NCBI GenBank assembly: GCA_002839765.1
Contig: PGYR01000016.1
Span: 1 to 56,336 of the forward strand
Origin: Ignavibacteriae bacterium HGW-Ignavibacteriae-4
GTDB taxonomy: Bacteria; Bacteroidota; Ignavibacteria; Kapaibacteriales; UBA2268
Direction of reading: 5' to 3'
Length of the DNA: 56,336 nucleotides
Translations under genes and position numbers: made by a program
Part shown: positions 1 to 56,336 of the stretch, one piece after another
Numbering within the stretch: the first letter of the stretch is position 1
How the letters are laid out: every line of letters starts with the position of its first letter
Notes under the pieces: model-generated
The model's database searches: none
The model's input: the letters and a program-made list of their open reading frames with translations, nothing else
Told to the model about the DNA's origin: nothing

Positions 1-1705
1 TCTCTATTGGTATTTCTAGTGGTACACTTACGTTTCCAGTACCAATGACAAAATCACCAAATTCAGTTAGCATTGATTCCAGTTTTGACAATGATCCTAT
101 GCTGAAATAATTTTCTTCCATATTATGTTCTGCAAATTCACCAACTGAAACTACCTTCCAAGTCGCACCACCATCAGTAGTTCTGAAAACATTTAGGTCT
201 TCTTCTTTTTGACCATTAAGCTGTGTCTCATCGTAGAAGAACTTGATTGTGTATTGTAAATCAATATATTTGTCAGGAGTTTGTATTCTCCACCATCTTT
301 TGGCTGTACCTGATAACCCAGGATATGCTTGATTATTAACTGTTTTAACGTTTATGCTATTAATAATACCGTCATTAAGTGTCCCTTTCCAAGATCTTAA
401 TTCATAATCAACGGATGTTCCAATTTGATTAGTAAAATTACGGTTAAGCCAACTATTTTTAACATCATGTACTCTGTCTAGCACCCCGTTATTAATCAAC
501 TTGATATCCTTAGCGATATAGAATTGACTGACGTCAATTCCAGTTAATTCCAAATAACCGGTAGTATCTATTTCTAAATCAGCATATAATTCTAATCTTC
601 CACCAATAATAAATTTATCTTCGATTAGTGCCTTACCACCAGGGGTAGCGGTTGTTTCTGATTGTAATATTTTAAAGTTATTATCTACAATCCCTTTAAT
701 TTTACGTGTACTACCTTCGGTGACAATAACGATATCAGTTGCACCTGTAATTGATGTATTACTAAAGTCGCCATACACGCTTACTGTCATATTTTTTGCC
801 GCAAAAACTACTCCTGCCGTTCTAATAGTGTCATAGTTCATAATTCCATTATTGAAGAAATTACCATTAACCCTGATTTTTTTTAATCGCTCAGCAGTAC
901 TTACTTTTGTGTTCTCATTTATATAAAGATTACCATTAATAGTGAAAGCATTCAAAAAGGCATAATCTTTACTTTCTATAGTAGCATCGCCTGTTATCTC
1001 AGCTCCAAATATTGACTTATCAATATTAATTATTCCTGGCGTTTCAAATATGATTGGTACTGAGAAATTTGTTTTTGAAGTTACATAACCTGAGTAAGCA
1101 ATAGTATCAGCTTCTAATGTTAGATTATAATTTTTTAAGTTAATATACCCATCACCAGATTTACTAACTCTACTGTTTTTAAACCAAAGGTCAGAATTAG
1201 CAGTAATACTAGCAACAGTATTATTAATCGTGAAGTTAGAACTTTCTATTGGTTTTGATGTCGATAAAAAGATGTCACTTCCATTCAAATAAATTGTTCT
1301 TGGTTTTAAAATACCATTATTTTCAAGACTGCCGTTTAACTTTACATCAAAATATGCCGCTAAATCAATTATTTCGCCGTTGTTAATTAGGTTACCGCCT
1401 ACTTCTAAGATAACATAACCACCCGAACCAGCCCCTTCCCTAAGGATTGTACCACCTTTGTTCACGGTTAAGTTCTTCGTTAGATATGTTGTAGCAGAAT
1501 AGGGCCCACCATTAGTTATAACGAGCGATGTAATAATTACATCGTCGTCTTTTGTAGGGGTTTCACCTCCAATCCATGTTGTTATCTCGCCCCATTTTCC
1601 ACCTTGTGGTGTTGATGTTATTGTCTTTGCGACAATAGTGGATACTCCTAAAACCATTACTAAAAGTAATAGAAAAGGAATTTTAGTTATAGAATTTGTA
1701 CTCAT
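1..1705 (-). CDS. Secreted beta-solenoid surface protein, N-terminal part
   Basis: Open reading frame that starts at the ATG at 1705 and runs off the left edge without a stop, giving 568 visible residues. The N-terminus is a signal peptide (MSTNSITKI, then a stretch rich in Leu, Val and Met, ending near VAKT). It is followed by a Gly/Trp motif (GGKWGEITTWIGGETP, then DDDVII) that resembles the opening of G8 or adhesin-type domains. The rest is repetitive, with many short strands of the kind NG-x-L and V-x-G-N-F-x-NNG, as expected for a right-handed beta-solenoid. Near the left edge comes FRTTDGGATWK. The C-terminus is missing; by analogy with other secreted proteins in this window it may end in a T9SS sorting domain, but that is inference. 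The 219 bases upstream hold no gene. No specific function can be given. Confidence 0.75.
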   Translation of the reverse strand, partial: MSTNSITKIPFLLLLVMVLGVSTIVAKTITSTPQGGKWGEITTWIGGETPTKDDDVIITSLVITNGGPYSATTYLTKNLTVNKGGTILREGAGSGGYVILEVGGNLINNGEIIDLAAYFDVKLNGSLENNGILKPRTIYLNGSDIFLSTSKPIESSNFTINNTVASITANSDLWFKNSRVSKSGDGYINLKNYNLTLEADTIAYSGYVTSKTNFSVPIIFETPGIINIDKSIFGAEITGDATIESKDYAFLNAFTINGNLYINENTKVSTAERLKKIRVNGNFFNNGIMNYDTIRTAGVVFAAKNMTVSVYGDFSNTSITGATDIVIVTEGSTRKIKGIVDNNFKILQSETTATPGGKALIEDKFIIGGRLELYADLEIDTTGYLELTGIDVSQFYIAKDIKLINNGVLDRVHDVKNSWLNRNFTNQIGTSVDYELRSWKGTLNDGIINSINVKTVNNQAYPGLSGTAKRWWRIQTPDKYIDLQYTIKFFYDETQLNGQKEEDLNVFRTTDGGATWKVVSVGEFAEHNMEENYFSIGSLSKLESMLTEFGDFVIGTGNVSVPLEIPIE

Positions 1706-1924
1706 AAACCCACTTTTATATATTATTTATTAATTGTTATTATTCTTCAATTTTTTAGAAATTATTTTTGTTAATTCATTTCCGAAATTTAATATAAATC
1801 ATTATTAATTCCAATAATAAAGACTCTTTTATCTCTTATTTATTTTCCAAAAATGCTCAAGCGAATTTTGTGTATATGCATCAGTAATTCTAACTATTTG
1901 GCACTAAATGAATAACAAGAATTG

Positions 1925-3196
1925 CTATTTTTCCTCTTCCATCTGAGATTTGATAAATGGGATTCGAGGTGCAAGAAAATAGCCAGTAAGACTAGCGAAA
2001 AGTATTGGAATAAAGTAAGTGAACCCAGTAAGAGTAGATATAAGTATAGTTGTGCTCATAGGTGTTCTGGTAACGCAAGAGTTGATAGCGGCCATACAGC
2101 TAACAATAGTCAATGATAGGCTAACAGACGGAAAGATTGAATGAATAATCAGGCCTAAAGTAGCGCCTGAGAAGAAAAGTGGAATAATAAATCCACCTCG
2201 CCAACCAGATGTAACCGTGATAGCAATTGCTAATATCTTGAACAGCAGAATTGCTCCCAATAGCTCCAATGTGAAGCTACCACTTACTAGCTCGTTTATC
2301 TGATGATGTCCGAAATAGCGAGTAATAGGATAGTAATATGAAATACAACCTAGCAGAATACCACCAATTAGAGTATTTATATAAATCGGCGTTTTTAACA
2401 TAGAAAATGCTAGCTTGAATTGGCGAGCTAAAAGTATGAAAATCCATCCTAGTATAGTCGCTGCAATTGCGAATAAAACCGCATAGAGAAAGTCAAATTT
2501 ATCAACTAGGTGGTAGCTTGGTATGTTCCAAGTTGGGCCAATACCAAGTTGAATTATAATAGCGAATATAACGTAGCTAAAACTACTAGCAACGAATGCT
2601 GGTATAATAGCTTTGTAATATTCTACTGCGTATCTGTGATGCAGAATTTCCAATGAAAAGAGACTACCACCAAGTGGTGCACCAAATAGAGCCGTAAACC
2701 CTGACGCCATCCCAGCTATGCTAAGTGAACGCATATCCTCACCTTTTAGGCGGAAGAGTTTGCCCATCCAAGAGCCGATAGAACCCGTAACTTGAACAAG
2801 CGGTGCCTCGGGGCCCAAACTACCACCAGAGCCTACGCATAGAAGCGAGGAGAGAATCATAGAAGTATTGTTGCGAGGATCTAGCTTACCATCTTTGAAT
2901 CGGATATTGTTAACTATGAGCTGTATTTCCCCTGGGTCGCCTATCCAATGGATAATTAACCCTGCAAGAAGTCCAGAAAGTGCCATAACGGGAATCACTA
3001 ACCATCCATCGAAAAAGCCAAGCCAGTGGGTTATGTATTCGAGAACGATCCAATATGCACCAGCCGTGATACCACCTGCAATTCCAAGCAGTGCCCACAA
3101 AAATACCATTCTATTGAATACAAACGGAGTAAAATTAATCGGTTGGTCTAATACGTTGAGGTACTTGAATATCTTTTTTCGTCGCTTTAACTTCAT
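1925..3196 (-). CDS. ClC-family chloride channel or Cl-/H+ antiporter
   Basis: A 423-residue polytopic membrane protein of the voltage-gated chloride channel (ClC) family, which moves chloride across the inner membrane. Two family signatures are visible. The first is GSGGSLGPEAP at about residues 122-132, where E130 aligns with the gating glutamate (Glu-ex). The second is GWRGGFIIP near residue 335, matching the GxFxP anion-binding loop. The internal proton glutamate of E. coli ClC (E203) seems to be replaced by Ile in SLEIL near residue 184, so proton coupling may be altered; this rests on a by-eye alignment. There are no C-terminal CBS domains, so it is the short form. It stands alone: 327 bases containing a repeat separate it from miaB. 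Confidence 0.9.
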   Translation of the reverse strand: MKLKRRKKIFKYLNVLDQPINFTPFVFNRMVFLWALLGIAGGITAGAYWIVLEYITHWLGFFDGWLVIPVMALSGLLAGLIIHWIGDPGEIQLIVNNIRFKDGKLDPRNNTSMILSSLLCVGSGGSLGPEAPLVQVTGSIGSWMGKLFRLKGEDMRSLSIAGMASGFTALFGAPLGGSLFSLEILHHRYAVEYYKAIIPAFVASSFSYVIFAIIIQLGIGPTWNIPSYHLVDKFDFLYAVLFAIAATILGWIFILLARQFKLAFSMLKTPIYINTLIGGILLGCISYYYPITRYFGHHQINELVSGSFTLELLGAILLFKILAIAITVTSGWRGGFIIPLFFSGATLGLIIHSIFPSVSLSLTIVSCMAAINSCVTRTPMSTTILISTLTGFTYFIPILFASLTGYFLAPRIPFIKSQMEEEK

Positions 3197-3312
3197 TTCA
3201 GTTTCGCTTATTCTAATATCTAAAATTCTAGCGTTTGCAAATTATGAAATAAATTAAAAAAATGGGCCAAGGTCTAACGTTTTTGTCAGAATCACTGATT
3301 AATGGATTACAC

Positions 3313-3484
3313 GGATTGTAGAGACGTATTGCCCCATAACTATTTGTAAACCACGTCACTCTGATAACGCCGCAGGCGTTAGAAGAGTCCAGGAGAACAC
3401 CGAAGGAGTTCAATATTTATGGGACTAAAGTCCGAGTTGTTTGGATTTTATTACTATCCGTTGTCTAAAGCCAACGGCAATACA
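3313..3484. repeat. Modular palindromic intergenic repeat, copy A
   Basis: Most of the 327-base gap between miaB and the ClC gene is filled by a mosaic of short inverted repeats: AACGCCGCAGGCGTT, a GAACACCGAAGGAGTTC unit, GGACTAAAGTCC, and a CCGTTG...CAACGG pair. The modules recur in the same order at 29478-29714 (copy B). Copy A lacks 13 bases after GAGACGTATTG that complete a perfect palindrome in copy B. No coding potential is evident. The sequence could form hairpins in RNA; its role is unknown. Confidence 0.8.
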
Positions 3485-3523
3485 TTAATATTTCATACTT
3501 TTGACCGATAGTACAAAATCTCC

Positions 3524-4894
3524 CTACTTCTTTATTTCTACAAATAGGGTAGCTGAGTTTGCGCTAACTACTTTTACTTTTAGTATGTCGCCTTCTTTTT
3601 CACCGTTGTAAGGGAAGATACACATTTTGTTTGTGTCACTTCTTCCTTGCCACATTTCTTCTTTTTTCTTGCTAGGACCTTCGACTAATATTTCGTGGAT
3701 TTTACCAATTTCGGCTTCATTTATCTCACCAGCTATTGCACGTTGTTGGAATATAATTTCTTCCAACCGTCTAGTCTTAACTTCTTCTGGTACATCATCC
3801 GGATACTTCTTCTCGGCAAGTGTATTGCCCCTTTCCGAATATTTGAACATGAAAGCACCGTCGTATCTGACTTCTTTCATCAGGTCTAGAGTCATTTGGT
3901 GATCTTCTTCGGTCTCTGTGCAATAGCCAGAGATTATGTCAGTAGAGAGTGAGACTCCCGGTATGTTCTTTCTAATCATAGCTATTCGTTCCATATACTC
4001 TTCAGCTGTATAATCACGACGCATTTTCTTTAGGATTTTGCTACTTCCGGATTGCACAGGCAAGTGAATGAAATTACAAATATTGTCATATTTCTCGTGT
4101 GCATAGATTAGCTCATCGCTCATATCGTGCGGATGACTAGTCGAATATCTAATTCTTAGATAAGGTAATGCTTGAGCAATTCCCTCTAATAATTTAGGAA
4201 AGTCTTTTTTTGCATTCAAATCATTATAACTATTTACGTTCTGACCAAGAAGAGTTACTTCTTTTACACCGCTCTCGTATAGTCCAATCGTTTGTTGTAA
4301 TATCGAGTCATAGCTACTCGAACGCTCTCTACCTCTTGTATAAGGGACTACACAAAATGCACAGAAGTTATTGCAACCTCTCATTATAGATAACCACGCA
4401 CTTACTCCTTCAGTTCTTAGTGGAGTTATGTCTTCATAAGTTTCAACTTTGCTTAGCTCTACCGCTACTCCTTGTTCACCCTTTATTGCTTGATTTATAA
4501 GAGAGGGTAATGAGCGATATTCATCGGGACCTACGACTATACTTACTAGGTCTCGTTCACCTATTAACTTAGTTTTTAATCTCTCAGCCATACAGCCTAG
4601 AATCCCAACTACTAGTTTGAATTTTTTCTTTTTGTATTGGCGAAGATGTGATAATCTGTGGAATATTTTTTGTTCAGCATTGTCACGTATAGAGCAAGTA
4701 TTGAGCAAGATTACGTCCGCATTGTCAGCTGTATCAGTAATAGCAAAACCATCATTGGCCAAGATGGAAGCAACTACTTCGGAGTCTGCCTGATTCATCT
4801 GACAGCCGTAAGTTTCTATGTAAACTTTCTTCGCTTTTGGGTTCTTGTTATTAGTCTCTGCTTGCTTTTTTGGACTCATCAAATCTATATACAT
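3524..4894 (-). CDS. miaB: tRNA-2-methylthio-N6-dimethylallyladenosine synthase MiaB
   Basis: A radical-SAM methylthiotransferase that adds a methylthio group to N6-isopentenyladenosine at position 37 of tRNAs. The N-terminal UPF0004 domain carries the three cluster cysteines: C31 (ETYGCQMNQADSE), C67 (NTCSIRDNAEQK) and C101 (GILGCMAERL). The radical-SAM CxxxCxxC motif is C174/C178/C181 in MRGCNNFCAFC. The C-terminal 65 or so residues look like a TRAM RNA-binding domain. The NTCSIRDNAEQ signature favours MiaB over RimO or MtaB, and 456 residues is normal length. A second ATG (M6, MSPKKQ) could be the true start. The gene is followed by the repeat region and is probably not co-transcribed with the ClC gene. 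Confidence 0.95.
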   Translation of the reverse strand: MYIDLMSPKKQAETNNKNPKAKKVYIETYGCQMNQADSEVVASILANDGFAITDTADNADVILLNTCSIRDNAEQKIFHRLSHLRQYKKKKFKLVVGILGCMAERLKTKLIGERDLVSIVVGPDEYRSLPSLINQAIKGEQGVAVELSKVETYEDITPLRTEGVSAWLSIMRGCNNFCAFCVVPYTRGRERSSSYDSILQQTIGLYESGVKEVTLLGQNVNSYNDLNAKKDFPKLLEGIAQALPYLRIRYSTSHPHDMSDELIYAHEKYDNICNFIHLPVQSGSSKILKKMRRDYTAEEYMERIAMIRKNIPGVSLSTDIISGYCTETEEDHQMTLDLMKEVRYDGAFMFKYSERGNTLAEKKYPDDVPEEVKTRRLEEIIFQQRAIAGEINEAEIGKIHEILVEGPSKKKEEMWQGRSDTNKMCIFPYNGEKEGDILKVKVVSANSATLFVEIKK

Positions 4895-4989
4895 CTCAAA
4901 TACCTTGTTTTGCTAATTTTCGTTTTTTAATTGACTTCTAAGATAAGAATAAATTGACACTAAAGTCAAGTTACTCCGATTAATAGTCT

Positions 4990-6987
4990 TTAGTAATTAA
5001 TCAAATAGTCGAGTTTACTTTCCAATCGGGCATTAGGAAGGAAATTTGCTTCCAAATCATCTGCGAATGGAACTGGCGTATCCAGAGAACCAACTCTAAC
5101 TACTGGTGCATCTAGATAATCGAATAGATTCTCCGTAATGTAAGCTGAAAGCTCTGCTATTACTCCACCAGTTATAGTGTCTTCTTGTAATAGAAGTACT
5201 CTATTCGTTTTCTTTATAGTTTCTTCTATTATTTCTTTGTCGAAAGGAAGTAGAGTTCTTAAATCAATGATTTCTACGTCCAATCCTTTTCGTTCTACTA
5301 GTTCTCTTGCCCAATGTACCCCATAACCATAGGTGATAATACTTGCTGTGTTACCACGAGTGACATAGCTACCTTTCCCAAGTTCAATGCTATATATGTC
5401 ATCATATATTTCTTCTTTTATTTTTCTGTATAGTGCTTTATGCTCGAAGAATAGAACCGGATTCTCTTCGTTGATACTAGCCACTAATAGTCCTTTCGCA
5501 TCTGTTGGGTTAGATGGGTAAACGAGCTTCAACCCAGGAGTTTGGAAGAACCAACCCTCAGTAGATTGCGAATGAAATGGACCTGCGCCTACTCCTGCAC
5601 CTGTAGGCATTCTTATTAGCACGTCTGCGTTTTGTCCCCAGCGATAGTTGAGCTTAGCCAGATTGTTTACTATTTGGTTGAATCCGCAAGTAACGAAGTC
5701 TGAGAATTGCATTTCGACTATTGGCTTATATCCCTCTATTGCCATCCCAAGTGCTGCACCAATAGCTCCAGATTCTATTATCGGAGTATTCCGGACTCTA
5801 TCACGACCAAACTTTTCTAGAAAACCTTGCGTTACTTTGAATGCACCACCATACTCGGCTATGTCTTGTCCCATCAGGATGACTTTATCGTTTCGCTCCA
5901 TAGATTGGTATAGTCCGTCAGATATCGCCTCTATGAAGCGCTTCTCTGTCTTGTTTTCTGACTTTGGATTGATTTCTATATGTGGGTTTACCTTGTAAAC
6001 ATCGGCATACTCTGCCTCTGTATTAACAGTGATTTCTGGCTCTTCGAACGCACTTTCTATAGCTTCGTCTATATACTCTGCGAACTCTTTTCTGATATTT
6101 TCTACATCTTCATTTGTGATAATTTTTGTATCAAGTAAGTATCGCTCGTAGTTAAGGACTGGGTCTTTTTTCGCCCATTCTACAAATAATTCTTGAGGAA
6201 TATACTTAGTTCCAGATGATTCTTCATGTCCTCTCATTCTGAAAGTAATACATTCCAATAATATTGGTTCTGGATTCTCTCTCATCGAGATCATAATATC
6301 TTTAATTGTCTCATATACTTCGAGTATATTATTACCATCTATTTTAATTGCTTTTATACCATACCCAGGCCCTTTCGAAACGAAGTCCTTCATTGCGAAT
6401 TGCTCAGAGCTAGGCGTCGATAAGCCATAACCATTATTTTCTACTAGAAATAGTACAGGCAATTTCCATACAGCAGCTAAGTTGAGTGCTTCATGAAATT
6501 CACCTTCACTTGTGCCGCCATCACCAGTGAACACTAGTGTTCCTTTGTGTTCTGATTTAAGCTTTTTAGCTAGAGACAGGCCATTAGCAATGCTTAGTTG
6601 TGGTCCTAAGTGGGATATCATACCAATTATGTGGTCGTCTATACTTCCGAAGTGAAATGAACGGTCTCTACCTTTAGTATAGCCGTTTGCCTTTCCTTGG
6701 AATTGGGAGAATAGCTTTTTGAGTGGCATATTACGACTAGTAAATACCCCCAAATTACGATGCATTGGCAAAATGAACTCATCATCGAGCATAGCTAAAG
6801 TAGAACCAACAGAAATCGCCTCTTGACCAATGCCTGAAAACCATTTAGATATTCGGTTCTGACGTAGCAGTAATATCATCTTTTCCTCTATCATCCGAGG
6901 TAAGAGTATATTTCGATAGAGATTTATTTTTTCGTCTTTAGACGTTTTAAACTTATTATAATCAAACGGATTGGTTTTTGCAGACAT
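4990..6987 (-). CDS. Fused 2-oxoacid dehydrogenase E1 (alpha+beta)
   Basis: A thiamine-diphosphate E1 component in which alpha and beta subunits are joined in one chain of about 665 residues. E1 decarboxylates a 2-oxoacid and passes the acyl group to lipoyl-E2. The alpha half carries the ThDP motif (FTGDGGTSEGEFHEA to ENNGYGLSTP) and a phosphorylation-loop-like RMRGHEESS segment. The beta half starts near RFIEAISDGL and contains GQDIAEYGGAFKVTQGF and PTGAGVGAGPFHSQS. Similar fusions are common in Bacteroidota. Substrate (branched-chain 2-oxoacid, pyruvate or acetoin) cannot be read from the sequence, and no E2 or E3 gene is nearby. I chose the ATG at 6987 (MSAKTNPFDYNKF). An in-frame ATG at 7029 would add 14 hydrophobic residues atypical of an E1, and neither start has a clear SD. 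Confidence 0.9.
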   Translation of the reverse strand: MSAKTNPFDYNKFKTSKDEKINLYRNILLPRMIEEKMILLLRQNRISKWFSGIGQEAISVGSTLAMLDDEFILPMHRNLGVFTSRNMPLKKLFSQFQGKANGYTKGRDRSFHFGSIDDHIIGMISHLGPQLSIANGLSLAKKLKSEHKGTLVFTGDGGTSEGEFHEALNLAAVWKLPVLFLVENNGYGLSTPSSEQFAMKDFVSKGPGYGIKAIKIDGNNILEVYETIKDIMISMRENPEPILLECITFRMRGHEESSGTKYIPQELFVEWAKKDPVLNYERYLLDTKIITNEDVENIRKEFAEYIDEAIESAFEEPEITVNTEAEYADVYKVNPHIEINPKSENKTEKRFIEAISDGLYQSMERNDKVILMGQDIAEYGGAFKVTQGFLEKFGRDRVRNTPIIESGAIGAALGMAIEGYKPIVEMQFSDFVTCGFNQIVNNLAKLNYRWGQNADVLIRMPTGAGVGAGPFHSQSTEGWFFQTPGLKLVYPSNPTDAKGLLVASINEENPVLFFEHKALYRKIKEEIYDDIYSIELGKGSYVTRGNTASIITYGYGVHWARELVERKGLDVEIIDLRTLLPFDKEIIEETIKKTNRVLLLQEDTITGGVIAELSAYITENLFDYLDAPVVRVGSLDTPVPFADDLEANFLPNARLESKLDYLINY

Positions 6988-7131
6988 AATTTTCAAAATA
7001 TTACAAAAAATAAAATCTAATCTAAGCATAATCTTATTAATTCGAGCTTAGAATTATTCCTTGTTACTAATGGTGGCAAGAAATAAGGGTTACGAATTAT
7101 GAGATTTTCTAATCTCAATTTCTTTTACTAG

Positions 7132-7281
7132 TCAACCTATATCTAATGGTGAGATGTTCAACGCTTTACTGTTTATCAATTTAATAGATAATAATGTAAA
7201 AATTGAAATACCAATAGCTGGGCCTAATATTAGTGTCAGGCCAAACCAGTCTATCTTAGTCCCAAATTTCAACTTATTCAT
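7132..7281 (-). CDS. Possible 49-residue single-span membrane protein
   Basis: A short ORF (MNKLKFGTKIDWFGLTLILG, ending SPLDIG) that begins 17 bases after the stop of the lytic transglycosylase gene on the same strand. It has a basic N-terminus and one hydrophobic segment of about 20 residues (WFGLTLILGPAIGISIFTLL). Its spacing suggests it could be translated from the same message. There is no convincing SD, only AATAAAG before the ATG. It may equally be a chance ORF in the otherwise empty 269-base gap; no family recognised. Confidence 0.35.
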   Translation of the reverse strand: MNKLKFGTKIDWFGLTLILGPAIGISIFTLLSIKLINSKALNISPLDIG

Positions 7282-7298
7282 CTTTATTTGACTATGGG

Positions 7299-8216
7299 TT
7301 AAGATGCTATGAGTTCAGATAGCTTCAATACAGCATCTACATAAGCATTGCTATGATTGTAGTGCCACACAGCTTTACGCTTTTTAGTATCTGTTTTGCC
7401 CCATCCATTTGAGTTAAGGTAGTTTCCAACACTATATATAGCATCTTCTTTATCAAATAGGTTTACTACTTTATCGTTGTTGCCGTCCACAGCCCAGCTA
7501 ACATAGCTAGATGGAAGGAATTGGGACATACCAAATGCACCAGCCCAAGAACCATTGATTTCAGTGATAGGTACAGGAGATAACTTGTTTAGTTGCTCTA
7601 GTGCAACTAATTGTTCCATAGCCCATTTAGTTTTATATTTTGCTCTATCTTTTAATTTAGTAAGATATTTATCCAACTCTTCAGAATCATTATTATAAGT
7701 TTCTTTTAGTGTTCTCGAATTCATATCTATGAAAATACTTTGATCAGCAAGAGCAGTACTCAAGAATACACTTACTATATTATTATTACCCAAATACCCA
7801 CCATGGCGAGTTTCCACATATAATATAGAAGTAATTACTTCTTTTGGAACACCGTACTTATCTTCGGCTGCTTGTAGTATAGCTAGGTTTTCTTCTAGGA
7901 AAGTCTTGGATTTACTCACAGCTCTAGTGTTATAGTGGCTACTGTAGTCAGCTGCTTTACCTGATCCAATTACATTAATTTTAACAAATCCTTCGTCGAA
8001 TTTAACGTTCTTATCGTTAATCAAATTATATATAAAAGCTGAGTCAACGCCTTGTTTGACAAGCTTTTCTGCAACTGGTTTGAAAATCTCAGCACTCGAC
8101 ATTTCGCTATTCGCAGATGAATAAGAAATGTGAACGGAGCCGAGAATAAAAGCTGAGCAAAGAACTAGCCCAAACTTAAAACCAGAGATTGATTTATATG
8201 TAAGATTGAAATTCAT
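7299..8216 (-). CDS. Lytic murein transglycosylase, MltB/SLT_2 type
   Basis: A peptidoglycan lytic transglycosylase of 305 residues related to MltB (GH103). It cleaves the MurNAc-GlcNAc bond to give 1,6-anhydro-muropeptides in the periplasm. The first 37 or so residues form a signal peptide (hydrophobic core FGLVLCSAFILGSV). The catalytic Glu is E135 in ILYVETRHGGYLG, matching the GIxxVETxYG signature of the family. Further MltB features are AGAFGMSQFLPSSY and the DGNNDKVVNLFDKEDAIYSV segment, followed by NYLNSNGW. There is no lipobox, so it is probably soluble. AAAGGA lies 6 bases before the ATG. The strong dnaA terminator sits upstream, so it has its own promoter. Confidence 0.9.
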   Translation of the reverse strand: MNFNLTYKSISGFKFGLVLCSAFILGSVHISYSSANSEMSSAEIFKPVAEKLVKQGVDSAFIYNLINDKNVKFDEGFVKINVIGSGKAADYSSHYNTRAVSKSKTFLEENLAILQAAEDKYGVPKEVITSILYVETRHGGYLGNNNIVSVFLSTALADQSIFIDMNSRTLKETYNNDSEELDKYLTKLKDRAKYKTKWAMEQLVALEQLNKLSPVPITEINGSWAGAFGMSQFLPSSYVSWAVDGNNDKVVNLFDKEDAIYSVGNYLNSNGWGKTDTKKRKAVWHYNHSNAYVDAVLKLSELIAS

Positions 8217-8315
8217 ATTTTTTCCTTTATGCTAAGGGAAACTTAAGAAATAAAATTGATTTATTGAAATTAAATTTCGCCCTTTATATATAAACAATTA
8301 AAAGGTCAATTTGTT

Positions 8316-8348
8316 ACAAAAAAAAACGCCTCGAATATCGAGACGTTT
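8316..8348 (-). terminator. Rho-independent terminator of dnaA
   Basis: On the minus strand an 11-bp stem (AAACGTCTCGA with TCGAGGCGTTT, one U-G pair, loop TAT) is followed by a run of nine T. It lies 27 bases after the dnaA stop. Confidence 0.9.
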
Positions 8349-8374
8349 AACTATTACAATTTAATTTTAGCTAA

Positions 8375-9853
8375 TTAGTGTTTTTTTACTTCACTAACTA
8401 TCTTGTCATAATCAGATTTTACTTTCTTATCTGTTTCTAGGTAATTGTCAATCGCACGGCAAGAGTGAAGTACTGTAGAGTGGTCACGACCACCGAAGTG
8501 AGCTCCAATACTCTTGAGTGAAAGATTAGTCAATTTCTTTGATATTTGCATACACATCTGACGAGAAAGTGCAATTTCGTGTTTTCTTGATTTAGATTCG
8601 ATAGCGTCGATTGATATATTATAGTAATTAGAAACAGTTTTCTTGATATCATCCATTGTGATTTCTCTGTTCTCTAACTTAGCTACACCTGCTACCACTT
8701 CTTTTGCTAGCTCTAAACTAATGTCTTTTTTGTCCAATGTTACTTTTGCAATTAATCCTATTAGCGAACCTTCTAACTCACGAACACTTGAAGTGACATT
8801 TTCTGCCATATACTCTAATACATCGTGTGGTAATTCGATTCCTTCGTTCAGTGATTTCTTTTGCAGTATAGCCATTCTTGTTTCCAAATCTGGCTTTTGT
8901 ATATCAACAGATAGTCCCCATTGGAAACGAGAGATTAGTCTTTCGTCCAATCCTACTAGTTCTTTTGGTGATTTATCTGAAGCCAAGATAATCTGTTTTC
9001 CGCTTTGGTGAAGTGCATTGAAAGTATGGAAGAAGTTATCTTGAGTTTTTTCTTTACTACTGAAAAACTGAATGTCATCAACTATCAGTACGTCCACTCC
9101 TCTGTAAAAACTTACAAAGTCATTTACGCTGTTGTTTTGGATAGAAGTGATGAACTCCATAGTGAATCTATCACTCGAAGTATATCTAACTTTCATCTTC
9201 GGGTTTTTCTTAATCACTTCATTACCAATAGCTTGTATAAGGTGAGTTTTACCCAATCCCGTTTTGCTATATATGAATAGAGGATTGAAGCTAGTACCAC
9301 CCGGTTTTTTAGCTATTGCTTCAGCAGCAGAGTATGCTAGTTGATTATTGTCACCTACAACAAAATTTTCGAAATGATAACGTGGGTTTAGACCAGTTGC
9401 AAATTCTTCTTTCTTGTTTTGTTCTGCAAAATTAATCGCACCTTGTGAACCTGAGTGATTTCTGAAAGCTGGTACTCGGATAGTTCTACTTTCTAAAGTA
9501 TCATCTGAGTCATTTTTAATAACAACTTCATATTGAAGATTGATTTTACTTCCCATTACCCTTGTCAGTGAATTTCTCAATAGATCATAGTAGTGTTCTT
9601 CGATCCACTCATAAAAAAACTGGCTAGGTGCCTGAACAATTAGGTTGTTATCTTCAATTCTCAATGGAATAATTGGTTCGAACCATGAGCTAAATGCTTG
9701 TTCATTCAGATTGTCTTTTATTATCTCTAAGCACTCATCCCATTTGATTTTCGCTTTCTCATCTCTATTCGTTGGAGACTTTCTATCTCGAGTTATGTCC
9801 TTCGCTGAATCCTTCTCAGGGAATAATGCAAATTTGTCTTTTGGATTTGCCAC
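8375..9853 (-). CDS. dnaA: Chromosomal replication initiator protein DnaA
   Basis: The AAA+ ATPase that binds DnaA boxes, melts oriC and loads the helicase. It has 492 residues with all four domains. Domain I spans about residues 36-110 (WDECLEIIKDNLNEQAFSSWFEP), a variable linker runs to about 155, and the AAA+ core follows. Walker A is TGLGKTH at 199-204 (the first Gly of the usual GxxGLGKT is Ser196), Walker B is LIVDDIQFF at 256-264, and the arginine-finger region is DERLISRF. The C-terminal helix-turn-helix ends in the DnaA signature SIGAHFGGRDHSTVLHSC. The start is GTG at 9853 (VANPKDKF), with no strong SD. It is transcribed away from a 457-base AT-rich space. No dnaN or recF follows. 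Confidence 0.98.
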   Translation of the reverse strand: MANPKDKFALFPEKDSAKDITRDRKSPTNRDEKAKIKWDECLEIIKDNLNEQAFSSWFEPIIPLRIEDNNLIVQAPSQFFYEWIEEHYYDLLRNSLTRVMGSKINLQYEVVIKNDSDDTLESRTIRVPAFRNHSGSQGAINFAEQNKKEEFATGLNPRYHFENFVVGDNNQLAYSAAEAIAKKPGGTSFNPLFIYSKTGLGKTHLIQAIGNEVIKKNPKMKVRYTSSDRFTMEFITSIQNNSVNDFVSFYRGVDVLIVDDIQFFSSKEKTQDNFFHTFNALHQSGKQIILASDKSPKELVGLDERLISRFQWGLSVDIQKPDLETRMAILQKKSLNEGIELPHDVLEYMAENVTSSVRELEGSLIGLIAKVTLDKKDISLELAKEVVAGVAKLENREITMDDIKKTVSNYYNISIDAIESKSRKHEIALSRQMCMQISKKLTNLSLKSIGAHFGGRDHSTVLHSCRAIDNYLETDKKVKSDYDKIVSEVKKH

Positions 9854-10310
9854 GTATATACCTGCTTCACTTTTTAGTTTGATTAATAATTATTTCGTAT
9901 CTTTCCTGTTATTCAAAAACAGATATTTGGGGAAAAAATATTATCTGATTTGAATTATGACCACAGTTCCAATTTTGTGATTTTTTGTATCAAAGGCAAG
10001 TAATTTATTTTCGTTTTTTTTTTATTTTTATTTGCATTTTTCAAAGGTTAAAAGATTCAATAAGTTAAGAGCGTAAACACTACATTAGTTATTATATAAT
10101 CATGAATGCACAGTAAGTATTAATAAATATATGGGTTAACTCATCGTGATCCAATCTGTAAAAAAAGTTAATATTCCCTAAGTGTGTTGATAATTAGGGG
10201 GAAGTAATTATCAACATCAAAGTTTTCCACAATCTAGAGACCGATTTAGTTTTCTAATTCTTTTGTAGATTGTGAAACTTTATTGTACTTAATTTGTCTA
10301 TAACAAATCT
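9854..10310. other. AT-rich gap upstream of dnaA; candidate oriC
   Basis: A 457-base space between divergently transcribed genes, without an ORF. It holds a poly-T-rich stretch (about 10011-10035), two oppositely oriented DnaA-box-like 9-mers (TGTTGATAA at 10185-10193 and TTATCAACA at 10208-10216, each one base from TTATCCACA), and TTTTCCACA at 10223-10231, also one mismatch. A 9-bp inverted repeat CACAATCTA / TAGATTGTG lies at 10228-10236 and 10266-10274. The clustering next to dnaA is compatible with a replication origin or with DnaA autoregulation. Exact consensus boxes are absent, so the call is tentative. Confidence 0.4.
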
Positions 10311-12680
10311 ATGAAAACTAAAATCCTATATATTATTCTATTTCTTATCCCTATTCTAGCCCAATCGCAGTGGTTGAATAAGTGGGAGAAAGTAAATATT
10401 GCTGGCAGATATTCTCAAGAGGCTTATCTTGATGTCTTCTTTCTACCTAGTGATAGGAACTTAGGCTGGATTTGTGGTTTTAATAGTCAAGTTTCATTTA
10501 CCAAAGATGGTGGTGATAACTGGGAGACAGTGAATGTGGACATTAATAATTCGGTACAATTGGAAAGTATTCATTTCACTTCTCCTAATATAGGTTATAC
10601 TTCAGGAGGGAAAGAGGACAAATCTACCGCAGGATCAATATATAAATCAATTGATGGTGGACGAACTTGGACGAATATTTCTCCTAGAATTGGCGAATTA
10701 TACAGTATTTGGGGTTGCTATTTCTATGATGATAATAATGGAATTACAGTTGCATCAACTGGATTTAGTGGTTGCGAAATTCAATTATTCTTTAAGACTA
10801 CAAATGGTGGGCAAAGCTGGACACAAAAGAGGTATGAAGTACGAGGGGGAACAAAACTTTCGGATGTTCATATAAACGGTACAACTGGCTATGGTCAAGC
10901 TATTTCTTCTGGATATGTTTGGGAAACAACAGATTACGGTAGTAATTGGGATATAGACTTCGAAACAGGTCCTATTGATTGGGCAGAGGAACTCTCATAT
11001 CAAGACTCTTCATTTATTATACCTATTGCGGAAGGTTGTGAAGGAGCAGACGGTTACGGCGGAATGCTATTCACAACGGATAAAGGTAAAAAGATTAATC
11101 GTAAAATACTGGGTACAGCGAGAGATATGTTCGGCTCTTTTCTAATTAATAAAACTTCAGGATGGGTTTGTGGATTCCAAAAATCAGTGTTCTTCACTTG
11201 CGATGCTGGTAGTAATTGGGAAAATTTGAACTGCGGTATTGATGGTGATTTAGATGATTTGTTTTTTATAGATGATACAACTGGCTGGGTTGTGGGCGAT
11301 GATGTATTCAGAACTCGTAATGTTACAGAAGTAAATAAAGTAATCTCAAGAGATACAGTATATATATGTCGTGGAGATATTGCTGAGCTTCACATTCAAC
11401 CACCTGACATTTTGCCAAATACAGTTTGGACAAATTGCGGAAGAGGAAATTCGTTCTACTCAGGTGATGAAGGAAAGTATCGTGCATTTGCCTATGCTAG
11501 CCCCTGTGATACTGCATTTATTTATGATTTTCAAGTTATATATTATCCAGATTACATTCCAGAGATTCAGTCAGACAATTCCAATTATCCATGTGAAGGA
11601 GATACTGTAAGACTCTCTGTAGATACTATATACCAGAGCTACCTATGGAGTACCGGTGACACTACATCCTATTTAGATGTATATGAGAGCGGTAACTATA
11701 TTGTTCAAACTACAAGTCCTGATGGTTGTATAAAGTACGATACTATGGATGTGTCTATCAAACCACTACCCGAACCCAATATAATACCAATTACTAAAAA
11801 TAATTTCTGTATTGGTGATTCTATTCTATTGCAATCTGAGTTTGATCATCATATATACAGTTGGTACAATGAAACATCTGAATTAATATCAAATAATAAA
11901 TCTGTATTTGTAAAGGAGGGTGGTAACTATAAATTAATAGTAGAATCAGAGTTTGGATGTATTGATTCATCTGCCTCTTTTTTCGTATCAGTGATTATAG
12001 ATTCGAATAGACTTTCAATAGATTACTCGATAACAGAGCCATTCACAATTGATACTCTTACTTTGGGTAATAAAACCTGTCAAAAAGTTAAAATTACTAA
12101 TACTTCGAATATTGAATATCAAGTGCAGCTAATAAAACTCAGAGATAAATATTACTTTGCAGCTCCACCTAGTGATTTGCCTAAGTTAGGACCTTTCGAA
12201 TCAGCTGAATTTGAAATTTGTTTTGAAGGAGACTCTACTGGTAACTTCGAAGATATAGTAGAAATACCTGATATCTGCTCACCTCATTTTTTCAAAATAG
12301 AAGGAATCGTCGCTCCTTTTAGTTTTGAAGCAATTTCCAAATGTGATGTACCTTGGACTTTTACATCAATACGTATAGACAAAAATCATATATTCGAGAG
12401 CTCTTCTCCATATCCAAATCCGAGTAATGGTTCATTAGCGATTAGCTATATGGAGTTCACCCCTAAAGAAAATGTACAAATGAATGTCTATATATATGAT
12501 AGCAAAGGTATAAGAGTAGGGGAGTTAGAACGCAGAACATCTGTAATTGAGAATTATCCGAACGGGAGATTGGAACGCGGTGAGTATATAACCGAAACTA
12601 CTCTACCAACAGGCATTTACTTCATAGTGATAGAAGGAAACGATAATACTGAAGCGAAACCTATTGTTATAACTCGCTAA
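10311..12680 (+). CDS. T9SS cargo protein with BNR/YCF48-like propeller and Ig-like domains
   Basis: A 789-residue secreted protein. The signal peptide is MKTKILYIILFLIPILAQSQ. Residues of about 25-345 hold at least five Asp-box/BNR repeats (TKDGGDNWE, KSIDGGRTWT, KTTNGGQSWT, TTDYGSNWD, TCDAGSNWE), as in YCF48/sortilin-type beta-propellers. Next come Ig/PKD-like modules with paired Cys (YPCEGDTVRLSV, YLWSTGDTTSYL, FCIGDSILLQSE). The end is a type A T9SS C-terminal domain: SPYPNPSNGSLAISY, then VYIYDSKGIRV and LPTGIYFIVIEG. It is probably exported across the outer membrane and released or anchored through its CTD. Substrate or partner unknown. It lies just downstream of the possible origin and 17 bases before a glycosyltransferase gene, which may or may not be co-transcribed. 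Confidence 0.88.
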   Translation: MKTKILYIILFLIPILAQSQWLNKWEKVNIAGRYSQEAYLDVFFLPSDRNLGWICGFNSQVSFTKDGGDNWETVNVDINNSVQLESIHFTSPNIGYTSGGKEDKSTAGSIYKSIDGGRTWTNISPRIGELYSIWGCYFYDDNNGITVASTGFSGCEIQLFFKTTNGGQSWTQKRYEVRGGTKLSDVHINGTTGYGQAISSGYVWETTDYGSNWDIDFETGPIDWAEELSYQDSSFIIPIAEGCEGADGYGGMLFTTDKGKKINRKILGTARDMFGSFLINKTSGWVCGFQKSVFFTCDAGSNWENLNCGIDGDLDDLFFIDDTTGWVVGDDVFRTRNVTEVNKVISRDTVYICRGDIAELHIQPPDILPNTVWTNCGRGNSFYSGDEGKYRAFAYASPCDTAFIYDFQVIYYPDYIPEIQSDNSNYPCEGDTVRLSVDTIYQSYLWSTGDTTSYLDVYESGNYIVQTTSPDGCIKYDTMDVSIKPLPEPNIIPITKNNFCIGDSILLQSEFDHHIYSWYNETSELISNNKSVFVKEGGNYKLIVESEFGCIDSSASFFVSVIIDSNRLSIDYSITEPFTIDTLTLGNKTCQKVKITNTSNIEYQVQLIKLRDKYYFAAPPSDLPKLGPFESAEFEICFEGDSTGNFEDIVEIPDICSPHFFKIEGIVAPFSFEAISKCDVPWTFTSIRIDKNHIFESSSPYPNPSNGSLAISYMEFTPKENVQMNVYIYDSKGIRVGELERRTSVIENYPNGRLERGEYITETTLPTGIYFIVIEGNDNTEAKPIVITR

Positions 12681-12697
12681 GTAGTTAAATTTGTGCG

Positions 12698-13810
12698 ATG
12701 AATAATAACTATGATGTAATAATAATTTGTTTTGCTAATCCTACTTTCGATGCTAGGACAATAAACCTTGTCAAAACACTAATAAAATATAAAAGAAAAG
12801 TAGCTCTAGTAACTCCAGATTATGGAGTTATTCCTGATTATATATCAGAAAAAGATTATTATAATTGCAAGATTAATCTAAATCAGAAAGTCCGTCATTC
12901 CCAAAAAGAATTCACAAAAGCAATTAAGAATCTGAAATTATCAGGGAAATTCGCCCATGCTGGAGATTTCTATTCTTTGGCTGCTGCTAAGTCGATTAAG
13001 GTAAAAAGAAATGCTAAATTGATTTATGATTCGCGTGAGATATATTCGCAACTCAACTCACTCAAAGATAGACCATTTGCAAGGAAGTTACTCGAATTCC
13101 GCGAAAAATACTTGGTGACATACGTTGATAAAATAATGGTGTCAGCCGATGTAGATGCTGATTATTTAAGGAAGCTATTTATGCATACTATTCCATATTT
13201 TACAATCAAGAATCTTCCGCCTACCCAAGTTTTAGTCGAAAGTGAGTATCTCAGAAATAAATTTGATATAACTCCAGAAAAGCTAGTACTGCTTTACCAA
13301 GGTTGGGTATTAGAAGGACGTGGTTTGGATACTATGGTAATGGCTATGAATGGTATAGAAGATGCTGAATTAGTACTAATCGGAGGCGGTGGTTATTTAG
13401 ATACTTTAAAAGAATTGGTCAAAAAAGAAGGGCTTGATTCAAAAGTTCATTTCACTGGACTTATTCCTTATGATGATTTGAGTAAGGCGACTATGTCTGC
13501 TGATGTAGGATTAGTTCTTTTCGAAGATACGAGCATTTCATACCAGAACGCGTTGCCGAATAAGTTATTCGAATTTATACAATCTGCAATTCCAGTAATT
13601 ACTTCTAATCAGAAAACTATGCGAGAGATAGTATTAGCAGAGAAAATCGGGTTAGTTATCGACAAAGTAGAAATCACAGAACTACAATCTGCAATTCAGA
13701 AAATGACAGACAATGCCACAAGAAAAAGTTACAAGAATAATACCTTGAAAATAAGGGATAAATACAAATACGAAACGCAGGAAATTGAAATTTTGAAGGT
13801 CTATTGTTGA
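12698..13810 (+). CDS. Glycosyltransferase, GT4/GT1-like (GT-B fold)
   Basis: A 370-residue glycosyltransferase with two Rossmann-like domains. The C-terminal half has the Glycos_transf_1 pattern: LVLLYQGWVLEGRGLDTMV, then ELVLIGGGGYLDTL, HFTGLIPYDDLSKATMSADVG, and the donor-binding segment NALPNKLFEFIQSAIPVI (EFxxxGxPVI-like). The N-terminal acceptor domain starts DVIIICFANPTFDARTINLVK. There is no signal peptide, so it acts in the cytosol or at the membrane face, likely building a polysaccharide or glycolipid from a nucleotide sugar. Sugar and acceptor cannot be assigned. Its last 7 bases overlap the next gene, implying translational coupling with the EamA transporter. Confidence 0.85.
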   Translation: MNNNYDVIIICFANPTFDARTINLVKTLIKYKRKVALVTPDYGVIPDYISEKDYYNCKINLNQKVRHSQKEFTKAIKNLKLSGKFAHAGDFYSLAAAKSIKVKRNAKLIYDSREIYSQLNSLKDRPFARKLLEFREKYLVTYVDKIMVSADVDADYLRKLFMHTIPYFTIKNLPPTQVLVESEYLRNKFDITPEKLVLLYQGWVLEGRGLDTMVMAMNGIEDAELVLIGGGGYLDTLKELVKKEGLDSKVHFTGLIPYDDLSKATMSADVGLVLFEDTSISYQNALPNKLFEFIQSAIPVITSNQKTMREIVLAEKIGLVIDKVEITELQSAIQKMTDNATRKSYKNNTLKIRDKYKYETQEIEILKVYC

Positions 13811-14667
13811 TATATTTATTATTACTATTGCAACAATTGATAGCTTCTGGAACTCATATAGTTGCTAAAACATTAACTGCAGAAATCCCAGCACCTGTTG
13901 CATTATTCTATAGAGCATTATTAGTCTCGACTTTATACTCAATTGTACTCCTTTTCAAGCGAGATATTTTCAAGAAAGTAGAACCAAAAGATTGGTTGCG
14001 GTTTATTCTGATTGGTTTACTTAATATACCTATAAATCAATTCTTATTTCTTAGTTCGCTAGAGCTAACTGAAGCTCCTAATGTTGCATTCGCATATTCA
14101 TTAGTACCAGCATTTGTTTTGATTATATCTGTTTCGTTTTTCAAAGAAAAGACTACTAAGCTAAAGTTATTAGGTATAGCGATTGCCGTTACGGGTACGG
14201 TCTTACTTCTTTTGAACAAAGGATTTGATATAAATAATCTCTCAACTAAAGGTGATATACTAGCTCTAATTGCCTCACTTTCATGGGCATTTTATACTAT
14301 TCTAGGTAAACAGCTTGCTGAGAAATACGGTGCTATTTTTACCACTGGTATAGCTATGATATTTGGACTAATCTTATATTTACCGGTGTTTCATTTCCAT
14401 CCAGTTGAGTATTCCCTATCTGATATTTCAGCGAAAAACTGGTGGCAAATATTCTATATTGGAGCTATTACATCTGGTGTAGGTTATACTCTTTGGTACT
14501 ATGCTCTACAGAAAATAGAAGCATCTAAAGTATCTGTGTTCAATAATATACAACCTGTATTGACAACAATATTAGCTTATTTTATACTAGATAATGCAAT
14601 TAATGCTAACTTTGTAGTTGCGGGTGTGTTAATAATTGCTGGAGTTGTAATCACTCAACGTGGTTAG
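13804..14667 (+). CDS. EamA/DMT-family transporter
   Basis: A membrane protein of 287 residues and about ten hydrophobic helices, with two EamA repeats (roughly residues 3-138 and 148-286). The first repeat ends with FFKEKTTKLKLLGIAIAVTGTVLLLL and the second with FVVAGVLIIAGVVITQRG, the typical drug/metabolite transporter layout. Substrate unknown; relatives export amino acids, nucleosides or drugs. The start is TTG (two consecutive TTG codons at 13804 and 13807) inside the 3' end of the glycosyltransferase gene, a 7-base overlap. No ATG exists near the start of the conserved region, which supports the TTG. Confidence 0.9.
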   Translation: MLIYLLLLLQQLIASGTHIVAKTLTAEIPAPVALFYRALLVSTLYSIVLLFKRDIFKKVEPKDWLRFILIGLLNIPINQFLFLSSLELTEAPNVAFAYSLVPAFVLIISVSFFKEKTTKLKLLGIAIAVTGTVLLLLNKGFDINNLSTKGDILALIASLSWAFYTILGKQLAEKYGAIFTTGIAMIFGLILYLPVFHFHPVEYSLSDISAKNWWQIFYIGAITSGVGYTLWYYALQKIEASKVSVFNNIQPVLTTILAYFILDNAINANFVVAGVLIIAGVVITQRG

Positions 14668-14750
14668 TGTAACTTTTTAGCTATTTTATTGTAATTACAA
14701 ATAGAAACTGACAAAAAACAATTTAATTATTTTATATTTAGAGGATTAGA

Positions 14751-17573
14751 ATGAAATTATTCGCCAAATTATTACTTTTTGTAGCTTTGATTGCACAGAT
14801 GAACGTAAGTGCCGAAGAGTTACCGAATGTAAAGTACAGCTCTTTGGACGAAGTATTCCCACTAAGGAATGACATCAGAACAGGTAAATTCGAGAATGGT
14901 TTGGAGTATTTTATATTAAAAAATAACAAACCAGAGAACAGAGTTTCATTAAGAATGCCAGTGAAAATTGGTTCGGTTGATGAGTCAGACATTCAGCAAG
15001 GTATGGCTCACTTTGTCGAGCACATGTGTTTCAACGGGACAGAAGATTTTCCAAAATCAGAATTGATTAACTATTTAGAAAAAAATGGTGTTAAGTTTGG
15101 TGCTCACTTGAATGCATATACAAGTTTCGACGAAACTGTATATATGTTAGAGTTACCAGCAGATGATGATAAAGTATTAGAAACTGGTATTCAAATACTT
15201 GAAAATTGGGCTCACAAAGTTACTTTTGCTGATAAAGATATAGATGATGAGAGAGGAGTAATAATAGAAGAAGCTCGCCTAAGAGGTGGAGTACAAACTA
15301 GAATGTTTGACGCTCATAAAGAAGTGTCATTCTACAACTCTAAATACAAAGACAGATTACCAATTGGTGATACTACATTATTAAGAAAATCTGGTCACGA
15401 AGAATTCAGAAATTTCTACAAAAAATGGTACAGACCTGACTTAATGGCTGTTATAATAGTCGGTGATATAGATGTAGATAAAATGGAAAAATTTGTTAAA
15501 AAGTACTTTGGCAGTATTCCAGTTGCAAAAGATGCACCTCAACCAGACAAGTATAGCTTACCTGAAAATAAAATGCCTTTGACTTCAATTGCTACGGACA
15601 AAGAATTGCCTTTTCCAACTATTTCTATTTCTTATAGAAGACCTGGAGTAGAAGCAAAAGGAACTTATGGCGAATATAGAACTACTATAATCGACCAAAT
15701 AGCTGCTGGTGCATTGAACGAAAGATTAACTGAGCAAAGTTTGTCAGCTGATCCTGCATACCAATTCTCTAGAGCTGGTTATAGCCGTTCTATGGGTGCT
15801 GAAGATTTCGATTTGATAGTAGTGGCCAAAGGAAATGAATATAAGAAAGCTACAGATGTATTGCTAACAGAGACAATGAGAGCTACTAAATATGGTATCA
15901 CAGATTCTGAATTAGCTAGAATGAAAGAAAATATAATCTCAAATTACAAACAAATGTATTCTGAGAAAAATAATGTAGAGTCTAGTGATATAGGTGGTGA
16001 GTTAGTAAGACACTTTTTAGCTAATGAAGCAGTACCAGGTATCGAGTATGAGTATGCCTTCGTAAATAAGATACTACCTACTATAACTAAGGAAGAAGTA
16101 AATGCTAGATTAGGAACTTATATAGATGACAATAACTATATAGCTACTATCTCATTACCCGCGGCGGCTACTAGTGTTCCTACTAAAGAAGACTTCGCTG
16201 CTACATATAAAGAGATTACTTCAAAAAGTATTACGGCATACACAGAAGAAGTAAACGACAAACCTTTTTTCGATAAGGAATTAACTCCTGGTAAAGTTGT
16301 AAGTAAAAAAGATCTTCCACAAGATGTGAAGATGATTAAATTATCTAACGGAGCTAATGTTTATTTCAAGAATACTAATTTCAAGGATGACGAAATCACA
16401 TTCAGAGCATATAGTAAAGGTGGTTCATCTTTGATGTCTGATAAAGACTTTGTTTCGGGTAGATTTGCAGATGAACTAGTTAATAGCTCTGGTATAGCAA
16501 ATTTTGATATAGTAACACTTATGAAAATGATGTCGAGCAAAAACTTCAATGTTAGCCCGAATATTGGTAATTTAACTGAAGGTTTTAATGGATCTTCTAA
16601 TACAGAAGAATTTGAAGAAATGCTTCAATTATTACACCTATATTTCACTAGTCCAAGAATTGACGATCAATCGTTCCAATCTTGGAAAGCTAAGAGAACA
16701 GATGCTTTGATTAACTCAAAGAGAAATCCACAATCAGTTCTTGGTGATTCTGTTGGTTATATCCTTTCAGGATATCACCCTCGTTCAAAGCCGTTAACAG
16801 AAAATGACTTAGCTAAAGTGAATAAAGATGATGCAATGAGAGTTTACAAAGCAAGATTTGCTAATGCAGGTGATTTCAATTTTATATTCACTGGTAATTT
16901 GGACAAAGTTAATTTTGAAGAATTAGTTGCTAAATATATTGGCTCACTTAATGGAACAGACAAAGCTGAGAATTGGAAAGATTTGGGTGCCAAAATGCCA
17001 AAAGGTTCTTTCAATAAAGAATTCAAAAAAGGTTTAGACCAAAATAGTCGTGTGATTATGGCATTTACTACCGATAAATTTGATTACAACCAAAGAAATA
17101 GACAAGTATTACAATCTCTAGACAAAGTATTAGGAATAAGACTTAGAGAACAACTACGTGAAGAGAAAGGTGGTGTTTACAACGTAAGTGCATATTCTAG
17201 TTACGATAAATACCCTCATTCTGAATGTTATATTGTAGTTACATTTGGTTGTGACCCTAATAGAGTGGAAGAACTAAAAGAAGATACTAAGATGATAGTT
17301 GAAGAGCTACAAAGAGAATTGATTTCTGATGAGAATATGCAGAAAATCAAAGAAACTCAAAGGAGAGAATTTGAGTTAGCTCTTAAAGACAACAAAACAT
17401 GGAGTTCTTGGATTTATAATTCTTTATGGTATGGTGAAAATCTTTCTGGTATTGACAGTTACTTAAAAGTTGTAGAAAGACTAACTAAAGAAGACGTAAG
17501 AGATGCAGCAAGAAAATATCTGAATTACAAAAGTCTAAAATCATTTGTACTTGCACCAGAAGAAACAAAGTAA
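14751..17573 (+). CDS. M16 (pitrilysin/insulinase) family zinc protease
   Basis: A 940-residue periplasmic peptidase with signal peptide MKLFAKLLLFVALIAQMNVSA. The first M16 domain has the inverted zinc motif HFVEH (H87, E90, H91) in GMAHFVEHMCFNG. The acidic partners downstream are E168 and E175 (DDERGVIIEEARL), E175 being the likely third ligand. A second, inactive M16 domain starts near residue 520 (MIKLSNGANVYFKN) and contains LREEKGGVYNVSAYSSY, the substrate-clamping R/Y motif. Two tandem M16 units in one chain is the normal architecture of the large bacterial enzymes. They degrade peptides of about 3-10 kDa. GAGGATTAGA lies just before the ATG. The gene is single, with its own terminator. 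Confidence 0.95.
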   Translation: MKLFAKLLLFVALIAQMNVSAEELPNVKYSSLDEVFPLRNDIRTGKFENGLEYFILKNNKPENRVSLRMPVKIGSVDESDIQQGMAHFVEHMCFNGTEDFPKSELINYLEKNGVKFGAHLNAYTSFDETVYMLELPADDDKVLETGIQILENWAHKVTFADKDIDDERGVIIEEARLRGGVQTRMFDAHKEVSFYNSKYKDRLPIGDTTLLRKSGHEEFRNFYKKWYRPDLMAVIIVGDIDVDKMEKFVKKYFGSIPVAKDAPQPDKYSLPENKMPLTSIATDKELPFPTISISYRRPGVEAKGTYGEYRTTIIDQIAAGALNERLTEQSLSADPAYQFSRAGYSRSMGAEDFDLIVVAKGNEYKKATDVLLTETMRATKYGITDSELARMKENIISNYKQMYSEKNNVESSDIGGELVRHFLANEAVPGIEYEYAFVNKILPTITKEEVNARLGTYIDDNNYIATISLPAAATSVPTKEDFAATYKEITSKSITAYTEEVNDKPFFDKELTPGKVVSKKDLPQDVKMIKLSNGANVYFKNTNFKDDEITFRAYSKGGSSLMSDKDFVSGRFADELVNSSGIANFDIVTLMKMMSSKNFNVSPNIGNLTEGFNGSSNTEEFEEMLQLLHLYFTSPRIDDQSFQSWKAKRTDALINSKRNPQSVLGDSVGYILSGYHPRSKPLTENDLAKVNKDDAMRVYKARFANAGDFNFIFTGNLDKVNFEELVAKYIGSLNGTDKAENWKDLGAKMPKGSFNKEFKKGLDQNSRVIMAFTTDKFDYNQRNRQVLQSLDKVLGIRLREQLREEKGGVYNVSAYSSYDKYPHSECYIVVTFGCDPNRVEELKEDTKMIVEELQRELISDENMQKIKETQRREFELALKDNKTWSSWIYNSLWYGENLSGIDSYLKVVERLTKEDVRDAARKYLNYKSLKSFVLAPEETK

Positions 17574-17602
17574 TCACAAATTACTTTTTCAAAGTTAGAT
17601 TT

Positions 17603-17637
17603 AAAGCCCTTGAACATTTTTAGTTCGAGGGCTTTTT
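17603..17637 (+). terminator. Rho-independent terminator of the M16 protease gene
   Basis: A 13-bp stem (AAAGCCCTTGAAC with GTTCGAGGGCTTT, one wobble), a 7-base loop and a T run, 29 bases after the stop. Confidence 0.92.
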
Positions 17638-17707
17638 ATTTTTTGTATTCTAACTTTTCAATTCTTATCTTGTAAAATATCACTCTTAATAAACAAATCA
17701 AATTATT

Positions 17708-18145
17708 ATGAAATACATAGTACTAATCTTCTTTTTGATAGGATTTAACTTATCTTTCTCTCTCGAATACACCGAAAGTCATCTCAAATTGGCAGATGAG
17801 TTAATAGAAATAAGTGAGATGAAAGACGTAGATTTAGCCGCTATTGCAGCAGAAGTACTTGATTATTTCCAGATTACTCCAGAAGTAGAGAATTATCAGG
17901 AAATCAAAGAAACTTATATCGATTCTTTCAAAAATGACTATATGATTCAGGTACGAGAGCTATATGTGTCATATTATTCTGAAGATGATATAAAAGCAAT
18001 ACTACAGTTTTATAAATCTGATATTGGTAAGAAAATGCTTAAGAACTCCGAACTATTGAGTAATGATATTTTACTCTCGGCAGAACTTTGGACTGAGAAA
18101 ATGTATTCAAAATTGGAAAGCATGGTAGATGAAGAAAGCAAATGA
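17708..18145 (+). CDS. DUF2059 domain exported protein
   Basis: A small exported protein of 145 residues with signal peptide MKYIVLIFFLIGFNLSFS. The second half has the DUF2059 pattern: VRELYVSYYSEDDIKAILQFY, then KSDIGKKMLKNSELLS. The family is widespread in Gram-negative periplasms and its biochemical role is unknown. The 3' end overlaps the corA-like gene by 17 bases, so the two are probably translationally coupled. Confidence 0.8.
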   Translation: MKYIVLIFFLIGFNLSFSLEYTESHLKLADELIEISEMKDVDLAAIAAEVLDYFQITPEVENYQEIKETYIDSFKNDYMIQVRELYVSYYSEDDIKAILQFYKSDIGKKMLKNSELLSNDILLSAELWTEKMYSKLESMVDEESK

Positions 18146-19232
18146 AATACTTAGTAGTATAAATCCACTCAAATTAACGAAAAAAATAAGTCGCCAGAAA
18201 GAGTTGGTAGGTAAAGCCCCTGGGTCACTTATCTATACTGGTGAAGTCGTAGATGTACCTGTTGAGTTATCTGTAATTAGATATAGTGAAACCCATTATG
18301 ATAGTTTTATCCTAAAGAATGCTACAGATGCTCATGAAGAAAAAGGTGTTGATCATATATCTTGGATAAATGTAGATGGGATACACGATGTAGATATTAT
18401 AAAAACTATCGGTAAGGATTTTGATTTACACTCTCTACTTCTCGAAGATATTTTAAATATAGAGCAAAGACCAAAAATAGAAGTATATGGAGATAATCTC
18501 GTAGTCTTTTTCAAAATGATGTATCTTAGAGACAATAAACTAGATATTGAACCTATAAGTTTAGTACTTGGTCCTAATTATCTGATATCATTTCAAGAGA
18601 AAAAGGGTGACATTTTTGATAATGTAAGAGCAAGAATAAAAAATACAAATGGCAGAATTAGAAAAAGAGGTTCTGACTATCTCCTTTTTGCTCTAATGGA
18701 TGCCGTCGTTGATAATTACTTTGTTGTTATGGAAGACATAGCTGATAAACTAGAATTATTGGAGGATAAATTATTTGAGGATACTGATAATAAATTGCTC
18801 TATGAATTACAGCAGTACAGAAAGCAAATAGTAAACATGAGACGTTCGGTTTATCCACTTCGAGAAGTAGTAAACAAACTAAACAGAGCAGAATTCGGTG
18901 TTATTTCAGAAGATACTGAGAGATTTTTCAGAGATTTATATGACCATACAATTCAAATTATAGAGACTATCGAGACTTTCAAAGAGACTGTGTCCTCGCT
19001 CAAAGATGTATTTATGACTGGTGTCAGTAATAAGATGAACGAGATAATGAAAGTACTGACTCTAATCGCTACTATATTTATACCCGTTACTTTCGTAGCA
19101 GGAGTTTATGGTATGAACTTCGAGGATATGCCCGAACTTAGTTGGGAATATGGCTATGAAGCAACTTGGGGACTAATGCTACTTATGGGTGGGGCAATGT
19201 TGGTTTATTTCAAAAAGAAGAAATGGCTGTAA
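18129..19232 (+). CDS. corA: CorA-family magnesium/cobalt transporter
   Basis: A 367-residue divalent cation channel. The long N-terminal cytoplasmic domain (to about residue 300) includes SLLLEDILNIEQRPKIEVY and a helical stalk (RKQIVNMRRSVYPLREVVNKL). Two C-terminal membrane helices follow, TM1 ending in the signature YGMN (about residues 327-330). TM2 is followed by the basic tail KKKKW. The periplasmic loop between them is acidic (FEDMPELSWEYGYE), as usual. The homopentamer admits Mg2+ and is gated by intracellular Mg2+. It sits between DUF2059 and DUF1801 genes and overlaps both, so the three form one transcription unit. Confidence 0.95.
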   Translation: MKKANEILSSINPLKLTKKISRQKELVGKAPGSLIYTGEVVDVPVELSVIRYSETHYDSFILKNATDAHEEKGVDHISWINVDGIHDVDIIKTIGKDFDLHSLLLEDILNIEQRPKIEVYGDNLVVFFKMMYLRDNKLDIEPISLVLGPNYLISFQEKKGDIFDNVRARIKNTNGRIRKRGSDYLLFALMDAVVDNYFVVMEDIADKLELLEDKLFEDTDNKLLYELQQYRKQIVNMRRSVYPLREVVNKLNRAEFGVISEDTERFFRDLYDHTIQIIETIETFKETVSSLKDVFMTGVSNKMNEIMKVLTLIATIFIPVTFVAGVYGMNFEDMPELSWEYGYEATWGLMLLMGGAMLVYFKKKKWL

Positions 19233-19585
19233 AATATCAATTCTTAGAAGAATACTTAGAAACATTACCTATTAATCAACGCGAAATAGTAGAAGAACTT
19301 GATAGATATGTATTGAATTCATCTGACAAAATATCATTCAAATTTAGCTATGGCCTCCCCTTTTATGAGTATATAAAGAATGTTTGCTACATCAACTGCA
19401 AAAAGAATGGAGTGGTGAATTTAGGTTTCTGGAACGGTAAATTCCTCAAAGATATACCAGGCCTTGAATTTGAAGGTAGAGTAATGATCAAAGCATTCAC
19501 ATATAGAATATTAGAAGATATTAACGAAGAAGTATTAGTTTACAGTCTCCATGAAGCGCTCAGATTACAAGACGAAATGTACTAA
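19223..19585 (+). CDS. DUF1801 (YdhG-like) protein
   Basis: A cytosolic protein of 120 residues. The family pattern is visible: FKFSYGLPFYEYIKNVCYI, then NLGFWNGKFLKDIPGL and GRVMIKAFTYRI. Members have an iron-chaperone/frataxin-like fold in B. subtilis (YdhG), but their function is unclear. I chose the ATG at 19223 (MAVKYQFLEEY): it is preceded by AAAAAGAAGA and overlaps the corA stop by 10 bases. Starting at 19166 would read through the corA TM2 codons in another frame and add 19 unrelated residues. Confidence 0.82.
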   Translation: MAVKYQFLEEYLETLPINQREIVEELDRYVLNSSDKISFKFSYGLPFYEYIKNVCYINCKKNGVVNLGFWNGKFLKDIPGLEFEGRVMIKAFTYRILEDINEEVLVYSLHEALRLQDEMY

Positions 19586-19654
19586 TATCTGTAACCAGTT
19601 TTCTTGGTAGCCGTCTAAGTATCAAAATTAATCATCAACTCATAGGTATAAATT

Positions 19655-20002
19655 ATGGTACATTTCTTTGAAGCTCTTATTCCAATAACAATGTTTCTAA
19701 TGGTATTTGGAATTGCATTCATTTTTCTAAAATCAAGATCGAAGGAACGGTTAGCACTAATTGAAAGAAATATAGATGCTAGTTTATTCTTTGGTAAAAA
19801 GAAAGACAATCTTACCTATTGGACTCTCCGAATTGGCTCATTATTATTTGGTTTTGGTGTTGGTTTACTAGTAGGATTTATCATGGCTGATGCTTACAAT
19901 GACGATATGTTTATTGCTCCACCATTATTCATTTTCTCTGGACTATTCTGGATTATAGAATTCATAGTAGAAAGAAAGATAATACAAAAAGACAATAAAT
20001 AG
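19655..20002 (+). CDS. DUF6249-like membrane protein
   Basis: A 115-residue protein with three predicted membrane helices (about residues 5-25, 58-80, 88-106). After helix 1 comes the basic/acidic segment KSRSKERLALIERNIDASLFF, which matches the KERxALIExGxD pattern of DUF6249. In Bacteroidota these proteins are typically encoded just before an ECF sigma factor, as here (10 bases upstream). It may sense envelope state for the sigma factor, but this is only context. Confidence 0.75.
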   Translation: MVHFFEALIPITMFLMVFGIAFIFLKSRSKERLALIERNIDASLFFGKKKDNLTYWTLRIGSLLFGFGVGLLVGFIMADAYNDDMFIAPPLFIFSGLFWIIEFIVERKIIQKDNK

Positions 20003-20012
20003 GATTTTTCAA

Positions 20013-20555
20013 TTGGAGGAAAAAGACCTAATAGAACGAATAAACTCTGGTGAAAAGGAGCTATTCAGACATATAATAAACGAACATAGTAACTTTGTTT
20101 ACTCTATATGTGTGAATATACTTCGCAATCCTGAGGACGCTCGGGATGTTTCACAAGAGACTTTTTATAAAGCTTATAAAGCAATTAAAAAGTATGATGG
20201 TACGAAAAGCAAACTATCAACTTGGCTCTATAAGATTGCTTATAATAAATGTATTGACTTTATTAGAAAGAAAAATAATTTTCTGAATTTAAAATCGTAT
20301 TTAAAACAAAAAGATAGTAATTTTGATTATCAAAAGCATCAATTTGAAAATGAAATTGTTAGGGATTTGATAAGTGAACTGTCTGAAAGTGATTCGGCGC
20401 TTATTACATTTTATTATCTTAATGAGCTCTCTATAAAAGAAATATCTTATATAACTGATGATTCGGAAACTAATATAAAAGTAAAATTACATCGGCTGAG
20501 AAAACAACTTAAATCTATAGCTAATAAAAAATATAATAATGAACTTCAGAAGTGA
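20013..20555 (+). CDS. ECF (sigma-70 family) RNA polymerase sigma factor
   Basis: A 180-residue group IV sigma factor that directs RNA polymerase to a small stress regulon. Region 2 spans about residues 20-95: HSNFVYSICVNILRNPEDARDVSQETFYKAY, then KLSTWLYKIAYNKCIDFIRKK. Region 4 is at the C-terminus: LISELSESDSALITFYYLNELSIKEISYIT and the recognition helix ETNIKVKLHRLRKQL. There is no region 3. The start is TTG at 20013 (MEEKDLIERI), 10 bases after the DUF6249 gene. The ORF's last 4 bases overlap the next gene (GTGA), which encodes a membrane protein that could be its anti-sigma partner. Confidence 0.93.
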   Translation: MEEKDLIERINSGEKELFRHIINEHSNFVYSICVNILRNPEDARDVSQETFYKAYKAIKKYDGTKSKLSTWLYKIAYNKCIDFIRKKNNFLNLKSYLKQKDSNFDYQKHQFENEIVRDLISELSESDSALITFYYLNELSIKEISYITDDSETNIKVKLHRLRKQLKSIANKKYNNELQK

Positions 20556-20887
20556 GTGATATGGAAAACATAGAAGAAGTGTTAAAAGATAATCTTAAAA
20601 GTAAAGTTGATAATAGCTTTACTATGGATACTATGGCCTTAATTAAAAGGAAAGAGCGGACAAAGAGAATAGTTCTTGGGGTTCTTTTACTGATTTTTTC
20701 TGTTATTTCATTACCATTTATTCCTTTCGAAACTTTTAAAATTCAGAATATACCTTACCTTGATTTGTCGATTGTAATAAATAGGAATTATGTATTTATA
20801 GCATTTACATTTACTATAGTATTATTTTTTGACACATTATTCAGAAGCTTCCTTGGAACTAATCAAACTAACATTACAACAAAATAG
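20552..20887 (+). CDS. Two-helix membrane protein, possible anti-sigma partner
   Basis: A protein of 111 residues. The N-terminal 35 residues are cytosolic and charged (MENIEEVLKDNLKSKVDNSF). Two hydrophobic helices follow (about residues 40-58 and 80-98). The GTG start overlaps the sigma factor stop; an in-frame ATG at 20561 is also possible. Position and topology resemble membrane-bound regulators of ECF sigma factors, but no ZAS-type Cys/His motif is present, so the role is inferred from context only. Confidence 0.6.
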   Translation: MSDMENIEEVLKDNLKSKVDNSFTMDTMALIKRKERTKRIVLGVLLLIFSVISLPFIPFETFKIQNIPYLDLSIVINRNYVFIAFTFTIVLFFDTLFRSFLGTNQTNITTK

Positions 20888-20910
20888 CTCCATTATCCGT
20901 TTTGTATTGT

Positions 20911-21549
20911 ATGATAAAAAGAATAATAATTATATTTGCAATATTAATAAGTGCTACAGCATGTACTAATGCTGATGATAAAACTAAATACGTAGATAAG
21001 GAAATAATGAGTAATACAATTGATACAGCTATTTTTGCTTCTGGATGTTTTTGGTGTACAGAAGCTATTTTTCAAGAATTGGAAGGAGTTGAAAAAGTAG
21101 AATCTGGATACATAGGCGGAGAAAAGGCAGACCCTACTTACGAAGAAGTTTGTACTGGTAATACTGGTCATGCCGAAGCTACAAGAATTTATTATAATCC
21201 TGAATTAATTACATTCAAAGAGCTGCTAGAAGTATTTTGGAAAACACATGACCCTACTACTCTCAACCGTCAAGGCAATGATGTTGGTACTCAGTACCGA
21301 TCTGGTATATTCTATCTAAATGATAACCAAAAGAACCTTGCAGAAGAGTACAAGAAGAAACTGAACGATGCTGGAATATATGAGGACCCAATTATAACAG
21401 AAATTACTCATGCTAGTGAGTTTTTCGTAGCAGAAGACTACCACCAGAACTATTATAATCAAAATGGTAATCAACCTTATTGTAGCTTTGTCATAACCCC
21501 AAAAATAGAGAAATTCAAAAAAGTATTCGGCGACAAGTTGAAAAAATAA
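20911..21549 (+). CDS. msrA: Peptide-methionine (S)-S-oxide reductase MsrA, lipoprotein
   Basis: MsrA repairs oxidised methionine (S-epimer) in proteins using thioredoxin-like reductants. The catalytic motif GCFWC has nucleophile C46 (numbering from the ATG at 20911). The conserved GYIGG, TGHAE and DPTTLNRQGNDVGTQYRS motifs follow. The N-terminus has a lipobox (ILISATAC, C18), so this copy is exported and lipid-anchored, unlike the usual cytosolic enzyme. A TTG at 20902 would only add three residues. It lies 23 bases after the sigma-operon membrane protein gene, so it may be read as part of that stress operon. Confidence 0.95.
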   Translation: MIKRIIIIFAILISATACTNADDKTKYVDKEIMSNTIDTAIFASGCFWCTEAIFQELEGVEKVESGYIGGEKADPTYEEVCTGNTGHAEATRIYYNPELITFKELLEVFWKTHDPTTLNRQGNDVGTQYRSGIFYLNDNQKNLAEEYKKKLNDAGIYEDPIITEITHASEFFVAEDYHQNYYNQNGNQPYCSFVITPKIEKFKKVFGDKLKK

Positions 21550-21615
21550 TTTTTGATTATATTGAACTTTTTTTATAATTTTTCCTCGTCTTATTCACAA
21601 TATTTTGAGGTATTT

Positions 21616-22593
21616 ATGAAAAAGTTCTTACTTGTTCTCGTTTCCGTAATTGTACTAGCCATTGTTGCTGTAATCACTTATGTAACAACTGCATTGCCAA
21701 ATGTCGGTGAACCTGAAAACATCACAATAGATGTCACTCCGCAAATGCTAGAGAGAGGAAAATATTTAGTTGAAACCGTTTCTGGTTGTATTGACTGTCA
21801 CTCAGTTAGAGATTATACTAAGTGGGCAGGTCCTATAAAAGAAGAGACAAGGGGTGGTGGCGGTGAGAAATGGACTGAAGAAATGGGTTTACCAGGGAAT
21901 GTGATTTCAAGAAATATTACTCCTTTTGCAATAGGCGATTGGACGGATGGTGAGCTATTTAGAGCAATTACTTCTGGAGTTAGCAAAGACGGTAGTGCTC
22001 TTTTCCCGATTATGCCTTACCATAGCTTTGGGAAAGCCGACAAAGAAGATATTTATTCTATAATAGCATATTTGAGGACTATAGAACCAAACAAATCAGT
22101 ACCACAAAAAACTGAACTAAATTTCCCAATGAGTCTAATAGTAAATCTAATTCCACAAAAAGCTGAATTTGGTAAAAAACCTAGTGAAAGTAATAAAGTA
22201 GAGCATGGGAAGTATATAGCTACTTTAGCGGCTTGTGCTGATTGCCATACACCAATGGAGAAAGGTGAATATATAGAAGGTATGGAGTTCGCTGGAGGAA
22301 TGGAGTTCCCATATCCAAATGGAGATATAAATAGATCTGCTAACCTCACTCCCGATAAAAAAACAGGAATTGGTAACTTTTCGGAAGAACAGTTTGTCTC
22401 TAAATTCAAGTCTTATGCAGACAGCAATTATGTTATTCGTAATTTGGATGCAGGTGAAGTAAATACTATGATGCCTTGGTTAGTATATAGAAATATGAAA
22501 GAAGATGATTTGAAAGCAATTTATTCTTATCTTATGACATTGAAACCTGTCAAAAACGAAATTAAATTATTTGAGAAGAAAAAGGAAAGTTAG
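21616..22593 (+). CDS. Dihaem c-type cytochrome, membrane-anchored
   Basis: A 325-residue periplasmic electron carrier. One N-terminal membrane anchor (LLVLVSVIVLAIVAVITYV) is followed by two cytochrome c domains. Haem-binding CxxCH motifs are at C58-C61-H62 (GCIDCHS) and C207-C210-H211 (ACADCHT). M133 in LFPIMPYHSFG and a MMPW near residue 285 are likely axial Met ligands. The layout resembles the cytochrome subunits of alcohol/aldehyde or gluconate dehydrogenases, but no partner dehydrogenase gene is adjacent. I chose the ATG at 21616, which gives a normal anchor; an upstream start at 21553 adds 21 untypical residues. The next gene starts 3 bases after its stop. Confidence 0.88.
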   Translation: MKKFLLVLVSVIVLAIVAVITYVTTALPNVGEPENITIDVTPQMLERGKYLVETVSGCIDCHSVRDYTKWAGPIKEETRGGGGEKWTEEMGLPGNVISRNITPFAIGDWTDGELFRAITSGVSKDGSALFPIMPYHSFGKADKEDIYSIIAYLRTIEPNKSVPQKTELNFPMSLIVNLIPQKAEFGKKPSESNKVEHGKYIATLAACADCHTPMEKGEYIEGMEFAGGMEFPYPNGDINRSANLTPDKKTGIGNFSEEQFVSKFKSYADSNYVIRNLDAGEVNTMMPWLVYRNMKEDDLKAIYSYLMTLKPVKNEIKLFEKKKES

Positions 22594-22596
22594 AAA

Positions 22597-23571
22597 ATGT
22601 ATAAATTGTTAGTTTTATTAGTGATGTCAGCTTTTGTTTCCTTAACGGCACAAGAGGATTTGACCGAAAAAGATTTCCCGAAAATTGGTGTGAATGGTAA
22701 CTATAGAAGCTCTACTCCCCAGGCACTTAGAATCTTAGATAACTTAGGTGGAAAAGATCAGGTTTGGGACTATTCTACTCTTACCAATACTCAGGATTTG
22801 GAACAAGTTTTCTGGAAACCAATATCTGAAGCGTCTCAAGAAGCTCAGAGTACGTTCCCTAATGCTACTCAATATCAAACACCATCTTTTATAAATTCGG
22901 TTACAAACTATATTCAAGTTGATCAGAATTCACATAAACTATTGGGCTACAAGATTAATACTGACTTTTTAAAGTTTGATAAACCTATAGATTACTATCC
23001 GTATCCAATGAAATTCGGACAAAAGTACGAATCCGAATTTTCTTATGATTATAGTGGAAAGGCTCAAGGTAAATATACCGTAGTTTATGATGGTGATGGT
23101 AAATTACAATTACCTGATATTACAATTGATAACGTATTTAGAATAAAGTTGAATTATAGTACTGTCTTCGAAGAAGAACCAAATGACACTATCAAATCAA
23201 CTGAATTTCAATTTATACAGCGCGAATCAGGTAGATTAATATTTACTGTTGTAGAAGTATCCCCATCTCAAAACCCCGAACAGAAAATTTATAATTATCA
23301 ATATCTAGTATCGCCAATTATCACTTCTGTGAATGAGGAGTTGAGCGCTAATAGCGAAATATATCCTAATCCATCAACAAACTTTATAAGAGTTGATGTA
23401 CCTAACCGTATTATTAGAGATTATGAAATAGTAGATATTAATGGAAATAAGATAAGTAGCTCTATTTATACTAACTTGATTGATATTTCTCGATTAGCAG
23501 CAGGCACTTATTTTGTGAAAGCTAATTTGGTTACTAATGAAGTTGTGTTGAAGAAGTTTATAAAGCAATAA
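22597..23571 (+). CDS. T9SS type A sorting-domain protein, function unknown
   Basis: A 324-residue secreted protein with signal peptide MYKLLVLLVMSAFVSLTAQ. The middle part (about 25-245) is a beta-rich domain without a family I recognise; it begins ITRUE-like only in composition and includes DQVWDYSTLTN and YPYPMKFGQKYESEF. The C-terminal 75 residues are a T9SS CTD: EIYPNPSTNFIRVDV, then YEIVDINGNKI and LAAGTYFVKANL. It starts 3 bases after the cytochrome gene and shares its terminator, so the two are probably co-expressed. That could mean a surface protein linked to the redox chain, but this is conjecture. Confidence 0.82.
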   Translation: MYKLLVLLVMSAFVSLTAQEDLTEKDFPKIGVNGNYRSSTPQALRILDNLGGKDQVWDYSTLTNTQDLEQVFWKPISEASQEAQSTFPNATQYQTPSFINSVTNYIQVDQNSHKLLGYKINTDFLKFDKPIDYYPYPMKFGQKYESEFSYDYSGKAQGKYTVVYDGDGKLQLPDITIDNVFRIKLNYSTVFEEEPNDTIKSTEFQFIQRESGRLIFTVVEVSPSQNPEQKIYNYQYLVSPIITSVNEELSANSEIYPNPSTNFIRVDVPNRIIRDYEIVDINGNKISSSIYTNLIDISRLAAGTYFVKANLVTNEVVLKKFIKQ

Positions 23572-23596
23572 GCTAATGAAGATCGGAAGAAAAGAT

Positions 23597-23629
23597 AAAG
23601 CCGTTTTAGAAATATCTAAAACGGCTTTT
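23597..23629. terminator. Terminator between convergent genes
   Basis: A perfect 14-bp stem (AAAGCCGTTTTAGA with TCTAAAACGGCTTT) with a 4-base loop and TTTT on the plus side. It ends the cytochrome/T9SS operon and can act weakly for the convergent DUF2892 gene. Confidence 0.88.
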
Positions 23630-23655
23630 CAATGAATATTATTTTTTACTATTGA

Positions 23656-23865
23656 TTATTCTTGGCTGACTTTACAAGTCTTGATACCAAAGATAGTATA
23701 GAGTGGACAGAAACCAACTAAAGAAGTTAGCACGAAAACAACTGCTAATACAAGTAGTATTGTACCAAGTAAACCAGATATTACACCTGTGAAAAACAGT
23801 ACCGCTACTACTACTGCAATTATTATACGTAGTATTTTGTCGACAGAACCCATATTCTTTTTCAT
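23656..23865 (-). CDS. DUF2892 (YgaP-like) small membrane protein
   Basis: A 69-residue protein with two helices. It shows the DUF2892 pattern closely: KNMGSVDKILRIIIAV at the N-terminus and LTSLVGFCPLYTIFGIKTCK at the C-terminus. This is the membrane domain found in YgaP-type rhodanese proteins, here without the rhodanese domain. The two conserved Cys (FCPLY and KTC) are present. Function is unclear; relatives are linked to sulfur or redox metabolism. It is monocistronic, with AAAGGTG upstream of the ATG. Confidence 0.9.
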   Translation of the reverse strand: MKKNMGSVDKILRIIIAVVVAVLFFTGVISGLLGTILLVLAVVFVLTSLVGFCPLYTIFGIKTCKVSQE

Positions 23866-23979
23866 AAAGACACCTTTTAATTTTGAAAGTTAATTAACAT
23901 TTAAGACTATTAACTCTTTAATTTAAGATTTATTGTTTTAAAACACAAGAAAATATTGTAAAAAAGACGGCTAAACGAC

Positions 23980-24561
23980 ATGGAAACAAATACGATATTA
24001 GAGATAGTAGGCACAATCCTCAATTTGGCATTTCTGATCTTAGTAATAAGAGAGAATATATGGTGCTGGCTATTCGGTATTTTGGGCTCATTGGTTAGTA
24101 TTTATCTTTTCATAGAGACAAAATTATATTCGGAGTCTATACTCTATAGCTACTATGTAATAATGGGAGTATATGGATGGCGTAAATGGTCTGCGAATAG
24201 TGGTAAAAGACCTCTCCAAGTTTCGGAAACTTCACTATACGTACACAGTGGTTGGATTGTTTTTTCAATTGCTGTATCTATATCTTTGGGCTGGCTATTC
24301 AGTAATTACACTGATGCTAATAATCCTTATTTCGATGCTTTTACAACTGTTTTTGCATTTCTAGCTACTTACTTCGAAGCGATAAAACTTAGGTCTGCAT
24401 GGCTCTATTGGATAGCAATAAACGGATTATCCGTATGGCTATATATGCAGCGGGGATTAGAAATTTATTCAGTACTTATGTTAATTTATTTTATTTTGTC
24501 ATTCGTAGGTTTACTAAAATGGCAAAAGAGTTACGCCAAATCTAAAATGGAATTATTATGA
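23980..24561 (+). CDS. pnuC: Nicotinamide riboside transporter PnuC
   Basis: A 193-residue membrane protein of the PnuC family with about seven helices. It imports nicotinamide riboside, a precursor of NAD. Family patterns include ENIWCWLFGILGSLVSIYLF near the N-terminus, SYYVIMGVYGWRKW and the C-terminal ILSFVGLLKWQKSY. No riboswitch or NadR/NrtR gene was seen close by. The last 4 bases overlap the next gene (ATGA), so the downstream lipoprotein is translationally coupled. Confidence 0.93.
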   Translation: METNTILEIVGTILNLAFLILVIRENIWCWLFGILGSLVSIYLFIETKLYSESILYSYYVIMGVYGWRKWSANSGKRPLQVSETSLYVHSGWIVFSIAVSISLGWLFSNYTDANNPYFDAFTTVFAFLATYFEAIKLRSAWLYWIAINGLSVWLYMQRGLEIYSVLMLIYFILSFVGLLKWQKSYAKSKMELL

Positions 24562-25487
24562 TTAAAAGACTACTACTATTTATAACAGCTGGCTTGATAC
24601 TTACCTCTTGCATAGAGATTAACGTCCACTATATTATAAATCCAGATAAATCGGGTAAAGTAGAGACTAGTTACCTAATGCCTGTTGACCCTATGGGATT
24701 TGGAGTAACTCTCGAAAACCCAGAAGCAAAAGCAATGGAAGAAATGTACAAAATGTTTGATGAATACCCAGGTGTTAGCACTTGGAACAACATAAAATAT
24801 GAGTATATCAATGATTCGGCTGATTTGGTAGTCAGTGCTACGGGTTATTTCGATAATTTCAATCGTTTGAAAGAAAAAGGAATCCTACCTTATGAAATAC
24901 AGAAAGAAGGAAAAGACACATACTTCACTTTTAAGACATATTTGGATTCAGTTCACACAGAAGAGGGTAAATCTGAATTAAAATCATTAGATGAGCTAGG
25001 AATAACTGAGAAAGACCTACAAGATTCAATTCGTAAGCTAAAAAGAAATTATAAGAAGGGTTTGGGTATGTTCGCTATGATGATGAGCAATATCGAATTC
25101 AATACTACTTATGAATTTTCTGGTAATATATCTGCACCAAATGGTAGTAAAATAGGTGATGGAACAAAATTCAAAGTTGGATTAGATGGATTGAAATTCC
25201 AAAATTATATGATGGAAGAGATGGACAATGATGAATATTACGAGAGTATAATAAGAGGTGCTTCACCATTCGACGTAGATACTGAGCCAACTGAGAACCA
25301 AGAAATGAAGAAAATGGTACTTGAGTTTCTTTCAGGAGAAAAAGAAGATATTAGTAAAATAAAAGTAGATTTCGGTAAACCAAAGTTCGACTATAAGAAA
25401 GAGCTAAAAAAAGCTAAAAAAGATTGGGATAGCTGGAATAAAAAGAACGCTAAGTACAAAGAAGAAGACAAAATGAAGAAGTCTTAG
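24558..25487 (+). CDS. Lipoprotein of unknown function, charged C-terminus
   Basis: A 309-residue lipoprotein: signal peptide MIKRLLLFITAGLILTSC, with the lipid Cys at position 18. The mature part begins IEINVHYIINPDKSGKV, a strand-rich opening also seen in other Bacteroidota envelope lipoproteins. It contains acidic stretches and ends in a Lys-rich tail (KKELKKAKKDWDSWNKKN). I recognise no named domain. Translational coupling to pnuC by the ATGA overlap suggests co-expression, not necessarily a shared task. Confidence 0.75.
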   Translation: MIKRLLLFITAGLILTSCIEINVHYIINPDKSGKVETSYLMPVDPMGFGVTLENPEAKAMEEMYKMFDEYPGVSTWNNIKYEYINDSADLVVSATGYFDNFNRLKEKGILPYEIQKEGKDTYFTFKTYLDSVHTEEGKSELKSLDELGITEKDLQDSIRKLKRNYKKGLGMFAMMMSNIEFNTTYEFSGNISAPNGSKIGDGTKFKVGLDGLKFQNYMMEEMDNDEYYESIIRGASPFDVDTEPTENQEMKKMVLEFLSGEKEDISKIKVDFGKPKFDYKKELKKAKKDWDSWNKKNAKYKEEDKMKKS

Positions 25488-25500
25488 AATATATTTTTAT

Positions 25501-25530
25501 AGCCCTAAAACTTAGTCTGGTTTATGGGCT
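25501..25530. terminator. Possible terminator between convergent genes
   Basis: AGCCCTAAAAC and GTTTATGGGCT form an imperfect 11-position stem (two mismatches) around an 8-base loop, between the lipoprotein and GlxA-type genes, which converge here. There is no clean T run, so it is weak. Confidence 0.45.
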
Positions 25531-25537
25531 TAGATAT

Positions 25538-26506
25538 TTATTCTTTGTAGTACTTACTTCTATATTCTATTGGAGTCATACCTGTTATCTTCTTGAATAC
25601 TGAGCGAAATGCCTTATTATCAGAGTATCCAACATCATACATAACTTCAGTTATATTTTTATTACTTCCCTCAAAGCTACGTTTAGCAGCTTCTATTTTG
25701 ATTCTTTGTATATATTCCAGTACAGTATTATTGGTTGCTTTCTTGAATCTTCTCTCCAAACTCCTTCTACCTATCGAAGTTCTATCTGCCAAATCAGAAA
25801 CAGTAATTTTGTCTTTTAAATTAGATTCAATAATGTTTTGAACTTCCAGAACTTCATTGTCTTCGTGTGTTTTTTGTCCTTCAAACATAATAAATCCAGA
25901 TTGACTTTCTCTATCTATGTCTATTGCAAAGAATTTGGCAGCTAGAATAGCAGTATCACGGTCAGTATATTTTTCGACTAAGTAAAGTAGCAAAGCCCAA
26001 TATGAATTGGCTCCTCCACTCGAATAAATACCGTTTTCCTCTGTTATTATAGTATTGTCAACTAAATCTACGTCAGGGAATATCCGTCTGAAATGATCTG
26101 CACTTACCCAATGCGAGGAACACTTTTTCCCGCTCAATAAACCTGTAGAAGCGAGTAGAAACGACCCAACGCATAGTGATGCTAGCTCTGCCCCATTTTC
26201 ATAGTGCCTAATCAGCCAGGGAATATACTCTAAGTTCTTTTCAATTGCATCTTCGAAATCACCACTTATTGCAGGAATAATAATCAGATCTGTTTTGTCA
26301 ACTTCATTGATAGTCTTATTGACATTGACGGTATATAGATTGTTTTCGAGTTCGATATGTTTTTTTAGTCCTACTACCTCTACATCGAATAATTTGTTCT
26401 CTCCTTTCTGCTTTAAGAATTGATTAACAGCTCGGAACATATAGTGAGGGTCTGCAACTGCTTCTATTACTGCAGTTTCGGGGACTATTATTGTTACTTT
26501 TTTCAT
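25538..26506 (-). CDS. GlxA-type AraC-family transcriptional regulator
   Basis: A 322-residue regulator. The N-terminal DJ-1/PfpI-like domain (about 1-205) retains the nucleophile-elbow Cys, C112 in ELASLCVGSFLLASTG, and the segment CSSHWVSADHFRRIFP typical of GlxA relatives. The C-terminal AraC domain has two helix-turn-helix units: ITVSDLADRTSIGRRSLERRFKKA and ITEVMYDVGYSDNKAFRSVFKK, ending TGMTPIEYR. The ligand is unknown. It is divergent from the AHSA1-VOC-MATE operon with 130 bases between them, so it probably controls that operon and itself. Confidence 0.92.
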   Translation of the reverse strand: MKKVTIIVPETAVIEAVADPHYMFRAVNQFLKQKGENKLFDVEVVGLKKHIELENNLYTVNVNKTINEVDKTDLIIIPAISGDFEDAIEKNLEYIPWLIRHYENGAELASLCVGSFLLASTGLLSGKKCSSHWVSADHFRRIFPDVDLVDNTIITEENGIYSSGGANSYWALLLYLVEKYTDRDTAILAAKFFAIDIDRESQSGFIMFEGQKTHEDNEVLEVQNIIESNLKDKITVSDLADRTSIGRRSLERRFKKATNNTVLEYIQRIKIEAAKRSFEGSNKNITEVMYDVGYSDNKAFRSVFKKITGMTPIEYRSKYYKE

Positions 26507-26636
26507 AATTGATCAGTTATATTTTAATTGTCGTATAATGCCCTTAGTAATGTCGCATTTACACTGTTACAAATTAAATAAAATTGTTGATTTTTGTAAA
26601 GTCTTATTTTTAATTAATGTAATAATGGAGTGTAAA

Positions 26637-27065
26637 ATGCAAAATTCAAAAAAAGAGCTAGTAACTATAGAAGCAAAAGTAAATGCACCTATAGAAAAAG
26701 TTTGGGAGCTATGGACTGGACCAGAACATATTATAAAATGGAATACTGCTTCTGAGGATTGGCACACTACCAGTGCTGAGAATGACCTAAGAATAGGTGG
26801 AAAATTTAGTTCAAGAATGGAAGCGAAGGATGGCTCTTTCGGATTTGATTTCGGGGGAATCTATAGTGAAGTTGATGAACATGAGCGTATTGTTTATACA
26901 TTAGATGATGATAGAAAAGTATGGACTACATTCACAAAAATAGATGGTGGAACGGAAGTAATAAGTACTTTTGAAGCAGAAAGTGAGAATCCAGTGGATA
27001 TGCAAAAAGGTGGTTGGCAGAGCATACTAGATAATTTTAAGAAATATAGTGAGAATTCAAAATGA
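26637..27065 (+). CDS. AHSA1/SRPBCC family protein
   Basis: A 142-residue START-like (SRPBCC) protein of the AHSA1 type with a hydrophobic ligand pocket. Family features: VNAPIEKVWELWTGPEHIIKWN at the start, RIGGKFSSRMEAKDGS in the middle and the C-terminal helix GGWQSILDNFKKY. I chose the ATG at 26637 because GGAG lies 6 bases before it. Starts at 26625 or 26538 would add 4 or 33 unconserved residues. It is the first gene of a three-gene operon and overlaps the next by 4 bases. The ligand is unknown; such proteins often accompany VOC proteins and regulators in stress operons. Confidence 0.88.
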   Translation: MQNSKKELVTIEAKVNAPIEKVWELWTGPEHIIKWNTASEDWHTTSAENDLRIGGKFSSRMEAKDGSFGFDFGGIYSEVDEHERIVYTLDDDRKVWTTFTKIDGGTEVISTFEAESENPVDMQKGGWQSILDNFKKYSENSK

Positions 27066-27901
27066 GTATTTGTATACACCCTTGTTTGTGGTTTGATGGT
27101 AACGCAAGAGAAGCAGCCGAGCTTTATTGTTCAGTATTTGAAAATTCATCAATAAAGTCTGAGAATCCATTTGTTGTAATGTTCGATATTTTAGGACAAA
27201 CTTTCATGGGTCTGAATGGTGGGCCTACTCATAAGATAAACCCTTCTATTTCATTTATGGTAACTTATCATAATGAAGCCGAAATAAAAAAAGCTTGGGA
27301 AATATTATCCAAGAATGGTAGCATACTTATGCCGCTCGATAAATACGATTGGAGCGAATGTTATGGATGGGTACAAGATAAATTCGGAGTGAATTGGCAA
27401 TTTTATCTAGGAGAAAAACAAGACTCTGAACAAAGTATTTCACCAACACTAATGTTCGTTGGCGAGCAAAACGGTAAAACAGAAAAAGCAATCAACTATT
27501 ACACATCTTTATTTGAAAATTCTAATATACAAGGTATACTGAAATATTCAGCTGAAGATGATGATACTGAGGGTAATGTAAAACATGGTCAATTCTCACT
27601 CAATGGCTATACAATGATGGCTATGGATAGCTCAGCTGACCATAAATTCCAATTCAACGAAGGTGTCTCTATAGTAGTGACTTGCGACACACAAAAAGAG
27701 ATTGATCACTATTGGGATAAGCTCATAGTTGGTGGTCGTGAAGGTAGGTGTGGCTGGCTCAAAGATCAGTTTGGAGTATCGTGGCAAATAGTACCAAGAA
27801 TATTAGGCGAATTAATGTCAGACCCAGAAAAATCAGCAGGAGTTGTCGATGCCTTTATGAAAATGAGTAAATTTGATATTGAAAAATTGAGAAACGCATA
27901 A
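27062..27901 (+). CDS. Tandem VOC (PhnB-like) protein
   Basis: A 279-residue protein made of two PhnB/3-dmu-9_3-mt-type VOC domains. Domain 1 (about 1-125) begins IHPCLWFDGNAREAAELYCSVF; domain 2 (about 135-275) begins SPTLMFVGEQNGKTEKAINYYTSLFENS. Each ends with a DKFGVNWQ- or DQFGVSWQ-type strand. VOC proteins are metal-dependent isomerases, dioxygenases or antibiotic-binding proteins. The PhnB subgroup has no settled activity. It overlaps the AHSA1 gene by 4 bases (ATGA) and abuts the MATE gene directly. Confidence 0.9.
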   Translation: MSICIHPCLWFDGNAREAAELYCSVFENSSIKSENPFVVMFDILGQTFMGLNGGPTHKINPSISFMVTYHNEAEIKKAWEILSKNGSILMPLDKYDWSECYGWVQDKFGVNWQFYLGEKQDSEQSISPTLMFVGEQNGKTEKAINYYTSLFENSNIQGILKYSAEDDDTEGNVKHGQFSLNGYTMMAMDSSADHKFQFNEGVSIVVTCDTQKEIDHYWDKLIVGGREGRCGWLKDQFGVSWQIVPRILGELMSDPEKSAGVVDAFMKMSKFDIEKLRNA

Positions 27902-29332
27902 ATGAATATAGAAAATCAGATTGAGGAAGCTCTCCCCCCTTTGGCAAAGAAATCTTTCTGGGAAAACCTAAAAGATGCAATCAAGGGTACAGAAGCTGAT
28001 TACACAACTATAAGTATTAGAAAAGCTATATTCCTATTAGCAATTCCAATGATTTTGGAATTGGTTATGGAATCTACTTTTGCAGTAGTGGATATATATT
28101 TCGTAGGGAAATTAGGCGCATCAGCTATCTCAACTGTTGGTCTTACAGAAACATACCTATTTATACTTTACTCAGTCGCTATGGGACTTTCTATGGCTGT
28201 CACCGCTATTATAGCAAGGCGGACAGGAGAAAAGAACACTAGCGAATCTGGGAATGCGGCCGTCCAATCCATTATTCTTGGGCTAATAGCAGCACTCCCA
28301 CTTACAATCGCTGGTATATTCTTTGCTAAAGATTTACTAGCACTAATGGGTGCAGACGCTTGGAGTATAAATGAGGGGTACAAATACACTCAGTATATGC
28401 TCGGTGGTAATGCCGTTATTGTGCTTCTGTTTGTTATCAACGCAATATTCCGTGGTGCTGGTGATGCAGCAATTGCGATGAGAGTGCTTTGGATTGCAAA
28501 TATTATAAATATGGCGCTAGATCCACTCCTTATATTCGGTTGGGGGATTATACCTGCTTTCGGGATAGAAGGTGCAGCTATGGCAACAAATATAGGTCGT
28601 GGTATTGGTGTAGCGGTACAAGTCTGGGTGCTATTCAAAGGTGGGAAGCATCTGAAAGTTACCTTCTCTCAAATCTATATTGACAGTAAAATAATGCTGA
28701 ATATTGTCAAAACCTCACTCGGAGGTATAGGACAGATGATAATTGCAATGACATCGTGGATATTCCTAATTAGAATACTTGCAGAGTTAGGTGCAGAAAC
28801 AGTCGCAGGCTCTACTATAGCAATCAGGATAATGATGTTCACTATGATGCCAGCTTGGGGATTATCAAATGCTGCGGCTACACTCGTAGGGCAGAATCTA
28901 GGAGCTGGTAAACCCGACAGAGCAGAAAAATCCGTCTGGAAAATTGGTTTCTATAATATGATTTTCCTTGTATTAGTTTCAGTGGTTTATTTCTTCTACA
29001 ATGAAGAGCTGATGAGACTATTCACCGATGACGCGCGAGTAATAGCAGTAGGAGCCGAATGGATACAGATAGTGTCTTATGGCTATTTCATCTATGGCTG
29101 GTGGATGGTGTCGGTACAGGCATTCAATGGTGCTGGTGACACGACAACCCCGACAAAGATAAATGTAGTCTTCTTCTGGCTATTCCAAATTCCATTAGCT
29201 TATAGTTTAGCCATTACTTTTGGTTGGCAAGAATCTGGAGTGTTCTGGGGAATGTTCATCTCAGAAATAGGCGTTGGTCTATTCACACTCTGGCTCTTCA
29301 CGAAGGGTAAATGGAAAGAAACGAAGGTGTAA
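27902..29332 (+). CDS. MATE-family multidrug efflux transporter
   Basis: A 476-residue, 12-helix Na+- or H+-coupled exporter of the MATE (NorM/DinF) family. Two MatE repeats are recognisable: PMILELVMESTFAVVDIYFVGKLGASAIS and TSLGGIGQMIIAMTSWIFLIRIL. Conserved pieces such as RGAGDAAIAMRV and VGQNLGAGKPDRAEKS are present, with FNGAGDTTTPTKIN near the C-terminal helices. The N-terminal cytosolic extension of about 40 residues is longer than usual. The start codon follows the VOC stop without a gap. As the last gene of the operon it suggests export of the compound sensed by the divergent GlxA-type regulator. Confidence 0.93.
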   Translation: MNIENQIEEALPPLAKKSFWENLKDAIKGTEADYTTISIRKAIFLLAIPMILELVMESTFAVVDIYFVGKLGASAISTVGLTETYLFILYSVAMGLSMAVTAIIARRTGEKNTSESGNAAVQSIILGLIAALPLTIAGIFFAKDLLALMGADAWSINEGYKYTQYMLGGNAVIVLLFVINAIFRGAGDAAIAMRVLWIANIINMALDPLLIFGWGIIPAFGIEGAAMATNIGRGIGVAVQVWVLFKGGKHLKVTFSQIYIDSKIMLNIVKTSLGGIGQMIIAMTSWIFLIRILAELGAETVAGSTIAIRIMMFTMMPAWGLSNAAATLVGQNLGAGKPDRAEKSVWKIGFYNMIFLVLVSVVYFFYNEELMRLFTDDARVIAVGAEWIQIVSYGYFIYGWWMVSVQAFNGAGDTTTPTKINVVFFWLFQIPLAYSLAITFGWQESGVFWGMFISEIGVGLFTLWLFTKGKWKETKV

Positions 29333-29477
29333 TCTTAATTTAGGAATACAACTCTTAACAACTTAGTCACAATTCTAAATATGTCACAGCGAGAACTGTA
29401 AGGGCGTGCAAGCCAAGCCAAAGGAATGGGCTATCTCTTTTGTCAAAATCAGAATTCACAGAATTTATGAATTTTCA

Positions 29478-29714
29478 GGATTGTAGAGACGTATTGCATA
29501 CGTCTCATACCCCATAACTATTTGTAAACCACCTCACTCTGATAACGTCATAGGCGTTAGAAGAGTCCAGGAGAACTCCGGAGGAGTTAAATATTAGTAG
29601 CATCTATTGACCGACTTAACATAACAACTCCATTAGGAGTTGAATATTTATGGGACTAAAGTCAGTAGGGTATGGGTATGATTATCTATCCGTTGGCTGA
29701 AGCCAACGGCAATA
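29478..29714. repeat. Modular palindromic intergenic repeat, copy B
   Basis: Most of the 419-base space between two convergent genes. It has the same order of modules as copy A at 3313-3484, plus extra ones: the perfect GAGACGTAT-TGC-ATACGTCTC, an AACTCCGGAGGAGTT unit, an added AACTCCATTAGGAGTT palindrome, and CCGTTGGCTGAAGCCAACGG. It carries no ORF and no transposase. The preceding bases 29333-29477 hold no feature I can name. Confidence 0.8.
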
Positions 29715-29751
29715 CACGGAAAACTATACTCCTCAATAGAAGCTAACAGAA

Positions 29752-30519
29752 CTATTCATTTCGAATATCTTTTTCCCAAATTGAGATATATTCATCAGTT
29801 TCAACTTGTTTTATGTATTTTTTTAAGATACTATTTAATTTGATTGGGTCAATTTCTAACTTTTCCGTTTCAAAACATTCTAGAAAACCATTAGTCCCAT
29901 TAAAGGTTAAATGTGAAGATAAAGTAGTATTTGTTGGTAAAATAGAGTGTTTTGTTATGTCGAAACCTAGAAGTCTATTTATTTCCTTTACATCGGATGC
30001 TTTTATATAATTTAAAGTTACCCCAAACATAATATTCTTATTTACGAGGGATTCTAATGAGTTTGTAATATCTTCATTTATAAAGCTAAAAGAAAATCCG
30101 CGTAGTCGTTCCTTAATTTTATACTTTTTGTTTGATTGGAATTTAATAAGAAAAGGATAATATTCAATTGTAGAATCAACATACTCAATATTAACTTGTT
30201 TACTTTTTATTGTTGAATCATATAATACTATTTGATTTGTTATTATTTGATTTTTTAATAAAGTGTCTTTTAAGCTACTAAACATGTTATAAATTGTAAA
30301 ATTATTCCATAGCACATAAATATCTTCATCAGAATCATTAATTATAGCAATTGCAGGAATTTCAAAAAGATTATATTCGAGAATAATATTTCCAGATGCG
30401 TACAACCTAATTTCTGGCATTTCATTATTTTTAAATTGGAATTCATCTTTAGGATGAAAGCCAAAAAGAAATGATATTGGCCCTAAAAGTATTATTATGA
30501 TACTTATTATTAATTTCAT
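29752..30519 (-). CDS. Exported protein, paralogue of the preceding gene
   Basis: A 255-residue protein with an N-terminal signal sequence (KLIISIIIILLGPISFLFG). It is clearly related to the product of 30522-31286. Shared landmarks in the same order are INDSDEDIYVLWNNF, FLIKFQSNKKYK, VTLNYIKASDV with LLGFDI, ILPTNTTLSSH and GFLECFETEKLEID. No lipobox and no sorting domain are seen, so it is probably periplasmic. I recognise no family. It follows its paralogue after 2 bases, so both are one operon. The gene is visibly more AT-rich than most of the window. Confidence 0.75.
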   Translation of the reverse strand: MKLIISIIIILLGPISFLFGFHPKDEFQFKNNEMPEIRLYASGNIILEYNLFEIPAIAIINDSDEDIYVLWNNFTIYNMFSSLKDTLLKNQIITNQIVLYDSTIKSKQVNIEYVDSTIEYYPFLIKFQSNKKYKIKERLRGFSFSFINEDITNSLESLVNKNIMFGVTLNYIKASDVKEINRLLGFDITKHSILPTNTTLSSHLTFNGTNGFLECFETEKLEIDPIKLNSILKKYIKQVETDEYISIWEKDIRNE

Positions 30520-30521
30520 TA

Positions 30522-31286
30522 TTATTCTGGATTTCTCTCAAATATATCTGGTCGAATCTTTACAGTTAACACTTTAATTAGACTTCTAATCATAGTATCA
30601 AATTCTTTTTGTTCTTTATCAATTTTTGTTGAGTTAAAGCAATCTATATAACCGTTACTTTCTTCTAACCGACTATAAGTAGATATCCTTGTATCAAGTG
30701 GTATAATGGCCCTTTCAAAAAAATCTACACCAAATCTATCTTTTAATAAATATAAATCTTCAGAATTCAGATAATTAATTGTTAATTTTAATTCAATCGA
30801 ATTTCTTTCATCATAGCTTATAGAATTATTCAAATTATTAACAAAAACTTTGATTGACTGTCCCTTATTCTGAGGTCTTTTTTTAAACTCAGAATATTTT
30901 GGGAATTTAATAAATATTGGATTGTAGGTACTACTGGAATCTAAGTATTGAGGTATTACTGGGTTGTCCCTTTTATAAATAGTTAATTCGTTCATAAACG
31001 AATTTTTTTTAAGTGGAGTACTGTCCATCTTAACTATGTTCTGAAAAACAAAACTATTCCAAAAGATATAAATATCCTTATCCGTATTGTTAACAATTAT
31101 TATTTTATCCAAATTTAAAGTATTATTGTTTAGATATACATCAGCATTTACATGTAGTTCAATACTATCTTTTTCAAAAATACTTTCTTCAATATCATCA
31201 ATATTTATAGAATATAATTTTAATCCAAATACATTAAATATTGGGATTAACAACATCATTATTATTGTTTTTTTTAAAATATACAT
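30522..31286 (-). CDS. Exported protein, first of a tandem paralogous pair
   Basis: A 254-residue protein with signal sequence (KKTIIMMLLIPIFNVFGL). Corresponding landmarks to the next gene are VNNTDKDIYIFWNSF, IFIKFPKYSEFK, LTINYLNSEDL with RFGVDF, IIPLDTRIST and GYIDCFNSTKIDKE. Predicted beta-rich; the NxxDxDIYxxWNxF motif resembles openings of small Ig-like domains, but no family can be named. It starts the two-gene operon. Strongly AT-rich codon use, possibly a sign of recent acquisition. Confidence 0.75.
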   Translation of the reverse strand: MYILKKTIIMMLLIPIFNVFGLKLYSINIDDIEESIFEKDSIELHVNADVYLNNNTLNLDKIIIVNNTDKDIYIFWNSFVFQNIVKMDSTPLKKNSFMNELTIYKRDNPVIPQYLDSSSTYNPIFIKFPKYSEFKKRPQNKGQSIKVFVNNLNNSISYDERNSIELKLTINYLNSEDLYLLKDRFGVDFFERAIIPLDTRISTYSRLEESNGYIDCFNSTKIDKEQKEFDTMIRSLIKVLTVKIRPDIFERNPE

Positions 31287-31423
31287 TTGTTTTCTACCTA
31301 ATTGGTAATCAAAATATTATAAATTACATTCCTTCTATTTTCATTGATTTATCAACTTATTTCTGAGTATCACATTTCATTTAGAAATTCTATTCCTAAA
31401 TTATCACAAAATCAATAATAAAA

Positions 31424-31450
31424 CAAAAAAAGGAGCTAGTGGCTCCTTTT
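31424..31450 (-). terminator. Rho-independent terminator of topA
   Basis: On the minus strand AAAAGGAGC and GCTCCTTTT form a 9-bp stem with a 5-base loop, followed by TTTTTTT. It lies 27 bases after the topA stop. Confidence 0.9.
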
Positions 31451-31476
31451 CTAATCTTAATATATTTTTAACTTTA

Positions 31477-33903
31477 CTAGCTATCTTTCTTCTTCGCAGC
31501 CGGCTTTTTAGCAGCAGTTTTTTTGGCTGCTGGCTTTTTCTTAGCCGCTGGTTTCTTAGCTGCGGTTTTCTTTGCCGTTGTTTTTTTAGCAGCGGCAGCT
31601 TTAGTAGTACGGCCACCTCTACCTTTTTTGGCAGGAGCTTCGGCTATTAGCACTTTGCATTCCTCGTGTGTCAAATCCTCAGGAGTTTTATCCTTAGGTA
31701 TCTTCGCATTCACTTTTCCATCTGTTACATAAGGGCCAAAGCGTCCGTTCAGTACTTTTATACCATCGTCGAATTCTTGTATAGTATTCTTACTTTTTTG
31801 CTCTATCTTGTCTATTACTTTCTGTTTCGCTTCTTCTAGTGTGATAGTGAATATCTCTTCGTGAGTGATAGAAGCATAAGTTTTATCTATTTGTATGTAT
31901 GGTCCGAATCGACCTATATTAACTTTTACATCTTTGCCATCTTCGTTCTGCCCAACTACTCTCGGTAGCTTGAACATTTCTAATGCTTCTTCTAGCGAGA
32001 TAGTCTCTATACTTTGGTTCGGCATTAGCGATGCAAAACGTGGCTTTTCTTCATCCTCGTTTTCTCCCATTTGGAGCATTGCACCATATCTACCAATACG
32101 TGCGTAAACTGGACGACCAGATTTGGGGTCATCACCTAATAGGCGAGCATTTATTGCATCTTTCTTACTTATATCTTCTGATTTTTCTACAGTTTCGTGG
32201 AACCCAGCATAGAACTTTGAAATCATCTCGTTCCACTGCTTCTTACCATCTGCAATCATATCAAACTCTTCTTCCACATTTTTAGTGAAATCAAAATCGA
32301 CAATTTCAGTGAAGTGCTTAACTAGGAAGTCAGTTACTACTTTCCCTACATCTGTTGGGAATAGCTTGTTTCTTTCTTGACCAGTAGTTTCAGTTAGCTT
32401 CTCTTCTGTAACTTGACCGTTGACTAATTGAACTTGAGTATAATCTCTATCTACACCATCTTTGTCTGTTTTCTCAACGTATTCTCTATTCTGAATAGTA
32501 GAAATAGTAGGTGCATAAGTAGAAGGACGGCCGATACCCATTTCCTCAAGTGTACGAACAAGAGTTGCTTCTGTGTATCTTGCTGGTGGGCGACTGAATG
32601 TCTCACGACCAACTATTTCGTTTACGTCCAGCTTTTGTCCTTTAGCCATTGCAGGTAATATTTTACCGTCTTTTCTAACTTCAGGATAAACTTTTAGGAA
32701 ACCATCAAACTTGATTACTTCGCCTTTTGCAACGAAATCAGTATCATTATTTTCAAATCCAATATCAGCTGTAGTTCTTTCTAATATCGCATCCGCCATT
32801 TGAGATGACATTGTGCGTTTCCATATTAGCTCATATAGCTTGTCTTGACCGTTATTACCCGAGTTGATTGTGGGTTGAGTCATATCCGTAGGTCTAATCG
32901 CCTCGTGAGCTTCTTGTGCGCCTTTTGACTTAGTTTTGAATGTTCTTCTCTCGTGATACTTAGCACCAAAGCTAGAGTTGATATAACTACCAGCAGCATT
33001 GAGTGCATCATCCGAAAGATTAGTCGAATCTGTTCTCATATATGTAATCTTACCGGCTTCGTACAGCTTCTGAGCTACAACCATCGTTTGCTTTACTGAA
33101 AAACCCAATTTAGCTGAAGCTTCTTGTTGCAATTTGGAAGTAGTAAACGGTGCTTGCGGTGATCTCTTACCCGGCTTTACTTTTAAATCTTTTATGTAGA
33201 ATTGTTTGCCAACTGCAGAATTTAGATAATCCAGAGCTTCTTGTTTAGAGTCAAATTTCTCTTTCAATTCCGCTTTGAACTCATCACCATTCTCAGTTAT
33301 AAAATCACCAATCAACTTGTAAATAACTTCAGGTACATGATTTTCTATTTCGCGTTCTCTTTCTACTATTATACGAACGGCAACCGATTGTACTCTACCA
33401 GCACTTAGTCCGTACTTCACTTTCTTCCATAATACTGGCGAAAGTTCATACCCAACTAATCGGTCAAGTATTCTTCGGGCTTGTTGCGCGTTAACTAGTT
33501 CTATATTTACTTTACGTGGATTTTCAATTGCTTTTTGAATAGCTTTTTTCGTAATCTCGTTGAATACTATTCTTTTAGTTTTCGATTCGTCCAAATCCAG
33601 TGCCTCAAGCAAGTGCCATGCAATTGCCTCTCCCTCTCTATCCTCATCCGTCGCTAACCACACTGTGTCGCTTTGCTTGGATAGTTTTTTTAGTTCAGCA
33701 ACAGTTTTCTTTTTATCTGGACTAATCTCGTATCTTGGTTCGAAACCATTTTCTATGTCTATAGACATATCTTTTTTTGCCAAATCTCTTATATGACCAA
33801 TCGATGATTTTACTATAAACTTTCCTTTATCTATCTCGTCGAGGTACTTCTCTATCGTTTTTGCTTTTGCAGGTGACTCGACTATTACTAATGATTTGGG
33901 CAT
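31477..33903 (-). CDS. topA: DNA topoisomerase I with histone-H1-like tail
   Basis: A type IA topoisomerase of 808 residues that relaxes negative supercoils. The TOPRIM domain has E9 (VESPAKAKTIEKYL) and the DxDxE motif D86/D88/E90 (ATDEDREGEA). The active-site Tyr is Y288 in ITYMRTDSTNLS. Instead of C-terminal zinc fingers it has CRPT-like repeats: AMLQMGENEDEEKPRFASLM, GRFGPYIQIDKTYASI and GRFGPYVTDGKVNAKI. The last 43 or so residues are a Lys/Ala/Pro tail (KKTTAKKTAAKKPAAKK repeated), like histone H1 or the tails of some actinobacterial and Bacteroidota enzymes, likely adding nonspecific DNA binding and processivity. AAGG lies upstream of the ATG. Confidence 0.97.
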   Translation of the reverse strand: MPKSLVIVESPAKAKTIEKYLDEIDKGKFIVKSSIGHIRDLAKKDMSIDIENGFEPRYEISPDKKKTVAELKKLSKQSDTVWLATDEDREGEAIAWHLLEALDLDESKTKRIVFNEITKKAIQKAIENPRKVNIELVNAQQARRILDRLVGYELSPVLWKKVKYGLSAGRVQSVAVRIIVEREREIENHVPEVIYKLIGDFITENGDEFKAELKEKFDSKQEALDYLNSAVGKQFYIKDLKVKPGKRSPQAPFTTSKLQQEASAKLGFSVKQTMVVAQKLYEAGKITYMRTDSTNLSDDALNAAGSYINSSFGAKYHERRTFKTKSKGAQEAHEAIRPTDMTQPTINSGNNGQDKLYELIWKRTMSSQMADAILERTTADIGFENNDTDFVAKGEVIKFDGFLKVYPEVRKDGKILPAMAKGQKLDVNEIVGRETFSRPPARYTEATLVRTLEEMGIGRPSTYAPTISTIQNREYVEKTDKDGVDRDYTQVQLVNGQVTEEKLTETTGQERNKLFPTDVGKVVTDFLVKHFTEIVDFDFTKNVEEEFDMIADGKKQWNEMISKFYAGFHETVEKSEDISKKDAINARLLGDDPKSGRPVYARIGRYGAMLQMGENEDEEKPRFASLMPNQSIETISLEEALEMFKLPRVVGQNEDGKDVKVNIGRFGPYIQIDKTYASITHEEIFTITLEEAKQKVIDKIEQKSKNTIQEFDDGIKVLNGRFGPYVTDGKVNAKIPKDKTPEDLTHEECKVLIAEAPAKKGRGGRTTKAAAAKKTTAKKTAAKKPAAKKKPAAKKTAAKKPAAKKKDS

Positions 33904-34012
33904 TTAAAACCTTATTATTTTTATTTTTCTAACTTTCGTGGGTGCAAATATACAAATTCAAAATTTATAATAACAGACACTATTAGTTTATAAGTTTCGT
34001 TTTAAGGGAAAA

Positions 34013-34020
34013 TATATTTG
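34013..34020 (+). promoter_or_regulatory. Candidate -7 box upstream of ahpC
   Basis: TATATTTG exactly fits the Bacteroidota housekeeping -7 consensus TAnnTTTG, 37 bases before the ahpC ATG. The -33 TTTG element is not evident; GTTTC lies about 19 bases upstream. Confidence 0.45.
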
Positions 34021-34057
34021 AAATTTTCTCAATTTAATAAAACAAAAAGGTTATAAT

Positions 34058-34606
34058 ATGTCTCTATTAGTAGGAAAAAAAGCCCCAATTTTCAAAGGTC
34101 AAGCAGTTGTTGGTGGTCCTTCTTCAAATTTAAATCCAGAAAATGCTTATAAAGAAATTTCATTAGAAGATTATAAAGGTAAATGGGTTGTGTTTTTTTT
34201 CTATCCATTTGATTTTACTTTTGTTTGTCCGACTGAAATAGCTTCTTTTGGACATTACTACGATAAATTCAAAGAATTGAACGCAGAAGTAATTGGATGC
34301 TCTACGGATTCAAGAAACTCGCATTTAGCATGGAGAACACACGAAGAAGATTTGAAAGATTTGCCTTATCCTTTGTTAGCAGACTTCACTGGCGAAAATG
34401 CTCGTAACTATGAAGTATATAACGAGGAAGTCGGATGTGCATTGAGAGGGCTTTATATAATAGATCCAGACGGCGTTATGCAATATGCACTAGTTCACCC
34501 TATGGATGTTGGTAGAAGTGCCGAAGAAACAATCAGAGTACTACAAGCTCTTCAAACTGGCGGTTTAACTGCTTGCGGTTGGAAGCCCGGTGATAAAACT
34601 TTATAA
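34058..34606 (+). CDS. ahpC: Peroxiredoxin, AhpC/Prx1 type
   Basis: A typical 2-Cys peroxiredoxin of 182 residues that reduces hydrogen peroxide and organic hydroperoxides. The peroxidatic Cys is C57 in FYPFDFTFVCPTEI. C173 in GGLTACGWKPGDKTL is the likely resolving Cys. Here it is preceded by TA and followed by Gly instead of the usual VCP. Conserved R/E features are DSRNSHLAW and LADFTGENARNYEVY. The tail stops at GDKTL without a YF helix, which in other peroxiredoxins goes with resistance to overoxidation. AAAAGG precedes the ATG. No ahpF follows; a hairpin terminator ends the unit. Confidence 0.95.
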   Translation: MSLLVGKKAPIFKGQAVVGGPSSNLNPENAYKEISLEDYKGKWVVFFFYPFDFTFVCPTEIASFGHYYDKFKELNAEVIGCSTDSRNSHLAWRTHEEDLKDLPYPLLADFTGENARNYEVYNEEVGCALRGLYIIDPDGVMQYALVHPMDVGRSAEETIRVLQALQTGGLTACGWKPGDKTL

Positions 34607-34659
34607 TTATATAAATTACTGATAATTTAGTATATTATATAAGAATAGATTAATTTTGC

Positions 34660-34697
34660 GTGCTGCTTTGATACAAAAAGCAGCACTTTTTATTTTT
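34660..34697 (+). terminator. Rho-independent terminator of ahpC
   Basis: GTGCTGCTTT and AAAGCAGCAC form a 10-bp stem with a 7-base loop followed by TTTTTATTTTT. It lies 53 bases after the ahpC stop and only 28 bases before the trigger factor start, so trigger factor needs a promoter inside or close to it. Confidence 0.9.
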
Positions 34698-34725
34698 GAA
34701 CAAAAATCGCAATAAAGGTAAAGTC

Positions 34726-36000
34726 TTGGAAAAAGAGATAAAACAATTAGATGAGTGTACTAGAGAATTAACTATCACTCTGACTACAGATGAGCTACAG
34801 CCACACTACGAGAAAGCATACAAAGCTATGCAACCAAAAGTGAAACAAACAGGTTTCCGTAATGGTAGAGTTCCTATAGCAATGATAAAGAAAATGTACG
34901 GCCCAGGAATAGAAGCTGATGCTGATCAAGATTTAGTAAATGATGTATTTAGAAACTACACACAAGAAGAGAATATCCAAGTACTTGGTACTCCTACATT
35001 GAAAGATATTGCCAAAGATGAGAATGGTATCAAATACGTAATAGAGTTCGAAACACTACCGAAAATCACTCTGAAAGATTACAAAGGTGTAACTATAGAT
35101 GAGCCAATTCACGCAGTTACTGACCAAGAAGTACAAGAAGAATTAGAATATATACTAGCACAGAATGGCGAATTGGACGAAGCTGAGCAAGTAACAGATG
35201 AACACCACGTTATAAAAGTGGAAATGTCTGAGATATTAGAAGATGGTGAGTTAAGCGAACCAAACGAAACAGACGTTTACTTAGCAGATAAAAACATATT
35301 ACCAGAGTTGAAAGATAATATATTGAACACCAAAGTTGGTGATTCATTCGACTATACTCCAACTGCAGCAGATGCTAACCCAACTATCAAAGATAAGAAC
35401 TTCAAAGTTACTATCACTAAAATCCAGAAACTTACTCCTGCTGAACTTACTGATGAGTTCGTAGAGAGAGTAACTGGCGGTAGAATAACTAAAGCAGATG
35501 AACTAAAAGACGAAGTAAACTTCAATTTGCAAGACGAGTGGGACAGAAAGAGCCGCGAGTTAGTAGAAAACCAAATAGTAGCTAGTCTAGTAGATTCAAA
35601 CCAAATACCTGCTCCAGAGCAATTGGTGAATCAAGTGCTAACACAAATGGTACAAGACGTAAAACAAAGATACGAGAAGAGCCCAGAGCAGCTAAACATG
35701 GCTGACGATGAGCTAGAAACTCAACTAAGACCGAATGCAGAAAGATCAGTGAAATGGGAACTAGTTCGTAACCAAATCATAGAGAATGAAAGTATAGAGT
35801 TAGAAGATTACGATATAGACCCAATAGTAGAAAAAGAAGCTAAGAGATATGGTCAGGACGTAGAACAAATGAAGAAAATACTTGTTCAGAACCCGAATTT
35901 CTTAACTAAAATACTATCTAAGAAAGTAATAGATTTCGTATTAGATTTCGCTATTATCAACGAAGTGGACTTCGAGACACACGAGAGAATAGAAGACTAA
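34726..36000 (+). CDS. tig: Trigger factor with degenerate PPIase region
   Basis: A ribosome-bound chaperone of 424 residues that shields nascent chains. The N-terminal domain has the ribosome-docking signature GFRNGRVPIAMIKKMYG, and the C-terminal chaperone arms are helical (DVKQRYEKSPEQLNMADDEL, KEAKRYGQDVEQMKKIL). The middle part (about 140-250) lacks a recognisable FKBP peptidyl-prolyl isomerase domain, so PPIase activity is doubtful. I chose a TTG start at 34726 (MEKEIKQLDECTREL) because AAAGG lies 7 bases before it. A TTG at 34696 would start inside the terminator T run and add 10 residues. The gene is monocistronic. Confidence 0.9.
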   Translation: MEKEIKQLDECTRELTITLTTDELQPHYEKAYKAMQPKVKQTGFRNGRVPIAMIKKMYGPGIEADADQDLVNDVFRNYTQEENIQVLGTPTLKDIAKDENGIKYVIEFETLPKITLKDYKGVTIDEPIHAVTDQEVQEELEYILAQNGELDEAEQVTDEHHVIKVEMSEILEDGELSEPNETDVYLADKNILPELKDNILNTKVGDSFDYTPTAADANPTIKDKNFKVTITKIQKLTPAELTDEFVERVTGGRITKADELKDEVNFNLQDEWDRKSRELVENQIVASLVDSNQIPAPEQLVNQVLTQMVQDVKQRYEKSPEQLNMADDELETQLRPNAERSVKWELVRNQIIENESIELEDYDIDPIVEKEAKRYGQDVEQMKKILVQNPNFLTKILSKKVIDFVLDFAIINEVDFETHERIED

Positions 36001-36029
36001 TCTTTAGCGAATATTAGAAAGACTAAAAG

Positions 36030-36064
36030 AAGCGATAGCATTAATTTGTTATCGCTTTTTTTTG
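36030..36064 (+). terminator. Terminator of tig
   Basis: AAGCGATAGCA and TGTTATCGCTT form an 11-bp stem (one G-U pair), loop TTAATT, then a T run. A nearly identical copy is at 38041-38073. Confidence 0.92.
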
Positions 36065-36125
36065 TTTCTCTGCGATATTCTTTAATTTAAGATTATTAGT
36101 AATCAAATATATTAAAAGGCTATTC

Positions 36126-38009
36126 ATGCGATCTCTACTAACTATAATATTAATTCTTTTCTCTATCCATAATCTAAAGTCATTAGAGCCAGAATTATTC
36201 AGCAATTCAGAATTTATATTGAATAAAAAAACTGACAATTTCTTTGAATTCAATGGAGAGGTTTATGTAGTTGGTGACGATGGAACACATGGCGTTGAAC
36301 TAATGAAAATTGACAGATTAGCAGACAATCTTAGTTTAGTTTTAGATATAAACGAGGATGGAGATTCCAATCCTTTTATCCTTACTAAGTTAGGGGACAA
36401 ATTCATATTTATTACTCGCAATGAAGACTTTGCACCAACTAAATTCTGGAGTTCAGACGGAACTGAGTCTGGTACCAATCTTTTGTTTGAAGTGCCACGC
36501 AGTTATGGTGGAGAAAATTTATCTTCAAACCTAATTGTTAGAAACAATGTGTTATATATTAAGCAACTTGGTGAAATCTGGGATGAACTTTGGATTACAG
36601 ATGGCACTGCAGAAGGCACAAAGAATCTAAGTAAAGAAAATGATAATTTTCAATTCCAGAATATGGAGTTAGTTGGTAATAATATATTATTTCGAGCAGA
36701 AAGCAATGAATCATTCGAGCTTGATGTCTTATGGTCATTAAATGAACAATATGATTTAGTTGAACTTGGCAGTTATCGGTTTAAGTCAGGTATCTTTGGT
36801 AGTAATGAATGGTACGTAAAAACAGATAACCTTCTATACTACTCCACCTATAATGAAGAAAATGAAGGTTCAACTGATTTAAGGGTAACTGATGGTACAG
36901 AAAATGGTACAGAGAAAATAGTGACATTTGATTCCGAACACGAGATTGATATATCATCTAACTGGAGTACTTTTGCACTGAACAATAAGTTAATTTTTAA
37001 AACTTTCGATAGTGATGGATGGGAAAATGGACTTTGGATTTCTGACGGTACTGAATCAGGAACTTTTGATGTTAAAGAATTAGGAATAGATTCTGATAAT
37101 ATTCATGTAATTGAGTTTGAAGGTTCAGTTAATAATAGAGTACTTATTTCGATAATTGATAATTTAAACTTTAAGGAAACATTATGGTCAACTGATGGCG
37201 CGGCAAATGGTACTTACAAGTTATCAAATATCTTTGCTAGTGGTATCAATCCTAATGCAGTTAATGGTTATATTTATTATGCTTATGGATTACCTAGTAA
37301 TTACCAAATTTGGAAAACAGATGGAACACCAGGAACTGCAACTGAAATAATTGACATACCAAAAACCCAATATTCTGACAGCTATCGGACTATAATGTAT
37401 GGATACAACTCTGGGAACAAAATTCATTTAGCTTCAACTTTTGAAAACAATGTCGATCTTTACTCTTTGAATGTTGAAACTGAAGAATTAGAATTGCTCC
37501 ATTCATCACAAGAGGGTGGAGTTAGTAGAATGAATTTTATCGATGAAGTTACATATATGCTTTACTCAACGAAAGAGAAAAGTACATTGCTTTATTCTTT
37601 AGCAGGTAAGACAGAAGAAATTATACCTGAAAACATATCGAATACTAAACCTTCTTACTACGACTTAGAGTTACAAAAAACAGGTGATTATATTTACTTC
37701 TATGTTGATTATGAAGGTGACGAGACTTTTAAGATGTACAGAATTAAAAACCCTGCATCTGGAATTACTTCTGTTGAAGATAAAGAGACAAATGAAATTA
37801 GCTTTTATCCAAACCCTACAACTAACAATTTGACCTTAGAGTTAAAAGAAATAACTGATATAAATATTGTTGATATAAATGGGAATCAGGTTTTGAAAAT
37901 ACGTGATTTCAAAGGTGGAATAATAGATGTTAGCACTCTAACTTCTGGATTCTATTCTATTACCAATAGCACTGGTAAACTAATGGGTAAGTTTATAAAA
38001 GCTGATTAG
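36126..38009 (+). CDS. T9SS cargo protein with DGTxxGT (ELWxxDGT) repeats
   Basis: A 627-residue secreted protein with signal peptide (MRSLLTIILILFSIHNLKS). It carries a series of repeats of the ELWxxDGTxxGT type found in many Bacteroidota surface proteins: FWSSDGTESGTNLL, LWITDGTAEGTKNL, LRVTDGTENGTEKIV, LWISDGTESGTFDV, LWSTDGAANGTYKL and IWKTDGTPGTATEI. These probably build a beta-propeller. The type A CTD is SFYPNPTTNNLTLELK, then INIVDINGNQVL and LTSGFYSITNSTG. Ligand unknown. It lies between two copies of the same terminator, as a monocistronic cassette. Confidence 0.88.
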   Translation: MRSLLTIILILFSIHNLKSLEPELFSNSEFILNKKTDNFFEFNGEVYVVGDDGTHGVELMKIDRLADNLSLVLDINEDGDSNPFILTKLGDKFIFITRNEDFAPTKFWSSDGTESGTNLLFEVPRSYGGENLSSNLIVRNNVLYIKQLGEIWDELWITDGTAEGTKNLSKENDNFQFQNMELVGNNILFRAESNESFELDVLWSLNEQYDLVELGSYRFKSGIFGSNEWYVKTDNLLYYSTYNEENEGSTDLRVTDGTENGTEKIVTFDSEHEIDISSNWSTFALNNKLIFKTFDSDGWENGLWISDGTESGTFDVKELGIDSDNIHVIEFEGSVNNRVLISIIDNLNFKETLWSTDGAANGTYKLSNIFASGINPNAVNGYIYYAYGLPSNYQIWKTDGTPGTATEIIDIPKTQYSDSYRTIMYGYNSGNKIHLASTFENNVDLYSLNVETEELELLHSSQEGGVSRMNFIDEVTYMLYSTKEKSTLLYSLAGKTEEIIPENISNTKPSYYDLELQKTGDYIYFYVDYEGDETFKMYRIKNPASGITSVEDKETNEISFYPNPTTNNLTLELKEITDINIVDINGNQVLKIRDFKGGIIDVSTLTSGFYSITNSTGKLMGKFIKAD

Positions 38010-38040
38010 GGGCTATACAGAAGTATATAAAATTTATAAG

Positions 38041-38073
38041 AAGCGGTAGCATTAATTTGTTATCGCTTTTTTT
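38041..38073 (+). terminator. Terminator, near-copy of the tig terminator
   Basis: AAGCGGTAGCA and TGTTATCGCTT form an 11-bp stem with two G-U pairs, loop TTAATT, then TTTTT. It differs from 36030-36064 by one base in the shared part. Confidence 0.9.
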
Positions 38074-38161
38074 GTGAGGAGTGTAGGAAGTAATACTAAC
38101 AAGTTGTTATTAACCATGTCACTCTTAGAGAGTGAAGCGAATGAAGTGACTGAGGAAAAAC

Positions 38162-38857
38162 CTAATTCGTCTCTTCTTCGATTTCATTTTCAAGATCTTT
38201 AATAAAATTTAACAGATACTTTCTACTTGTATCAAGAGCGTAAGCCTTCTTATCATATTCTAATGCTTTTATTTTATTATCAAGACTGTGATTCAAATGA
38301 TATGCTATAACACCATAGTAGTGGCTCGACTTATGATAATACAAAGCAGAATCAAAATTATTAAATCCTTCTACAATATTGTCTGAGTAAACATATTCTT
38401 TACCTAAATCAAAGAAATAAGTGGAAATTAAAGAATCTTTACCTCCAAGAACTTTCAAACTATCTATAGATTTATAATAGTCCAATTCTTTTTGTTTAAT
38501 CACTAATAAATGCTTTTCACCAAGTTTATCGTAATAAGAGTCGATTCTTATTTCTGCAAATACAAAACTTCCAATTACAATTAAAAGTACTGAAAGAAAT
38601 GAGAACTTTATATTTCTAGCTGATTCTTTATATGCCATTCTATCTTCTTTCGTCTCTTTTATCAATACAGAAACCCCATAAACAACGAAAAATAACATCC
38701 AAAAAAGAGTTACAAATATACTTACTAAGTCAACATAAAAGTTTGGCGCATGCATTTCACCTAAAGTATAAGTTATAATCGGTAGTACTGTAATAATCGC
38801 TAATATGGAAATTAGAATTGGGACAAGGTTTTCAAGCATTTTTTCTTTTATTTTCAT
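38162..38857 (-). CDS. Membrane protein with TPR-like C-terminus
   Basis: A 231-residue protein with three hydrophobic segments in the first 125 residues (LVPILISILAIITVLPIITY, VSIFVTLFWMLFFVVYGVSV, FSFLSVLLIVIGSFVFAEI). A soluble C-terminal half follows, rich in Tyr and helical pairs (NFDSALYYHKSSHYYGVIAYHLN, KALEYDKKAYALDTSRKYLLNF) that resemble one or two TPR units. The start overlaps the preceding gene by 4 bases (ATGA), so the two are one operon. No family recognised. The TPR-like end echoes the TPR cyclases further on, but that is only resemblance. Confidence 0.65.
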   Translation of the reverse strand: MKIKEKMLENLVPILISILAIITVLPIITYTLGEMHAPNFYVDLVSIFVTLFWMLFFVVYGVSVLIKETKEDRMAYKESARNIKFSFLSVLLIVIGSFVFAEIRIDSYYDKLGEKHLLVIKQKELDYYKSIDSLKVLGGKDSLISTYFFDLGKEYVYSDNIVEGFNNFDSALYYHKSSHYYGVIAYHLNHSLDNKIKALEYDKKAYALDTSRKYLLNFIKDLENEIEEETN

Positions 38858-39171
38858 ATCTTTATCTCCGTTCTTCGTTTAAACGAAATTAAGAATATTA
38901 ATTCGATAGCACCAACTAACCAATATATTGGCCATTTGAGCCAAAGATATAGGAGGTTAAAACCATCTACCACTTCATTTCTAGAATGGACTAAATGCGA
39001 TTCTAATTCGGTTGATAAATATGGTAATATGAAAAGAAAGAAAATAGCAAATAGCATAATAGTAAGATTTGAGAGTTTGACTTTACGTTTCTTTGATAAA
39101 ATGCTAATATCTAAACTTATGATCAGTAATAGAATACTTAAATCGAAATATGTAAATAAGTCAGTTATCAT
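38854..39171 (-). CDS. Small membrane protein, three helices
   Basis: A 105-residue protein with predicted membrane helices at about 9-24, 36-54 and 76-97, ending in KRRTEIKI. No named domain. It is translationally coupled to the downstream gene by ATGA overlap and starts 19 bases after the UmuD-like gene, so the whole minus-strand run 40108-38162 could be one message. Confidence 0.6.
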   Translation of the reverse strand: MITDLFTYFDLSILLLIISLDISILSKKRKVKLSNLTIMLFAIFFLFILPYLSTELESHLVHSRNEVVDGFNLLYLWLKWPIYWLVGAIELIFLISFKRRTEIKI

Positions 39172-39190
39172 TTAGATACATCTTCATTAC

Positions 39191-39619
39191 CTACACCTCG
39201 TGTATAATATGCTTTACCACGCCTTGAATTTCGAATTTGCAATAACCAGTTATTTCTATTGGTAAGTATTTTTGGTTGGCAGAGACTAGGTATATCTTGC
39301 CATCTTTGCGGCGGAATTTTTTGACTGTCATCTCACCATCGAGTGAAGCGACAACTATTTGACCTTCTTTGGGCTCAGTTTTGGCATCTACTATTAGTAT
39401 ATCGCCAGTGAATATGTTCTCGTCTATCATACTGTCGCCCGTCACACGAGCCATATACACATCTTTGCTACCGGTGAGCAATAGGTTACCTAAGTCGATA
39501 GATGTCTCAATCGATTGTAACATACCCGAACCGCGCTGTATGCTTGCTGGCAATAGCGGTGCTTCGAATGTGAACCCTTGCTTAGGGTTACCATATTTGT
39601 CTGCTCTTAATCTATACAT
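39191..39619 (-). CDS. UmuD-like S24 peptidase, catalytic dyad intact
   Basis: A 142-residue LexA/UmuD-type serine peptidase without a DNA-binding domain, so UmuD-like rather than LexA. The catalytic Ser is S63 in RVTGDSMIDENIFTGDILIVD and the Lys is K100 in LDGEMTVKKFRR, matching E. coli UmuD S60 and K97. Where UmuD is cut (Cys24-Gly25), this protein has PASIQRG, that is Arg29-Gly30, instead of Cys-Gly or Ala-Gly. UmuD normally joins UmuC to form DNA polymerase V in the SOS response, but no umuC is present here. It follows a catalytically dead paralogue and is preceded by a 7-bp inverted repeat that may be an operator. Confidence 0.88.
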   Translation of the reverse strand: MYRLRADKYGNPKQGFTFEAPLLPASIQRGSGMLQSIETSIDLGNLLLTGSKDVYMARVTGDSMIDENIFTGDILIVDAKTEPKEGQIVVASLDGEMTVKKFRRKDGKIYLVSANQKYLPIEITGYCKFEIQGVVKHIIHEV

Positions 39620-39635
39620 ATTCTTTTTCTATTTC

Positions 39636-39664
39636 GTTGGACTTACTGTTTGATTATGTCCAAC
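39636..39664 (-). promoter_or_regulatory. Inverted repeat upstream of the active UmuD-like gene
   Basis: GTTGGAC (39636-39642) and GTCCAAC (39658-39664) are perfect 7-base inverted arms with 15 bases between them, 17-45 bases before the ATG. This is a fit place for a repressor operator; a LexA-type site is possible, but no consensus for this lineage is known to me. Confidence 0.4.
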
Positions 39665-39679
39665 AATTGCTGTGCCGTT

Positions 39680-40108
39680 TTAGAGAGAGTGAATCACTTT
39701 GGTAACTGTACCGAGTATCTGAAAATCTATCAATGACTTATTCTCGTCCAAAGGCAAAAACTGTCCTAGATGAGACTCTAAGAATCTACTTCCATCTATC
39801 TCACGGTAGAATCTAACAGCCAAATCATCATTAACCGAAGCTATGACAAACTTGCCATCTGTTGGGTCAATAGACGTATCAATTATAAGAATATCGTTGT
39901 CTGATATTCCAACAGATTTGAGCATATCACCTTTTACTTTCACGAAGAAAGTTGCTGCTGGATGTTCTACTAAAAATTCGTTCAAATCTACTTCTCTGTC
40001 AACATCCCCCTCGACAGGAATAGGAATACCAGCCGCTACGGACATAGTAAAGAACGGAATCTTTCTATCGGATTTTGGTAAAAACCCAATTACTTCGAAT
40101 TGTTGCAT
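39680..40108 (-). CDS. UmuD-like protein lacking catalytic Ser and Lys
   Basis: A 142-residue UmuD homologue that aligns well with E. coli UmuD in the fold core (DLNEFLVEHPAATFFVK, then GISDNDILIID). The Ser position is Met62 (VKGDMLKSVG against the usual GDSM), and the Lys position is Arg99 (DLAVRFYRE against FTVKK). Self-cleavage by the Ser-Lys mechanism should therefore be impossible. It keeps a cleavage-like site, Ala26-Gly27 in MSVAAGIPIP, in the place of UmuD Cys24-Gly25. It precedes the active paralogue by 60 bases. It may be a substrate, a structural subunit of a heterodimer, or a degraded copy; the ORF shows no frameshift. Confidence 0.85.
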   Translation of the reverse strand: MQQFEVIGFLPKSDRKIPFFTMSVAAGIPIPVEGDVDREVDLNEFLVEHPAATFFVKVKGDMLKSVGISDNDILIIDTSIDPTDGKFVIASVNDDLAVRFYREIDGSRFLESHLGQFLPLDENKSLIDFQILGTVTKVIHSL

Positions 40109-40214
40109 TGTAAAACCTAAGAATTGTGGAAAACTTCCTTTATGCTATCTCAAATATATGATAATTATGAATATAATGCAAGTGAAAATGTTAACAAAGT
40201 TTATTTACCTTTTT

Positions 40215-42059
40215 CTATTTATAGATAAAGTATGTCTTCATTTTACCTTTACCTTTTATTTCTATTTCACCTCTCTCTACAAATTGAAATTCATGGTATT
40301 GCGATACGGTTTTCTTGAAACGTTCAGTGACTTGTACTTCACCTGCTACACTCGATGATTCCATACGCGAAGCAGTGTTAACAGCATCCGACCACATATC
40401 GTATATAAACTTTTTCTCCCCTATTACCCCAGCTACTACAGGTCCACAATCTAAACCTATTCGAACTTCAATTTTTGTATGATCTTCAGTGTAATATTCT
40501 TTCATTAATTCATTAACTTCAATTGCCATGTTAGCAGCCCTAAGTGTATTATCTTTCTGAACTACTGGGATGCCTGCAGCAGCCATATAACTATCACCAA
40601 TAGTTTTAATCTTTTCTAAGCCATATTTCTCAGCTATTGTATCATAACTAGTAAATATTTTATTTAGTGCTTCTACTATTCTTCTAGGGTTTGCATCTCG
40701 AGCTAATTCTGTAAAGTTAACTATATCAATAAATACGATTGAAGCTTCTGAGAAGTAATCAGATATAGGATGTTCTTTTTTCTTTAATCTTTTTGCAATA
40801 GAAATTGGCAATACGTTGAAGAGTAGTTTATCAGATTTCCTTCTCTGTATTACAATTACAATTATTATTATTATCATCAATAAAACAATAGCGAGTGAGA
40901 AATAAAGAATCAGTAGTTCCCTTTTTTCTTGTTCTATTATACTTGTTTTCTGTTTCTCTATTTCTTTTTGTTTTAGATCTTCTTCTCTTGATTTCTCTAG
41001 TATAGCAATTTTTTCATTATTCTTCTGAGAAAAGACTGAGTCTTCAAGTTTTTTAAAGCTTTCAAGAGCAAAATACGCTTTTTCGAATTTTTTTCGTTCT
41101 TTATAAATTTTATGAAGGTTTCTATATATTTGACTCAGTTCATCGAGGTTATTAAATTTTTCGAAAAGTTCTTTTGCTTTTAGCAAATTCTCTTCGGCCT
41201 TGTCTAAACATTTATCTTTAGTCAAATTAATTTTCTTTGATTCGTTTGCTTTTTTTAATGCTATAGAATCTTTTGCAAGAGTTAAAAATAATACTCCCAG
41301 ATTAGTAAGTTTATACGCCTGCCCCTTTATATCACCAATTTCTTCATTTATCTTCAAAGATTGGTGAAAGTAATCTAATGCTTCCGAATAATTCCCTTGA
41401 TTCAAATAAACACCACCAATGTTACCAATAATGACCGTTTTACCTGACTCTGAGCCTATCTCTTCGTATATATCTAGTGCTCTATGAAAATACTCCAATG
41501 ATTTATCATAATCTGATAAATTAGAATATATATTTCCAATATTTCCTAGGTTTATGGCTATTCCATTCTTTCTTCCAGTTTTCTCATTTATTTTTAATGC
41601 TTTATTATGATATTCTAAGGCTTTTGTATAATTGGATTGACTATTATATATATTTCCAATGTTCCCTAGGTTAAAGGCCATCCCTTTCTTGTCGCCCATT
41701 TTTTCATTTATTTCAAGAGAATTTTGATAATACTCTAAGGCTTTAGGATAATTTGACTTGGCCTTGTAGTTCACACCTAATGAATTATAACATATCGCCA
41801 GTCCCTTTTTCCATTTTAATTTTTCGGCAAGTTTTAACCCTTCTAAACCGTATTGAATACCTTTATCAGGATTAATACTAGAATTATTAAATGACAATTG
41901 TGCTCTTAATCTTACTTCACTTGTGTCTTTTTTAGCATTAGACAACTCATTGAGAAGTGAATCTATTTTTTTTTGGCCTTTAAGAGAGCCTGTCTCTGTC
42001 ATAACTTGACTAGAACTAATAAGGAGGGATATTACAATAATGTATAGAATTAACCTCAT
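40215..42059 (-). CDS. TPR-adenylate cyclase 1 (class III, transmembrane)
   Basis: A 614-residue protein. The N-terminal signal/anchor is LILYIIVISLLISSSQV. Residues of about 75-240 hold four 40-residue TPR units (for example GNIGNIYNSQSNYTKALEYHNKALKINEKTG). After an insertion (DSIALKKANESKKINL) and a last TPR-like pair comes a coiled region and one membrane helix (ELLILYFSLAIVLLMIIIIIVIVI). The cytosolic class III cyclase domain follows (about 425-614). Metal Asp are in VFIDIVNFTE and TIGDSYMAA; the adenine-specifying Lys (EKIKTIGD) and Asp (WSDAVN) and the catalytic Asn/Arg (VNTASRME) are all present. So it is probably an active adenylate cyclase making cAMP. It lies on the strand opposite to its three paralogues. 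Confidence 0.9.
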   Translation of the reverse strand: MRLILYIIVISLLISSSQVMTETGSLKGQKKIDSLLNELSNAKKDTSEVRLRAQLSFNNSSINPDKGIQYGLEGLKLAEKLKWKKGLAICYNSLGVNYKAKSNYPKALEYYQNSLEINEKMGDKKGMAFNLGNIGNIYNSQSNYTKALEYHNKALKINEKTGRKNGIAINLGNIGNIYSNLSDYDKSLEYFHRALDIYEEIGSESGKTVIIGNIGGVYLNQGNYSEALDYFHQSLKINEEIGDIKGQAYKLTNLGVLFLTLAKDSIALKKANESKKINLTKDKCLDKAEENLLKAKELFEKFNNLDELSQIYRNLHKIYKERKKFEKAYFALESFKKLEDSVFSQKNNEKIAILEKSREEDLKQKEIEKQKTSIIEQEKRELLILYFSLAIVLLMIIIIIVIVIQRRKSDKLLFNVLPISIAKRLKKKEHPISDYFSEASIVFIDIVNFTELARDANPRRIVEALNKIFTSYDTIAEKYGLEKIKTIGDSYMAAAGIPVVQKDNTLRAANMAIEVNELMKEYYTEDHTKIEVRIGLDCGPVVAGVIGEKKFIYDMWSDAVNTASRMESSSVAGEVQVTERFKKTVSQYHEFQFVERGEIEIKGKGKMKTYFIYK

Positions 42060-42155
42060 ATAGTGCCTATAATTGTAGAAATTGAGAATTACAATATAGG
42101 AAATTAATTGGAAAACAAAGATTATTATTAAAATTAATTCATCTATAATAATTAT

Positions 42156-42192
42156 AAGAAAATAGACTATTCTGAGAATAGTCTATTTTCTT
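42156..42192 (-). terminator. Terminator of the SDR gene
   Basis: A perfect 17-bp stem (AAGAAAATAGACTATTC and its complement) with a 3-base loop. On the minus strand it ends in TTTTCTT, 37 bases after the SDR stop. It may also insulate the divergent cyclase 1 promoter. Confidence 0.82.
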
Positions 42193-42229
42193 ATTTCTTT
42201 GGAACTTTGTTTACCAATTAGCTCATACC

Positions 42230-43018
42230 CTACAAACACCCCAATCTACCACCATCAACGGGGAGATTAACACCATTGATATAAGCAGCGGCAGGAGTAG
42301 CTAAGAATGCTACGGCATTAGCAACTTCCTCAGGATCGGCGAACCGAGCAGCGGGGATAGTTGCTAGCATTTCCGTTTCTACTTCGCCCTCCCCTATTTC
42401 ACGATTTTCGGCTTTCTTTGCTATTAAGCTCTCTAGCCGTCCAGTCATAGTGAATCCAGGTAATACATTATTAACTGTTATACCATACATTGCTATTTCA
42501 TTTGCAAGAGTTTTTGACCAACTCGCCATAGCACCACGAACAGTATTGGATACACCGAGACCTGATATTGGGACTTTAACTGAAGTTGATATGATATTTA
42601 CTATTCTACCATAGCGGCTATCTTTCATACCTTCGAACAATGTTTGAACAAGGTAATGGCTGCATTTGAGATGCATATCGAAACCTCTATAGAATGCATC
42701 TACATCTGCATTTAGTAAGGCACCAGCTGGTGGACCACCAGTGTTATTAACTAGAATCTGAATATTTCCATTATCTTTAATAAAAGTAGCTGCTGAGTCC
42801 CTAACCTCTTCAGGTTTAGAAAAATCCGCAACAATATAGTCATGTTTCTGCCAATGATGGAGTGGTAAATCGCTTACTACTTTCTTAAGCTTTTCCTCGG
42901 AACGAGCCATGAGTACAATGTTTGCTCCTAATGTAGCCAATTCGAATGCAGTTGCTTTGCCTATACCATCGGTACCACCACAAACCAGTGCAGTTTTACC
43001 TTTGAGTTCTATGTTCAT
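42230..43018 (-). CDS. Atypical SDR oxidoreductase lacking the YxxxK motif
   Basis: A 262-residue NAD(P)-dependent short-chain dehydrogenase. The Rossmann motif is G14-G18-G20 (CGGTDGIGKA), with NNTGGPPAGA in place of NNAG. The C-terminal IAAEYI-like SDR end is present (FLATPAAAYINGVNLPVDGG). At the catalytic position the usual SYSASK is replaced by VSNTVRGAM: no Tyr and no Lys in YxxxK register. This matches an SDR subgroup known by similar SNxxR segments whose activity is often unassigned. It is monocistronic between two cyclase loci; substrate unknown. Confidence 0.88.
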   Translation of the reverse strand: MNIELKGKTALVCGGTDGIGKATAFELATLGANIVLMARSEEKLKKVVSDLPLHHWQKHDYIVADFSKPEEVRDSAATFIKDNGNIQILVNNTGGPPAGALLNADVDAFYRGFDMHLKCSHYLVQTLFEGMKDSRYGRIVNIISTSVKVPISGLGVSNTVRGAMASWSKTLANEIAMYGITVNNVLPGFTMTGRLESLIAKKAENREIGEGEVETEMLATIPAARFADPEEVANAVAFLATPAAAYINGVNLPVDGGRLGCL

Positions 43019-43202
43019 TTTTTTCTCTATTTATAATACTAAAAAGTCAATATAAGAATTATACTTGTATTTGGCGGACAAAAGGAGAAGAAATTTTAAA
43101 TTATTGCTAATTATTTCTTATTATGTATATTGTGCATACACCAATTACTGAAAAAAAACTTATGTCTTATTCGTTCAGTATGATACTAGATAAGAGGGTA
43201 CT

Positions 43203-45176
43203 TTGAGATATTCACTTCTCATAGTATTCTTTATAGCTATTGCTATATTCACACCCCCTCTCCAATCACAAAATAGAGAGCAGGCAAAGCTAGAATTATT
43301 GAACGAAAAACTAAAAACGGCAGTAGAAGACACAAACAAAGTGACACTCCTCCAATTGATGTCGTTCCAATATAACTCTCTAGACCCAGAGTTAGGTATA
43401 AAATACGGAAATCAGTCCCTCACATTAGCAAAAAAACTTGGTTGGCAAAAAGGAATTGCTAAATCCTATAATTCAATAGGTGGTAATTTATTTGCTTTAG
43501 GAGATTTTGATGAGGCTCTGGATTATTTCCAAAAATCACTGAAGCTAAATGAGGAGAGCAAAGACTCTTCAGAAATAGCTAAAAATCTAACTAACATTGG
43601 TAATATATATTATAATTTATCCAACTTTTCAATAGCATTGAACTACTATCAGAAAGCTCTCAAAATAGATATTGAAATTGATGATAAGGAAGGAGAAGCT
43701 GATAATAATGGTAATATCGGAAATATATATAGTGATCTAACTAATTACAAAAGTGCACTAAAATACTATAGCAAAGCATTAAAAATACACGAAAAGATTA
43801 ATAATCGACGTGGCATAGCAACTATACTCGGTAATATGGGTACTGCGTATCTAGACTCAAAACAGTATGACAAAGCTTTGACGAATTTCAGCAAAGCATT
43901 AGAACTATGGGAACTATTTGGTAATAAATTCGGAATAGCTACTAATCTAGGTAATATAGCTAATACATATAATTACCTTTCTGATTATCAGTTAGCGATA
44001 ACTAATTATGAGAAAGCACTTGCAATTAATGAGGAAATAGGTAACAAGTTCGGAAGCGCTGCTATAATGGGTAATATGGGTGGACTATATTACAACCTAA
44101 CACGGGATACAGTAATATCTAGGTTGAAGGAAAAGAATAGCATAATTCATTTGGACAAAGAATACAATATAGAACGATCAATCAAATACAGCGAAAAAGC
44201 TACAGAACTAGCCGAATCAATTGGGTCTAGGGATATGCTCAGTGAGTTCTATGGTTATTTGGAAAAGGCATACGCACTTAAAGGAGATTTCAAAAGGGCG
44301 TACTCATATCAAAGAGAATGGATAGAACTAAGAGATTCTATTTTCAGTGTACAGAAGACAAAAGAAATTGCTAAACTCGAAGCGACAAAGCAAGGTGAGT
44401 TAAATGAGAAAGAAATAAAACTCAGAGATTTGGAACTTACCCGTAAGAATAATGAGCAATATGTACTATTTCTTGGATTTGGTGGTGCTGCTATTATGCT
44501 ATTGTTAGTGTTCTTCGAAAGAAGAAAATCAGAGAAATTACTTTTGAATATCCTACCTGCTAAAATCGCAAAACGATTAAAAAATAACGAAAAAAGAATA
44601 GCCGACAGATTTGAGAATACAGCGATTATTTTCCTTGATATAGTTGGTTTTACAAGTTTTTCGAAAGATACTGACCCTGTGAAAGTTGTCTCTGTTCTGA
44701 ACGAAATATTCACACATTTTGATAGTTTGACAAAGGAACATGGCTTAGAAAAAATAAAAACTATTGGTGATTGCTATATGGCAGCAGCTGGTTTACCTGA
44801 GCCACATCCTCAGCCAATATTGTCAACGGCAGAGTTTGCACTTGATGCTCAAAGGTTAATGCAAGATTACACTACAAAAGATGGTCATAAACTTCATTTC
44901 AGAATCGGAATAGATGCTGGACCAGTCGTGGCAGGAGTCATTGGTGAACGTAAATTTAGTTATGATTTGTGGGGAGATGCTGTAAACACGGCATCCCGAA
45001 TGGAAAGCACAGGGCTACCTAATGAGATACAAGTAACTGAGAATTTTGCAAAAAGTCTAGCAGGTTATAATATAACTTGTGAAGAACGTGGCGAAATAAA
45101 TATAAAAGGTAAAGGTATAATAAAGACTTATTTACTTAAAGATCATCCCAATAGAATTAAAAGGTCGGGTAAATAA
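43203..45176 (+). CDS. TPR-adenylate cyclase 2 (class III, transmembrane)
   Basis: A 657-residue paralogue of cyclase 1. TTG start at 43203, with GAGGG 4 bases upstream. A signal/anchor (LLIVFFIAIAIFTPPL) is followed by five 40-residue TPR units (for example GNIGNIYSDLTNYKSALKYY), then the insertion RDTVISRLKEKNSIIHLDK, a last TPR pair, a coiled segment, one membrane helix (FLGFGGAAIMLLLVFF) and the linker RRKSEKLLLNILP. The cyclase domain has metal Asp (FLDIVGFTSF and TIGDCYMAA), Lys in EKIKTIGD, Asp in WGDAVN, and VNTASRME, so adenylate specificity is expected. The next cyclase gene starts 4 bases after its stop. Confidence 0.92.
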   Translation: MRYSLLIVFFIAIAIFTPPLQSQNREQAKLELLNEKLKTAVEDTNKVTLLQLMSFQYNSLDPELGIKYGNQSLTLAKKLGWQKGIAKSYNSIGGNLFALGDFDEALDYFQKSLKLNEESKDSSEIAKNLTNIGNIYYNLSNFSIALNYYQKALKIDIEIDDKEGEADNNGNIGNIYSDLTNYKSALKYYSKALKIHEKINNRRGIATILGNMGTAYLDSKQYDKALTNFSKALELWELFGNKFGIATNLGNIANTYNYLSDYQLAITNYEKALAINEEIGNKFGSAAIMGNMGGLYYNLTRDTVISRLKEKNSIIHLDKEYNIERSIKYSEKATELAESIGSRDMLSEFYGYLEKAYALKGDFKRAYSYQREWIELRDSIFSVQKTKEIAKLEATKQGELNEKEIKLRDLELTRKNNEQYVLFLGFGGAAIMLLLVFFERRKSEKLLLNILPAKIAKRLKNNEKRIADRFENTAIIFLDIVGFTSFSKDTDPVKVVSVLNEIFTHFDSLTKEHGLEKIKTIGDCYMAAAGLPEPHPQPILSTAEFALDAQRLMQDYTTKDGHKLHFRIGIDAGPVVAGVIGERKFSYDLWGDAVNTASRMESTGLPNEIQVTENFAKSLAGYNITCEERGEINIKGKGIIKTYLLKDHPNRIKRSGK

Positions 45177-45180
45177 AGTA

Positions 45181-47121
45181 ATGAATAAAATGTACATATT
45201 CCTTATCTTAATCTTATACTTTTTGATTATAACCCCTTTAGTGCCTTCTAATAAAAGTGAGATTTCAATTGACTCACTAATGTCTGTATTACCAAAAGCA
45301 AAGGATGATACAAACAAAGTTAACTTGCTTTGTTCATTATCAACAAATTTTTATACAATTAATCCAGACTCAGGAATAAAATATGCTCATTTAGCTATTA
45401 GTTTATCAGACCAAATCGGCTGGAACAGAGGTAAAGCAAAGGCATATAACAGCCTAGGTGTTAACAGTTCGATTAAAAGTCATAATGATGAGGCTGTTGT
45501 TTACTTTAAAAAATCACTTGATATTTATAAGCAACTAGATTTTGTAGAAGGTGTATCTCAACAATTAGGTAATTTAGGCATTGTAAGCATGAACCTATCA
45601 AACTTTACAGCAGCTCTAGATTACTATCAACAAGCTCTAAAAATAGCCGAAAAAGATGGAATACAATCTAGCATAGCAAGACAAAATGGGAATATAGGTA
45701 TAGTATATACATATCTGAAAGATTATAATAAAGCATTAAAATATTATAGAAAATCTTTAGAATTGACTGAAAAGGAAATTGAAAAAGATAAAATTTCAAA
45801 ATTATTTGGAAACATTGCTTGGAATTACACTTTCCTAAAAGATTATGATAAAGCGTTGGATTATTACCAACGAGCTTTAAAACTAGATGAAGAATTAGGC
45901 AATGCCAAAAGTATAGCTATACGTTTAGGTAATATTGGCATCCTATATTGGGAAATGCTTGATTATGCTAAAGCTTATGATTATTATAATCGTGCTTTAA
46001 AAATGAACGAAGAGATAGGAAGTAAAAGTGGTATTGCTGTAAATCTAGGTAATCTAGCAGCAGTGCACTATATATTATCACAAGACAGTGTGATTCGAGA
46101 ATTAAAGCCGACGAACACTATCTTTAATTTAGATAAAGGATATAATCTAAAGAAATCTATCGAATATGCTCAAAAGTCAAAAGAAATTTCTCTAGAGATA
46201 GGTGATAAAAGGCAATTGATGGAAGTTTATAGCACTTTGGATAAAGCCTATGAATCTATAGGTAACTACGAAAATGCTTACAAATACCAAACAGATTGGG
46301 CTAAGCTAAAAGACTCTATCTTCAGTGTAGAGAAGACCACCGAAATTGCTAACCTAGAAGCTAAGAAAGAGAATGAAATTAAAGAAAAAGAGTTAAAACT
46401 AAAAGATTTGGAATTACTTAGAAAAGTAAATGAACAAACAGCTCTTTTTGTTGGGTTAGCTACAGTAGTGGTCTTACTACTTGTTATTTTTATGCAACGA
46501 CGTAAATCTGAGAAATTGCTCCTGAATATTATGCCTGAAAAGATTGCAAAAAGATTAAAAAGAAATGAGAAAAATATTGCCGATAGATTTGAGGAAGTTT
46601 CAATTATATTTGTGGATATCGTTGGCTTTACTTCCTATTCTAGAGGTACTGAACCTGAGGAAATTGTATCAGCTTTGAATGACATATTCACTAGGTTTGA
46701 TATTCTATCGATAAAACATGGATTAGAAAAAATAAAAACAATTGGTGATTGTTATATGGCAGTAGCTGGATTACCAGAGCCACACGATAATCATGCTTTG
46801 GCAACTGCTAGGTTCGCACTAGAAGCTAAGGACTTGATGCATAACTATGTAACCCCTGACGGACATAAGCTGCTATTCAGAATTGGTATAGACGCAGGCC
46901 CAGTAGTAGCCGGTGTGATAGGTGAATCAAAGTTCAGTTATGATTTATGGGGTGATGCTGTTAATATGGCATCTAGAATGGAAAGTACAGGGTTGCCAAA
47001 TGAAATACAAGTTACTGAGAACTTCGTTAATGAAGTTAAAGACTTCGGTATAAAGTACAAAGAACGCGGTGAAGTTGAAATCAAAGGAAAAGGTAAGGTA
47101 ATAACTTATCTACTTAAATAA
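45181..47121 (+). CDS. TPR-adenylate cyclase 3 (class III, transmembrane)
   Basis: A 646-residue protein, the second of three tandem cyclases. It has an N-terminal signal/anchor (MYIFLILILYFLIITPLV), five 40-residue TPR units (GNLGIVSMNLSNFTAALDYYQ and similar), the insertion QDSVIRELKPTNTIFNLDK, a final TPR pair, one membrane helix (ALFVGLATVVVLLLVIF) and the linker RRKSEKLLLNIMP. Catalytic residues are intact: VDIVGFTSY, TIGDCYMAV, EKIKTIGD, WGDAVN and MASRMES. It starts 4 bases after cyclase 2 and ends 8 bases before cyclase 4, so the three form one operon. Different TPR faces probably bind different partners. Confidence 0.92.
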   Translation: MNKMYIFLILILYFLIITPLVPSNKSEISIDSLMSVLPKAKDDTNKVNLLCSLSTNFYTINPDSGIKYAHLAISLSDQIGWNRGKAKAYNSLGVNSSIKSHNDEAVVYFKKSLDIYKQLDFVEGVSQQLGNLGIVSMNLSNFTAALDYYQQALKIAEKDGIQSSIARQNGNIGIVYTYLKDYNKALKYYRKSLELTEKEIEKDKISKLFGNIAWNYTFLKDYDKALDYYQRALKLDEELGNAKSIAIRLGNIGILYWEMLDYAKAYDYYNRALKMNEEIGSKSGIAVNLGNLAAVHYILSQDSVIRELKPTNTIFNLDKGYNLKKSIEYAQKSKEISLEIGDKRQLMEVYSTLDKAYESIGNYENAYKYQTDWAKLKDSIFSVEKTTEIANLEAKKENEIKEKELKLKDLELLRKVNEQTALFVGLATVVVLLLVIFMQRRKSEKLLLNIMPEKIAKRLKRNEKNIADRFEEVSIIFVDIVGFTSYSRGTEPEEIVSALNDIFTRFDILSIKHGLEKIKTIGDCYMAVAGLPEPHDNHALATARFALEAKDLMHNYVTPDGHKLLFRIGIDAGPVVAGVIGESKFSYDLWGDAVNMASRMESTGLPNEIQVTENFVNEVKDFGIKYKERGEVEIKGKGKVITYLLK

Positions 47122-47129
47122 GGAATAGA

Positions 47130-49202
47130 ATGAAAATAAGAGTTTTGCTTTTTATATTTACTTTAATCATATCTTCACAATCTCTATTGTCACAAAAACA
47201 AGGGCAAGAGAAGCTAGATTCATTACTCAAAGTATTACCTAATGCCAAAAAAGATACAGCACAAGTTAGCCTCTTGGCAAAACTATCAGCTAGTATTCAA
47301 GCCACTAACCCTGATAAAGGTATTAAGTATGGTGAGAGAGGCGTAAAGCTAGCCAATGAATTAGATTGGGAACAAGGGATTGCAGATAATAATGTTTCAA
47401 TTGGTTTAAACTATGCTTTAGGCAAATCAGATTTCACTAAAGGGAAGTTATATTTTGATAAAGCCCTAAAGACTTACGAAGATTTAGATCTCAAACTAGA
47501 ACTGGGTAAGACTTTAGTAAATATTGGTATAGTATATCAAAATCAATCGTTATACGATAAAGCACTCGAAAATTACGAAAAAGCTCTTGCTATATTCGAA
47601 CTATTAAAAGATAGAGAACGAATAGCAAGTACTTTGGGGAATCTAGGATTCATCTACAGGAGTCAATCAGACTACGCTAAAGCATTGGACTATTACCAGA
47701 GATCGTTATCTATATTTGAGAAATTGGGAATTAAAAGTGGTATAGCCACAAACCTTGGTAATATTGGGATGATTTATGATTATCAAAGTGACTTTACACG
47801 TGCACTTGAGTATTATAACAAAGCTATAAAAATAAATCAAGAACTTGGCGATAAGACTGGAGAAGCTGCATTATTATCAAATATTGGTTTAGTTTATTAC
47901 TTTCAGAATGATTATTCGCATGCGTTGGAGTATCTACAACGCTCAGTAGATATATTCGATGATATTGGCAATAAGTATGGAGTTGCCTCTATTCTTGGTA
48001 ATATTGGAATTATCTATCAAAAGCAAAACGAATTTTCTAAAGCTTTGGATAATTACAAAGAAGCAGTAAATATATACGAGGAGCTAGGTAACAAATCTAG
48101 CCTTGCAAGTAACTTGGGAAATATTGGCGAATTCTATTATAGTATTTCACAAGATTCGGTAATAATAAAAATAGAAAAAGAAACTAGTTTAATAAGTTCT
48201 AATAAACAAGTCAACTTAGAAAGATCAATTTCCTACTATAATCAAGCAATAAAATTACTTGAAGAGGTCGGCGAGCGTGATACTCGTTCTAGGTTCCTTA
48301 TGGGACTTTCAGATGCATATAAACTAAAAGGCGATTATGAAAAATCACTTGAGTTATATAAAGATTATATAGTTTTAAAAGACTCTGTATTTACTGAGAA
48401 ATCTCAATCACAAATCGCAAATCTCGAAGCAATTCGTGAAAACGAAATAAAGGACAAAGAGATTGAGATAAAAGATTTAGAGATTACACAATCGCAAAAC
48501 GAACGTTACGCTGTAATCGGGGGGGCAATAGCAGTAGGATTCATTGCTATTATTATATTCAGACAAAGACAAAGATCAGAAAAGTTATTGCTTAATATTC
48601 TCCCTTTGAAAATTGCAAAAAGATTAAAGAAAAAAGAACGACTGATAGCAGATGATATAGAGTGTGCGAGTATTGTCTTCATCGATTTGGTTGGTTTTAC
48701 AGCATATTCCAAAGACCGTAAGGCATCAGATGTATTGCAAATGCTAAATGATGTTTTCGATAAGTTTGATGGACTCATTATCAAATATGGTTTAGAGAAG
48801 ATAAAAACAATTGGTGATGGGTATATGGCTGCTGCTGGTGTACCTGAGCCGTGTGATGACCATTCGGTAAGAGCAACTAACTTCTCATTAGATATACATA
48901 TAGTTCTGAAGGAAATCAATGCAAAAATGAAGACAGATATTCATGCGAGAGTTGGTATAGAATCGGGTCCAATTGTAGCTGGAGTAATCGGAGAAATGAA
49001 ATTCGCTTACGATCTATGGGGAGATTCAGTAAACACCGCATCTAGAATGGAGTCAACTGGTACTCCTGGGTTAGTGCATATATCATCAAATGTGAAAAGA
49101 GAACTAGATACGCAGACTCATAATTTTAGGTTCGAAGAACTACCGCCGATGGAAGTAAAAGGAAAGGGTGAAATGATTACTTATATGGTTCATAGAAAGT
49201 AG
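47130..49202 (+). CDS. TPR-adenylate cyclase 4 (class III, transmembrane)
   Basis: A 690-residue protein, the longest of the family. A signal peptide/anchor (KIRVLLFIFTLIISSQSLLS) leads into six 40-residue TPR units (GNIGMIYDYQSDFTRALEYYN and similar), then the insertion QDSVIIKIEKETSLISSNK, a last TPR pair (LKGDYEKSLELYKDYIVLKDS), one membrane helix (VIGGAIAVGFIAIIIF) and the linker RQRSEKLLLNILP. The cyclase domain is the most diverged of the four, but keeps FIDLVGFTAY, EKIKTIGDGYMAA, WGDSVN and NTASRMES. It is the third cyclase of the operon; a small membrane protein gene follows after one base. Confidence 0.92.
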   Translation: MKIRVLLFIFTLIISSQSLLSQKQGQEKLDSLLKVLPNAKKDTAQVSLLAKLSASIQATNPDKGIKYGERGVKLANELDWEQGIADNNVSIGLNYALGKSDFTKGKLYFDKALKTYEDLDLKLELGKTLVNIGIVYQNQSLYDKALENYEKALAIFELLKDRERIASTLGNLGFIYRSQSDYAKALDYYQRSLSIFEKLGIKSGIATNLGNIGMIYDYQSDFTRALEYYNKAIKINQELGDKTGEAALLSNIGLVYYFQNDYSHALEYLQRSVDIFDDIGNKYGVASILGNIGIIYQKQNEFSKALDNYKEAVNIYEELGNKSSLASNLGNIGEFYYSISQDSVIIKIEKETSLISSNKQVNLERSISYYNQAIKLLEEVGERDTRSRFLMGLSDAYKLKGDYEKSLELYKDYIVLKDSVFTEKSQSQIANLEAIRENEIKDKEIEIKDLEITQSQNERYAVIGGAIAVGFIAIIIFRQRQRSEKLLLNILPLKIAKRLKKKERLIADDIECASIVFIDLVGFTAYSKDRKASDVLQMLNDVFDKFDGLIIKYGLEKIKTIGDGYMAAAGVPEPCDDHSVRATNFSLDIHIVLKEINAKMKTDIHARVGIESGPIVAGVIGEMKFAYDLWGDSVNTASRMESTGTPGLVHISSNVKRELDTQTHNFRFEELPPMEVKGKGEMITYMVHRK

Positions 49203-49203
49203 G

Positions 49204-49548
49204 ATGAAAGAACGATATAAATCAAAGGAATTTGCACTTACTTTGTATATCTCAGCTATAATTTTAGTTTGTATCTACAAATTAATAGAAATCATATTAG
49301 AGTTCAATAGGCAAATTAGCTCTAATAATACTACTGATGTGACAGAGTATGAGTGGGGATATTTAGCTATCTTTTTAGTAGTATGTCTTATTATATATGA
49401 GTTACTTATGTTTGCATGGTCACTAATTCTTTTAAAAGAAAATCATCTACTAGATAAAGGAAAATTTTCATTTATTATATTACTTTTCACTTCTTCTATA
49501 CCCGTGTTATTACTAATTAGGTTATACTACTTACAGTATGGCGGTTAG
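49204..49548 (+). CDS. Small membrane protein at the end of the cyclase operon
   Basis: A 114-residue protein with three hydrophobic segments (about 10-30, 50-75 and 84-107) and an extracytoplasmic-type loop (NRQISSNNTTDVTEYEW). The ATG follows the cyclase 4 stop after one base, so co-translation is very likely. I recognise no family. Close linkage may mean a role in cyclase anchoring or regulation, which is conjecture. Confidence 0.65.
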   Translation: MKERYKSKEFALTLYISAIILVCIYKLIEIILEFNRQISSNNTTDVTEYEWGYLAIFLVVCLIIYELLMFAWSLILLKENHLLDKGKFSFIILLFTSSIPVLLLIRLYYLQYGG

Positions 49549-49895
49549 ACTAATACATATTCAGAACTAAAAAACACTTCTTCCAAATCCGTATAGCATT
49601 CCAAATCGTATATATTGCCATTTTATAGTGAACTGAATAACTTTACTAACATAACCCTTATGGTTGTTACAAAGATGTTTAATTCTGTTAATATTATTTA
49701 AAGAAAATTAACTAGCTTCTTTATTAAGAATTATTAATACTTTTTCAAGTCATTAAAATGAATTTTTTGTGAATTATCAGCATTTCCGTTGCTCATATTA
49801 AAAACAATTAATTATTTATTGTATTATGTACTACATTTTTTTATAAGTTGTAGTAACACTAAAAGTAATTTTTATTTATAATCTCAGAGGTATTC
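49549..49895. other. AT-rich gap, no gene seen
   Basis: A 347-base gap between the cyclase operon and the DUF11-like gene. It has no ORF of note, no strong hairpin and no repeat that I can see. It must contain the promoter of the downstream GTG-start gene, but no consensus box is clear. Confidence 0.5.
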
Positions 49896-52800
49896 GTGAA
49901 AAATAAAATACTCAGTAAAGGGAAACTCCCTTCTAATCTAAAGTACTATATGTACTTACTCGCAGTCTTCTCGTTGCTGGCAATCCCCACCAACGAAGTA
50001 TATTCGCAAATAACATACAGTATAAGTAAGAGCAATAACGCCCCCACTCCTATTCAATCTGGGCAGCCCTTCACTTATACAATTACATATAATTGGTCTG
50101 GTGGTGCACCGGGCACGTTATACATACAAGACATAGTGCCAGCAGCGTTAGATGTACTTAGTGCATTGCCATCGAGCCCTATTTCGACAATTTCAGGTAA
50201 TACTGTAACTTTTGCTTTAACTGGATTAATAAACCCTAGTGGTTCTGGTACAGTTCAGATTAACGCAAGATTCAAACCTGGGGTCACCTGCGAAGGAGTT
50301 GAAGTTTGTAATGTTGCTGAAATATCAGACGATTTGAAAAGCGAGGTCTGGATTAAATCTAACTCTGATTGTGTCATTTCAGATAGACCAGAGAACAAAT
50401 GGCAATTGAAAAAAGAAAAAATTGCAGGTTGCGCTATAGACGACGAGGTCGTATATAGAATATGCATAACATCACCGAGTGGATCGGACATCGGTGGTCT
50501 AAATCTAAATATTGATTCTCTTGAAGATTTACTCCCAGCTGGAGCCGAAATAATAGACGTTAATGGAAGTTGGTCAGGACCTGATGGAGTAACTTCAACT
50601 GGTACTTGGATTGGGTTAACTGGAGGTCCTGTCGTATTAAACGTTTCACCTTATCCAATTTGGTATTGTACATATATCAGGGTGAAATATCCTTCTCCAA
50701 CGTTCATTGTAGGAACTACTGTTAAAAATATAGCTAAATTAACTTATCACACTGTATGTGATGATGAACCAAAAATTTGGACTGACACTGCGTCAACAGT
50801 ATTATGTGAAGGTGTTTCTCTCGGTGCACTTAACAAATACTTTGCTTATAATGTGTATTTCAACAATAACCCTTATTGGTATCCAACATTCGCTCCAAAC
50901 TGTTGTGGCGAATATAGATTGTGGTATAGAAATACTGGGACTATTGCTCAGGGTCCGGTTGTAATCGAAGACACACTTTCGGGTGATGTAGATATAAATA
51001 AAATACAGACTGATATTCCTAATGATGTTGCTATTCTTCCAGTTACGGTTGATGTTTATACATGGAATGGGTCAAGTTGTAATACAGTCCCTGCCGTTAC
51101 ATTCACTTATACTACTGTTGGAGCAAAAGTAGAATCTACTCTTCCAGCAGATATTTGTCGAATAAAATGGACTTATGATACTATACCAGTTAATACAATA
51201 GTAAGGGAATATTTGGATGTTTGTGCGAGAGTTACAAACTTCAAAACTGGTCTTCCTTTGACTCCGGGTTATATATCAAACAATCCGATGGCTGTTCATG
51301 CAGATACACTACATCTATTTGATGAAGTGGATATAACAGTTGATACGACTTCACCTAATGTAATAGCTGTTAAGCTCTTTACTGGTGAATGTGACAATGG
51401 GGCTATCAACCCTAACGGACCATTTATGCCTGGTGATACAGTTCGATACAGATTAGCTGTTGCTAACGTAGGTAATCTTGATGCTACACTAGCTAGTATA
51501 GCTGATATTCTGCCAGTTGGGTTTTCGTATGTAGGAAATGAAAGCTATTTCTATGGTAGTTTCAATTATAGTGTGAATGCTTATAATCCCAATTGTGATT
51601 TGTTCAGTAGTACAGTACCTTCACAAATAGGCGGCTCGATAACTACTCCAACCGTTGGTGACAATAGCTTATTGTGGAACTTCCCAGTACTGCCTGCTAA
51701 TTGTGATGGCTCAGTGGAATTCTTCTTAATTGAATTTGACGTAGCACTATCTGATGATCCTCCAGTACTAGCGGGTCAGCATCAGAATACATTTGATTTC
51801 GATGCGAATAATTCGCCAATAGTAACATCTAATGTAGCTTACATGACTGTTAATGCTATTGCTCAGTTGCAAACCAAGAAAGAAGTTAGACTAAAAGGCT
51901 CTGGTAATGCTTGGGCAAATATTGCAGATATACCACAAGGTCAAACTGCCGAATATAAACTAAGCGTTATAAACTCTGGTAATACTCCACTAACTCAAAT
52001 TTGCTTACTTGATATAGCTCCTTGGATTGGAGATATTAGCATATTGCCTCCTTATAACCCAAGAAATAGTCAGTTTGACTTGCCTTACAATCCTGCAGAT
52101 GGTGCAATAACTTCCACTCCTGCTGGGTTTACTACAACTTACAACACTTCTACAGTTGGTATTCAAAAGAATCCATCTCGTGTAAGTGAGTGTGGAGGTT
52201 TCTGTAGTATAACTGACCCAGTTGGGGCTCTAGCGGGTACTTATGGTGCGGTGGCGACAACTTATTCTTACAAGGTAAATGCTAACTCGGGTATTTCATT
52301 AGCGGCAGGTGCTACTTTGGAAATACTAGTTCCTGCTATTATACCTAGTGCTACAGCAGTGAACGATACTGCATGCAATTCATTTGCTATTCAAACTGTT
52401 CCTGCAGGATTACCTAACGTCTGCTTATCAACAGAATCAAATAATGCATGTGTGGTAGCTAAGGAGAAAGAAGATGATCCTTGTCTAATAGTTGAGAGAG
52501 TACAAGTTGAATGTAAAAAAGTTGATGCTGATGGCAACCAGATCTATGGTCTGAATTTGCTATTACAAAGTAATCTAACTTATACTACAACTATTAACTT
52601 GAATTCTACTAATGCTAGTTTCTTTAATACAACTCCTATTACGTTGCCTCCGGCTACTATGACAACTATATTGTCTGACTTTACTACTTCAGCTTCTGCT
52701 GGAGATACTGTCTGCTTTACAATTGAGTTGATAGATAAGGAACAAAGAATAGTTTGTGAAAAAGAAGTGTGTATTGTTATTCCTGATTGTAAGGATGATG

Positions 52801-53861
52801 ATTGTTTGATATTAGAAAGAGTAAAAGTTGACTGTAAAGGTTTAGACCAAAAAGGAAACCAAATTTATGGTCTGAACTTGCTATTACAAAGTAATCTAAC
52901 TAATTCTTCTACAATAACTTTCATTTCGTCTAATGCTATTTTCTCTAACATAACCCCTACTACGTTGCCTCCAGCGGCTATGACTACAGTATTGGCTGAT
53001 TTTATTACTACTGCTTCAGTAGGTGATACTATTTGCTTTGTAGTACAGTTGAATGACGCAGCTGGTAATGCTCTGTGTAAGAAAGAAATTTGCATAGAAA
53101 TTCCAGATTGTAAGAAAGATGAAGGTTGCAATTGCCCATTCGATATTAACGTGAAACCAATAGAAGCAGGTCAAATCGAAGGTACTAGCTTCTTTATGAC
53201 TAATGGTATTTACACTAGTGGTGCTAACTTGAAACGAGTAAGAGCTACTATAATAAGTGCTGTTATAACTGAACAATGTGGTGGTCAAGTTACTACTTAT
53301 AATACAGGAGCTATATTCCAAAGTGCTTCAGCTTGGGCGGGTAATAACGCTACTGGATTGAATACTTCTTCTGTAACATGGGATAGTAAGGAATGTGACT
53401 CATTAGACGAGTTCTTACCTGACTACAAACTGGACATACCATTTACTTCGGCTGAAAAATGTAAGCTGAAAGTAAAACTCTGCATACGTTACGAATTCCT
53501 AGATTGCGAATGTTTCCACTGTGAAACAGTACTTTGCACTGAATTTGATATCAAAAATCCAGTGACAGGTGTTGCTAGAGAAGATGGATTGAGCAAACGA
53601 ACTATTAGCTCTACTGTTTATCCTAATCCTATATCTAGTATGTTGAACATAGACTATAATCTGAAACAATCGAGTAATGTAAGTATAGTAATTCGTGATT
53701 TGACCGGTAAAGCCGTTGCTACATTGGTCAACTCGGAACAGAAAACTGCTGGCGACCATACTATTAGTATGGAAACTTTCAATTTACCTGCGGGTGTCTA
53801 TCTTTATACGATAGAAACTGAGTCGGAATCACATTCTAATCGATTTGTTATCAAAAAATAA
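49896..53861 (+). CDS. Large DUF11-like T9SS surface protein
   Basis: A 1321-residue secreted protein with GTG start and a long signal region (LKYYMYLLAVFSLLAIPTNEVYSQ). Several Ig-like DUF11/conserved-repeat modules follow, with motifs such as PFTYTITYNWSGGAPG, GDTVRYRLAVANVGNLDATLAS and GQTAEYKLSVINSGNTPLTQ, and many paired Cys. Residues of about 863-1076 are two tandem 107-residue repeats, about 62 percent identical. A unique Cys-rich module (CNCPFDINVKPIEAG) comes next, then a type A CTD: TVYPNPISSMLNIDYNL, VIRDLTGKAVATL and LPAGVYLYTIET. Probably an extended stalk or adhesin on the cell surface; partner unknown. It is monocistronic with its own terminator. Confidence 0.92.
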   Translation: MKNKILSKGKLPSNLKYYMYLLAVFSLLAIPTNEVYSQITYSISKSNNAPTPIQSGQPFTYTITYNWSGGAPGTLYIQDIVPAALDVLSALPSSPISTISGNTVTFALTGLINPSGSGTVQINARFKPGVTCEGVEVCNVAEISDDLKSEVWIKSNSDCVISDRPENKWQLKKEKIAGCAIDDEVVYRICITSPSGSDIGGLNLNIDSLEDLLPAGAEIIDVNGSWSGPDGVTSTGTWIGLTGGPVVLNVSPYPIWYCTYIRVKYPSPTFIVGTTVKNIAKLTYHTVCDDEPKIWTDTASTVLCEGVSLGALNKYFAYNVYFNNNPYWYPTFAPNCCGEYRLWYRNTGTIAQGPVVIEDTLSGDVDINKIQTDIPNDVAILPVTVDVYTWNGSSCNTVPAVTFTYTTVGAKVESTLPADICRIKWTYDTIPVNTIVREYLDVCARVTNFKTGLPLTPGYISNNPMAVHADTLHLFDEVDITVDTTSPNVIAVKLFTGECDNGAINPNGPFMPGDTVRYRLAVANVGNLDATLASIADILPVGFSYVGNESYFYGSFNYSVNAYNPNCDLFSSTVPSQIGGSITTPTVGDNSLLWNFPVLPANCDGSVEFFLIEFDVALSDDPPVLAGQHQNTFDFDANNSPIVTSNVAYMTVNAIAQLQTKKEVRLKGSGNAWANIADIPQGQTAEYKLSVINSGNTPLTQICLLDIAPWIGDISILPPYNPRNSQFDLPYNPADGAITSTPAGFTTTYNTSTVGIQKNPSRVSECGGFCSITDPVGALAGTYGAVATTYSYKVNANSGISLAAGATLEILVPAIIPSATAVNDTACNSFAIQTVPAGLPNVCLSTESNNACVVAKEKEDDPCLIVERVQVECKKVDADGNQIYGLNLLLQSNLTYTTTINLNSTNASFFNTTPITLPPATMTTILSDFTTSASAGDTVCFTIELIDKEQRIVCEKEVCIVIPDCKDDDCLILERVKVDCKGLDQKGNQIYGLNLLLQSNLTNSSTITFISSNAIFSNITPTTLPPAAMTTVLADFITTASVGDTICFVVQLNDAAGNALCKKEICIEIPDCKKDEGCNCPFDINVKPIEAGQIEGTSFFMTNGIYTSGANLKRVRATIISAVITEQCGGQVTTYNTGAIFQSASAWAGNNATGLNTSSVTWDSKECDSLDEFLPDYKLDIPFTSAEKCKLKVKLCIRYEFLDCECFHCETVLCTEFDIKNPVTGVAREDGLSKRTISSTVYPNPISSMLNIDYNLKQSSNVSIVIRDLTGKAVATLVNSEQKTAGDHTISMETFNLPAGVYLYTIETESESHSNRFVIKK
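52482..53123 (+). repeat. Two tandem 321-bp repeats inside the DUF11-like gene
   Basis: Unit 1 (52482-52802) and unit 2 (52803-53123) align over 107 residues without a gap. Both open with CLI(V/L)ERV, share GNQIYGLNLLLQSNLT exactly, and end in IPDCK. This is a recent-looking internal duplication. Confidence 0.9.
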
Positions 53862-53887
53862 CAATATCAATTAATTGATTCACTTTT

Positions 53888-53925
53888 AAAAAGCCGAGAT
53901 GGAATTATATCCATCTCGGCTTTTT
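53888..53925. terminator. Bidirectional terminator
   Basis: AAAAAGCCGAGATGG and its complement form a perfect 15-bp stem with an 8-base loop, between convergent genes. Poly-T lies on both strands. Confidence 0.92.
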
Positions 53926-53968
53926 CTTTACATTTATACTTAATGTCGGAAGAATAGATAAAATTTAC

Positions 53969-54586
53969 TTATATCCTCCACCCCGTTGGGTAAGGCATTT
54001 TAAATTCATATTGTTGATTGTGTATTCTATATTTTGGACTGTTATAAAAGTGATTGTGACTGCCATCTCTTTTGAACCAGACATCATAATATGGTCTTCT
54101 GCGAAGTGTTATAGACGAACGAGACCCGATAAACTCGAACCCTACGTTAGTAATGTGGTTGTTAACATACTCAATTGCTTCTAGCTCATTTAGAGGTTCT
54201 CTAAATTCATATCTTCTTTCTAAAAACCACTTATAACTCTGTATAAAATGATCATATTTAACGGGTTCTTCTATTACCTTTTTAAAAATATCTTGATCTA
54301 TCTCTACAGTTGTAGCTATCATACTCTCATTGATACCTAGTGCTTCCAAGTAGTATATGGGTATTCGATTATTCATCATATCCCATTGTTTCCTATTAGT
54401 ATAAAACTTATTGAAATTCTTGAATCCTAATTTATCGGCGAGGGCTTTTGTACCCTTTGCATTTTTTCGGAAGTCTTTATACTTGTCCGAATAGAACATG
54501 ATCATAGAGTGGGTAGTGGGATATAAAATGTTTGCATTAGGATTTGACTTTGCAAGCTGTTGGAAACTGAGAATTAAGTTATTCAT
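53969..54586 (-). CDS. Protein of unknown function with leader-controlled start
   Basis: A 205-residue soluble protein without signal peptide or membrane helix. The N-terminal half includes a helical segment, GTKALADKLGFKNFNKFYTNRKQW then NNRIPIYYLEALGIN, that resembles a small DNA-binding or bromodomain-like helix set, but no family can be named. The C-terminal half is rich in Arg, Tyr and His (RSSITLRRRPYYDVWFKRDGSHNHFYNSPKYRIHNQQYEF), suggestive of nucleic-acid contact. The ATG has a strong SD (AAAGGAG, 7-base spacing) that is fully buried in a hairpin (54592-54618). Function unknown; the arrangement suggests translational control. Confidence 0.7.
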   Translation of the reverse strand: MNNLILSFQQLAKSNPNANILYPTTHSMIMFYSDKYKDFRKNAKGTKALADKLGFKNFNKFYTNRKQWDMMNNRIPIYYLEALGINESMIATTVEIDQDIFKKVIEEPVKYDHFIQSYKWFLERRYEFREPLNELEAIEYVNNHITNVGFEFIGSRSSITLRRRPYYDVWFKRDGSHNHFYNSPKYRIHNQQYEFKMPYPTGWRI

Positions 54587-54591
54587 AAAAA

Positions 54592-54717
54592 TACTCCTTT
54601 AAAAATGTTAAAAGAGTATCAAGGGAAGATTGATATTTTTTGCTATTGATAAGCCGCATCTTCATTACCACCGTGGCACTTTGCTCGGTTGGTATCCATC
54701 TAAGGATTCTTGATACT
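54592..54717 (-). promoter_or_regulatory. Candidate structured 5' leader with SD-masking hairpin
   Basis: Read on the minus strand: UACUCUUUUAA, loop CAUUU, UUAAAGGAGUA forms an 11-bp stem (one U-G pair) that buries the SD of the downstream gene. A 9-base pair of arms, AGTATCAAG (54709-54717) and CTTGATACT (54615-54623), can form another stem that shares four bases with the left arm of the SD hairpin, so the two compete. The enclosed part holds a further small stem (ACCAACCG with CGGTGGT) and is GC-richer than its surroundings. It also contains an 18-codon ORF (54643-54699). No known riboswitch consensus fits. Confidence 0.4.
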
Positions 54718-54759
54718 TTTGATATATCTAAAAAACGATTATCTTTTATTTTAGTTTCA

Positions 54760-55167
54760 TTACTTGCTTATTAGTTTATCTACCGAGTACTTACCTGGTC
54801 CAACTATGAAAATTACTATATACATTACCAAATAAATAAAAGACATCTCTTTATCCCCAAAAGGATCACCACCATGGATTATAAAAAATGCAGTAGCCAT
54901 AGTTATAATAAGTGGTATAACAGTAAATCGAGTAGCAAAGCCAACTGCTATGAATATACCACAGAAAAGCTCTCCGAAAATAGCAAGTATAAGTGAAAGT
55001 TGACTTCCTACTCCAAATGGATCGGGGAAAGAGTCCACACCGTTAGTATACTTCTCTAGTTTACCTAATCCATGGCTGAATGCCATAGTCAAGCCTGCTA
55101 CTAACCTTAGCAAAAGCATAGCGATACTTGTTTTGTTTTCTGCTGTTCCGATTGCGAATATTTTCAT
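54760..55167 (-). CDS. DoxX-family membrane protein
   Basis: A 135-residue protein with four helices. It matches the DoxX pattern: LLLRLVAGLTMAFSHGLGKLEKY at the start, then LSLILAIFGELFCGIFIAVGFATRF in the second and third helices, and a C-terminal helix before GPGKYSVDKLI. Members take part in thiosulfate-quinone reduction or oxidative-stress responses; many are unassigned. It is probably monocistronic, ahead of the leader of the unknown gene. Confidence 0.9.
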   Translation of the reverse strand: MKIFAIGTAENKTSIAMLLLRLVAGLTMAFSHGLGKLEKYTNGVDSFPDPFGVGSQLSLILAIFGELFCGIFIAVGFATRFTVIPLIITMATAFFIIHGGDPFGDKEMSFIYLVMYIVIFIVGPGKYSVDKLISK

Positions 55168-55333
55168 GTTACTCTCTAATTATATGTATATCATCTCAAG
55201 ATAACGATTGATGAGCACGTTTAGTTAATATTATGATTATATAGTTCAACATAATGTCATCTATTTGGCAATGCTTAAGTAACTAAAACGTTCGTATAAC
55301 ACTGTTTTTAATATATTAAATATCAAGAGTTAG

Positions 55334-55774
55334 ATGGAATTTAGAAAATACGACAAGAATAATGAGGATGAAAAGAATTTTGAAAAAGAAGAAATAAGCA
55401 AATTTCTATTCACTCATTTGGAAAAATATGGTGATAAACTAGAGAGCATAGAAATGGCTATGGACTATGCAGTATCAAAGGAAATTGGAAAAGGTGGGTT
55501 CGTATTAGTTGCTTATAAAGATGATGTTATAGTAGGTACAGTAGTCATTAATAAGACTGGAATGGGTGGTTATATACCTGAAAACATATTAGTCTATATT
55601 GCAGTTCATTCGGAAACTAGAGGAAAAGGATACGGGAGGAAACTAATGGAAAAAGCAATTGCTGAAACTGAGGGCGATATTGCTCTTCACGTAGAAGCTA
55701 ATAATCCAGCAAAGAAATTATATGAGAAATTAGGCTTTACTAATCCTTATTTGGAAATGAGGTTGAAGAAATAA
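55334..55774 (+). CDS. GNAT-family N-acetyltransferase
   Basis: A 146-residue acetyl-CoA-dependent transferase. Motif A, IAVHSETRGKGYGRKLME, contains the RxxGxG/A acetyl-CoA loop. The C-terminal motif B is HVEANNPAKKLYEKLGFTN. Substrate unknown. The next gene starts 1 base after the stop, so they are probably co-transcribed. Confidence 0.9.
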   Translation: MEFRKYDKNNEDEKNFEKEEISKFLFTHLEKYGDKLESIEMAMDYAVSKEIGKGGFVLVAYKDDVIVGTVVINKTGMGGYIPENILVYIAVHSETRGKGYGRKLMEKAIAETEGDIALHVEANNPAKKLYEKLGFTNPYLEMRLKK

Positions 55775-55775
55775 A

Positions 55776-56336
55776 ATGGCTTATGTAACACTTAACAAGA
55801 AAAATTTGATCAGTAATTTCAACTATCTCAAAGGATTATTCGAAGAGAATAATCGAGAATGGGCAATAGTAAGTAAGCTATTATGTGGAACTGAGGAGTA
55901 CCTAAGAATACTGTGCGATTTGGATATAACCGAGATATGTGACTCACGAATTAGCAATCTGAAGCTTATAAAAGAGATTAATCCAGAAATTAATACTGTA
56001 TATATAAAGCCACCGGCGAAAGATAATATAAGTGAAATGGTGCGTTATGCCGATGTGAGTTTCAATACAGAATTTTCGACAATTAAATGGATAAGCGAAG
56101 AAGCAGTAAGACAAGGCAAAACACATAAGATAATAATAATGATAGAGCTGGGTGATTTGAGGGAAGGTGTACTTGGTGATGATTTGACGGATTTTTATAA
56201 GACAGTATTCGAACTACCTAATATTAAGATAACAGGCATTGGATCTAATCTAAATTGTCTATACGGCGTGCTACCTTCTACGGATAAGTTACTACAATTA
56301 TCACTATACAAAAAACTAATAGAAGCGCAGTTCAAT
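55776..56336 (+). CDS. Ornithine/alanine racemase-like PLP enzyme, N-terminal part
   Basis: An ORF of 187 residues open at the right edge. It matches the N-terminal barrel of alanine racemases, closest to the Orr/YhfX-type amino-acid racemases: AIVSKLLCGTEEYL (PLP-binding Lys), MIELGDLREGVL and ITGIGSNLNCLYGVLPST. It racemises an amino acid, perhaps ornithine. It starts 1 base after the GNAT gene. The C-terminal part lies outside the window. Confidence 0.8.
   Translation, partial: MAYVTLNKKNLISNFNYLKGLFEENNREWAIVSKLLCGTEEYLRILCDLDITEICDSRISNLKLIKEINPEINTVYIKPPAKDNISEMVRYADVSFNTEFSTIKWISEEAVRQGKTHKIIIMIELGDLREGVLGDDLTDFYKTVFELPNIKITGIGSNLNCLYGVLPSTDKLLQLSLYKKLIEAQFN

Follow-up and report, generated by a model that had tools for sequence, protein, structure and literature searches.

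Introduction

Switch proteins of the S24 family, such as LexA, UmuD, and CI, are usually described as self-cutting. Cutting in trans is already known for UmuD, from mutants. E. coli UmuD S60A, which is catalytically dead but can be cut, was cut in trans by UmuD delta18, a variant without 18 residues, in heterodimers with RecA:ssDNA; UmuD delta18 itself was not appreciably cut (PMC5342242). Here, we describe two adjoining UmuD-like genes, U and D, in a 56,336-nt stretch of DNA (the window) of Ignavibacteriae bacterium HGW-Ignavibacteriae-4.

U and D resemble E. coli UmuD in fold, in size, in the arm with a cut site about 25 residues in, in the Ser-Lys dyad and, if U and D form the dimer proposed below, in dimer formation. 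They also recall the laboratory-built combination of UmuD S60A and UmuD delta18, in which trans cutting took place in a heterodimer (PMC5342242). The difference from E. coli UmuD is that the dead, presumed substrate and the site-less, presumed protease are two natural genes that are kept together across a family, with no link to umuC. LexA and the non-canonical LexA of Bacteroidetes share with U and D the S24 domain, the Ala-Gly bond, and the Ser-Lys dyad (PMC8565304); unlike LexA, U and D have no DNA-binding domain, and the functions appear to lie on two chains. UmuDAb of Acinetobacter is likewise UmuD-like with a duty beyond pol V, whereas it is a single self-cutting chain with a DNA-binding domain, according to PMC8565304. 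The Csp pseudoproteases of C. difficile are, like U, catalytically dead protease relatives with a function of their own; they belong to another protease family, and their dead members transduce signals, whereas the dead member here appears to be a substrate (PMC12880746).

Materials and methods

A tblastn search for relatives of U covered 54 genomes, those of the family to which the window belongs. Alignment A1 holds 34 of the 37 family U rows, and alignment A2 holds 32 of the 35 family D rows. The D genes of G053 and G047, cut at a contig edge and broken in frame, respectively, in the assemblies, were omitted from the tree and the residue counts. An ordinary UmuD was defined as a protein with the Ala-Gly bond and the dyad and no extra domain. 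umuC was called present at an E value of 1e-40 or better.

Results

Two adjoining UmuD-like genes

U lies upstream and D downstream, with a gap of 60 nt between the two genes (Table 1). Each protein contains one S24 domain and nothing else according to Pfam; the Peptidase_S24 score was 60.2 bits for U and 99.2 bits for D, with a curated cut-off of 23.3. No helix-turn-helix or DNA-binding domain, as in LexA and the S24 repressors, was detected in U or D with Pfam. The NCBIfam UmuD model was the top match for both U (91.3 bits) and D (99.5 bits), in each case below its cut-off of 110. Among solved structures compared by sequence, UmuD or UmuD' was the top match for U and for D. These matches bear out the statement of a preliminary description of this DNA that both proteins align with E. 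coli UmuD. The AlphaFold model of U had a mean pLDDT of 78.8, and a fold search, carried out for U only, gave UmuD' (1umu) as the top match. In the AlphaFold model of D, the core was well predicted and the arm (residues 1–36) scored below 50.

The phmmer alignment of U with E. coli UmuD was free of gaps across the active site and placed M62 opposite the catalytic Ser. In the MAFFT alignment, U had A-G at P1-P1', M in the Ser column, and R in the Lys column, and D had R-G, S, and K, respectively. The residues named in the preliminary description were correct throughout, as checked by codons, phmmer, and MAFFT, and neither alignment recovered a Ser-Lys dyad in the window's U. The hallmarks of UmuD are split between the two proteins: the dyad is present in D and not in U, and the Cys/Ala-Gly arm site is present in U and not in D. 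The missing cut site of D is an alignment-based assignment, and the arm of D aligns poorly. A shifted dyad in the window's U was considered and rejected; the motif is GDMLKS, the nearest Ser is three residues on, and the phmmer alignment is ungapped there. An alternative nucleophile in U was ruled out as a general answer by the rows with Ala and Phe in the Ser column.

Table 1. Positions of genes U and D and of their key residues in the window.
Feature	Position	Strand	Basis
Gene U: UmuD-like, 142 aa, dyad lost, cleavage site kept, presumed substrate	39680..40108	-	ORF, S24 domain, alignment, dN/dS
U Ala26-Gly27, place of the cut	40028..40033	-	Sequence; A-G in 38/38 U proteins
U Met62, at catalytic Ser	39923..39925	-	Sequence and alignment
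U Arg99, at catalytic Lys	39812..39814	-	Sequence and alignment
Gene D: UmuD-like, 142 aa, Ser-Lys dyad intact, own cleavage site lost, presumed protease	39191..39619	-	ORF, S24 domain, alignment, dN/dS
D Ser63, catalytic nucleophile	39431..39433	-	Sequence; Ser in 36/36 D proteins
D Lys100, catalytic base	39320..39322	-	Sequence; Lys in 36/36 D proteins
D Arg29-Gly30, at expected cut	39530..39535	-	Position by alignment; D arm poorly conserved

Distribution and neighbourhood of the pair

U relatives were found in 37 of the 54 family genomes. A second S24 gene lies directly downstream of U on the same strand in 35 of the 37, so that the co-occurrence of the two genes, which the preliminary description had proposed to look for in relatives, was found. 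In G019 and G021, a D-type gene is located elsewhere, apart from U. In two further family genomes, G009 and G035, which are outside the 37, fragments of D lie at contig ends and no U was seen. The pair is also present in one genome of another family, G092. Among the named carriers are an Ignavibacteriae MAG (HKST-UBA125) and a Candidatus Kapaibacterium MAG, which places the window's family near Kapaibacterium in Bacteroidota.

Scores at the level of U were confined to the family and G092, both among the 123 genomes of the order (at least 184 bits; next, 149.5) and among 391 sampled genomes of the class. With the D profile, seven rows from 395 sampled genomes of the phylum, whose lists do not contain G092, reached at least 194.9 bits; all were from the family, and the next score was 130.1. 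In phage records, 49 matches were obtained, and the annotated ones among the matches listed were mostly named UmuD, which refers to names and not to residues. PADLOC gave no match.

Among 24 loci, of which 21 surround U or the pair, the most frequent neighbour family other than S24 occurred in five; thus, U and D stay together while their surroundings vary. In the window, four related genes of one cluster lie upstream of the pair (40218–42059 on the minus strand; 43203–45173, 45181–47118, and 47130–48500 on the plus strand), and the first of these encodes TPR repeats and a class III cyclase domain. JAGXRP010000035.1 (L090), recorded as Desulfobulbaceae, bears the pair of family genome G045, and its label looks wrong.

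Complementary loss of residues in U and D

The cut bond of U is Ala-Gly in all 38 proteins, comprising 37 from the family and that of G092. The Ser column of the same 38 proteins holds A in 10, N in 8, S in 8, M in 4, D in 3, E in 3, and F in 2, and the Lys column holds K in 26 and R in 12. The D proteins show the opposite distribution: in the 36 rows read, Ser and Lys are each kept in 36, and Ala-Gly is kept in 8 and lost in 28. The column entropies point the same way. P1 and P1' are among the 14 invariant columns of 128 in U (37 family rows), where the Ser column ranks 108th, and Ser and Lys are among the 16 invariant columns of 126 in D (35 family rows), where the P1 column ranks 119th. Outside the window's genus, the identity of U to the window's U is 38–58% (34 of the 37 family rows).

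A-G in U together with S and K in D was seen in every one of the 36 pairs in which both proteins were read. Not every pair shows the complete split. Both the Ser of U and the bond of D are lost in 22 pairs; only the Ser of U is lost in seven, only the bond of D in six, and neither in one (G026, in which both proteins are intact). Both Ser and Lys persist in seven family U proteins (G026, G033, G034, and G050–G053), and A-G persists in eight D proteins. The division into substrate and protease suggested by the preliminary description was upheld in part: the window's U showed no dyad in any alignment and the pair is kept together in relatives, and as a general rule it falls short in the 14 of 36 pairs with an incomplete split.

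As a control, other S24 proteins were read. Ser and Lys are kept in 81 of 83 rows from cellular genomes (76 other loci; at least one of these rows, L136, is an ordinary UmuD on contig C39 of G037, a family genome without the pair). They are also kept in 80 of 80 viral rows, for which 80 of 384 relatives on viral contigs were retained. The patterns used to scan for both sets did not include the Ser. Against these intact controls, the complementary decay in U and D is a pattern that exceeds chance.

History and selection

U and D share ancestry as S24 proteins. In a maximum-likelihood tree of 114 S24 proteins, which was built on few columns with X letters removed, has many open forks, and includes 14 of the 83 outside rows, U together with two remnants forms one side of a branch (99/91) and D forms another (100/99). 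G092 branches first in both the U clade (rest of U, 100/97) and the D clade (rest, 94/95); in a FastTree of D, unlike the maximum-likelihood tree, it is not the first branch. The U protein of G092 is intact; since it is the first to branch, the Ser was lost within the family. By parsimony on a FastTree, at least five label changes are needed in the Ser column of U, and there are 10 losses if Ser was never regained.

Both genes are under strong purifying selection. Among congeners in six genera, dN/dS is 0.014–0.075 for U and 0.006–0.116 for D, and the reading frame of U has no internal stop in 37 of 37 genomes. These values and the open frames rule out U as a pseudogene. In genus g11, two species carry a U-like remnant in which the dyad and Ala-Gly are both lost, and no D or other S24 gene was found in these two genomes with the Pfam model. 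The two species belong to one genus and so represent perhaps a single event.

Relation to umuC and other polymerases

Neither umuC nor imuB lies in the window, as the preliminary description had noted; the only two PF00817 matches of the genome are on other contigs (C14 and C100), and its umuC is encoded on another contig. In all 29 genomes that have both, the pair and umuC are on separate contigs. Across the 54 family genomes, 29 have the pair and umuC, eight the pair only, 12 umuC only, and five neither (Fisher p = 0.73). The corresponding counts for ordinary UmuD, among the matches listed, are 37 with both, one with UmuD only, four with umuC only, and 12 with neither (p = 6e-8); the list of at least 38 ordinary UmuD was compiled by hand, with 13 of 38 read as sequence, and both tests ignore shared descent.

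Seven pair genomes (G011, G013, G019, and G024–G027) gave no match to the Y-family domain. Of these, G013 and G026 are 99% complete; incomplete assemblies call for caution about a missing Y-family polymerase, as RecA was not found in G019. DnaE gave one match in each of four tested genomes of the seven. Because pair genomes without a Y-family match exist and the pair is not associated with umuC, pol V cannot be the only output of the pair. The same two results speak against the framing in the preliminary description, in which the target was a polymerase.

The strongest competing view of the output, itself compatible with trans cutting, is that U and D make up the UmuD'2 part of pol V as a heterodimer, with the arm of U' entering UmuC and D as the other subunit. 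The pol V model in PMC12926913 places the arm of one UmuD' within the cleft of UmuC and the second UmuD' subunit on its tail, and the window genome has umuC with no ordinary umuD seen there. Such a role is rather unlikely in view of the seven pair genomes without a Y-family match, the lack of association with umuC where ordinary UmuD shows a strong one, and the separate contigs in 29 of 29 genomes.

Several other arrangements were observed. Ordinary UmuD in the family is often without an adjoining umuC (L047, L049, L052, L053, L057, and L058) and in these loci lies directly upstream of a gene of about 390–400 aa, which in L047 encodes a class-III aminotransferase. In G042, of the window's genus, a CI-type S24 gene with a helix-turn-helix is located about 500 nt upstream of umuC. 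A Magnetococcales MAG (L150, 3013–5455) carries LexA, a UmuD-like gene, and umuC in a row; the UmuD-like protein has Asp in place of the Ser and Val-Gly where the cut would be, which marks an independent dyad loss beside an apparently intact LexA.

Upstream sequences and other S24 genes

Just upstream of U, GGAAAACTTCC (window 40128–40138, plus strand) fits GGA-N5-TCC, which is one of the Bacteroidetes LexA motifs of PMC8565304. Three of 37 genomes have this motif ahead of U, and these three belong to the window's genus (the window genome, G042, and G043); it was absent from G041 and the other 33. The second Bacteroidetes LexA motif, CTAA-N5-TTAG, was found upstream of U in 0 of 37 genomes. 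For two CI-type S24 genes, one umuC, and one dinB of the window's genus, the preceding 160 nt contained neither motif, and no common site was seen by eye upstream of recA. An SOS operator upstream of U was rejected on these counts.

In 24 of 37 genomes, the 120 nt ahead of U contain a run of at least five G (e.g., L360 1501–1511 and L355 1501–1511). Such a run precedes 3 of 196 other genes in these loci, none of 35 D genes, and none of 12 ordinary umuD genes, and is absent from the window's genus. As a mark of a regulon, the G run was discarded; in two genomes, most other matches of the pattern were inside genes or far from a start.

The family also has a further class of S24 proteins encoded by single genes (L302–L310, L313–L315, L381, L386, and L389), in which, by eye, Ser and Lys are in place and the Ala-Gly site is absent. 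In the maximum-likelihood tree, 11 rows of this class group separately from D as a clade whose support is modest (81/94). It is perhaps another trans-protease or a UmuD'-like protein. On contig C94 of the window genome (L005, 1477–2347), a 115-codon gene overlaps the start of a separate S24 gene; the former looks like a helix-turn-helix protein by eye and has no Pfam match, and the latter has Glu in the place of Ser (GDEM), a second dead S24 gene in this genome.

Discussion

We consider it likely that U and D form a natural two-protein UmuD switch in which U is the substrate, D is the protease, and cutting takes place in trans. The assignment of the two roles within a heterodimer follows from the resemblance of the window's pair to the experiment with UmuD S60A and UmuD delta18. 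U and D share the S24 fold and would probably pair as a U-D heterodimer. The Ser-Lys site of D would then cut the Ala26-Gly27 bond in the arm of U; U should be unable to cut itself, and the window's D appears to have no cuttable bond at the usual place. The trigger, by analogy with UmuD, LexA, and CI, would be RecA filaments on damaged DNA. Genes for RecA were found in the window genome, G013, G024, and G026, and none in G019, a pair genome that is 92% complete. The active state would be the product U' together with D.

The invariant A-G of U could also reflect tight binding without cutting, and U might be a regulator of D that is never cut. UmuD delivers UmuD' to ClpXP, and U could similarly deliver D or a third protein, or its arm could block or tune the active site of D. 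A binding arm would likewise keep the residues round the site, and in another enzyme family a live enzyme is known to be activated by its dead paralogue (PMC5201418). An inhibitor that stays uncut has, however, no clear need of exactly Ala-Gly, which is invariant in 38 of 38, and the loss of D's own bond in 28 of 36 would be expected of a system that needs cutting without self-cutting. We therefore regard a purely regulatory U as improbable.

A trans-cut U with a different cutter, such as an ordinary UmuD, a CI-type repressor, or a further S24 gene, would leave D with a separate target. Candidates exist: there are six S24 matches in the window genome and one to nine in 12 family genomes, and G013, G019, and G024–G027 hold further S24 genes, most with Ser and Lys by eye. 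Yet D adjoins U in 35 of 37 genomes. In G013, G019, G024–G027, and the window genome, all of which retain the site of U, none of the S24 genes read was an ordinary UmuD, and that site is lost in the two genomes, of one genus, where no D was found. The chance that another S24 protein does the cutting is small.

That U is merely a decaying copy without a role, as its lost catalytic residues and the several residue types in its Ser column might suggest, is scarcely credible in the face of dN/dS values of 0.014–0.075 in six genera, a frame open in 37 of 37 genomes, and an invariant cut site.

If U is cut by D, as we favour, the output may include UmuC where it is encoded; it cannot be a Y-family polymerase where none is encoded, and our first guess for such genomes is that the replicase or its clamp is acted on directly. 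More tentatively, the pair is possibly a dedicated damage relay, in which RecA-triggered D mainly cuts U and the output of U' is something other than translesion polymerases, for example the replicase, the clamp, or a regulator, so that it is kept without a Y-family polymerase.

No natural split S24 pair was found in print in a literature search of open-licence papers. Within that literature, a natural and conserved division of an S24 protein into a dead substrate and a site-less protease, as proposed here, would be new.

If true, a natural split would separate cutting and being cut onto two chains, and the amounts of U and D could set the response. It would also provide a natural test of cutting in cis versus in trans. 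The pair genomes without a Y-family polymerase make a function of UmuD-like proteins apart from pol V testable. In this family, the division of a self-cutting switch into a putatively cuttable U and a putatively cutting D is widespread, and the switch may work between two proteins.
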